A stretch of DNA of 33,613 bases, taken from positions 1-33,613 of the forward strand of contig JANQSP010000002.1 in assembly GCA_028283955.1 (NCBI GenBank). The letters are read 5' to 3'. Positions 1-33,613 of the stretch are shown in pieces. The notes beneath the pieces were generated by a model. It ran no database searches and was not told the DNA's origin. It saw only the letters and a program-made list of their open reading frames with translations. Origin of the DNA: Bdellovibrionales bacterium (GTDB taxonomy: Bacteria > Bdellovibrionota > Bdellovibrionia > Bdellovibrionales > UBA1609). Numbering within the stretch: position 1 is the first letter of the stretch; every line of letters begins with the position of its first letter. Both the position numbers and the translations under genes were made by a program.

Positions 1-1
1 A

Positions 2-403
2 CATATGGAAAGTTTAGTTTATGCTACACATAATACAGACATAATAACATCCATGACAGTAGAAAGTGCGGTATACAGATACAGACATTCGGTAGCAATA
101 CAACGTCGTGGAATCATGCATCTTTCCAAAGTATATCTTGCAAACATGACTAACTCTTCCGGTAAATCACCAAAGCAAAACAGCGAGGATGAATTTGTAT
201 TAAATCAACGAAATCAGAAATGGCTATCAGAATTTCTTGAAGCACATCAAAATCATGAGCGCATTTTTATTACCGTGGGAGTGGCTCATTTAACCAAGGA
301 AAATAACTTAATAGACAAATTAACAACAGAAGGTTTTACAGTCCGTCGCGTTAGTTGTGATCAAAACCAACAAACTGCTTCTGTCGCCAATACTGAAAAT
401 TAA
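2..403 (+). CDS. TraB/GumN-like protein, C-terminal part (5' end outside window)
   Basis: The reading frame is open to the left edge of the window, so only the last 130 or so residues are present. The visible part ends with the block RNQKWLSEFLEAH followed by FITVGVAHLTKENNLIDKL and a short 'GFTVRRV' strand. This arrangement (a conserved Arg-Asn, then VGxxHLxxxxGLxxxLxxxGxxV) is the C-terminal signature of the TraB/GumN family, which resembles erythromycin-esterase/Tiki-type metalloproteases; the His in 'VAHL' is one of the conserved positions. Family members are usually exported or envelope-attached, and their bacterial role is poorly defined. The purD start lies 17 bases after the stop, so the two may be cotranscribed. 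The family call rests on the C-terminal motif only. Confidence 0.6.
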   Translation, partial: HMESLVYATHNTDIITSMTVESAVYRYRHSVAIQRRGIMHLSKVYLANMTNSSGKSPKQNSEDEFVLNQRNQKWLSEFLEAHQNHERIFITVGVAHLTKENNLIDKLTTEGFTVRRVSCDQNQQTASVANTEN

Positions 404-420
404 GGAAGTATAAATAAAAA

Positions 421-1668
421 ATGAATGTACTCGTATTGGGAAAAGGGGGTAGAGAGCAGGCTTTAGTGCGAGCTTTGGCCCAATCCCCTAATGTACAACA
501 GGTGTTTGCCCTACCTGGAAGAGCCGGCTTTGAACCACAGGCTGTATGTTTGACAGATCAGGCTTTGGAAAAAGACTCCCTGAAAGAAATTATTAAAACA
601 AAAAATATTAAGCTGGTTGTTATTGGTCCGGAAAAAGAGTTAGTTGAAGGCTGGTCGGATTTTTTTCGCTCCTTAAACATTCCGGTTTTTGGGCCATCCC
701 GGGAAGCATCTCAACTGGAATCCAGCAAGCTTTTTGCCAAGCATTTTATGTCTTCTGTGGATATTCCCACATCCGGATTTAAAGAAGTCCATTCTGTTGA
801 AAGTGTTTTAAATGCCAGCCCCCGGTTTGGATTTCCGGTCGTATTGAAAGCGGATGGACTGGCAGCCGGAAAGGGAGTGTTCATCTGCCATAATAAAAAA
901 GAATTGGAAGAGTCTGCAAAACTCTTATTTGAAAAGAAAATTTTCGGCTCGGCCGGAGAAAAGGCTTTATTGGAAGTTTTTCAAAAAGGGGAAGAACTTT
1001 CTGTATTTGTACTGACTAACGGTAGTAATTATAAAATTCTACCTTTCGCCAGAGATTATAAAAAACTAAAAGACAACAATATAGGACCCAACACCGGAGG
1101 CATGGGAGCTTTTGCTCCTCATAATATTTCTGAAAACTTACAAAAAAATATTGAAACAACAGTTGTACAACCCAGTATTGAAGGGTTGAAAAAACACAAC
1201 TTATTTTATCATGGGGTTTTATACATTGGCCTTATGATTGTAGATCAAAAACCCTTTGTATTGGAGTACAATGTGCGATTTGGTGACCCTGAAGCACAAG
1301 TTCTACTCCCCTTATTGGAAGGAGATTGGGCAGAGGTTTTTTTATCCGTAGCCCAAGGTAAATTATCCGATTTGAGTTGGAAAAAAAACACTTTTGCCTC
1401 TTGTGTGATTTTAGCTGCGGAAGGTTATCCTTCAAAACCGGTAACCGGTGTACCTATTCAGGGAAATATCGGCTTTGAATCCTCTCACTTTTATTTTCTC
1501 CACGCAGGAACAAAGAAAACAAATACAGAATATGTTACAGATGGAGGCAGAGTATTAAACGCTATAGGAGTAGGAAATAGTAAAGAAGAATCCATTCAAC
1601 GTGCCTATAAACAAGCCACTCAGGTGAGTTGGCCAGGAATGCAAATGCGACCTGATATCGGTAATTAA
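421..1668 (+). CDS. purD: Phosphoribosylamine-glycine ligase (GAR synthetase)
   Basis: This enzyme joins glycine to 5-phosphoribosylamine using ATP, the second step of de novo purine synthesis, in the cytoplasm. The N-terminus MNVLVLGKGGREQAL is the PurD Rossmann-like start (GGREHAL in most homologues, with Gln here in place of His). The ATP-grasp region is clear: PVVLKADGLAAGKGV near residue 140, GGMGAFAP near 225, and EYNVRFGDPEAQ near 285. The C-terminal domain ends in GGRVLNAIGVG, typical of the family. At 415 residues it is close to the normal 420-430. A purine-rich AAGGAAG lies about 12 bases before the ATG and overlaps the upstream stop. No other pur gene is nearby, so purD is isolated here. 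Confidence 0.96.
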   Translation: MNVLVLGKGGREQALVRALAQSPNVQQVFALPGRAGFEPQAVCLTDQALEKDSLKEIIKTKNIKLVVIGPEKELVEGWSDFFRSLNIPVFGPSREASQLESSKLFAKHFMSSVDIPTSGFKEVHSVESVLNASPRFGFPVVLKADGLAAGKGVFICHNKKELEESAKLLFEKKIFGSAGEKALLEVFQKGEELSVFVLTNGSNYKILPFARDYKKLKDNNIGPNTGGMGAFAPHNISENLQKNIETTVVQPSIEGLKKHNLFYHGVLYIGLMIVDQKPFVLEYNVRFGDPEAQVLLPLLEGDWAEVFLSVAQGKLSDLSWKKNTFASCVILAAEGYPSKPVTGVPIQGNIGFESSHFYFLHAGTKKTNTEYVTDGGRVLNAIGVGNSKEESIQRAYKQATQVSWPGMQMRPDIGN

Positions 1669-1791
1669 AAATAATCCAACAATTTTCCCAAAAGATGTAA
1701 ACTTTACCCCTGATGAACGAAGTTTTAGAAATATTTTTTTTGTATATAAAAGTAAAATATTATAGAACACCAATATAAATAAGGAGGAAGA

Positions 1792-2154
1792 ATGTTCAAA
1801 ATAATAATCGCTTTAATATTTGCTTCATTTTCAACAGGAGTCTTAGCAACAGTGTGTTATGTTCACTTACCCTCAGAATGCACGGAACTGATAAGCTCAG
1901 ATATCTCCTTTCATATTGATGCCCAAAGTAAACAAACATTTTTAGATGTTTCATTGAGCTGTAAAGTCGATGAAAATGCACTAATAGTTGATAATACTAC
2001 ATTTGGTGAGATGTATCATAATTACAAAATATATAAGGTCAGTGTTCCGGTAAGCAGTCGCTCTGATGCTTATGTTATTCAATTTCCTAAGAATAAAAAA
2101 GAAGGAAGCCCTGAATTCATCTTTCTTCCTCGAGTCACATGTAACGACAAATAA
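1792..2154 (+). CDS. Small exported protein of unknown function
   Basis: This 120-residue protein starts with a good Sec signal peptide (MFKIIIALIFASFSTGVLA, likely cut after VLA). The mature part has four Cys (CYVHLPSEC near the start, SCKV in the middle, VTCND at the end), which could form two disulfides in the periplasm, and an alternating hydrophobic pattern that suggests beta strands. A strong ribosome-binding site, AAGGAGGAAG, lies just before the ATG. I recognise no family. It follows purD by about 120 bases and precedes a lipoprotein gene by 131 bases. Confidence 0.7.
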   Translation: MFKIIIALIFASFSTGVLATVCYVHLPSECTELISSDISFHIDAQSKQTFLDVSLSCKVDENALIVDNTTFGEMYHNYKIYKVSVPVSSRSDAYVIQFPKNKKEGSPEFIFLPRVTCNDK

Positions 2155-2285
2155 CCGGCAAGTTATTAGACTACACTTACACCAACAAGAAGCCATATAA
2201 AAGACTACTGACTTGAAGTCCAGAAAGTTTATATCTGTCTGTTCAGACCTCATTTCATACATTAAATTATAAAAAGAGACTAATC

Positions 2286-3554
2286 ATGAAAAAATATTTT
2301 CTTATTTTTTTGTTTTTACTTTTTTCCTCTTGTTCCTCCGACCCAAAACCGGATAAGCCAGACTATCCTGTTTCCGTTTCTATCCAATTCAATAAACCTC
2401 CCCTCCAAAAGCAGGAGTCAAACCCGGCTGTGACTCAACAAACAACAACAAACGCAGATGTAACTGTAAGTTCAGGTTTAGGCGTAGGTACAAATGCAGA
2501 AGTAAACACAGACACTGGTGTAGGTATAAACACAGATGAAGGTACAAATACAAATATAGGAGTAAAAGCAGATAAAGGTGTAGAAATAAGCACAGGTATA
2601 GGTGCAGGTACAAACACAGGTGCTGGTGTAGAGACAGATGCAAGCGCAAGTATAGATACCGGTGTAGAGAATCTGAAAGATACATCAGGTCAGTTTGGCT
2701 CTGCTACTACCATGCAACAACCGGAAGTAAACACAAATACCGATCCTTCAGGTCCAATAACAACGCCAATGCCAGTTGCAGACATAGATCCAGTTGCAGA
2801 CATAGATCCAGTCGCAGACGTAGATGCAGTCGCAGACACAGATGCAGTCGCAGACACAGATGCAGTTCAAAAAACCACTCAGGGATCTGCCGGCTTCAGT
2901 ATGACAGATAACCTCATACAGGAAGAAACATGTGAAGGTTTTTCAAAAACAGATTGGACGACTCAAGATCTTTCTATAAAGCAATCCATACAGCATTTTA
3001 CTACAGAGCAGATGCAAAACTTATTGAGTATCAACAGAGAATTTCCCTCTCCCAAGGACAAAGAAAATTCCATTAGATGTTTTGTCAATACAGCCTTTTC
3101 TTTAAATAAGATATTTAAAATAACAACAAATCATTGGCGGGAAAATATACAGGCCCCATTTCAAACTCCCCACAAAGAAACATTAATGGGATTTATCGAG
3201 CACTACTTTACTGCATGGGTTGGCAGTCTTCTTTCGCAAATAAAGTCTATTCCTTCCGATCGCATTCATTTTGTTGTGGAGGAGCCTCGTTTATTAAAAA
3301 ACAAAAAGTATCTCGTTCCTATAAATATTAATATTATGAACTACCATTCTGCTGAACTCATCTTGGTCGTTGACATGCAGTCTTTTCCCGAAGAAATATC
3401 TTTTCTGGATATATATGTTATGGAAGGAGTAAGCATATTAGTTTTATTAAAAGACCAAATGGATTGGCTTTTCAAAAAGAAAAGCGGAGATATGGATGCA
3501 GTTGCCTTTACTTTACAAAAAAAAATGGATGAGAGTTCTTTCGATTATTTATAA
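2286..3554 (+). CDS. Lipoprotein with repetitive linker and MlaC/Ttg2D-like C-terminal domain
   Basis: The lipobox LFSSC places the lipidated Cys at residue 16. Residues about 50-210 are low complexity: first Gly/Thr/Asn/Asp/Val-rich sequence coded by a degenerate six-base period, then five copies of a hexapeptide of the VADxDx type (18-bp units at 2775-2864). From about residue 210 the sequence is globular. It contains FVNTAFSLNKIFKITTNHWRE and a later LDIYVMEGVSILVLLKDQMDWLF, and their order and spacing resemble MlaC/Ttg2D: an aromatic-led helix with xxHWR, then 'VxDVxxEGVSLvxxyrxqfxxil' near the C-terminus. MlaC proteins are periplasmic phospholipid shuttles and normally soluble. A lipidated version on a long linker would be an anchored carrier. 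No mlaABDEF gene is in the window. The lipoprotein call is firm; the MlaC relation is a motif-level inference. Confidence 0.65.
   Translation: MKKYFLIFLFLLFSSCSSDPKPDKPDYPVSVSIQFNKPPLQKQESNPAVTQQTTTNADVTVSSGLGVGTNAEVNTDTGVGINTDEGTNTNIGVKADKGVEISTGIGAGTNTGAGVETDASASIDTGVENLKDTSGQFGSATTMQQPEVNTNTDPSGPITTPMPVADIDPVADIDPVADVDAVADTDAVADTDAVQKTTQGSAGFSMTDNLIQEETCEGFSKTDWTTQDLSIKQSIQHFTTEQMQNLLSINREFPSPKDKENSIRCFVNTAFSLNKIFKITTNHWRENIQAPFQTPHKETLMGFIEHYFTAWVGSLLSQIKSIPSDRIHFVVEEPRLLKNKKYLVPININIMNYHSAELILVVDMQSFPEEISFLDIYVMEGVSILVLLKDQMDWLFKKKSGDMDAVAFTLQKKMDESSFDYL
2450..2672 (+). repeat. Degenerate six-base-periodic coding repeat
   Basis: Nearly every six bases follow an AGGTRN/AAAYAC-like pattern (for example AGGTGT AGGTAT AAACAC AGATGA), giving alternating Gly/Thr/Asn/Asp and Val/Ile/Ala residues. 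It looks like an old expanded hexanucleotide tract that has drifted while staying in frame. The antisense strand is open here only because of this periodicity. Confidence 0.75.
2775..2864 (+). repeat. Five tandem 18-bp units coding VADxDx
   Basis: The units start at 2775, 2793, 2811, 2829 and 2847. Units 1 and 2 are identical and units 4 and 5 are identical, which points to recent slippage or unequal recombination. The period is a multiple of three, so copy-number changes keep the lipoprotein in frame and would change only linker length. Confidence 0.9.
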
Positions 3555-3598
3555 TCCCAACTGATGCCTCTTCCTGTAAATATTTTTATACGTATAAC

Positions 3599-4138
3599 TT
3601 AGTAGCTAAATACCTCTTTTCGTATGATTTGATTAACTTCAAATAAAACCAAACCACCAATATACGCACCAATAAACCAGAATATTGCCAGATTTAGATA
3701 AACATCCGCACCCAGGAGTAAAAATGCAGTGAGAGCAATTGAAGTAATAGAAAAGTAGTACAGAAATCGAGAGGCTCTAATTTTTCTAATTTCACCCGCT
3801 TTTAATATATATGCCGCCAGCAGGGCTCCACTTCCGACAAAGATAGAACCACAAATGACCATACATATACTCTCCCCAAACTTATGATGAAAATAGTGAA
3901 ATAGTTCATAGTTATTTGTAAGGCTTAGGTTAAATTGAGGGCAAAAAAGGAGAGTTAAGAAACCGATAAAGGCCTGGACAGCCAGAAGCTTTCCAAAAAC
4001 TATTGTATGACTCGGGTTTAAATCTTTTTTCACATAATCAAGTATTTTATTACTTAAATCACCCGGAGGATGTATGCCCTCCGAGTTCATGAAGTTTAAA
4101 AAGTCTTTATCAACTTTATCCCTATTAGGATTAATCAT
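3599..4138 (-). CDS. Putative membrane anti-sigma factor
   Basis: This 179-residue protein has a short charged cytoplasmic N-terminus (about 45 residues) followed by four to five hydrophobic segments (around residues 48-66, 87-110, 122-142 and 147-168). Its ATG overlaps the stop of the sigma-factor gene by four bases (ATGA), the usual arrangement for ECF sigma/anti-sigma pairs. Several anti-sigma factors have this shape: a small sigma-binding N-terminal domain and a multi-span membrane part. I see no clear zinc-binding HxxxCxxC motif, so it is not a standard ZAS-domain protein. The function comes mainly from position and topology. Confidence 0.55.
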   Translation of the reverse strand: MINPNRDKVDKDFLNFMNSEGIHPPGDLSNKILDYVKKDLNPSHTIVFGKLLAVQAFIGFLTLLFCPQFNLSLTNNYELFHYFHHKFGESICMVICGSIFVGSGALLAAYILKAGEIRKIRASRFLYYFSITSIALTAFLLLGADVYLNLAIFWFIGAYIGGLVLFEVNQIIRKEVFSY

Positions 4139-4665
4139 TTGTTTCCCCTGGAAAATTTAATTCTTAACTTCTTTAAGCCTCTGGATACTAACTTTCTTGA
4201 ATTGGTTTCAGAAGTATTAAGTTTTTTGGAAATAGCTGCAAAATCCTCATCAGAAAAATATCTCAGTTTCAAAGCTTCCCTTTCTTTCACGGATAACAAC
4301 TTTTCTGAATCCAGATTTATAGATTTCTCATCTTCTTTTGGGGTTGAGATAATATGTTCTTCCTTAAGTTCAACTAAAGAAACTTTGTTTTTTTTAACGG
4401 CATCAAGCAGTTCACTTCGACATATTGTATAAATCCACTTTATTAGTGGGTACTGAGCACTATAAAGATGTCTCGATTTATGAAACTTAGTGAAAATACT
4501 TTGGAAAGTATCTTCAATGAGAGCCGGAGCCGTAAGTCTTTTATACAAATAAGAGTAAACACGATCTCTATATCTTGAATAAATAACTTCAAAGGCCATG
4601 TTTTCACCTTTTTTATAAAGCTCCATGAGCTTATCATCTTCCAAATGTGAAAATGGATTAGCCAT
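4135..4665 (-). CDS. ECF-type sigma-70 family RNA polymerase sigma factor
   Basis: Region 2 is visible at about residues 10-90 (AFEVIYSRYRDRVYSYLYKR, IEDTFQSIFTKFH, then LIKWIYTICRSELLDAVKK). Region 4 is at about 120-170 (LLSVKEREALKLRYFSDEDFAAISKKLNTSETNSRKLVSRGLKKLR), a helix-turn-helix that reads the -35 element. There is no region 1.1 or 3, and 176 residues is normal for the ECF group. GAGG lies about six bases before the ATG. The putative anti-sigma gene follows with a four-base overlap. Upstream is a TGTCACA-N16-TGTAAT element, mirrored by a matching one facing the metal operon, so autoregulation and control of that operon are likely. No C-terminal Cys-rich sensor domain is present, so sensing would fall to the membrane partner. 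Confidence 0.88.
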   Translation of the reverse strand: MANPFSHLEDDKLMELYKKGENMAFEVIYSRYRDRVYSYLYKRLTAPALIEDTFQSIFTKFHKSRHLYSAQYPLIKWIYTICRSELLDAVKKNKVSLVELKEEHIISTPKEDEKSINLDSEKLLSVKEREALKLRYFSDEDFAAISKKLNTSETNSRKLVSRGLKKLRIKFSRGNK

Positions 4666-4677
4666 TCTCTACCTCTT

Positions 4678-4706
4678 ATTACAACCGGAAGGCTGATTTT
4701 GTGACA
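4678..4706 (-). promoter_or_regulatory. Putative ECF promoter in front of the sigma-factor gene
   Basis: Read on the minus strand, TGTCACA (4706-4700) is followed by a 16-base spacer and TGTAAT (4683-4678). The same layout on the other strand faces the metal operon. Predicted transcription would start near 4671, only about six bases before the ATG at 4665, so the message would be nearly leaderless and would lose the GAGG at 4672-4676. This makes the match less certain than its twin. Confidence 0.5.
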
Positions 4707-4781
4707 AAAATTTTTCAAAAATACCAAGAAGGAGTATAACCAATTAAAAATACTATAACTTTATTAAAAAAATAAGTTTTT

Positions 4782-4810
4782 TGTCACAAATCTTTGGTGT
4801 CTCTCGTAAT
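4782..4810 (+). promoter_or_regulatory. Putative ECF promoter in front of the metal operon
   Basis: TGTCACA (4782-4788), a 16-base spacer and CGTAAT (4805-4810). A TGTCACA -35 with a CGT-type -10 resembles what is known for some ECF groups (ECF41, for example). The predicted start near 4817 leaves a leader of about 90 bases before the GTG at 4908. The -35 regions of the two opposed promoters form a perfect 13-bp inverted repeat (4698-4710 and 4778-4790). Confidence 0.55.
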
Positions 4811-4907
4811 TCAGGTTGAAAACACAATTTCAAATTCTGTTAAAAGTGGCTCAATGCCTTCTTAATACAGAATTAGGCATGTGACTTAAGACTAACAGAG
4901 AAAGAAA

Positions 4908-5579
4908 GTGAAACTGATTAAAAGCACTATATTGTTATACTTGTTTTCTTTTTTCTTATTGGCTTCTCACCTTCTATGGATGAAAAGGGGGTACGCACAT
5001 CCTACATCATTTGAAGGCGGATTTGCTGTTATGTCTGAAATGAGCCAAAAATATCAGGAAATTTCAGCTGTTTATTCACACAAATATTGGTTAGGCACGG
5101 GAGTCGTTCTTTTAAGATCCCCGGAAAAATTCCATTTAATCACTTCTCAGGTTGGATGGCTCGTAAAACGGTGGAACCTTTCCGAAGCTCAAGGAAACGC
5201 CTACCTTTTAGGGGGTATAGGTTATGGAGTTTTAAAACAAAATACGGAACAAGAAATAACAGGTGGTATGTACCGTCTTGGAATACAATTAGATTATGAG
5301 ACTCGAAGAATTTACACATTTACAAGATATGTAGAACATAGATTTTTTGAAGACAATAAACATATAGATGACCAATTTAGTGCAGCACTTGGCTTTGCAC
5401 CTTATCTTGGTGAATTTGATGAATTAAACTCCTGGGTGATTTTTAAATTTATAGCCAGTGATCGTTTTAGTGACATGGCTTACATTCTTATGCTTAGATT
5501 TTTTTACAAAAACTTTTTATGGGAAGTTGGACAAGATTTTGATGGAAATGGACAACTTAATTTTATGGTTAGATTTTAA
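4908..5579 (+). CDS. Exported, outer-membrane-like protein at the head of a metal operon
   Basis: The chosen start is GTG, preceded by AGAGAAAG; it gives a signal peptide (IKSTILLYLFSFFLLASHLLW) ending near GYAHP. The next ATG, at 4977, would remove that signal. The mature protein has alternating aromatic and hydrophobic strands and ends in FMVRF, that is, a terminal Phe preceded by alternating residues, as in outer-membrane beta barrels. The segment after the signal (HPTSFEGGFAVMSE) resembles uncharacterised proteins that often travel with copper or mercury genes. Thirteen bases separate it from the HMA gene, so it is first in a four-gene unit. A role in letting metal cross or leave the outer membrane is only an inference. 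Confidence 0.62.
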   Translation: MKLIKSTILLYLFSFFLLASHLLWMKRGYAHPTSFEGGFAVMSEMSQKYQEISAVYSHKYWLGTGVVLLRSPEKFHLITSQVGWLVKRWNLSEAQGNAYLLGGIGYGVLKQNTEQEITGGMYRLGIQLDYETRRIYTFTRYVEHRFFEDNKHIDDQFSAALGFAPYLGEFDELNSWVIFKFIASDRFSDMAYILMLRFFYKNFLWEVGQDFDGNGQLNFMVRF

Positions 5580-5591
5580 AGGAGGTTTATA

Positions 5592-6053
5592 ATGAAAAAA
5601 ATAATTATTCTTATATCTTTAATGATTTCTTTTTTAGTATTTGCTGAAACTAATACTAAAGATGGTGCCAAGGCTGAAGAAAAAGCTAATCCTAAAATTG
5701 AAACCAAATCTGGTGCTAAAGCTGGAGCAAAAGCTAATCCTAAAATTGAAACCAAAGCTAATGCCAAGGTTAATCCAAAAGCGGATAACAAAGATAACCC
5801 TGGTAATAATAGTATAAAATATTCAAAAGTTATCACTGTTCATGGAATGGTCTGTGCTTTTTGTTCAAACAGCCTCGAAAAGAAGTTTAAAAAAGAAGAG
5901 GCAATAGATCATGTAAAAGTTGAGCTTAAAAACAAAAAGGTCAGTGTGCGTTTCAAAAAAGGTAAGTCAATCGAAGATGAAAAACTCAAAGAGATTATTA
6001 CATCATCAGGATTTAAAGTCATGAAGATTGAATCTGTACCTAACAGTGGGTGA
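5592..6053 (+). CDS. Periplasmic HMA-domain (MerP-like) metal-binding protein with Lys/Ala-rich linker
   Basis: A Sec signal peptide (MKKIIILISLMISFLVFA) is followed by a Lys/Ala/Asn/Pro-rich linker (residues about 20-74) in which KANPKIETK occurs twice. The heavy-metal-associated domain follows (about 78-150) with GMVCAFC at 85-91, the GMxCxxC site whose two Cys bind Cu(I), Hg(II) or similar soft metals. It would carry metal in the periplasm, as MerP does for MerT, whose relative is encoded next with an overlapping end. AAAGGAGG at 5578-5585, which overlaps the upstream stop codon, serves as the ribosome-binding site. The long charged linker is unusual, since MerP proteins normally have none. 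Confidence 0.85.
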   Translation: MKKIIILISLMISFLVFAETNTKDGAKAEEKANPKIETKSGAKAGAKANPKIETKANAKVNPKADNKDNPGNNSIKYSKVITVHGMVCAFCSNSLEKKFKKEEAIDHVKVELKNKKVSVRFKKGKSIEDEKLKEIITSSGFKVMKIESVPNSG

Positions 6054-6058
6054 GCTTA

Positions 6059-6436
6059 ATGCTTAAAGATAAAAAACTGCTTACCTCTTATCTTTCATTA
6101 TTCACCTCTTTTGGAACCGTAATCTGTTGTGCTTTACCAAGCTTGCTTGTCTCAATCGGTATGGGAGCTGCATTTGCGGGTTTAGTTGGAGTCTTTCCTC
6201 AAATAGTATGGCTCTCGGAAAATAAGATTTTAGTTTTCTCAATTTCAGGAATTCTTATTTTAATTAGTTATGGACTTTTATATGCTAATCGCTATGCCCC
6301 CTGCCCTATAGAACCCAACCAGGCTAAAGCGTGTGCAATAAGTAGAAAGTGGTCCTTAAGAATTGTAGCTCTTTCAGCTATTCTTTGGATTTGTGGTTTT
6401 TTCTTTGCTTTTTTAGCACCATTAATTTTTATATAG
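6059..6436 (+). CDS. MerT-like inner-membrane metal transporter
   Basis: This protein of about 125 residues has three hydrophobic spans. The first carries the vicinal Cys pair (VICCALP, residues 23-24 from this start) that in MerT takes metal from MerP. A second Cys pair (C82 and C92, in PCPIEPNQAKAC) lies in the loop before the last span, as in MerT. I chose ATG at 6059 because GGTGAG lies about five bases ahead; a GTG at 6050 that overlaps the stop of the HMA gene is the alternative and adds three residues. With the HMA protein and cupredoxin it forms a soft-metal relay. Whether the metal is mercury or copper cannot be told from sequence; no merA or merR is in the window. Confidence 0.8.
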   Translation: MLKDKKLLTSYLSLFTSFGTVICCALPSLLVSIGMGAAFAGLVGVFPQIVWLSENKILVFSISGILILISYGLLYANRYAPCPIEPNQAKACAISRKWSLRIVALSAILWICGFFFAFLAPLIFI

Positions 6437-6445
6437 GAGGAAAAT

Positions 6446-6790
6446 ATGAAAAATTTATTAATTATATCTTCAATAGCTTTTATTTTGATCACTGGATGCA
6501 AAACAAATTCAGTTAAAACTCAAAAAGAAATTAATGTTATAGTTAACGAAAATGGCTATAATCCCTCTGAGATTAAAATTCCCAAACACCTTGATTTTGT
6601 AACATTAAATTTTAAAAGGACTACGGATAAGACTTGCGCCCGTGAAGTTATATCAAAAAATTTAGGAATTAATAAAAAACTACCTTTAAATAAAGTTGTT
6701 AAAATTAAATTTGATATTCGTAATAAAGATTCCATCACTTTTGGCTGTCATATGAACATGATGTATAAAGGTATGCTCATTAAAGAGTAA
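6446..6790 (+). CDS. Cupredoxin-like lipoprotein
   Basis: The lipobox LITGC puts the lipidated Cys at residue 18. The mature domain (about residues 28-114) follows the EfeO-type/cupredoxin_1 pattern: NGYNPSEIKIP, then TCAREV (C64), then LPLNKVVKIKFDI, and finally FGCHMNMMYKG. Cys101, His102 and nearby Met residues are in the usual ligand positions, so copper or another soft metal could bind. AGGAGG precedes the ATG, ten bases after the MerT-like gene. It closes the four-gene operon, where it could hold or pass on metal at the membrane surface. The family is fairly clear; the metal is not. Confidence 0.8.
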   Translation: MKNLLIISSIAFILITGCKTNSVKTQKEINVIVNENGYNPSEIKIPKHLDFVTLNFKRTTDKTCAREVISKNLGINKKLPLNKVVKIKFDIRNKDSITFGCHMNMMYKGMLIKE

Positions 6791-6791
6791 T

Positions 6792-7406
6792 TTATTTACA
6801 CAATTTCCCGGCTTCCATTACTATACCTTCTCTATCGTATACTGTCAGTTGCGTTTTTCTATGCTTAATAACAGGTTTGGTTTCCGGATTCTCATAGAAA
6901 ATAAAATCCGTAAATGCACAGCCTACAGCACCAGACCAGTGCCTAAGAATAAATGAGGTTTTTTTATTTGTATCCGCTTCTTTATTTGTGTCCGGATCTT
7001 TCTTTGTATTTGGTTTTTTCTGATCAGAAACAAAAAAGAATACATAACCTCTTGCTTTAAAAAAAGGTGTTGTTTTCCCGTTTTTCACATAATCCACAGT
7101 CACTAAACCGGGTTTACCCGGAGGAGCCTTGGGGTCCGATGCAGGAACTCCGTATCTTATTTTCGCTTCCCACCCGTATTTGAATTCCCCTTTTTCCCAA
7201 TACCCGCTTACAATCTTCTTCTCTTGTCTTACTTTTCCAAAAGAAAAGTTACTTCCAACCTCTGTTTTATTAAAATAGTAAACAAGAGTTTTTGTGCGTT
7301 TATCCACAAAGGACATCCATTTTTTACTCATAGGAGTCATGGCTACACAGGAAATAGAGAAAAAACCTAATAGAAAAACAATAAACAGGTTAAAGAATTT
7401 CATCAT
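6792..7406 (-). CDS. Exported protein or lipoprotein of unknown function
   Basis: This 204-residue protein has a signal peptide with a possible lipobox (FFSISC, Cys at residue 20). After it comes a beta-rich region with several Lys/Trp/Tyr stretches (WEKGEFKYGWEAKIRYG), and near residue 135 a short hydrophilic PDTNKEADTNKK repeat. The C-terminal part has two Cys (GCAFTDF, GKLCK) that could pair. It converges with the cupredoxin gene; the two stops are separated by one base. I recognise no family. Confidence 0.65.
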   Translation of the reverse strand: MMKFFNLFIVFLLGFFSISCVAMTPMSKKWMSFVDKRTKTLVYYFNKTEVGSNFSFGKVRQEKKIVSGYWEKGEFKYGWEAKIRYGVPASDPKAPPGKPGLVTVDYVKNGKTTPFFKARGYVFFFVSDQKKPNTKKDPDTNKEADTNKKTSFILRHWSGAVGCAFTDFIFYENPETKPVIKHRKTQLTVYDREGIVMEAGKLCK

Positions 7407-7788
7407 TACATCACCCTTTCCCTGTAAAGATTATCACACACAGTTTTCACTTTTCAAAGCAGATAATAATAATTTTTCTCATTCTGAATCGGTTTTTTCT
7501 TCAGGACATTTTATAGAATAATTTTCTCTATATTTTTTCCATGAATCAATAAGTGAAGTTTAGCCTTATAACCAATACTGCCTGCGAAGATGGAGGCGAT
7601 TACAGGGAAGGTCATTGTAGTGATTGTAGTAATATGGAAGGTAGCTACTGGGCGGGATGTATCGGATTTATTGAAAAAATCAAACCTAAAACCCTATCAG
7701 AATGTCTGGAAAAGATAACAGTATTGATTGTGGAATGAAAGACATATGTTATATAATTTAGAAAATTAACTAATAAGCAATTTTTCTC
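7407..7788. other. Intergenic region of about 380 bp between divergent genes
   Basis: This AT-rich stretch separates two divergent genes for exported proteins. It must hold both promoters, but I see no convincing -35/-10 pair. The only coding-like content is a 61-codon frame at 7553-7738, listed separately. Confidence 0.5.
7553..7738 (+). CDS. Doubtful small Cys-rich frame, possible gene remnant
   Basis: A 61-codon frame from a GTG contains six Cys, spaced as in a disulfide-rich exported domain (ACEDGG, HCSDCSN, GCIG, ECLEK). It has no ribosome-binding site and no signal peptide, and an in-frame TAA lies directly before it, after an ATG at 7541. It may be the 3' remnant of a broken gene or a chance frame. 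The Cys pattern is the only reason to list it. Confidence 0.25.
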   Translation: MKFSLITNTACEDGGDYREGHCSDCSNMEGSYWAGCIGFIEKIKPKTLSECLEKITVLIVE

Positions 7789-8484
7789 ATGTATAGAGTT
7801 TTATTTTTTATTTTGTTTTCTTTCTCTTCTTGTGCCCACCATGAAAATAAACTTGTTGTACAAGCAGACCAAAAGGTATCAGTAGAACGATCACCTTCCA
7901 AAAAGCCTAGAAGGCAACTGTTTAACTTTAAACCAATGCCGGCTCCATGGCTGAGGGAATACCCTATAATACAAAAAGAAGTAGAAAAAATTATTAAAAA
8001 GGAAAAAGAGGCAATTATAAAAGATGCAGAAAGTTTATTCCAAGAATTTCCTACCACAGCTCTTTTACCTTATAGTTTACATGTACAGGAATTAAAATTA
8101 TTTAAACATGATAAACAAGATGTTGTTAGTGTACGGATGGCTATTCGCATTTATACAGGAGGTGCCCATGGTAACAAGTTTTATTATAGCTGGAATTGGG
8201 ATAGGCAAAAGAATAAATTTATATCTTTGGATGAGGTGGTTAGCCCCGAACAGTTTACAAACCTTGTTAGCAAGGTAAGAAGTGCCTTAATTGAGCAGCG
8301 AAAGCGAAATTATGAATATAGCAAGCAAATGCAAACACAGATTGAAGAAGGAACATCCGGGAAAGATGACTTTAAAGTATGGAATTTTAAAAAAAATGGA
8401 ATTGAATTTACTTTTCCTGAATATCAAGTAGCCTCTTTTGCAGAAGGGCACTTTAAAGTGTTTGTTTCTTTAGATTCCCTTTAG
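7789..8484 (+). CDS. DUF3298-domain lipoprotein
   Basis: The lipobox FSSC sets the lipidated Cys at residue 15. The C-terminal half follows the DUF3298 layout, as in the extracellular part of RsiV: RIYTGGAHGNKFYYSWNWD, then FISLDEVV, and at the end KNGIEFTFPEYQVASFAEG. The GGAHG and FPxYQVAxxAxG blocks are the hallmarks. In RsiV this domain senses lysozyme; in most Gram-negative lipoproteins its role is unknown, and no sigma factor lies next to this gene. No clear Shine-Dalgarno sequence precedes the ATG. The domain call is strong, the function open. Confidence 0.8.
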   Translation: MYRVLFFILFSFSSCAHHENKLVVQADQKVSVERSPSKKPRRQLFNFKPMPAPWLREYPIIQKEVEKIIKKEKEAIIKDAESLFQEFPTTALLPYSLHVQELKLFKHDKQDVVSVRMAIRIYTGGAHGNKFYYSWNWDRQKNKFISLDEVVSPEQFTNLVSKVRSALIEQRKRNYEYSKQMQTQIEEGTSGKDDFKVWNFKKNGIEFTFPEYQVASFAEGHFKVFVSLDSL

Positions 8485-8560
8485 ATTTTTATATTTGCTA
8501 AGCTACTCTATGCATAGGTCCATAAATAAACTAATTAATTTAATTACTTAAGAAAAAGTG

Positions 8561-8634
8561 TCGGACCGACTGGATTTGAACCAGCGACCTCCACCACCCC
8601 AAGGTGACGCGCTACCGGGCTGCGCTACGGTCCG
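8561..8634 (-). tRNA. tRNA-Pro (anticodon GGG)
   Basis: A full cloverleaf reads on the minus strand: acceptor CGGACCG/CGGTCCG, D arm with AGCCCGGTAGC, anticodon stem TCACC/GGTGG around the loop TTGGGGT, and T arm with GGTTCAAATCC. The anticodon is GGG. The discriminator is A, and no CCA is encoded (CAC follows). Unlike the tRNA-His and tRNA-Leu loci, no copy of its 3' end is seen nearby. Confidence 0.95.
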
Positions 8635-8696
8635 ATCTTATAAAAAAATAGTTACATTCAGCGAGCAATAATTCCAACACTGGAAAAAAACAATAA

Positions 8697-9365
8697 TTAC
8701 CAGTGAGTGACAATTCCAACACTGAAATAAGATGGAGTCTCTTCGGTTATACTTGTACTAAATTCAAAATTGAATTCCATTTTATGAAAGTGAATAAAAA
8801 AAAGCTCACCTCGTATACCAAAATTAGCCCTAAGAGGAAATTGCACTTCAGAAAAATTTTTAATTTTAATACTACCTAGAAAAGCAATATAAGGAATAAA
8901 CTTTCCAACAACTGTTTCCACTTCCTTACTGATAAAAGGTCGCAGATGTAAACTAACATAGTGAGTGTTAAGATCAAACAGATTATATACAATACCGGTG
9001 GAAGCCCCTAAAGCCGGCTGATACTTGTAATCCGGAAAAGGAACCCATTTTAAAAAGGATCCTCCCAGAAATCCGGATTCACCCCCTCCCACAAGATATC
9101 TGATATTTACATCTTTTCTATTTAAAAAACCTTCATCAAACTGAGCTATAATATTAAAGTCTGTTTCTTCCTCTCTGGAAATAAAAAAAGCATGAGCGGA
9201 AATTTCATATTTATTAGAACGTAAAAGCTTGCCACTATCCACAAAAGGAACAACCGCAAAAGCAGACACCGTTGAAAAAAAACAATACACAATACCCAGG
9301 CATTTTCCCCATTGCCAGCGCAGCCGAAACGAACCAAAGACAGAATATTGCTGTTTTTTTTGCAT
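8697..9365 (-). CDS. Putative outer-membrane beta-barrel protein
   Basis: I place the start at the ATG at 9365, preceded by GGAAG about 11 bases upstream, rather than a TTG 30 bases earlier. This gives a signal peptide ending STVSAFA. The mature protein of about 185 residues has alternating strands with many aromatic and Gly turns (YLVGGGESGFLGGSFLKW, YQPALGASTGIVYN) and ends YFSVGIVTHW with a terminal aromatic residue, all typical of a small outer-membrane barrel. No named family is recognised. It lies alone between tRNA-Pro and tRNA-His. Confidence 0.6.
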   Translation of the reverse strand: MQKKQQYSVFGSFRLRWQWGKCLGIVYCFFSTVSAFAVVPFVDSGKLLRSNKYEISAHAFFISREEETDFNIIAQFDEGFLNRKDVNIRYLVGGGESGFLGGSFLKWVPFPDYKYQPALGASTGIVYNLFDLNTHYVSLHLRPFISKEVETVVGKFIPYIAFLGSIKIKNFSEVQFPLRANFGIRGELFFIHFHKMEFNFEFSTSITEETPSYFSVGIVTHW

Positions 9366-9420
9366 TAAATGACTCACTTCCAATTTATTCCTCAACAGAA
9401 TACCTTATATTACAGTGAAA

Positions 9421-9448
9421 GTTGATTTTTTAATGCTTAGTATATAAA
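9421..9448 (+). promoter_or_regulatory. Possible promoter for tRNA-His
   Basis: TTGATT at 9422 and TATAAA at 9443-9448 lie at sub-optimal spacing (15 bases), with a predicted start about six bases ahead of the tRNA. The upstream gene diverges, so the tRNA needs its own promoter. Confidence 0.4.
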
Positions 9449-9460
9449 TTGAACTTACAT

Positions 9461-9534
9461 GGCGGTCGTAGCTCAGTTGGTAGAGCGCCAGGTTGTGGTC
9501 CTGGATGTCGCGGGTTCAAGCCCCGTCGATCGCC
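9461..9534 (+). tRNA. tRNA-His (anticodon GTG)
   Basis: Cloverleaf: an encoded G(-1) at 9461 opposite discriminator C at 9534, acceptor GCGGTCG/CGATCGC, D arm GCTCAGTTGGTAGAGC, anticodon stem CCAGG/CCTGG around TTGTGGT, and T arm with GGGTTCAAGCCC. The extra G(-1)-C73 pair is the identity mark of tRNA-His. CC then T follows, so CCA is not fully encoded. The last 18 bases plus four flanking ones recur at 9589-9610. Confidence 0.96.
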
Positions 9535-9588
9535 CCTTTATTCGAAAATAAACAATAAAAAAGACTGGATGCGAGTGAACGTAGTAGG

Positions 9589-9610
9589 CAAGCCCCGTCG
9601 ATCGCCCCTT
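9589..9610 (+). repeat. Copy of the tRNA-His 3' end
   Basis: Twenty-two bases identical to 9517-9538 (T loop to just past the discriminator), 72 bases downstream. It is preceded by a linker (about 9568-9588) that is nearly the same as the one in front of the tRNA-Leu tail copy at 25911-25931, although the two tails differ. Confidence 0.9.
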
Positions 9611-9684
9611 AGAATTAACTATCTAAAAAACTTGACAAATACATTTCAGGGATTACTGTAACTGAAACTATAAAGAGGATGAGT

Positions 9685-10752
9685 ATGTTAATACGGCCTT
9701 TTAGTTTCATTTTACTTCTCGGATTTTTTCAAAGCTTTGAATCTCAGGCAAGAAACAACATTTTAATGGTAGGCTCCTCTACAGTCTATCCTTTCGCGAG
9801 TACTGCGGCGGAAGAGTTTGGCCGGAGGACAAAGTTTCAGTCTCCTATAATTGAATCTCTTGGAACGGGAGGGGGATTTAAGATCTTCTGTAGTGGTGTA
9901 GGAATAAATAGACCTGATATAAATAATGCTTCCCGCCGGATCAAAGCCGGTGAAATCAGAAAATGCCAATCCAACGGTGTAAATGAAATTATAGAAATGA
10001 AAATAGGTTACGACGGAGTGGTAATGGTTCACTTTGTAAAATATTTTAAAGACACCCCTTTATCATTGAGTTTTAAAGACATTTTTCTTGCTTTAGCTAA
10101 AAACGTGCCCGTAGAGAATTCTGAAACACTTATTCCCAATCCTTATAAGACATGGAAAGATGTTAATCCCCGGTTACCCGATCACAAGATTCAAGTCTAC
10201 GGTCCTCCCCCCACCTCGGGAACCAGAGACACTTTTGTGGAAATTGCCATGGAAGGAGGGTGTAATACATTTCCATGGATAAAAAAACTGAAAGAACAAG
10301 ACAAGACAAAATATAAAGGCATTTGTCATGGCATAAGAGAGAGTGGGAGTTTTTTTGTTGTGGTTGGTGAAAATGACAATCTGACTATTCAAAAATTAAA
10401 AATACAGCCCCACTCCATAGGTATCATGGGCTTTGCTTTTTTAGATAATAATTTGGACATTATTAAAGGCATTTCCATCGAAGGGAAGGAACCTTCATTT
10501 GAAAACATCGCGGAAAACTCTTATCCCTTGTTTCGCCCCCTTTATTTATATGTTAAAAAGCATCATATAGGATCTGTACAGGGAATAGAAGATTTTATGA
10601 ACTTTTTTATTCAAGATCAAATTTCCGGAGAAGAAGGAGTTTTAGCCGACAAAGGATTGATTCCTTTAAGCGGAGAAGAAAGAGAGTCTGTTTCTCATGC
10701 CATTCAAAACCTTGAACCTATGGATTTTAATGAAATTTTAGATCAGAATTAG
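9685..10752 (+). CDS. PstS-like phosphate-binding protein (orphan)
   Basis: This periplasmic substrate-binding protein is related to the phosphate ABC transporter component PstS. The signal peptide ends near SQARN. The phosphate-site blocks are all visible: GSSTVYPFASTAAEEF, SLGTGGGFKIFCSG with RPDINNASRRIK, GYDGVVMV, and PPPTSGTRDTFVEIAM. At 355 residues it is close to normal. An ATG at 9679 lies only one base after GAGG; the ATG at 9685, with a six-base spacer, is the better start. No pstC, pstA, pstB or phoU follows, so it is an orphan that may feed a distant transporter or act as a phosphate sensor or scavenger. The gene is bracketed by copies of the tRNA-His 3' end. Confidence 0.87.
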   Translation: MLIRPFSFILLLGFFQSFESQARNNILMVGSSTVYPFASTAAEEFGRRTKFQSPIIESLGTGGGFKIFCSGVGINRPDINNASRRIKAGEIRKCQSNGVNEIIEMKIGYDGVVMVHFVKYFKDTPLSLSFKDIFLALAKNVPVENSETLIPNPYKTWKDVNPRLPDHKIQVYGPPPTSGTRDTFVEIAMEGGCNTFPWIKKLKEQDKTKYKGICHGIRESGSFFVVVGENDNLTIQKLKIQPHSIGIMGFAFLDNNLDIIKGISIEGKEPSFENIAENSYPLFRPLYLYVKKHHIGSVQGIEDFMNFFIQDQISGEEGVLADKGLIPLSGEERESVSHAIQNLEPMDFNEILDQN

Positions 10753-10803
10753 ATTCTGAACAGGACCTATGCAATGAACAAGCTGGAGGGAGGGAGCGAA
10801 GCA

Positions 10804-10825
10804 GGCGAGTCCCGTTAATCGCCCC
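10804..10825 (+). repeat. Diverged tRNA-His-like 3' tail
   Basis: This segment matches the tail copy at 9589-9610 and its flank at 18 of 22 bases, and ends TAATCGCCCCA, which reads as an acceptor strand, discriminator C and CCA of a tRNA-His-type gene. It is preceded by a GGAGCGAAGCAGGC-type linker related to the one at 9568-9588. With that copy it encloses the pstS-like gene. Confidence 0.6.
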
Positions 10826-10894
10826 ATTTTTTTGTTGAATTTTCCTGATAAATATAAAAAAATACCAAACCATAAAACACAGGAGAAAAACAAC

Positions 10895-11941
10895 ATGTTT
10901 AGCATTTGTGAATATATCTGGATGGATGGAGCCACCCCTACCCAAAAACTAAGATCAAAAACCCGTATTTTACGTTTCAACTCCAACAATCCAAACATAG
11001 AAAGCTTTCCGGAATGGGGGTTTGATGGCTCTTCCACTTACCAGGCTCCCGGAAATAAATCTGACCTCACTTTAAAACCGGTTCGATATGTTAAAGACCC
11101 CTACCGCGGAAAAAACAATTATCTTGTTATGTGTGAAGTTTTCAATCCGGACGGCTCCCCCCACCCTACAAACACAAGAGCTGAGCTAAGAAGAGTACTG
11201 GATGCCGGCGCCGGCAAGGAAGAACCCTGGTTCGGAGTGGAACAGGAGTACACCTTATTTCGAAATCGTATTCCCCTGGGCTGGCCCGACAAGGGATATC
11301 CCGCCCCCCAAGGTCCTTTTTACTGCGGAATCGGAGCGGATGAAGTATTCGGACGGGAGCTGGTGGAAAAACACCTTCAATATTGTGTTGAGGCCGGCAT
11401 TATGATTTTTGGGGTGAACGCGGAAGTGATGCCCGGTCAATGGGAATTTCAGATCGGCTACAGACACGTGGAAGGAGAATCCGCTGACCCTCTTACCACC
11501 TCCGATCACACATGGCTTGCCCGCTATTTTTTATACCGCCTGGGAGAAGATTCAAAAATAACAGCCACCTTAGATAATAAACCCATCAAGGGAAACTGGA
11601 ACGGAGCCGGACAACACACCAATTTTTCCATAAAATCCATGAGAGACCCCAAAACAGGAAAAGCGGTCCTTGAAAAATCCATCTCTCTTCTATCCAAAAA
11701 ACATAAAGAACATATAGAAGTTTATGGATATGGTTTATCCGAGCGCCTCACCGGCCTTCACGAAACCTGCCATATTGATGAATTTAAACACGGAGTGGCG
11801 GACAGAGGGGCCTCCATAAGAATACCTCTCCATGTATCCAAAAAAGGATACGGTTATCTGGAAGACCGGAGACCTGGAGCCAATGCAGACCCTTATCAGG
11901 TAGCTACCCGTATTTTAAAAACCATCTGTGAAATTAACTGA
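10895..11941 (+). CDS. Glutamine synthetase, GSII (eukaryote-like) type
   Basis: The enzyme makes glutamine from glutamate, ammonia and ATP. The short 348-residue form and the N-terminus SICEYIWMDGATPTQKLRSKTR mark it as GSII (GlnII-like) rather than the 470-residue GSI. Active-site blocks are present: FGVEQEYTLF, MPGQWEFQIG, NGAGQHTNFS, RGASIRIP and EDRRPGANADPYQV. The ATG at 10895 has AGGAG nine bases upstream; a TTG further up is unlikely. GSII lacks the adenylylation control of GSI and is found in rhizobia, actinobacteria and some former deltaproteobacteria. The frame of the next gene comes close to its 3' end, so cotranscription is possible. Confidence 0.95.
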   Translation: MFSICEYIWMDGATPTQKLRSKTRILRFNSNNPNIESFPEWGFDGSSTYQAPGNKSDLTLKPVRYVKDPYRGKNNYLVMCEVFNPDGSPHPTNTRAELRRVLDAGAGKEEPWFGVEQEYTLFRNRIPLGWPDKGYPAPQGPFYCGIGADEVFGRELVEKHLQYCVEAGIMIFGVNAEVMPGQWEFQIGYRHVEGESADPLTTSDHTWLARYFLYRLGEDSKITATLDNKPIKGNWNGAGQHTNFSIKSMRDPKTGKAVLEKSISLLSKKHKEHIEVYGYGLSERLTGLHETCHIDEFKHGVADRGASIRIPLHVSKKGYGYLEDRRPGANADPYQVATRILKTICEIN

Positions 11942-11960
11942 TCTTCCAAAAATTCCTCAC

Positions 11961-13130
11961 ATGAAAGTTGGTTCTGTGTCACTAATTATAAAATTTTCAC
12001 TTTTCTTCCTTTTGTTTCCATTGACTTCATCAGCGCTTGAGTTTTTCAAACCCCTTGAAAAACAAAGTGTTATCAAGTGGCTCAACAAAGAAAGCTTAAG
12101 ACCCAATGACCTGCAAGTTCATTATTTTTGGGCAACCTGGTGCGCTCCCTGTACTGTTTCAGAAAAGCAACTCATTGATTTCAAAAAAAAGCTTAAGGGA
12201 AAAGTCAGCATTTATGCCTACAGTGATGAACCAATGGATTTGTTAAAATCCCACACAGAAAAAAAACACGGGGAAAAACTTCCGTTCTTTTACGCACAAA
12301 TACCAATAAAGGAAAACTCCAAAAAAAATGATCTCTTTCAATCTGTCAGCATGTATCCCTATTTTTTCGTAACCCATAAAAATAATCTGTTATGGCATGG
12401 AAATCCGACCTATCCCAAAAAGGCTTTTGAAAGTTTTATTGAATTATGGCTAAACGGCCAGTGGACAGAAGAATATGTCAAAAAGAAAAACAAACCGAAA
12501 GCTGACTCAATGAAAATAATCAAAACACAGGTCACAGTCCAAAAAAGAAATCTTAAAGAACAAATAAAAATAGAAACAAAGCTCAGTCGTGAATACAAAA
12601 AACTTTTCGACAACACATCAAGCTATGAGTACTTCCGAAAATTCAACGATTCCAGAAAAACAGTTTTTCACGCAAAAGAACAATTAATGTCAACACACAA
12701 CTTTAAGAAATATGAAAAAGAGTTCTTTGAAGAACGAAATTCTCTTTTTAAAAAAGCGATGAAAGCTTATAGTGAAAGCCGTGAAGAACTTTTCTTCATA
12801 GCAAGAGACCTTCTTTTTTCAGAAGAGAGATTTAAAAATCCGGACCTGGTCGAAGAAATTATCAATAAAGCCCTTTCTTTAAAAGAAGAAGGAACAACAT
12901 ACCCTGACTATAATCTTTGGATTGTGGCCTCCTTTTACATGGAAAAAGGAGATTGGGTTCAGGCCAATCACTATAATAAAAAGGCCATCTCATCATGCCA
13001 TCAATTGGCCCACTGTAACAACATTATTGAAGCGTACAAAGAGTCGGAAAAGAAAATAAACAAGCAACTCAAAAATCAATGTAACAGTTTTATCAGTTGC
13101 CTCAAATCGGCCTCCCGTTTTCTTTACTGA
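11961..13130 (+). CDS. Exported thioredoxin-fold protein with helical C-terminal region
   Basis: The chosen ATG begins a signal peptide (MKVGSVSLIIKFSLFFLLFP, ending LTSSALE); a GTG at 11928, overlapping the glutamine synthetase end, is the alternative. Residues about 40-170 form a thioredoxin-like domain with FWATWCAPC (CxxC at 61-64), as in TlpA/ResA-type periplasmic redox proteins. The last 200 residues are charged and mostly helical, and DYNLWIVASFYMEKGDWVQANHYNKKAI near residue 330 reads like a TPR. An internal Cys-rich tail (SSCHQLAHCNN, NQCNSFISCL) may form disulfides. A periplasmic thiol reductase or oxidase tied to a protein-binding tail is the likely role; the partner is unknown. 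Confidence 0.75.
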   Translation: MKVGSVSLIIKFSLFFLLFPLTSSALEFFKPLEKQSVIKWLNKESLRPNDLQVHYFWATWCAPCTVSEKQLIDFKKKLKGKVSIYAYSDEPMDLLKSHTEKKHGEKLPFFYAQIPIKENSKKNDLFQSVSMYPYFFVTHKNNLLWHGNPTYPKKAFESFIELWLNGQWTEEYVKKKNKPKADSMKIIKTQVTVQKRNLKEQIKIETKLSREYKKLFDNTSSYEYFRKFNDSRKTVFHAKEQLMSTHNFKKYEKEFFEERNSLFKKAMKAYSESREELFFIARDLLFSEERFKNPDLVEEIINKALSLKEEGTTYPDYNLWIVASFYMEKGDWVQANHYNKKAISSCHQLAHCNNIIEAYKESEKKINKQLKNQCNSFISCLKSASRFLY

Positions 13131-13170
13131 AATATTGCTCTGTGATTTATTTCATTCAAAACTTACCGAA

Positions 13171-14193
13171 TTAAAAATCCGCAGACCAATCAAAATGCAC
13201 TTTTACACGAACGGCCCAGGAGTCAGTTGCCAATACACCCCTCCTTTGTTTACCAATAAACCGTTCCCCTACCAAAAGAACATTAGGATGAACCTGATAA
13301 CCTAATTGAAACACCCTCTCATAAGTAGAGGATTTTACCTGACCTGTCTTAAAGTCAGGAAAGAACCTGTTTACATCTCCAAACACCATACCCACATGAA
13401 ATGTATGGATGGATACTTTTGGAAATAAATAATAGCTAAAAGTGGTCTGTTTTTTTTTCGTAACATGCCATAATTCAGACTGAACAGAAATAGTTAATTT
13501 TTTATAATCTGTTTTCAATTCAACACCTGCCCCTAAAGCCTGAAGAGGATCAAAAAAAGCCAAATCCACTTCATACCAACTAATAAAAGCATCCCAGAAA
13601 AAACCACGACTCTTCAAGCTCACTATAAAGGGAACAGAATCCGGTGCCTTATAGAAATCATCTGATTTTCTATCAGTCCAGCCTCCAAAAATACCGGCCT
13701 GTAAATTTAAAAATTCTTTCCAGATATACACATCCGCCACAAAACCAATATCTTCCTGACTGTGAGTAAGAGCACCATACAAAGACAAATCCTGAGAAAA
13801 AATATTAGCATTTTTATCCATATAACCCAGAGGCAAAATGAGCCAACCGGCCTGCACACTCATTGGAAGAGTGTTGAAAACATAAGAAAGATTGAACTCA
13901 TCCAAACCGATTTGCCATTCATTTCTATAAGATTCCGCTTCCAGGTTAATAAAAAAATTCAATCTGTCATTTTTAGAGTAACGAAATCCAATTTCCGTGT
14001 AAGGAACGTGAGGATAAAATTCCTTCTGATTTTTGGAAATTTTATTCTTGGATAACTGTCCTTCACTTTCCAAATGAATGGAAATAGAATGTTTTGTTTT
14101 ATCTGTACTATCTAAATGCAAACCCTTTGGAGTCAACTCCTGAGAAGAGGCAAAAAGAGGTGCACAAAAAAGAAAAAATAAAAGAAAAATCAT
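13171..14193 (-). CDS. Putative outer-membrane porin-like protein
   Basis: This 340-residue protein has a signal peptide (MIFLLFFLFCAPLFASS). The mature part has many alternating strands with aromatic girdle residues. The block MSVQAGWLILPLGYMDKNANIF followed by EDIGFVADVYIW and LQAGIFGGW resembles the OprO/P-like and other porins in which 'xxGxxxxPxG' precedes a long extracellular loop. It ends VKVHFDWSADF with a terminal Phe, as expected of a barrel. It is the last gene of a five-gene minus-strand operon and overlaps the preceding lipoprotein gene by four bases, so it may be the outer-membrane part of whatever that operon builds. Confidence 0.65.
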   Translation of the reverse strand: MIFLLFFLFCAPLFASSQELTPKGLHLDSTDKTKHSISIHLESEGQLSKNKISKNQKEFYPHVPYTEIGFRYSKNDRLNFFINLEAESYRNEWQIGLDEFNLSYVFNTLPMSVQAGWLILPLGYMDKNANIFSQDLSLYGALTHSQEDIGFVADVYIWKEFLNLQAGIFGGWTDRKSDDFYKAPDSVPFIVSLKSRGFFWDAFISWYEVDLAFFDPLQALGAGVELKTDYKKLTISVQSELWHVTKKKQTTFSYYLFPKVSIHTFHVGMVFGDVNRFFPDFKTGQVKSSTYERVFQLGYQVHPNVLLVGERFIGKQRRGVLATDSWAVRVKVHFDWSADF

Positions 14194-14816
14194 TTTTGGC
14201 TCAAGGATTCCCTGGTTATTTTAATCAACCGTACTTTATTTAAACTCACTCCCCATAACATACCCTGTCCTTTTGAGTAAAAAAGAGTGTCCCCGGAATC
14301 TACAATAAGGTTCTGTTGTGAAAGAAAAGGCGTGCTTTTTTTCAAAGATCCACTGGGATTTATATAGGTACTCCATACTTTAACACTTATAAAGTTTTCC
14401 GTGCCGTTATGTACTTCTGTATATATTTCAAGCATTTGATTTCTAACAAAATAATCTTCATCCTTATAAAGCTCTTGAACCGGATAAGCAGGGGTGGAAA
14501 CTTTTATAATCAAACTATTCACATCACGTATGAAAGACACTTTAATACCATCTTCTTTCACAAATCCACTAAAATGACTATGCAACACAAGAGAGGAATT
14601 CTCGTGAAATAATTCCGTTTTTATAAAGTAAAGTTCTTTTGAATACAGGCCAAAAAGAGGTTGCTGAAAAAGAACCCTCCCCACTCCTTCTAATACTTTT
14701 TCGTCTTTGGAGAATTGTACTGTTTCTTTATCCACAATCAAAAATCCCGTCTGATTTTCTACATCAGGTGAACAACCAAAGGAAATAAAAAAAATAAACA
14801 GAAACAACAAAAACAT
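14190..14816 (-). CDS. Lipoprotein of unknown function, LptC-like outline
   Basis: The ATG at 14816 begins one base after the stop of the ankyrin gene (TAAAATG), which argues for translational coupling; an in-frame start 36 bases earlier is unlikely. The lipobox FISFGC puts lipid on Cys15. The mature part of about 190 residues is beta-rich, and GFLIVDKETVQFSKDEKVLEGVGRVLF and LYSKELYF faintly recall the strands of LptC/OstA-fold proteins, but I would not name it on that basis. It overlaps the porin-like gene by four bases. Confidence 0.6.
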   Translation of the reverse strand: MFLLFLFIFFISFGCSPDVENQTGFLIVDKETVQFSKDEKVLEGVGRVLFQQPLFGLYSKELYFIKTELFHENSSLVLHSHFSGFVKEDGIKVSFIRDVNSLIIKVSTPAYPVQELYKDEDYFVRNQMLEIYTEVHNGTENFISVKVWSTYINPSGSLKKSTPFLSQQNLIVDSGDTLFYSKGQGMLWGVSLNKVRLIKITRESLSQK

Positions 14817-14817
14817 T

Positions 14818-16176
14818 TTAAAGATTCTTAATTTTACTCCGAGTGGAATCAAAGATTTCCTCCGGTGTTCTACCTTCCTTATTTCTCAAATTCACATTAG
14901 ATAATTTTTTCAGATAGTTGTAAAAAAACGGATCAGCCAGTCGTGCAGATATATGGAGAGAGGAATCATCATTTTTATTTTGATGATCCACCGTATCGGA
15001 TATATTAGTAACCCATTCCTTGAAATAAATTTCCCTATGAATCAAAAAAACAAAAGTATCTTTTATTTCCTGGCTATGATTTTTTAACTTATCATCCAAT
15101 GACTCCAAAAAAACCTGCAAAGCAATATTGCCATTTTTATTTTCTATAAGATAGTCCATCCATCGGCAATCTGACAGTATCCGAATTATTTTTGTATTAA
15201 GAGACTGAGCCGCCAGATGTAAAGCCGTATTATTCTCGACATCCTGGTAATTTACTAACTGAGCCACATTATATATATAAGTTTGAAATCCTCCTGATAT
15301 GTAATTCCATATAGAAGCGGGGATCTGCTTCCATGAACTTTCTGATTGTTCCCATTCACTTTCATCACAATAGGTACGAACAGCCCATTCTACCGTGTTA
15401 ACACGATTATCCTGAACAGCCTTATGTAAAAAAGATTCCTCTCTGTCATTCCCCTTGTGAAAAACAAACCAAGAGTACTCCAGCGTACCTCTTGTGTATT
15501 CATAATCCAGAGCCTCCGCCACAGCACCATTAAGAGCAACATGGATCGCAATCTCTCCGTTTAATGTTTCAGGATCTACATCAGAAAACTCATAATCAGA
15601 AAAATCAAGCATGTCATTCTCATAACACTTATCCGCTATACGATGAATGAGTTCCACATAACCCTCTCTGGAGGCTAAATAAAGATAACTCTCTCCTTTA
15701 TTATTTTGATGAGACAGATCTTCACATTGAAGTTTCTCCACAAGCAATAATGCTTTTTCTTTTCGTTTAAACTGAATTGCCACACCAAAAGAGGTATCCC
15801 CTCTTTTATTTACGGAAGTAACGGATATATTGGTGTCAGACAGGATTTTATCAATCTCTTCTTCCGGTTTATTATCCAACACAGCTTCAAATAGCTCGTT
15901 GGTAACAACCTCCTCTTTTTCTTTTGGATCCATTTGTGCAATGAGAGAAGCCGCCTCTCCTCCTGTTGCCTCTTCTAAACTCATATGCGTTTCCCCACAG
16001 GAAATCATCAGCAAAGCAAGATTTATTGTCAGTATTGTCATTCCGGACTTGATCCGGAATCCAAAGAGGTGTCGTATACGACTGGATTCCCGCCTGCGCG
16101 GGAATAACAAACCATGTGAAAATAACTCGGAACTTCCAAAACCGAATCGATATAATATCCTTTTACATCTATTCAT
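14818..16176 (-). CDS. Ankyrin-repeat lipoprotein with palindromic element inserted in its N-terminus
   Basis: Ankyrin-type repeats cover much of residues 110-450 (NKRGDTSFGVAIQFKRKEKALLLVEKL, VENNTALHLAAQSLNTKIIRILSD, DDSSLHISARLADPFFYNYLKKL, NLRNKEGRTPEEIF), so it probably binds proteins. AAGGAGAG stands just before the ATG at 16176. But residues about 23-47 are translated from a 72-bp palindromic repeat (16037-16108), and the lipoprotein signal (LALLMISC, Cys60) comes only after it. The ATG at 16041, which lies inside the repeat, would restore a normal signal peptide with Cys15 as the lipid site. Third gene of the five-gene operon. Confidence 0.75.
   Translation of the reverse strand: MNRCKRILYRFGFGSSELFSHGLLFPRRRESSRIRHLFGFRIKSGMTILTINLALLMISCGETHMSLEEATGGEAASLIAQMDPKEKEEVVTNELFEAVLDNKPEEEIDKILSDTNISVTSVNKRGDTSFGVAIQFKRKEKALLLVEKLQCEDLSHQNNKGESYLYLASREGYVELIHRIADKCYENDMLDFSDYEFSDVDPETLNGEIAIHVALNGAVAEALDYEYTRGTLEYSWFVFHKGNDREESFLHKAVQDNRVNTVEWAVRTYCDESEWEQSESSWKQIPASIWNYISGGFQTYIYNVAQLVNYQDVENNTALHLAAQSLNTKIIRILSDCRWMDYLIENKNGNIALQVFLESLDDKLKNHSQEIKDTFVFLIHREIYFKEWVTNISDTVDHQNKNDDSSLHISARLADPFFYNYLKKLSNVNLRNKEGRTPEEIFDSTRSKIKNL
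16037..16108. repeat. Composite palindromic element inside a coding region
   Basis: Two back-to-back palindromes: GTCATTCCGGACTTGATCC/GGAATCC and, inverted, GGATTCCCGCCTGCGCGGGAATAAC, separated by about 20 bases. The outer ends GTCATTCC/GGAATAAC form a terminal inverted repeat. The length of 72 bp is a multiple of three, so the reading frame is kept. The same family occurs between genes elsewhere in the window. Confidence 0.9.
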
Positions 16177-16192
16177 AATACTCTCCTTTTTT

Positions 16193-16831
16193 TTATACTC
16201 GACATAAGATAAACTCCCTCAGTGAATAACGTCCCTCTATAGCTCGCTTTATTTTATAAAGAGAAAACTCCGGCCTGTTTGCATCAAAAGCAGCTATACT
16301 TTTTAAAATAAGATTTATTCTGGGCAAATCTATCTGATTGGCATCCTCTTTTAACATTGTGGGGATATGTTTACTAAACATTGCCAATACAGCTTCTGTA
16401 ATTCGTCCAAAATAAGGTGCCTTCGTGGGGTGTACATTTTGAACAAACTCCATCATTTCAGGAATCTTATTTACAGACGCTTCAATAGATGTATTAAAAT
16501 GATTTAAAATCTCCTGTTCTTTTCCTGTGGGAGGCCGCTCCAGGAATTCTGCCATTCTCCTTAAACCTTTTTCAAATTCTCTTACTTCTTTATTACCAAT
16601 AAACATCTGTAGCCTTTCAGCTGTTCTGTGCGCTTCAAGGAGCACTTTTCCACGAGGATCGTTACACTCCAAACCAGCAAAAGCGGATGCTTTTTTATTA
16701 AAAAACATCCTGCTACATAATGAACCGACTCCCGCACTGGAACTGTAAGTGTATATAACTAAAAAGCACATTATTGAAAAAAGAAAATAATGTTTAAAAT
16801 CTCTCTTAAATGTCAAACTTTCCTTTCTCAT
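16193..16831 (-). CDS. Exported helical protein of unknown function
   Basis: This 212-residue protein has a long N-terminal signal or membrane anchor (YFLFSIMCFLVIYTYSSSAG, about residues 14-34, after a charged start). The rest is predicted helical and charged (LLEAHRTAERLQMFIGNKEVREFEKGLRRMAEFLE). Two Cys (SLCSRM, LECND) near the N-terminus and one at the end (ILCRV) could form disulfides. It overlaps the 581-residue gene by four bases (ATGA) and ends 16 bases before the ankyrin gene, so it is the second gene of the operon. No family recognised. Confidence 0.65.
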   Translation of the reverse strand: MRKESLTFKRDFKHYFLFSIMCFLVIYTYSSSAGVGSLCSRMFFNKKASAFAGLECNDPRGKVLLEAHRTAERLQMFIGNKEVREFEKGLRRMAEFLERPPTGKEQEILNHFNTSIEASVNKIPEMMEFVQNVHPTKAPYFGRITEAVLAMFSKHIPTMLKEDANQIDLPRINLILKSIAAFDANRPEFSLYKIKRAIEGRYSLREFILCRV

Positions 16832-18573
16832 TGGACCGCCTTCACCAAACTACGACACCAGGGAATAAGAGCGGAAAACGGATTCCATGAAAAAACGGTT
16901 CTTTTTTCCAAATTAACCTGAAAAGATTGAACACGCCGAAGATTTTGATCCAATCTTGCCAATAGTTCATCTTTTACAAGATGATCTGAATGAGCTAACT
17001 GATGTAGCCTGTTCAAATAATCAAAAAACAGTAAAAGATTTTCCATTGATTCATACTTATAAGAACTTATTTTTGTCTGATCTTTTACAAGAGCCACTGT
17101 ACGTAAAAAATCAGAATAAACAAAAACATGATAAATAAAACGATCCAGTCTCCATCTCAACCTGGCCCTTCCCCATATATTCATACCTAAAGTGGACTGA
17201 GATAAAGTATTATGAACTAACCTAAGGTAATGTTCGAAAAACCCAACAAATACGGTTTCTATAACAGAAACAAGTAAAAATCTTTCTTTTGTACTGAGAG
17301 ATGTATCAAAAATTTTCTCTACATCCGTTAAAACCTGTTCTACAGCCTGAATATGTTCCGCTTGACGTGCGTTTATTTGCATGTTCCCTGAAAACTCTTC
17401 AGCCAATCCACTTCTAATCCCATCCTTTTTCAAATCTGTAACACTATCAATTTGATGAATACTTTCTTCAGCTTGGGATATTAAGGCTCTTTCCAAAATA
17501 TTTTCCTGAATAGCTAAAGACCAAAGCCAATTTGTTGAAGTGACCTTGTCTGAAAAATCCACCCCTTTTAAGTAATCCTTTTTCCCTTTCCTGGATAAAA
17601 GAAGTAAAAATCGTTTATACCTTTGCCCAAAAAATGATTTTCTGGAAACTTCAGTGAAGCTCTCTATTCTCCTGGAAAGTCTTGCCCGTTCCCTAAATAG
17701 CCTTGCCCTTTGTCTTTCCGAAAGATTTTCGTTTTCCAGTTGTATATCTATCTCTCGTATTCGATTCAAAACAGGCGTGGCCCTTTCAGATAAATTATTA
17801 ACCCAATTGGCTCTTCTGTTTCTCCTGATACCTTCTGCACTCACATGGTGCAGAGCTCCCTGGTTCACAGACGTTGACTCCAGGTAAAAAAACACCCTTC
17901 TCTGAGCCTTTCTCATCAACCGATTTACATAAGCCAAGCGAATCATCGAAAGCATTCTGCTTCGGTCCAGAGTTCCACTGTTACTAAAAACACGGGCGTA
18001 AATTTGCGATTTTCGAAACATAAAAATAATCATGGCATCAATCATATTACAAATGATATGCACCCCCTTACCTCCCACAAAAATAGAAAGTAGTGTTTCC
18101 GCCACTTCCGCAGAAGCTTTTAATATCAGTGCTGTCTTTCCATACTTGGCGGATAATCCATAAGCCTCCACTACGACATGTTCTGTAAAATGAACCAAAT
18201 GTCTTCCTATCTTTGAATAGAAAAAACCCCGTGCTATCTGATCCTTGGCTTCCCTAATCAATTCTTCTTCATTGATATTACAAGAGCAGTATTCATTAAT
18301 TTCACTACGATAAAGCCGGATCCATCCTCTTACCAAATCCCAAAAACCAGAGTTTAATGGAATAGACTGCTTACCTACCTTTAAGTAAGGCTGCGCTACA
18401 GATCCTTCCGTTGCTTCCAACACTTCAGGAGAAAGAGCAACAGCTCTTTCATAAATCTCTTTAATGTGAACTAAATTATCCCCACCCGCAGGATGCTGGT
18501 GAGCTACAACCGGCAAACATAAAAAAATCAGAAGCGAAATGAACAAAATTCGAATAGAGCCTTTAATCATCAT
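16828..18573 (-). CDS. Large exported helical protein of unknown function
   Basis: This 581-residue protein has a signal peptide (SIRILFISLLIFLCLPVVA, cut near VVAHQ). The mature protein is almost wholly helical. Residues about 265-310 are an Arg/Glu-rich coiled-coil-like run (IREIDIQLENENLSERQRARLFRERARLSRRIE). Moderately hydrophobic stretches near residues 150-195 and 425-445 may be amphipathic or membrane-touching helices. Two adjacent Cys (YCSCN near 95) are present. It is the first gene of a five-gene operon of exported products. I know of no matching family; the lack of repeats or catalytic motifs suggests a structural or scaffold role, which is only a guess. Confidence 0.65.
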   Translation of the reverse strand: MMIKGSIRILFISLLIFLCLPVVAHQHPAGGDNLVHIKEIYERAVALSPEVLEATEGSVAQPYLKVGKQSIPLNSGFWDLVRGWIRLYRSEINEYCSCNINEEELIREAKDQIARGFFYSKIGRHLVHFTEHVVVEAYGLSAKYGKTALILKASAEVAETLLSIFVGGKGVHIICNMIDAMIIFMFRKSQIYARVFSNSGTLDRSRMLSMIRLAYVNRLMRKAQRRVFFYLESTSVNQGALHHVSAEGIRRNRRANWVNNLSERATPVLNRIREIDIQLENENLSERQRARLFRERARLSRRIESFTEVSRKSFFGQRYKRFLLLLSRKGKKDYLKGVDFSDKVTSTNWLWSLAIQENILERALISQAEESIHQIDSVTDLKKDGIRSGLAEEFSGNMQINARQAEHIQAVEQVLTDVEKIFDTSLSTKERFLLVSVIETVFVGFFEHYLRLVHNTLSQSTLGMNIWGRARLRWRLDRFIYHVFVYSDFLRTVALVKDQTKISSYKYESMENLLLFFDYLNRLHQLAHSDHLVKDELLARLDQNLRRVQSFQVNLEKRTVFSWNPFSALIPWCRSLVKAVQ

Positions 18574-18820
18574 AAATGACTACTAATAAAAAGGAGAAAA
18601 GATAAGAAATTTAAAACACTTTTTTATTAATGATAACAAAATGAAAGCTTATTGATATATTAATGAAAACCTTGGGAGTGAAAGAGATTCTGAATCAAGT
18701 TCAGAATGACGAGGACAGGACAGAAAGACGATACTCAAAGCCAGAATCTGGATTTATCCTATACGAGAATAACGAAAAAAACTACCTTAGATAAAAATAT
18801 ATGTTATTTTCCATTTCAAT
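18574..18820. other. Intergenic region with one palindromic repeat
   Basis: About 250 bp between divergent units. It holds a single copy of the palindromic family at 18684-18710 (ATTCTGAATCAAGTTCAGAATGAC, read towards GAATGAC). No clear promoter box is seen; the aldolase gene begins without a Shine-Dalgarno sequence. Confidence 0.6.
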
Positions 18821-19471
18821 ATGAAATACACACATGAACGTAAACAAATAGTGGAGATCAGCCGTCGTCTTCACAAAGCGGGGTGTTTAGCAGCCTGTGA
18901 TGGTAACATCAGTATAAGAGTAGACGAAGATAAAATTCTTATCACTCCCAGTGCCCGTCCTAAAGCTTTCATCACAGAAAAAGAAATTGTGGAGATGGAT
19001 CTAAAAGGGCAATCTCAAACCGGCACCCCCAGCAGCGAAAAACAAATGCACCTTTCTGTTTATCATAAAATTTCTGAAGCCAAAGCGGTTATTCACGCCC
19101 ACCCCCCCGCTGCCATCGCCTGGAGTATTGCTCATCCTGATTTAAAAGAGCTTCCCTGTGATAGCTGCTCTGAATTGATTTTAGCCTTGGGCAAAGTCCC
19201 TATCGTTCCCTATGCCCGCCCGGGAACAAAAGAAATGGGAATCCATCTCGAAAAATATTTACCAGAGAGAAAAGTGATGATTCTGAGCCGTCACGGCTCT
19301 CTTACCTGGGGAGAAAATATTGAAGAAGCTTATTTCGGACAGGAACGACTGGAACATTCCGCTAAACTACTCATGTATGCATCCTCTATCAATAAACTAA
19401 ACCCTCTTCCCCAAGAGGAAATTGAAGCTTTACAACAAATGAGAGAAAATATAGGAAATAAAATACTATAA
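18821..19471 (+). CDS. Class II aldolase/adducin-family protein, FucA/Ald2-like
   Basis: This is a zinc-dependent class II aldolase of 216 residues, close to FucA (215). Visible motifs are GNISIRV, LITPSARP, the catalytic-Glu block PSSEKQMH, the zinc ligands in IHAHPP and the later RHGSLTWG. Its sequence is closer to fuculose-phosphate aldolase than to MtnB dehydratases, which have a different zinc-site context. It lies two bases before mtnA. This pairing fits the salvage of 5-methylthioribose- or 5-deoxyribose-phosphates by an isomerase followed by aldol cleavage to dihydroxyacetone phosphate (the DHAP shunt). MtnB of the classical methionine salvage pathway is the alternative. No kinase or phosphorylase gene is adjacent. 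Confidence 0.85.
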   Translation: MKYTHERKQIVEISRRLHKAGCLAACDGNISIRVDEDKILITPSARPKAFITEKEIVEMDLKGQSQTGTPSSEKQMHLSVYHKISEAKAVIHAHPPAAIAWSIAHPDLKELPCDSCSELILALGKVPIVPYARPGTKEMGIHLEKYLPERKVMILSRHGSLTWGENIEEAYFGQERLEHSAKLLMYASSINKLNPLPQEEIEALQQMRENIGNKIL

Positions 19472-19473
19472 TT

Positions 19474-20502
19474 ATGAAAGATTTTGAATATACGGCTATT
19501 CGCTTAAGGGACAACAAACTTTTCGTTCTGGATCAAAGGCAGTTACCACAAAAAGAAGTGTGGTTAAAAGCAAAAACACCTGATGAGATGTGTGAGTATA
19601 TCTCAAAACTCTGCGTAAGAGGGGCTCCCCTTATTGCTGTCGCCGCGGCCTGTTCACTTACCTTGTTCGCAAAACCCAAAACAAAAAAACCGGCCATTTC
19701 AGAAGCCGCAAAAAAACTAAAATCAACACGCCCCACTGCTGTCAATCTTACAAAAGCCATAGATTACATAATGAAAGACATGACTGATAAACCGGATACG
19801 GAAGAAATGGAAAAAAGGACTGAACAATTAATAAAAGAAGAAATAAAAATGTGTGAAGATATAGCCCGATGGGGAGTTTCCCTTATAGAAAAAGGGGAAG
19901 GCTTGCTCACCCATTGCAATACGGGAAGTCTGGCCACTCCTGGTATTGGCACCGCTCTGGGTGTGATTCGTAAAGCTCATAAAGAAGAAAAAAATATTCA
20001 TGTATACGTTGCAGAAACAAGGCCCCTTTTGCAAGGAGCCCGTCTTACAACCTGGGAATTAAAAAAAGAAAACATCCCCTACACTCTTATTTGTGACAGT
20101 ATGGCGGCCATGCTCATGCAATCAGGAAAAATACAAAGAGTATTGGTGGGAGCTGATCGCATTGCCATGAACGGGGACTTTGCAAACAAAATTGGAACTT
20201 ACGGTTTGGCCACCCAAGCTCACCATCACCAACTACCTTTTCACTCGGCAGCTCCCACTAGCACACTTGATTTTTCCTGTAAAAAAGGTACAAACATTCC
20301 CATTGAACAAAGACCTCTTTATGAAATAGAAGGGTTTAACCAAAATTTAAAAAAAATAAAATGGGCACCGGAAAACAATCAAACTTTCAATCCGGCCTTT
20401 GATATCACCCCCGCCGCTCTTGTCACCAGTTTTATTCTGGATACCGGCATTTACACAACAGAAGAAATAGCCGGATTAAAACCTGTCCAATTCACACTAT
20501 AA
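19474..20502 (+). CDS. mtnA: S-methyl-5-thioribose-1-phosphate isomerase
   Basis: The enzyme turns the aldose 5-methylthioribose-1-phosphate (or 5-deoxyribose-1-phosphate) into the ketose 1-phosphate. Family motifs run through the protein: CVRGAPLIAVAAA near 50, THCNTGSLATPGIGTALG with the catalytic Cys near 150, VAETRPLLQGARLTTWEL near 190, GADRIAMNGDFANKIGTYGLA with the catalytic Asp near 230, and FDITPAALVTSFILDTG at the end. The 342 residues are standard. It is distinct from eIF2B-alpha-like paralogues by this full motif set. Translation is probably coupled to the aldolase gene, which ends two bases ahead. Confidence 0.95.
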   Translation: MKDFEYTAIRLRDNKLFVLDQRQLPQKEVWLKAKTPDEMCEYISKLCVRGAPLIAVAAACSLTLFAKPKTKKPAISEAAKKLKSTRPTAVNLTKAIDYIMKDMTDKPDTEEMEKRTEQLIKEEIKMCEDIARWGVSLIEKGEGLLTHCNTGSLATPGIGTALGVIRKAHKEEKNIHVYVAETRPLLQGARLTTWELKKENIPYTLICDSMAAMLMQSGKIQRVLVGADRIAMNGDFANKIGTYGLATQAHHHQLPFHSAAPTSTLDFSCKKGTNIPIEQRPLYEIEGFNQNLKKIKWAPENNQTFNPAFDITPAALVTSFILDTGIYTTEEIAGLKPVQFTL

Positions 20503-20520
20503 AAGATCACTGGAAACTAA

Positions 20521-23500
20521 CTATATATTAAATTGAGCGTGAGCTTCGCCGGTGCATTCGTCTCTACAAGCCTCTTTCTCAGTATCACATGTTGCTTTAC
20601 AAGCAGCATGAGCCCGTTCACACGCCCGCTTGGCACTGCAATCCCTCCTATAGCGGGTTTGTATATTACCATCACCATCCGTAACCGTGTATGACCTTGT
20701 TGTACAAGGAGGACAAGGTAAATACTGACTATCACAATCACTATTACACTGGTTCCATTCAGCGGTACACTCACCATCACATTGACCAAGAAAAGCTATC
20801 TTACCGTTATATTGGCTAACTCTCTCCGCTATCTTACCTCCTGTTAAAATGACATACTCTTCATCGGATGCCCCTATGTTTTTTATCCAATAAGACCCAT
20901 ACTTATAGCTGGTTGGTTTAAGCTGAGCACTACCGGGAAGGGAGTTATCTATATCCAGGCCCACACCCCCATTAGGACAGGTAGCACTAAGATCTTGAAT
21001 ACTGACCGGTATATATTCATTTCTTTGACTCATATCCAAACAAATCTTCTTATATCCGGACGGTACTGACTGCGTTTCTTTTTCGCCGTAATTCTCTATA
21101 TCGATCTCATTTATTTTCAAAACCTCCTTCATAACTTTATACATTGCTTTAAGGAGAGCTTTGGCGGAATTACCCTTGGGTATCAATCCACTGGTGGTCA
21201 TTGCAGCCATAGGATGAGCCGAATATCTACGTTTTATATCACCGGAAAACCTATTCGCATCAAATAAAGCATTCAGTATATCCTGTTTAGTGTCTGCACG
21301 AAAAACAGAATCAGTAGGAAAGTGCTTGGAATATAGTTTTAGTTCGCTGGCTCGGATTCCCGTCTTTTCTGCGGCCTTTGTTCCTGAGACTTTCTGGAGA
21401 GCCACCCATGCCTTCCTGCCGCCGTTTACCTGATTAGTGAAATTTTTCTTATAGACAAAATTGGCATTGGCAACATCTTCCGGCTTAAGATCAGGATCAG
21501 GAAAAGGATAATAATCATCATTAGAATTTAACTCCAGCATCAGCTTGGCCCAATCCAGACCGGATTCCGGCGGTACGAAAAGCCCCCCTGCACTGTTACA
21601 TCTTGCAGGACCTGCTGATAAAGCTCCAGAGGAGGAAGTAATGAAAAAGCGATCCGTTGTTTTGTTTTTACACACATAAGGGTAAGACTTGCCTGCCGCT
21701 TGCGGCACTAAACCTTTCCAATGAACATTATAAGTCAAAGCAAAATACTTACTGGCAGAATTATAATTTCCGGTATCTTTTAATAAAGTCGGACGATTCC
21801 CTTTATCTTCCCTCTTATCATAGAATAAAGCGTAAGGGTCATCCTTTGCCACCAGGGCCCAAGGGGGAGAACCTACCACCAAACCTTCCGCATCCCATTC
21901 CATAGCGGTCCACACTTTATTGGTACTGCCCAAAGAATTAATAATATCTTGTATTCGCTCTGTTAATTTAAAGTAATCCTGTGAATAAGCGGAGGGTGCC
22001 AAAAACATTCCTCTACTTGCATTATTCACAAAATCAAACTTGGCATCACTAGGTGTATTAACATCAATAGCACCAGCACCACCACTTCCTGCGAGTCTGG
22101 GGAGTTTTTTTAATGTTTCCGTTGTTCTGGTCACAAAATCTGTTGAAGCGAATTCCACTTTATAAGCATTGGCCATTATTACACCTAATTGATAATACTC
22201 AGCAATTTCCCGACCTATATTAAAACAGGCTTCTTCCGCGTCCTGAAACTTGGCCTTTACCACGACAGGAGGGCTATTCAAGTTGCTTGGGTTAATTTCC
22301 AGGGCTGGCAAATAATGCCCATTCGTAAAACAGAGTACAGGTAACTCAGTACTACATTCAGTCTTTTCATAAGTATTGTCCTTAAGACTTCCAAATGGGT
22401 TACTGCCACTCAACTGCATAGCCATAGCTTTACAACTGCCATCAGAAACAACATCCTCTCCGGAACCTGTCACTCCCTCCGGAATATCTCTTACCCCGTC
22501 AGTCTCGTAGGCGTTGGCAACAGTACATTCCGGAACCTGTCCATCAAGAGGTTCATCACTCACCCCGTAAACCGTGTGTTGTGTGGGCGGCGTATTTTGA
22601 ACCTGGATGGTGCGTAACTCGTTATCCAAAGGTCCAAAAGTCCCTATTCCATATCGATGGCAGGCCTTGGTATGACAGACAATACACTGCACCCTATTAC
22701 TGGCGGAATCACTATAGTTGCCAGTGAATGTACAAGATTCACCTGCCTTCTCATGAATATTCACAGCAGGGTAAATATAAGTACTGTCATCTCCAGTATT
22801 ATAATTCTGACAAATATCATGACAATAAGAGGCCATTTTTTCAGATTGAGTGTCATCAGATGTGTCAGAAGACACTGTAACGAACCCGGAACCTATGGGC
22901 AGGTTATAGTCTATATCTGAATTTGCGTCGATAGGAACTGAAGAGGCATGACTATGATAAAACGAAAGAGAAACACCAGCCAATTGTTCATTGTCATCAC
23001 CATCCACCTCTTGACCGCTTGATTTTTTTAAAGTCACATTGAAATTCTTTACAGGAATGGAACCGAAAGTGTCATTCAGTATATTAAACGAAAATTGAAA
23101 AGAGTCATAAGTACTGGAATCAAATGGCTCTGTTTTAATTGTGTGCCGGCAGCTGAACTTGTTTTTAGTACAAGCTACACGGGCATTCAGCTGAAAATAG
23201 GAGGATATCAAATCATCATCCGTTCTTCCTATCTGTACCACATCATCATTTATATCAAGTAAAGTAACCCTCTCCTCACACGTAGGATCACCATACTTTA
23301 AACTATTTACAACTCTATTTTCAAGATCAGAACCAGGACCTGTCGCAGACAAACTCACCACAACCCATTCACCATCAATAGCCTGTACATGACATTCTCC
23401 TACGGCATCAGCCCATAAAGCATCCGACTGATAACTCATATAAGCTGTGCTTTTTCCTCTTGCCTCAGGGTCATCAGGGTCTTGTCCATGATCACTTAAT

Positions 23501-24153
23501 TCATCCTCATTAAAAGAATAAACAGAAACAGCCGTATAGAGCTGAAAAACAACCTGTTTCGGATCATAGTCAGCGGCCTGTGACACACCTATAGGCTCCA
23601 AAGAAGGAAACTCCCTGGGAATGATCTTGGCAACAACATATACTATGTCATCTGCCTGCTCCGTTCTTTTAACATACATAAAACATTTACTAAAATCCCC
23701 TTCGGAAAAATCCTTTTTAATCTTTCGACAGTGCTCAGCATCCACTTTCTTCCATTCCGTCTCAGGGAAAAACTCCTCCCAGCGTGAATTTGCAAAACTG
23801 GATCTTTCTGAAAAAGATATTTTTAAATCCTGCACTTTTTCGTCGGAATATTTTGGCTTTTTAAGGAAAGAACATATTCCATATCTATTTTGCTCTGATT
23901 GATTCCCATCCGCCTGCACGTTTTTTTCTATTAAAAGGGATCGCAGGTTATTAATCACCATAGCCCTGATAAGAGGGTCCACATTCACTCTTTCTAATGT
24001 TTGATCAGTGGTTTTCCGGAAATTATTTACGTACTGTAAAAGCCCGGCCCCACTGATACCTAACAGAGCAACCGATATCAAAGTGGAGAGCATGGCTGAT
24101 CCCGTCTGGCCTCTGCAAAAGAAAAAATTATATTTATATATCTTTCTTTTCAT
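20521..24153 (-). CDS. Giant pilin-like protein with C-type-lectin-like segments and Cys-rich tail
   Basis: The 1210 residues begin with a short basic leader and GQTGSAMLSTLISVALLGISGAG (residues 15-37), like the hydrophobic N-terminal helix of type IV minor pilins or PilX-type proteins. There is no Glu at +5, so classical prepilin processing is uncertain. Residues about 40-600 contain many Cys and Asp/Ser-rich loops. Two stretches look C-type-lectin-like: about 600-830, with KVWTAMEWDAEGL and a closing SYPYVCKNK, and about 835-920, with ARCNSAGGLFVPPESGLDWAKLM and AWVALQ. Residues 1120-1202 hold 15 or so Cys in CxxxC spacing. A surface or pilus-tip adhesin is likely. It follows, by 49 bases, the 516-residue pilin-like gene on the same strand. 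Confidence 0.7.
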   Translation of the reverse strand: MKRKIYKYNFFFCRGQTGSAMLSTLISVALLGISGAGLLQYVNNFRKTTDQTLERVNVDPLIRAMVINNLRSLLIEKNVQADGNQSEQNRYGICSFLKKPKYSDEKVQDLKISFSERSSFANSRWEEFFPETEWKKVDAEHCRKIKKDFSEGDFSKCFMYVKRTEQADDIVYVVAKIIPREFPSLEPIGVSQAADYDPKQVVFQLYTAVSVYSFNEDELSDHGQDPDDPEARGKSTAYMSYQSDALWADAVGECHVQAIDGEWVVVSLSATGPGSDLENRVVNSLKYGDPTCEERVTLLDINDDVVQIGRTDDDLISSYFQLNARVACTKNKFSCRHTIKTEPFDSSTYDSFQFSFNILNDTFGSIPVKNFNVTLKKSSGQEVDGDDNEQLAGVSLSFYHSHASSVPIDANSDIDYNLPIGSGFVTVSSDTSDDTQSEKMASYCHDICQNYNTGDDSTYIYPAVNIHEKAGESCTFTGNYSDSASNRVQCIVCHTKACHRYGIGTFGPLDNELRTIQVQNTPPTQHTVYGVSDEPLDGQVPECTVANAYETDGVRDIPEGVTGSGEDVVSDGSCKAMAMQLSGSNPFGSLKDNTYEKTECSTELPVLCFTNGHYLPALEINPSNLNSPPVVVKAKFQDAEEACFNIGREIAEYYQLGVIMANAYKVEFASTDFVTRTTETLKKLPRLAGSGGAGAIDVNTPSDAKFDFVNNASRGMFLAPSAYSQDYFKLTERIQDIINSLGSTNKVWTAMEWDAEGLVVGSPPWALVAKDDPYALFYDKREDKGNRPTLLKDTGNYNSASKYFALTYNVHWKGLVPQAAGKSYPYVCKNKTTDRFFITSSSGALSAGPARCNSAGGLFVPPESGLDWAKLMLELNSNDDYYPFPDPDLKPEDVANANFVYKKNFTNQVNGGRKAWVALQKVSGTKAAEKTGIRASELKLYSKHFPTDSVFRADTKQDILNALFDANRFSGDIKRRYSAHPMAAMTTSGLIPKGNSAKALLKAMYKVMKEVLKINEIDIENYGEKETQSVPSGYKKICLDMSQRNEYIPVSIQDLSATCPNGGVGLDIDNSLPGSAQLKPTSYKYGSYWIKNIGASDEEYVILTGGKIAERVSQYNGKIAFLGQCDGECTAEWNQCNSDCDSQYLPCPPCTTRSYTVTDGDGNIQTRYRRDCSAKRACERAHAACKATCDTEKEACRDECTGEAHAQFNI

Positions 24154-24202
24154 CTTTTTTTCTCATTTTCCTTTAAATAAAAGTTTTCAATAACCACTCC
24201 TC

Positions 24203-25753
24203 TTAATGAGGTGATAAAAACCGAACAACAGAACCACTTTTTATATCTGTGTGTTCCTTTTTAATTTCATAACTTTTACTACCTGATACATAATTCCTTC
24301 TGGGCTCAATGTGGGAATAATAACATTCACCTGCACCTCCATCTCCACAGGTCTGATCCAGGCTACGTGTATTTGGACAAGCCGTTGTCTCTTCAACTTC
24401 AACAGGCTTCATCATTGGATTGTCTTCATCCAAAACCATACAGGCGCCAACAGGGTTCGAAAGAGAAAACAAACCATAATGAATTTCCATAAAAGGCTGA
24501 GCGTGTACATTAACACGCTTATATACTGACGTACCTAAGTTTACAGCCCCTCCTTGCCATACAGGGTTTCTCCCCACTCTTATCCTTTCAAATGAGAAGG
24601 TATATGACACACTATCCTCACAATCAATGTAGTCCTCAAAAGTGAAATGCTCACCCGGAAGGAAAACCTCCTTCTTTACATGCTCCAGTTCCAGTAAATT
24701 TCTTCCTGTACCGCTATACCTTATTGAATCATCTGACTTATAAGTATCCTTCCTTAGTAAAGACAAAGCATAGATGGCCCCAGGTCCTTCATTAGTGACT
24801 TGAACGTTCACAACCGAAAAGTTATCTTCTCCAGTGGGAGGTAAAAATTCCCCACGACACTCAGGCAGAGAGGCGGCTATAGAACCTGCACAGGTCAGAC
24901 GACACACAGGGCCCGGGGGTATAATGGCAACCTTAGGAATACTTAAAGGACGCCTGACACCCGCATACACTGTACTCGCAGGTTTATCGAAAGGCACCTG
25001 AACAGAAATTAAAACAATGGTGTAATCCTCATCATTATCTGAAATATATTCACATATACTATTAGGAATATCTACACCATTATCCTTACATTTATCCACT
25101 ACCGGTAAAGGACAATCCCCTTCACGTATGCTCATTGTGGTTCCATCACGACACACGGACTGCGGTATTTCCCCAATCAGATTTTGAACACTCGTCTCTT
25201 TCCAATTCACCAAGTCAAATGTGATCCGGTAGTCTATATCTCCAGCATCACTTTGCGGATTATCAATAACATCCTCGTCAACAGTTCCTTTAAAACTAAG
25301 AACCTTATCCCCTCCCCCTTCCGGCTGCCATACCGTTTTACTTCTCAGATTAAACTCACTTAAGTTCATAGAACTTTCGTTATTCCATTTACATTTGGCA
25401 TCGTAATTCTCCCATCCACCTTCCTTACACAAAACCAGGTTATTAGAAATAAGGTATCCCCCTATAGCCATAGCGGTCTGAGAAACAAAGGCATGTTCCC
25501 AATCCTCAATATTCTTAGCTTGAGAGGATAGAAACCAGTTGGCACTTCTTTGACTGATAAAAATAGTGGACAATACAGAAGCAGATACAACCAGAGATAA
25601 AATGATAGCGGCACTACCGGATTTCTTTAAAATACCGGACTTCTTTATTAAGAATGTACGTGTTTTGGAGAACATATAAAAAGTATCTGCAGCAACACAA
25701 AAAAAATTAAGATTATTTTTATTTGCATTTTTACTTTCGTCTAAAAGTCTCAT
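24203..25753 (-). CDS. Pilin-like exported protein with Cys-rich ectodomain
   Basis: The hydrophobic helix KKSGSAAIILSLVVSASVLSTIF lies at residues 43-65, after a basic leader. An ATG at 25675 (residue 27) would give a 20-residue leader closer to a prepilin signal; neither start has a Shine-Dalgarno sequence. The G-S-A-hydrophobic pattern matches the 1210-residue protein downstream, so both may be minor pilins of one fibre. The ectodomain of about 440 residues has more than 15 Cys (CKDNGVDIPNSICEY, PVCRLTCAGS, CGDGGAGECYY) and many acidic residues. No lectin-like motif is obvious here. PilX- or TadG-type proteins are the nearest analogues by layout only. Confidence 0.65.
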   Translation of the reverse strand: MRLLDESKNANKNNLNFFCVAADTFYMFSKTRTFLIKKSGILKKSGSAAIILSLVVSASVLSTIFISQRSANWFLSSQAKNIEDWEHAFVSQTAMAIGGYLISNNLVLCKEGGWENYDAKCKWNNESSMNLSEFNLRSKTVWQPEGGGDKVLSFKGTVDEDVIDNPQSDAGDIDYRITFDLVNWKETSVQNLIGEIPQSVCRDGTTMSIREGDCPLPVVDKCKDNGVDIPNSICEYISDNDEDYTIVLISVQVPFDKPASTVYAGVRRPLSIPKVAIIPPGPVCRLTCAGSIAASLPECRGEFLPPTGEDNFSVVNVQVTNEGPGAIYALSLLRKDTYKSDDSIRYSGTGRNLLELEHVKKEVFLPGEHFTFEDYIDCEDSVSYTFSFERIRVGRNPVWQGGAVNLGTSVYKRVNVHAQPFMEIHYGLFSLSNPVGACMVLDEDNPMMKPVEVEETTACPNTRSLDQTCGDGGAGECYYSHIEPRRNYVSGSKSYEIKKEHTDIKSGSVVRFLSPH

Positions 25754-25830
25754 TTTGAGAATCTTTTTTATAAAAAATTAAAATGACCAACCAGAAAATA
25801 GACAATATTTTGCTTCAACTCCGCTTCTTC

Positions 25831-25872
25831 AAAGTCGCAGACAACACAGGCCATCCGTCGCTTCAAGTCCCC
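25831..25872 (-). repeat. Block repeated downstream of tRNA-Leu, copy 2
   Basis: About 42 bases that match 26032-26074 with a few differences. On the plus strand it begins AAAGTCGCAGACAACACAGG and ends CTTCAAGTCCCC. The end is complementary to the CAAGTCCC of the tRNA tail copy on the other side of the terminator. Confidence 0.85.
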
Positions 25873-25878
25873 TTTTAT

Positions 25879-25911
25879 AAAAAGAAGTGGGTTCCGCCCA
25901 CCTCTTTTTTT
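25879..25911 (-). terminator. Hairpin terminator after the tRNA-Leu tail copy
   Basis: On the minus strand, GAGGTGGG pairs with CCCACTTC (one G-T pair) around a CGGAA loop, with an A tract before and a T tract after. It could work in both directions and stop readthrough from the tRNA or from the pilin-like genes' flank. Confidence 0.75.
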
Positions 25912-25931
25912 GGTGCCCGGCGAGGGACTTG
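25911..25931 (-). repeat. Copy of the tRNA-Leu 3' end, CCA included
   Basis: Twenty-one bases identical to 26119-26139. The bases upstream in tRNA orientation (25932-25952) match the linker in front of the tRNA-His tail copy (about 9568-9588) at 22 of 25 positions when the first bases of the tail are counted. Confidence 0.9.
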
Positions 25932-26031
25932 CCTACTTCATTCATTCGCATCACGCTCTTTCATTGCGTAGGCTCCCCTCTCTCATTCAGAAAATCGTCC
26001 AGGATTTTCTGCCCTGTATTCTCTGCTCCCT

Positions 26032-26074
26032 AAAGTCGCAGACAACACAGGTCATTCGTTCGCTTCAAGTCCCC
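26032..26074 (-). repeat. Block repeated downstream of tRNA-Leu, copy 1
   Basis: The partner of 25831-25872, lying between the first terminator and a 9-bp stem-loop (25988-26011, CAGAAAATC/GATTTTCTG). Confidence 0.85.
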
Positions 26075-26080
26075 TGGTCT

Positions 26081-26119
26081 AAAAAAAAAGGAACTGGACT
26101 TCGTCCACTTCCTTTTTTT
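26081..26119 (-). terminator. Hairpin terminator of tRNA-Leu
   Basis: On the minus strand, GGAAGTGGAC and GTCCAGTTCC form a stem with one mismatch around GAA. It is preceded by seven A and followed by nine T, and starts directly after the encoded CCA. Confidence 0.85.
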
Positions 26120-26203
26120 GGTGCCCGGCGAGGGACTTGAACCCCCACCTCAAAAGAGACATGATCCTAAGTCATGCGCGTCTACCAGTTCCGCCAGCCG
26201 GGC
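26119..26203 (-). tRNA. tRNA-Leu (anticodon TAG), CCA encoded
   Basis: Class II tRNA with a long variable arm. The acceptor is GCCCGGC/GCCGGGC, the anticodon stem CATGA/TCATG encloses CTTAGGA (anticodon TAG), the variable arm is GTCTCTTTTGAGGT-like, and the T arm reads GGGGTTCAAGTCCC. CCA is encoded, unlike in tRNA-Pro and tRNA-His in this window. Confidence 0.95.
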
Positions 26204-26223
26204 TTCCTCCTTTTTATAACTAC

Positions 26224-26310
26224 CGTCATCCCCACATACAATCGTCATCCCCGTGAAAACACCGTCATTCCCGTGAAAACACCATCATTCCCGCACAGGC
26301 GGGAGTCCAG
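26224..26310 (+). repeat. Palindromic repeat array: three half-units and one full unit
   Basis: Half-units begin CGTCAT at 26224, 26243 and 26263 (19-20-base steps). The last unit, 26283-26310, is the only one with the closing arm (ATTCCCGCACAGGCGGGAGTCC). It lies between tRNA-Leu and the 3' end of gcvH and might serve as a terminator for the gcv operon. Confidence 0.85.
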
Positions 26311-26345
26311 AAAAGTCATACACTCCATTGGACTATCACCGTAAA

Positions 26346-26768
26346 TCACTCAAGGCTCTTTATTTCTTCCTCTATCAATTTTCTATAGGAAGCCGGGTCC
26401 ATTAAATCAGCCAGATCTCCTTCCCGGCTCATCTCCACCCGTACCAGCCAACCATCCCGCATGGGATCATCACTAATCAAACCAGGTGTTAAGCTCCCAT
26501 TCACTTCCACCACTTCACCGGATACCGGAAGGTATAAGTCACTGACATGCTTATTACTCTCAACCAAGCCAAAAATCTGATTTTTTTCAAAGCTTTGCCC
26601 TTTTTTCGGCAACCTCCAACTCACAATTTCCCCCAAACGATCCTGAGCATAGTAAGTAATTCCAATAGTTACTGTATTCCTGTCATCCAATGAAATCCAC
26701 TCATGTGTTTTCGTATAGTAGTAATTGTCTTCAGGAACAATCAATCTTCTCTGTGTTTCCTCCGTCAT
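26346..26768 (-). CDS. gcvH: Glycine cleavage system H protein
   Basis: This lipoyl carrier shuttles the aminomethyl group between the P and T proteins of the glycine cleavage system. I start at the ATG at 26768, which has GGAGG about five bases upstream. An in-frame ATG directly after the gcvT stop would add 27 residues with no homology, so the protein is 140 residues (family about 125-130). The motifs KTHEWISLDD, GITYYAQDRLGEIV and the lipoyl-lysine site GLVESNKHVSDLYLPVSGEVVEVN are clear (Asn instead of the usual Val before the Lys). It is last in folD-gcvT-gcvH. No gcvP is in the window. Confidence 0.93.
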   Translation of the reverse strand: MTEETQRRLIVPEDNYYYTKTHEWISLDDRNTVTIGITYYAQDRLGEIVSWRLPKKGQSFEKNQIFGLVESNKHVSDLYLPVSGEVVEVNGSLTPGLISDDPMRDGWLVRVEMSREGDLADLMDPASYRKLIEEEIKSLE

Positions 26769-26849
26769 TTTCTCCTCCTTCACTTTTTTATAGTCAAAAT
26801 ATTCAAATCCAGGAAAACCACCAAATTTCAAAACCGGGTTGTATAACAT

Positions 26850-27944
26850 TTACTTCTTTATAAAAGGTGTGGCAACAATTTCGGCAGGAATAGGGTTTTG
26901 ATGAATTTCCACCTGAATACACTGAGAAGGAGATGAATACTCAGTTTCAACATAGCCTAAACCAATCATTTTATCCAAACTGGGAGACTTAGCCCCACTT
27001 GTCACCTCTCCCACCGGTGTTCCTTCCACCAAAATGCGGCTGCCTGAACGTGGCACTCCGGCTACTTCAGACAATTGAAATCCCACCCATTTTTTCCTAA
27101 TCTGTCTTTTAATATTAGAAAGAGCTTCTGATCCGATAAAATCTGTCGGATTTTTTACCGCCCAGGAAAGTCCGGCTGAATGAGGGTCAATACTCTCATT
27201 TAAATCATTCCCATATAAAGGATATTTCATTTCCATGCGCAAAGTATCCCTTGCGGCTAAACCGGAAGGCAAACAACCAAAGTCTTTTCCTTTTTCCAAA
27301 ATCCCCCTCCATAAAAGAGGGGCTTTCTCATGGGAAACTAAAATCTCAAAACCCTTTTCTCCCGTATAACCTGTAGCGGATACCAAAATCGACTGTCCCA
27401 AAAAAGAAAACCACTGACAGTGATTTTTTTTAATTTCCAGTTCTTCTCCTTCTTTAAGGCCAAGCACGAAAGCCAAAAGAGCAGGGGCTTTTGGCCCCTG
27501 CAAAGCCAATTGTGCCCAACCAATATTCTCATTCCGCACTATCTCCGGTCCACTTAAAGTATGAGAACGAATCCACTCCAAATCTTTTTCGAAACAAGCC
27601 GCATTCACACATAACAAATAATCTTCACACGGTTCCAGACAGTAAAGAATTAAATCATCTACAATACCTCCTTCTTCATTACATAAAAGATTGTATTGAG
27701 TGCGATTTTTTTTCAAAGCCGCCACATTATTTGTTAAGCACTTCTCCAAAACTTTTAAAGCATCTGTCCCCAACACACGAATAACACCCATATGAGATAC
27801 ATCAAAAACCCCCACGTTTTTTCTTACATTTAAATGTTCCTCCTTTGAACCGCTAAACTCCAAAGGCAGCTTCCAACCATGAAAGGCTATGAGCTTACCG
27901 GCACAGCGGCGATGCTCTTCAATAAGAGTCGTTTCCTTAAGCAT
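26850..27944 (-). CDS. gcvT: Glycine cleavage system T protein (aminomethyltransferase)
   Basis: The enzyme releases ammonia from the aminomethyl-lipoyl H protein and moves the one-carbon unit to tetrahydrofolate, giving 5,10-methylene-THF. The N-terminus has the family pattern TTLIEEHRRCAGKLIAFHGWKLP, then FDVSHMGVIRVLG. GGIVDDLILYCL near residue 95 carries the catalytic Asp. VSATGYTGEKGFEI and the C-terminal VGEVTSGAKSPSL are also typical. The 364 residues are standard. It overlaps folD by eight bases and is followed by gcvH, so methylene-THF made here meets FolD from the same operon. Confidence 0.95.
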   Translation of the reverse strand: MLKETTLIEEHRRCAGKLIAFHGWKLPLEFSGSKEEHLNVRKNVGVFDVSHMGVIRVLGTDALKVLEKCLTNNVAALKKNRTQYNLLCNEEGGIVDDLILYCLEPCEDYLLCVNAACFEKDLEWIRSHTLSGPEIVRNENIGWAQLALQGPKAPALLAFVLGLKEGEELEIKKNHCQWFSFLGQSILVSATGYTGEKGFEILVSHEKAPLLWRGILEKGKDFGCLPSGLAARDTLRMEMKYPLYGNDLNESIDPHSAGLSWAVKNPTDFIGSEALSNIKRQIRKKWVGFQLSEVAGVPRSGSRILVEGTPVGEVTSGAKSPSLDKMIGLGYVETEYSSPSQCIQVEIHQNPIPAEIVATPFIKK

Positions 27945-28809
27945 TATTTGTTTTCCCTGTGTTGAGACAGGCTAAATGAAAAGTGTTTTCCAAAAGCATA
28001 GCGACTGTCATAGGCCCCACACCCCCCGGTACGGGTGTCGCAAAAGAAACCTGATCCTGAATTTCTTTAAAACGAACATCTCCACTCAACACACTTTTTC
28101 CCTGCTCTGTTGTGCGATGAATACCCACATCCACAACGTCAGCCTCTTTTTTAAAATCAGATCCTCCTAACAGTCCCGGTCGGCCTGCCGCCACTACTAT
28201 AATGTCCGCCTCTTTTGTAAAAAGGGACAACTCTTTCGTATGTGAATGGCATATAGTTACAGTGGCATTAGCCCTCAGCAAAAGCTGAGCCATGGGAAGA
28301 CCTACGATTTGACTTCTCCCCACTACCACCGCCTTTTTTCCCTGCAAAGGAATATTGTAGTACTCAAACAGCTTCATAACGCCGGAGGGAGTACAAGGTA
28401 ACACTCTGGGCTGACTCGACCAGGCCAGGCCCTGGTTTTCCACTGTTAAACAGTCGGGATCTTTCTTTGGATCAATCCATGAAACTACCTCTCTTGAGGA
28501 AAAGGCGGAAGGAAGAGGGAGTTGAACAAGGATAGCGTGAACAGAAGAATCCCGATTAAGATTTTGTATTTTTCGCTCTAATTCATGGGTAGGTACATCA
28601 CCTGAAAAGGAAAACACTTCAGAGCTAATACCCACTTCCTCTGCCGCTTTGATTTTTTGTCGCACATAAATCTTACTGGCCGGGTTATTTCCCACCAATA
28701 CCACCGCCAGCCCGGGCTTTTGTTTATTCTGCTCGAAAAACCGATGTATTTTCCTTTTTAATTCAGCCCTTGTTTCCTGAGCCACCAAACGGCCGTCCAA
28801 AATCTGCAT
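27937..28809 (-). CDS. folD: Bifunctional methylene-THF dehydrogenase/methenyl-THF cyclohydrolase
   Basis: FolD oxidises 5,10-methylene-THF to methenyl-THF and hydrolyses it to 10-formyl-THF, in the cytoplasm. Motifs in order are KIYVRQKIKAAEEVGI (catalytic Lys near 56), VQLPLPSAF, PCTPSGVMKLFEYY, the NADP-site VVVGRSQIVGLPMAQLL, CHSHTKEL, DVGIHR and TPVPGGVGPMTVAMLL. The 290 residues are normal. It heads the folD-gcvT-gcvH operon, so glycine-derived carbon can go straight to formyl-THF for purines (purD is in the same window but far away). No glycine riboswitch is seen in the 180 bases upstream. Confidence 0.96.
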   Translation of the reverse strand: MQILDGRLVAQETRAELKRKIHRFFEQNKQKPGLAVVLVGNNPASKIYVRQKIKAAEEVGISSEVFSFSGDVPTHELERKIQNLNRDSSVHAILVQLPLPSAFSSREVVSWIDPKKDPDCLTVENQGLAWSSQPRVLPCTPSGVMKLFEYYNIPLQGKKAVVVGRSQIVGLPMAQLLLRANATVTICHSHTKELSLFTKEADIIVVAAGRPGLLGGSDFKKEADVVDVGIHRTTEQGKSVLSGDVRFKEIQDQVSFATPVPGGVGPMTVAMLLENTFHLACLNTGKTNNA

Positions 28810-28992
28810 CCTTCACTCTCCCTTTCGCAAAAAAAACACTCTGAATATTGGCATAAATAGTTAAAAACCAACTTCAAATTATAAAGGTTTCGTAAAAATA
28901 GCATTGGATTTCATCTGAATCAATGCGACTTTTATACATATACAAAAAAACTTTCATTGACCTAAGCTAAAAAAATAAATACATAAATAAAA

Positions 28993-29262
28993 ATGAAACA
29001 AAAAGAAAGTAAGACAAAAACATCATCAACAGGCAGAGCCAAAGCAAAAAAACCGGAGATGGTGGAAAACCTGTTGAAAGTAAAAAAAAGAACAAACAAA
29101 ATGATGAGTGACTGTAATATTTCCAAAAAGGATTTCAGGGAAAATCCCACAGTAGAAAAATTCTATAAAACTGTTTATGAATACAAGCTAAGAGAAGACG
29201 CTTATAAAACGGCTATCGAAATTCAACTGAATCATCTTTTAAAAGAAAGCACCAAGAATTAA
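28993..29262 (+). CDS. Small Lys-rich protein of unknown function
   Basis: This 89-residue protein has a strongly basic, Ser/Thr/Lys-rich first third (KESKTKTSSTGRAKAKKP), then a predicted helical part with more balanced charge (FYKTVYEYKLREDAYKTAIEIQLNHLL). No signal peptide is present. No clear Shine-Dalgarno sequence is seen. A nucleic-acid-binding role would fit the basic tail but is not shown. It lies about 300 bases ahead of the Flp-like pilin gene. Confidence 0.5.
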   Translation: MKQKESKTKTSSTGRAKAKKPEMVENLLKVKKRTNKMMSDCNISKKDFRENPTVEKFYKTVYEYKLREDAYKTAIEIQLNHLLKESTKN

Positions 29263-29567
29263 CACCCTCTTATGTTGGACTCGCCATTGCAAACTCGACA
29301 CCATCATTCCTACACTCGATCCTGTCATTCCGGACTTGAACTCGTCATTCCGGACTTGATCCGGAATCCAGAAAAAAGTTAGATTTAAGCATTGTCATCA
29401 TAATTCGTAAAATATTCGAAATCTGAATATTTTTTATTTAAAACCATCTTTTTCCTTATCCATTCATATAGCTTTCATTTGCATTTATAGCCTTGCAAGC
29501 AAAAAAATGCAGCTTTTGTTAAAAACAGAAGTTCAAAATAAATTTAAGTAAAGAAAGGTGGAATACA
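29263..29567. other. Intergenic region with palindromic repeat array
   Basis: About 305 bp without a gene. A repeat array (29301-29371) fills the first part, and the AT-rich remainder leads to the Flp-like pilin gene and should hold its promoter, although no clear boxes stand out. Confidence 0.6.
29301..29371 (+). repeat. Palindromic repeat array, GGACTTGA-loop subtype
   Basis: A weak unit at 29301, a half-unit at 29321 (TGTCATTCCGGACTTGAACT) and a full unit at 29343-29371 that closes with ATCCGGAATCCAG. The layout is the same as the other arrays: open halves first, closing arm only on the last. Confidence 0.85.
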
Positions 29568-29849
29568 ATGAAAGCAACCTCCCCTACTCCGGCAACAACA
29601 AAAAAGAAAACAAAAAAACAAAAAGGCCAGGGGCTGATTGAGTATTTAATTTTGGTGGCTTTAATGGGAGTAGCCACTATAGGTGTAATACGGGTCTTAA
29701 ACCAGACTATCAAGTCCCGATTTGCTTCTGCTGTATATGCCCTTCAGGGAAAACCAAAAAAAGTAAAAACAGACAGTTTAAAAGAACAGGATTACAAAAA
29801 AAGTGATTTGAGTAATTTTATGAATGGAGCCGCCAGTAAGAAAAAATAA
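29568..29849 (+). CDS. Flp/Tad-type pilin
   Basis: A basic 20-residue leader ends QKG, followed by QGLIEYLILVALMGVATIGVI: the prepilin cleavage site G20/Q21 with Glu at +5 and Tyr at +6, the Flp pilin hallmark, then one hydrophobic helix. The mature part is about 73 residues with a charged C-terminal tail. Flp pilins polymerise into thin adhesive fibres through the Tad machinery. AAAGGTGG lies about eight bases ahead of the ATG. Pseudopilin-like genes follow at once, but the Tad ATPase, platform, secretin and TadV peptidase genes are not in the window. Confidence 0.87.
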   Translation: MKATSPTPATTKKKTKKQKGQGLIEYLILVALMGVATIGVIRVLNQTIKSRFASAVYALQGKPKKVKTDSLKEQDYKKSDLSNFMNGAASKKK

Positions 29850-29889
29850 TTTTTCATTTTGAATTAAATCCGAAAAATGAAAGGCCAAA

Positions 29890-30240
29890 ATGAAAAAAGA
29901 ACCTGCCCTAAACAAAAAAAAAGGCCAAGTGTTATTGGAAACCCTGCTTATTTTACCCCTGATCAGTTCTTGTTTCATTTTATGTTTGCTCTTTTTTCAT
30001 GTTCACGCACAGCACTTATGGATGGATCATCAGCTTTACCAATCCTTAATCTGTCTAAGTAGAGGGGAACCACAGCTTCATTGTAAAAATCAAATGAAAA
30101 AAAAGATAAAAAGTTTTTTATGGTTAGGGAGATTAAACAACATCCAATTTACAAAAGGAGAAAACATATGGAAGGGAAGTTTCAATTGGGAGGCCGGTTT
30201 TTGGAAAATCCGATTCAGGAAAAAAATCATCCTCCCGTAA
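29890..30240 (+). CDS. TadE-like pseudopilin
   Basis: The leader KKKG is followed by QVLLETLLILPLISSCFIL: a predicted cut at G12/Q13 with Glu at +5, the TadE/TadF-type pattern. The rest (about 80 residues) is basic and contains few conserved features. AAAGG lies five bases ahead of the ATG. Its 3' end overlaps the start of the next gene by 73 bases in a different frame, which is more than is usual. Confidence 0.7.
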   Translation: MKKEPALNKKKGQVLLETLLILPLISSCFILCLLFFHVHAQHLWMDHQLYQSLICLSRGEPQLHCKNQMKKKIKSFLWLGRLNNIQFTKGENIWKGSFNWEAGFWKIRFRKKIILP

Positions 30241-30938
30241 AAGAATCTGAAAAAGGTTTTATAATGACTGTGCTATTAATGAGCCTGCCTGTTTTTATCA
30301 GTTGCTTAATGATTTTTACTTCTTTATTTTTCTGCATCCGTAACCATGATTTAGCTCAAAGTATTTGTCTTAAACATACCCTACAAACCCAAGAGAAAAT
30401 GAAAAAAGCTCTACATAAATTACTCAATCTTAATCCTTTAGCGAATCAATTAAGACGAACACAAAAACACCTGGAATACCTTTACCGTGAAGCCTTAAAA
30501 GCCGGTGAGCCTATTGCCATTACTATCTTAAGAACGAAAATAGAAATGGTGAAACAAAAAAGAATCCTTCTGGACAGAAAACAAAAACATATCCTAAATG
30601 GAACTGTTCCGATTATTAACTCCGCTTTCTATACCTTTAAACAAAAGATGAAAATCTTTAATCCAAGTCATATAAGAAAAAGACATTATCAACCTGTTCC
30701 CCTGGCCGTAGTAGCCAAACCAAAAGGGGATATAGCCCCTTCCTATTACCCTGTATCCCATTTTTCTTTACATCAGACTTTTTCTCTTTCATGGAAGATG
30801 CCTCTTCACCGATTTTTACCAAGATGGGTGGCTCGGGATTTTTTTAAAAACCAACTCTCCTCTTATAACTGTGCCGCCACAATAAAAAAAACCGGCCGGA
30901 AATGGAAAACCTCTCTTGCTTCACCATCACCATTCTGA
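30168..30938 (+). CDS. Pseudopilin- or TadG-like membrane protein
   Basis: The ATG at 30168 has AGGAG seven bases ahead; an earlier ATG at 30120 lacks a ribosome-binding site. After a 30-residue leader ending in SEKG comes FIMTVLLMSLPVFISCLMIFTSLFF (residues 31-55), a hydrophobic helix at the expected place but without Glu at +5. The remaining 200 residues are basic and helical (LKHTLQTQEKMKKALHKLLN, LRRTQKHLEYLYREALKAG). The position after a TadE-like gene suggests TadG/TadF-like function; homology is not clear. Confidence 0.55.
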   Translation: MEGKFQLGGRFLENPIQEKNHPPVKESEKGFIMTVLLMSLPVFISCLMIFTSLFFCIRNHDLAQSICLKHTLQTQEKMKKALHKLLNLNPLANQLRRTQKHLEYLYREALKAGEPIAITILRTKIEMVKQKRILLDRKQKHILNGTVPIINSAFYTFKQKMKIFNPSHIRKRHYQPVPLAVVAKPKGDIAPSYYPVSHFSLHQTFSLSWKMPLHRFLPRWVARDFFKNQLSSYNCAATIKKTGRKWKTSLASPSPF

Positions 30939-31099
30939 ATCCAATACCCATTCCAAACTTAATTACCATCATTCTGAACTGGACTCAGAATCCCGTCATA
31001 AACAACTCAAACAACGTCATCCCCGCAAAGGCTCGTCATTCCCGCGCAGGCTCATCATTCCCGCGAAGGCTCGTCATTCCCGCGTAGGCGGGAATCCGG
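30933..31099 (+). repeat. Longest palindromic repeat array in the window
   Basis: An ATTCTGA...TCAGAAT unit (about 30966-30993) is followed by three 19-base half-units at 31015, 31034 and 31053 (CGTCAT...GGCT) and a full unit at 31072-31099 with its closing arm GGCGGGAATCC. It separates two pilin-like genes and is the only large gap in this cluster. Confidence 0.9.
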
Positions 31100-31173
31100 A
31101 AAAATGAAAAGAGATAATAAAGTGCAATGGAAGGAACACATTTTGCATTCCCATTTATCTGGGAGGAAAAATA

Positions 31174-31407
31174 ATGAAGAACTACATTCAAAGAAAAAAA
31201 ACACGGTGTGCCAGATCCATACAAACAAACATCCACTGGCTCTGGAAAAAAATTAATAAATCGAATGGGCAGCTTTTACTGGAAGCCCTCTGGCTTATTT
31301 TATTTTCCTGCGCTTTTTTAGCTATGCTCTCTCACTTATATGAGAAAGGACAAAAAGAGATTCAACTGAGTCGCATAGGAGGTAAACATTTTTCCAAAAA
31401 CAAATAA
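31174..31407 (+). CDS. Short TadE-like pseudopilin
   Basis: This 77-residue protein has a 32-residue basic leader ending SNG, then QLLLEALWLILFSCAFLAML, with Glu at +5 from a predicted G32/Q33 cut. Only about 45 residues would remain after processing, so it is almost all helix. GGGAGG lies about seven bases before the ATG. It is the third product in this cluster with the G/Q-x-x-x-E signature, which argues for a real Tad-type system. Confidence 0.65.
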   Translation: MKNYIQRKKTRCARSIQTNIHWLWKKINKSNGQLLLEALWLILFSCAFLAMLSHLYEKGQKEIQLSRIGGKHFSKNK

Positions 31408-31422
31408 TCGGAGAAAAAAACA

Positions 31423-31920
31423 ATGAACTTATTTAAAATAAAAAAGTGGATTAAAGAAAACAAAAAAACTTTCCACGTATGGTTGATTCTTTCTTTAATA
31501 TCCCTGGTGTTCACCTTGCTACAACACACAGATCAAACAATGGAAAGAACAGACATACAAAACCTGGATACTTATATTCCGGAAGGTTTTGTTCTGGTTC
31601 CGGTGGAATTAAGTAATACAGAATCTTTAGTCGGCTTATTGGAAAACAAAGGAGTAGTGGATCTTTACATCGGAGACCCTTCCCGCCAACAGGCGGAAAA
31701 AGCAGCCACAGCTGTAAAAATTATACGCTCTACACGAAACCCCTCTCATTTCGCTGTGCTGGTTCCAGAGAACAAAGCCTCTTTTTTGATTCAAAGATTT
31801 CAACCCTTTCACGCTGTTATCCAAAACCCGGAACAAAAAAAGAAAACACATGTTCAGCCTTTAAATAAAAAAAGAAAAAGAAATATTGTTATAGAGCTTG
31901 ATCATTCACCCACTTTTTGA
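31423..31920 (+). CDS. CpaB/RcpC-like protein, short form
   Basis: An N-terminal membrane anchor (FHVWLILSLISLVFTLL, about residues 17-34) is followed by a domain with FVLVPVELSNTESLVGLLENKGVVDLYIGD, AVKIIRS, and HFAVLVPENKASFLIQRF. The order (valued strands, a 'VDLxx' turn, then a second half with 'VxxxxAxxL') resembles the C-terminal part of CpaB/RcpC, which helps gate the Tad secretin. The 165 residues are about half a normal CpaB, and the SAF domain is not apparent. CGGAGA lies nine bases ahead of the ATG. The gene context supports the call; the similarity is weak. Confidence 0.5.
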   Translation: MNLFKIKKWIKENKKTFHVWLILSLISLVFTLLQHTDQTMERTDIQNLDTYIPEGFVLVPVELSNTESLVGLLENKGVVDLYIGDPSRQQAEKAATAVKIIRSTRNPSHFAVLVPENKASFLIQRFQPFHAVIQNPEQKKKTHVQPLNKKRKRNIVIELDHSPTF

Positions 31921-32015
31921 GATGAATTTTTTTTACTCAGCGGGAGCAGGCTTTGATCCGAAATCCACGTTGGAGCGAAGACAGGAGCGACATAGATTTG
32001 AAAAAGGAAACCAAT

Positions 32016-33062
32016 ATGAATACTACTCCGATAAACATAAGAAAGAAAAAAATCTTACTAGCTATCTGTCTCCTTTTTACTCAAACAGCCTACCCTACCA
32101 CCCCTCCCCCTATATTAATTCGCTCACCGAAAACAGATGCAATAGAATTCTCAGCCTACGCGAAAACAGAACCGGTTAAAACCTATGCCCAACATCAATT
32201 GGATATAAAGAGAAGTACACCCCGGCCGGTCAATCTTCAATCTCTTTTAAAACAGGCACAAATGGATTTTTTATCTCATGAACCAAATGAATCCAAAAAA
32301 ACCTTTCGCCTGATTACCGAACATACACACGCTTTTGACTGGAATACAGAAGAAAGAAAAATTATTTTCTACTCTTTATTTCGCCTGGCACAGCTGGAAA
32401 AAAATATACAAAAACAAAAATTACTTCTTCAGGAAGCTTTTGTCTTTGGAATGAACCTTAAACTGGATCTACAGCTTTTCCCTCCGCCTCTGGTGGAAAG
32501 TTATTTAAAAATTAAAAAAAATGCCGTTTCTGTATCTCTCAAATTAAAAAAACTTTTTCCCTTACATGAAGTTATACTTATTAATGGAAAGGTTTATTCA
32601 AACAAAGAAATAGCCTCCTTGCCTTACGGAGTTTATCGCATAACCGCTTTTAGCTCTTCCAATGAAAGCTGGACACAGACTCTATCCTTATCACGCCTCA
32701 TATCAAAAAAAATTCACACTCCTTCTTTAACGGATGGCTCCTGCCATCAGCCGGCTTTAAATAACCTGCATCAGGTTTTACAAAAAAATCAAATCCACAT
32801 CTTATTTCCCAACTTCTGTGTATGGAATTCCTTACAGAGCCCCCTTGTGACAAAGCAAACAAATACCCTACCGGCTGATATAAAAATACTAGAGGAAGAA
32901 TTAACAGAACCTAAGAAGAATAATGACTGGTGGGAAGAGGAATGGGTTTGGTTGAGCGCGGCAGTCGTTTTAGGAGTTACCACTTTCTTTATTTTAAGTG
33001 AACGTGAAAACAACAAAGAAGAAAAGAAAGAAACAAAGCCAATAGTAAAAATAGGATTTTAA
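32016..33062 (+). CDS. Exported membrane protein of unknown function in the Tad-like cluster
   Basis: The ATG at 32016 has AAGGAAA nearby and begins a signal peptide (KKKILLAICLLFTQTAYP); an upstream TTG is less likely. The 348-residue protein has a periplasmic part of about 280 residues (VNLQSLLKQAQMDFLSHEPNESKKTFRLI is helical and TPR-like; LPYGVYRITAF looks like a PEGA-type strand). A C-terminal membrane segment (WVWLSAAVVLGVTTFFIL, about 311-328) precedes a short Lys/Glu-rich tail. A short helical region plus a PEGA-like turn next to pilus genes suggests an assembly or anchoring part. Confidence 0.6.
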   Translation: MNTTPINIRKKKILLAICLLFTQTAYPTTPPPILIRSPKTDAIEFSAYAKTEPVKTYAQHQLDIKRSTPRPVNLQSLLKQAQMDFLSHEPNESKKTFRLITEHTHAFDWNTEERKIIFYSLFRLAQLEKNIQKQKLLLQEAFVFGMNLKLDLQLFPPPLVESYLKIKKNAVSVSLKLKKLFPLHEVILINGKVYSNKEIASLPYGVYRITAFSSSNESWTQTLSLSRLISKKIHTPSLTDGSCHQPALNNLHQVLQKNQIHILFPNFCVWNSLQSPLVTKQTNTLPADIKILEEELTEPKKNNDWWEEEWVWLSAAVVLGVTTFFILSERENNKEEKKETKPIVKIGF

Positions 33063-33067
33063 CTTAC

Positions 33068-33114
33068 CGTCATTCCCGCAAAGACTCGTCATTCCCGCGA
33101 AGGCGGGAATCCAG
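33068..33114 (+). repeat. Palindromic repeat array between convergent genes
   Basis: One half-unit (33068-33086) and one full unit (33087-33114, ATTCCCGCGAAGGCGGGAAT). It lies between the ends of convergent genes, where the hairpin could act as a two-way terminator. Confidence 0.9.
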
Positions 33115-33138
33115 AAAAACAACTATCCTAAATCAGAA

Positions 33139-33613
33139 CTAGATGCCCCGAATAACATCACCGCCGTCACCACCGCCGCCTGTATCAGCATCATCATCGT
33201 CATCATCGTCATCGTCACCGCCGCCGCCTGTAATAGGTTGAAAAGGCACCATACCACCACCACCATACATGATTTGGTAAATCTGCATTTGCAGACGATT
33301 AATTTCCGAATATAGTCCACTTGCTGCCTGGTATTTTTGCATGTAATTATTCATCTGAGCCTGTTGATAGGCGAGCATAGCTTGTTGGTATTGGATATAA
33401 GCCTGCATTCCAGCCATACCACCTCCGGGCATCGTTCCTCCGCCCATCATTCCACCTCCGGGCATCATCCCTCCGCCCATCATTCCGGGCATCATTCCAC
33501 CACCCATCATCGGCATCATTCCTCCGCCCATCATCGGCATCATTCCACCACCCATCATCGGCATCATTCCACCACCCATCATCGGCATCATTCCTCCGCC
33601 CATCATCGGCATC
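33139..33613 (-). CDS. Met/Gly-repeat protein with Asp tract, 3' part (start outside window)
   Basis: The frame is open to the right edge of the window, so the N-terminus is missing. The visible 157 residues begin with an eight-residue repeat MMPMMGGG coded by 24-bp units (33497-33613), which decays into GGGMMPGM variants. Then comes a Gln/Tyr/Met-rich helix (IQYQQAMLAYQQAQMNNYMQ), a GGGG turn and nine consecutive Asp (33202-33228 region), flanked by GGGG on both sides. No family is recognised. Met-rich repeats may bind Cu(I), and the Asp tract may bind cations, but neither is shown. The 3' end is near an array of palindromic repeats. Confidence 0.75.
   Translation of the reverse strand, partial: MPMMGGGMMPMMGGGMMPMMGGGMMPMMGGGMMPMMGGGMMPGMMGGGMMPGGGMMGGGTMPGGGMAGMQAYIQYQQAMLAYQQAQMNNYMQKYQAASGLYSEINRLQMQIYQIMYGGGGMVPFQPITGGGGDDDDDDDDDADTGGGGDGGDVIRGI
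33497..33613 (-). repeat. Tandem 24-bp units coding MMPMMGGG
   Basis: Four full units start at 33497, 33521, 33545 and 33569 on the plus strand, and a fifth runs off the edge. Two synonymous versions (CCACCACCC and CCTCCGCCC) alternate irregularly, as expected from repeated unequal exchange. Decayed units continue down to about 33420. Confidence 0.9.

Follow-up and report, generated by a model that had tools for sequence, protein, structure and literature searches.

The closest described counterpart of the sequences considered here is the 'RtT' repeat, a decades-old and poorly understood oddity of one E. coli tRNA operon, the RNA of which is reported to be released from the tRNA transcript by tRNA end-processing. 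The tyrT operon of E. coli K-12 contains four RtT copies (Rfam RF00391), arranged as tandem units behind the tRNA, each of which starts with the tRNA tail and comprises an inverted copy of the T-stem ('I', GGGGAAGGAT), a branched body and a direct copy of the tRNA tail ('T2', AATCCTTCCCCCACCACCA); a helix that closes the unit is predicted by folding. In E. coli, Salmonella and Klebsiella, further RtT copies follow tRNA-Pro, and in Providencia they follow tRNA-Lys, in each case with ends that match their own tRNA (loci L195, L196, L197, L198 and L199); the copies from these four organisms score 96-138 bits with RF00391; the corresponding records for the tRNA-Pro and tRNA-Lys copies describe them as 'processed from tyrT transcript' or leave them unannotated. 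A search of openly accessible texts for described families of tRNA-tail repeats recovered only a mention of RtT (PMC4986893), in which RtT-annotated RNAs of Pasteurellaceae adjoin tRNA-Asn and tRNA-Lys genes and were detected by Northern analysis in A. pleuropneumoniae.

Elements that share this plan are found in a stretch of 33,613 nucleotides ('the window') at the start of contig JANQSP010000002.1 of a Bdellovibrionales bacterium (assembly GCA_028283955.1). A preliminary description of the window had called attention to a single linker that is joined to the 3' ends of different tRNAs, with coordinates and letters that proved to be correct: linker GATGCGAGTGAACGTAGTAGGCAAG (9568-9592, forward strand) enters an exact copy of the tRNA-His tail (9589-9608), linker GATGCGAATGAATGAAGTAGGCAAG (25952-25928, reverse strand) enters an exact copy of the tRNA-Leu(TAG) tail (25931-25911), and the two are identical at 22 of 25 positions. 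What was not foreseen is that the linker is one strand of a hairpin within a covarying body of about 125 nucleotides, with an inverted tail copy at the opposite end; specifically, a larger, folded element of about 165 bases ends in a hairpin ('P4') whose 3' strand is the linker. We assign a probability of about three in four to the reading that the linker belongs to an RtT-like tRNA-tail repeat, composed of a tail, a trailer or terminator, I, a three-hairpin body and the next tail (T2), and propagated by a mechanism inferred below. The anatomy of the element, the covariation of its body, the agreement of its two ends with the local tRNA, the sharp left edge of T2 at nucleotide 56, the tandem copies, the decay to stubs and the spread through a phylum are all direct observations.

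Judging from the sequence, the window harbors one complete copy (behind tRNA-Leu), one stub (behind tRNA-His) and, beyond a gene for a phosphate-binding-protein-like product, a decayed relic of the His copy. In the complete copy, which is read on the reverse strand, tRNA-Leu (anticodon TAG; 26119-26203, identified by ARAGORN and Rfam) is followed by a terminator-like hairpin (AAAAAAAGGAAGTGGACGAAGTCCAGTTCCTTTTTTTTT, 26081-26118, recognized from the sequence and by terminator detection) and then by I, an inverted copy of the tRNA-Leu T-stem and T-loop (GGGGACTTGAAG, 26063-26074) that forms the 5' strand of a closing stem, P1. The structured body (25931-26059; hairpins P2, P3 and P4, with the linker as its 3' end) is recognized by covariation and by two covariance models, R1 (143.9 bits) and R2 (128.3 bits), and leads into T2, an exact 21-nucleotide tail copy from nucleotide 56 to CCA (25911-25931), with which I pairs (GGGGACTTG/CAAGTCCCT). 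A second, diverged copy of the terminator (25875-25910) begins a second tandem unit on the same strand, which is truncated and consists of a second I (GGGGACTTGAAG, 25861-25872) and a 5' fragment of the body (CCTGTGTTGTCTGCGACTTT), together occupying positions 25825-25872.

On the forward strand, tRNA-His (GTG; 9462-9536, ARAGORN and Rfam) is followed by a stub that retains only the 3' strand of P4, which is the linker (9568-9588, located by sequence and pattern search), and by an exact 20-nucleotide T2 that starts at nucleotide 56 (9589-9608). An open reading frame for a phosphate-binding-protein-like product (PBP_like_2, 9679-10752; Pfam PF12849, E 1.7e-36), which is not part of the element, separates this tail copy from the third site. 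The related linker that had been reported before a third tail at 10804 is indeed the decayed 3' part of the same body (the P4 region, 10766-10805; a weak match to R2 at 10693-10806, 16.5 bits, E 0.011), and it leads into a diverged, His-like tail copy ('T3', CGAGTCCCGTTAATCGCCCCA, 10806-10826) in which 15 of 19 letters agree. T3 resembles the tail found in G003, a related genome (CGAGTCCCGTCGATCGCCC), more closely than it does the tRNA now present at the site: it reads GAGTCCCG, as in G003, whereas AAGCCCCG is found in the tRNA-His of the window and also in T2. The tRNA and the tail copy next to it have changed in concert, leaving the relic unchanged.

The genome-wide search for the linker that the preliminary description had proposed (1.35 Mb, up to three mismatches) yielded three sites in the genome of the window, and none for a reversed control; the third site, on another contig (locus L003), also enters a tRNA tail, that of tRNA-Ser(GGA). 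With two mismatches allowed, the linker was also found in two related genomes, where the five copies that were fetched all lie behind a tRNA (tRNA-Met twice, tRNA-Gln, tRNA-Leu and tRNA-Gly) and a sixth lies at a contig end. Covariance model R1, built from seven bodies, matched 15 of the 47 genomes of the family and 22 of the 141 genomes of the order, and model R2, built from 53 matches, extended this to the phylum, where 81 of 369 genomes, belonging to 52 of 182 genera, were hit, with between 0 and 17 matches per genome. The phylum is assumed to be Bdellovibrionota, since a pattern scan of named genomes returned metagenome-assembled genomes that bear the labels Bdellovibrionales, Oligoflexia and Bacteriovoracaceae.

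The position of the element relative to tRNA genes follows a rule. A same-strand tRNA ends within 500 nucleotides upstream of 62 of 93 inspected matches, a tRNA lies just downstream of seven (termed 'type B'), and none of the 93 has only an opposite-strand tRNA nearby; the same-strand rule also holds in the phylum-wide search. Another 24 of these matches have no tRNA in the examined stretch; for five of them, a tRNA or tail copy was located at a distance of 2-18 kb. The hosts comprise 24 isoacceptors in 32 genomes, and tandem copies are found behind tRNA genes for His (G003), Pro (G029), Leu (G348), Gly (G359) and Met (G140 and G162). The genomes of one family, f8, have a single copy, at tRNA-Gln. 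With linker and locally matching tails distributed in this manner, the linker is therefore neither confined to its first sites nor common without a tRNA tail.

Both ends of the element follow the local tRNA. At the seven loci on which the architecture was first defined, the tRNA is succeeded on its own strand by a trailer (in many cases containing a terminator), I, the body (about 125 nucleotides) and T2. I is a reverse-complement copy of the T-stem and T-loop of the host tRNA, and T2 directly repeats the tRNA, starting at nucleotide 56 and ending at the 3' end or slightly past it. As the source of T2, the local tRNA surpasses all other tRNA kinds in 35 of the first 40 copies that have a tRNA, and it is the best source of I in 27 (failing in 13). 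A stem of at least seven base pairs between I and T2 can be formed in 59 of 82 copies, as compared to 16% of mismatched combinations. The left edge of T2 is sharp (nucleotide 56 in 35 of 49 copies, nucleotides 55-57 in 45 of 49), while the right edge falls within a few nucleotides of the tRNA end in most single copies and continues into trailer and terminator in tandem copies. T2 copies are mostly exact even though the bodies differ by about 30%, which implies that T2 is either constrained or converted by the tRNA. Several tRNA genes of G003 that carry elements (for example, at L053, L067 and L099) do not encode CCA, and their T2 also lacks CCA; thus, T2 has followed the loss.

The consensus fold consists of the three hairpins P2, P3 and P4 in a multiloop, closed by P1 into a four-way junction. 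Because P1 is formed by I paired with T2, the closing helix bears the sequence of the local tRNA. The folds of individual copies are much better than those of shuffled sequences (z scores of -5.7 and -4.4), although the minimum-energy fold of the window copy does not itself use P1, and some copies, for example the Ser copy in the genome of the window, have no P1. Changes on both sides are found in all 35 pairs of the body, with 94.4% of cells paired as compared to 68.3% after shuffling, in an alignment that was fitted to the model; when that alignment is slid by one column the register is lost and paired cells fall to about 40%, and an unfitted MAFFT alignment of the seven bodies gives 17 pairs with changes on both sides. 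This pattern argues that the structure of the body is under selection. Wobble cells in the body pairs are GU in 75 cases and AC in 21, which indicates that the strand with the sense of the tRNA is the one that folds. Folding in that sense would be compatible with an RNA, and also with single-stranded DNA.

The likeness to RtT lies in architecture: in both, the element stands behind a tRNA on the same strand, often in tandem, and the unit ends in a tRNA tail copy and is closed by a stem between the tail and the inverted tail. The body sequence and branching of RtT are different, T2 starts at about nucleotide 58 in enterobacterial RtT rather than at nucleotide 56, and RtT was seen here at three tRNA kinds (Tyr, Pro and Lys), whereas the new elements are much more widely distributed, at 24. 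The RF00391 model found no match at its gathering score (45 bits) in the window or at L003, L031-L035, L043, L063, L064, L086 and L090, which places the new family outside RF00391 despite the same plan. Conversely, the new covariance models did not match the RtT copies of tyrT, and R2 gave a single weak match at the proK RtT (10.1 bits, E 0.033). Membership in any known Rfam family was likewise rejected, there being none at gathering and only weak, unrelated matches with E values of up to 5. We refer to the elements as 'RtT-like tRNA-tail repeats', which appear to constitute a new, phylum-wide family built on the plan of RtT around another body.

By analogy with E. coli RtT, the folded form would act as an RNA, produced as a read-through product or trailer of tRNA transcripts, and would be cut out by tRNA end-processing, a step that is suggested by the imitation of a tRNA 3' end by T2. 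In 30 of 52 copies (7.4 expected from shuffles), tRNA and element are separated by a terminator-like hairpin, which speaks against routine co-transcription with the tRNA; any RNA would then need read-through or a promoter of its own, as yet hypothetical. The unit probably grows and shrinks by recombination between tail copies, and I may remain complementary to T2 through selection on P1, template switching at the neighbouring palindrome, or both. New tRNAs would be colonised rarely, perhaps with the universal T-loop sequence as the site of recombination. The element itself does not function as part of a tRNA.

Other explanations must account for the same combination of a common body and locally matched ends. 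The preliminary description had argued that the arrangement is not simple duplication, and this was borne out, since duplication of tRNA ends would yield neither the common body nor the inverted copy, and was rejected on those grounds; tandem duplication from within the tRNA tail does explain the direct tail copies at arrays, but not the other two features. The same description had further suggested an element that moves into, or captures, tRNA 3' ends. Its factual core, a common linker with tails that match the local tRNA, extends to all of the isoacceptors and genomes counted above, and an actively mobile structured element that inserts behind tRNA genes and copies both ends from its new host would agree with such a distribution. 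Such an element would also agree with the tRNA-Trp locus (where the genome of the window, G000, lacks a complete element, while an element stands behind the tRNA in G003 and the upstream form is present in G002) and with a tRNA-Met locus (where G003 has an element and G000 and G002 have none). This syntenic presence and absence shows that copies have been gained or lost, but does not provide the mechanism, and the bodies are only weakly closer within a genus than between genera: identity is 0.80 within genus g1 as against 0.69 between genera, which favors movement, but only 0.70 within G003, which does not. A recent burst of transposition was therefore rejected; copies do group by genome in a tree, yet pairwise identity is raised only in g1. 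With no mobilising enzyme identified, and no clean empty site with a defined junction obtained, movement or capture by an active element is unlikely. Reverse transcription primed by a tRNA, with I as the primer-binding site, was considered because I complements the tRNA 3' end, and was set aside.

Tail duplication at tRNA genes is the usual footprint of integration, and the repeats resemble the attachment-site duplications of integrative elements in that a direct repeat of the tRNA 3' part starts in the T-loop. They could accordingly be scars of phage or island integration, with the body as the conserved end of one integrative family, and some elements do mark the far end of islands that begin at a tRNA, extend over 2-18 kb and are bracketed by tail copies (L181, L184, L185, L188 and L192), with contents that include a serine recombinase and TraG-like protein at tRNA-Met, a trehalose-metabolism segment at tRNA-His and a restriction-modification segment. 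Unlike such duplications, however, the repeats are preceded by a conserved structured body and a paired inverted copy, usually with no island or integrase between; integration explains neither that inverted copy nor covariation in every pair of a 125-nucleotide body, the same body is found beside 24 isoacceptors without any island, and the ends of island and element differ where both are visible. At L188 (G162), 10.4 kb behind tRNA-Met that encode a TraG/TraD-like coupling protein and, ending at the tRNA, a large serine recombinase look like an integrative mobilisable element, the boundary of which lies at a different core (CTCCACCAT), followed by the displaced series of tail, terminator, element and tail. 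At L185, L188 and L192 alike, it looks as if an island entered the tRNA and pushed an existing series of this kind away. The P4 pattern matched nothing in viral contigs, which led to rejection of phage carriage; for RtT, one record matched in a phage collection, a Salmonella contig. The scar explanation is very unlikely. Alternatively, the folded form might be a single-stranded DNA recombination site, similar to attC of integrons, in which pairing of I with T2 would restore the tRNA tail as a double-stranded core and gene cassettes would be gathered behind tRNAs. The elements share with attC imperfect inverted ends, structure that is conserved more than sequence and occasional genes between sites, and the sharp block of identity from nucleotide 56 resembles attachment cores in tRNA T-loops. 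Successive tail copies enclose genes at L164, at L153 and in the window (the phosphate-binding-protein-like gene): at L164 (positions 1070-3958, G205), a HepT-like/MNT toxin-antitoxin pair and a beta-propeller protein stand between two exact 21-nucleotide tRNA-His tails, and at L153 a BrnA antitoxin and a C1 peptidase stand between tail copies of tRNA-Trp. Against this, a tRNA tail invariably accompanies the element, genes are absent from most copies, and neither an accompanying recombinase nor IntI or R/L boxes were identified in the units read. Among the subset of island and inter-element reading frames scanned with Pfam, a recombinase was found only at L188 (none at L181, L184, L185, L192 or L164), where the boundary lies at the other core, and L185 and L192 likewise look like later islands. 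The idea of tRNA-anchored cassette arrays, suggested by L164 and L153, is weakened by the boundaries at L185, L188 and L192, which lie outside the element and leave the displaced repeat intact; the toxin-antitoxin intervals keep it alive as a minority view, and a recombination site of this type is quite unlikely.

These data suggest that RtT is a single branch of a recurring plan by which structured elements borrow their two ends from an adjoining tRNA. A broader proposal, speculative and rather unlikely at present, is that structured elements of at least two phyla, with unrelated bodies, form a class in which the closing helix is rewritten to match the host tRNA; they would be RNAs or single-stranded DNAs that re-template their own ends and spread along the tRNA set of a genome. 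The elements account for stray tRNA tails that would otherwise be taken for integration scars, and covariation now specifies the exact base pairs for mutation. An old question becomes testable: do tRNA-tail repeats function, as RNAs, in tRNA metabolism, or are they selfish repeats that make use of the one sequence indispensable to every genome?

Several additional observations concern variant and partial copies. The type B form consists of P2 and P3 only, just upstream of an intact tRNA (L077, L079, L081, L082, L083, L084 and L047; genomes G002, G003 and G001); its bodies are always broken after GAGCGACTG or a similar sequence, and are preceded by a degenerate repeat of the 5' portion of that tRNA (Trp, Gly, Arg, Ser or Ile). 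The sequence ahead of the body may form base pairs with the region that flanks the true tRNA. At L164, each tRNA-His tail copy is preceded by an element, and the P2 loops of the two are mutually inverted (GGCCAAAGCC and GGCTTTGGCC). Elsewhere in the genome of the window, a decayed I and the start of a body lie behind tRNA-Gln (L025), and a remnant of the P3 hairpin lies just upstream of tRNA-Arg TCT (L004). At L003 (contig C12 of the same genome), the only Ser(GGA) gene found in the genome has an odd T-arm (GAGGCTTCGTTTTCCCTC) and is followed directly by a complete element, with a correct tRNA-Ser tail behind that element and a copy of the 5' half upstream of tRNA-Ser GGA.
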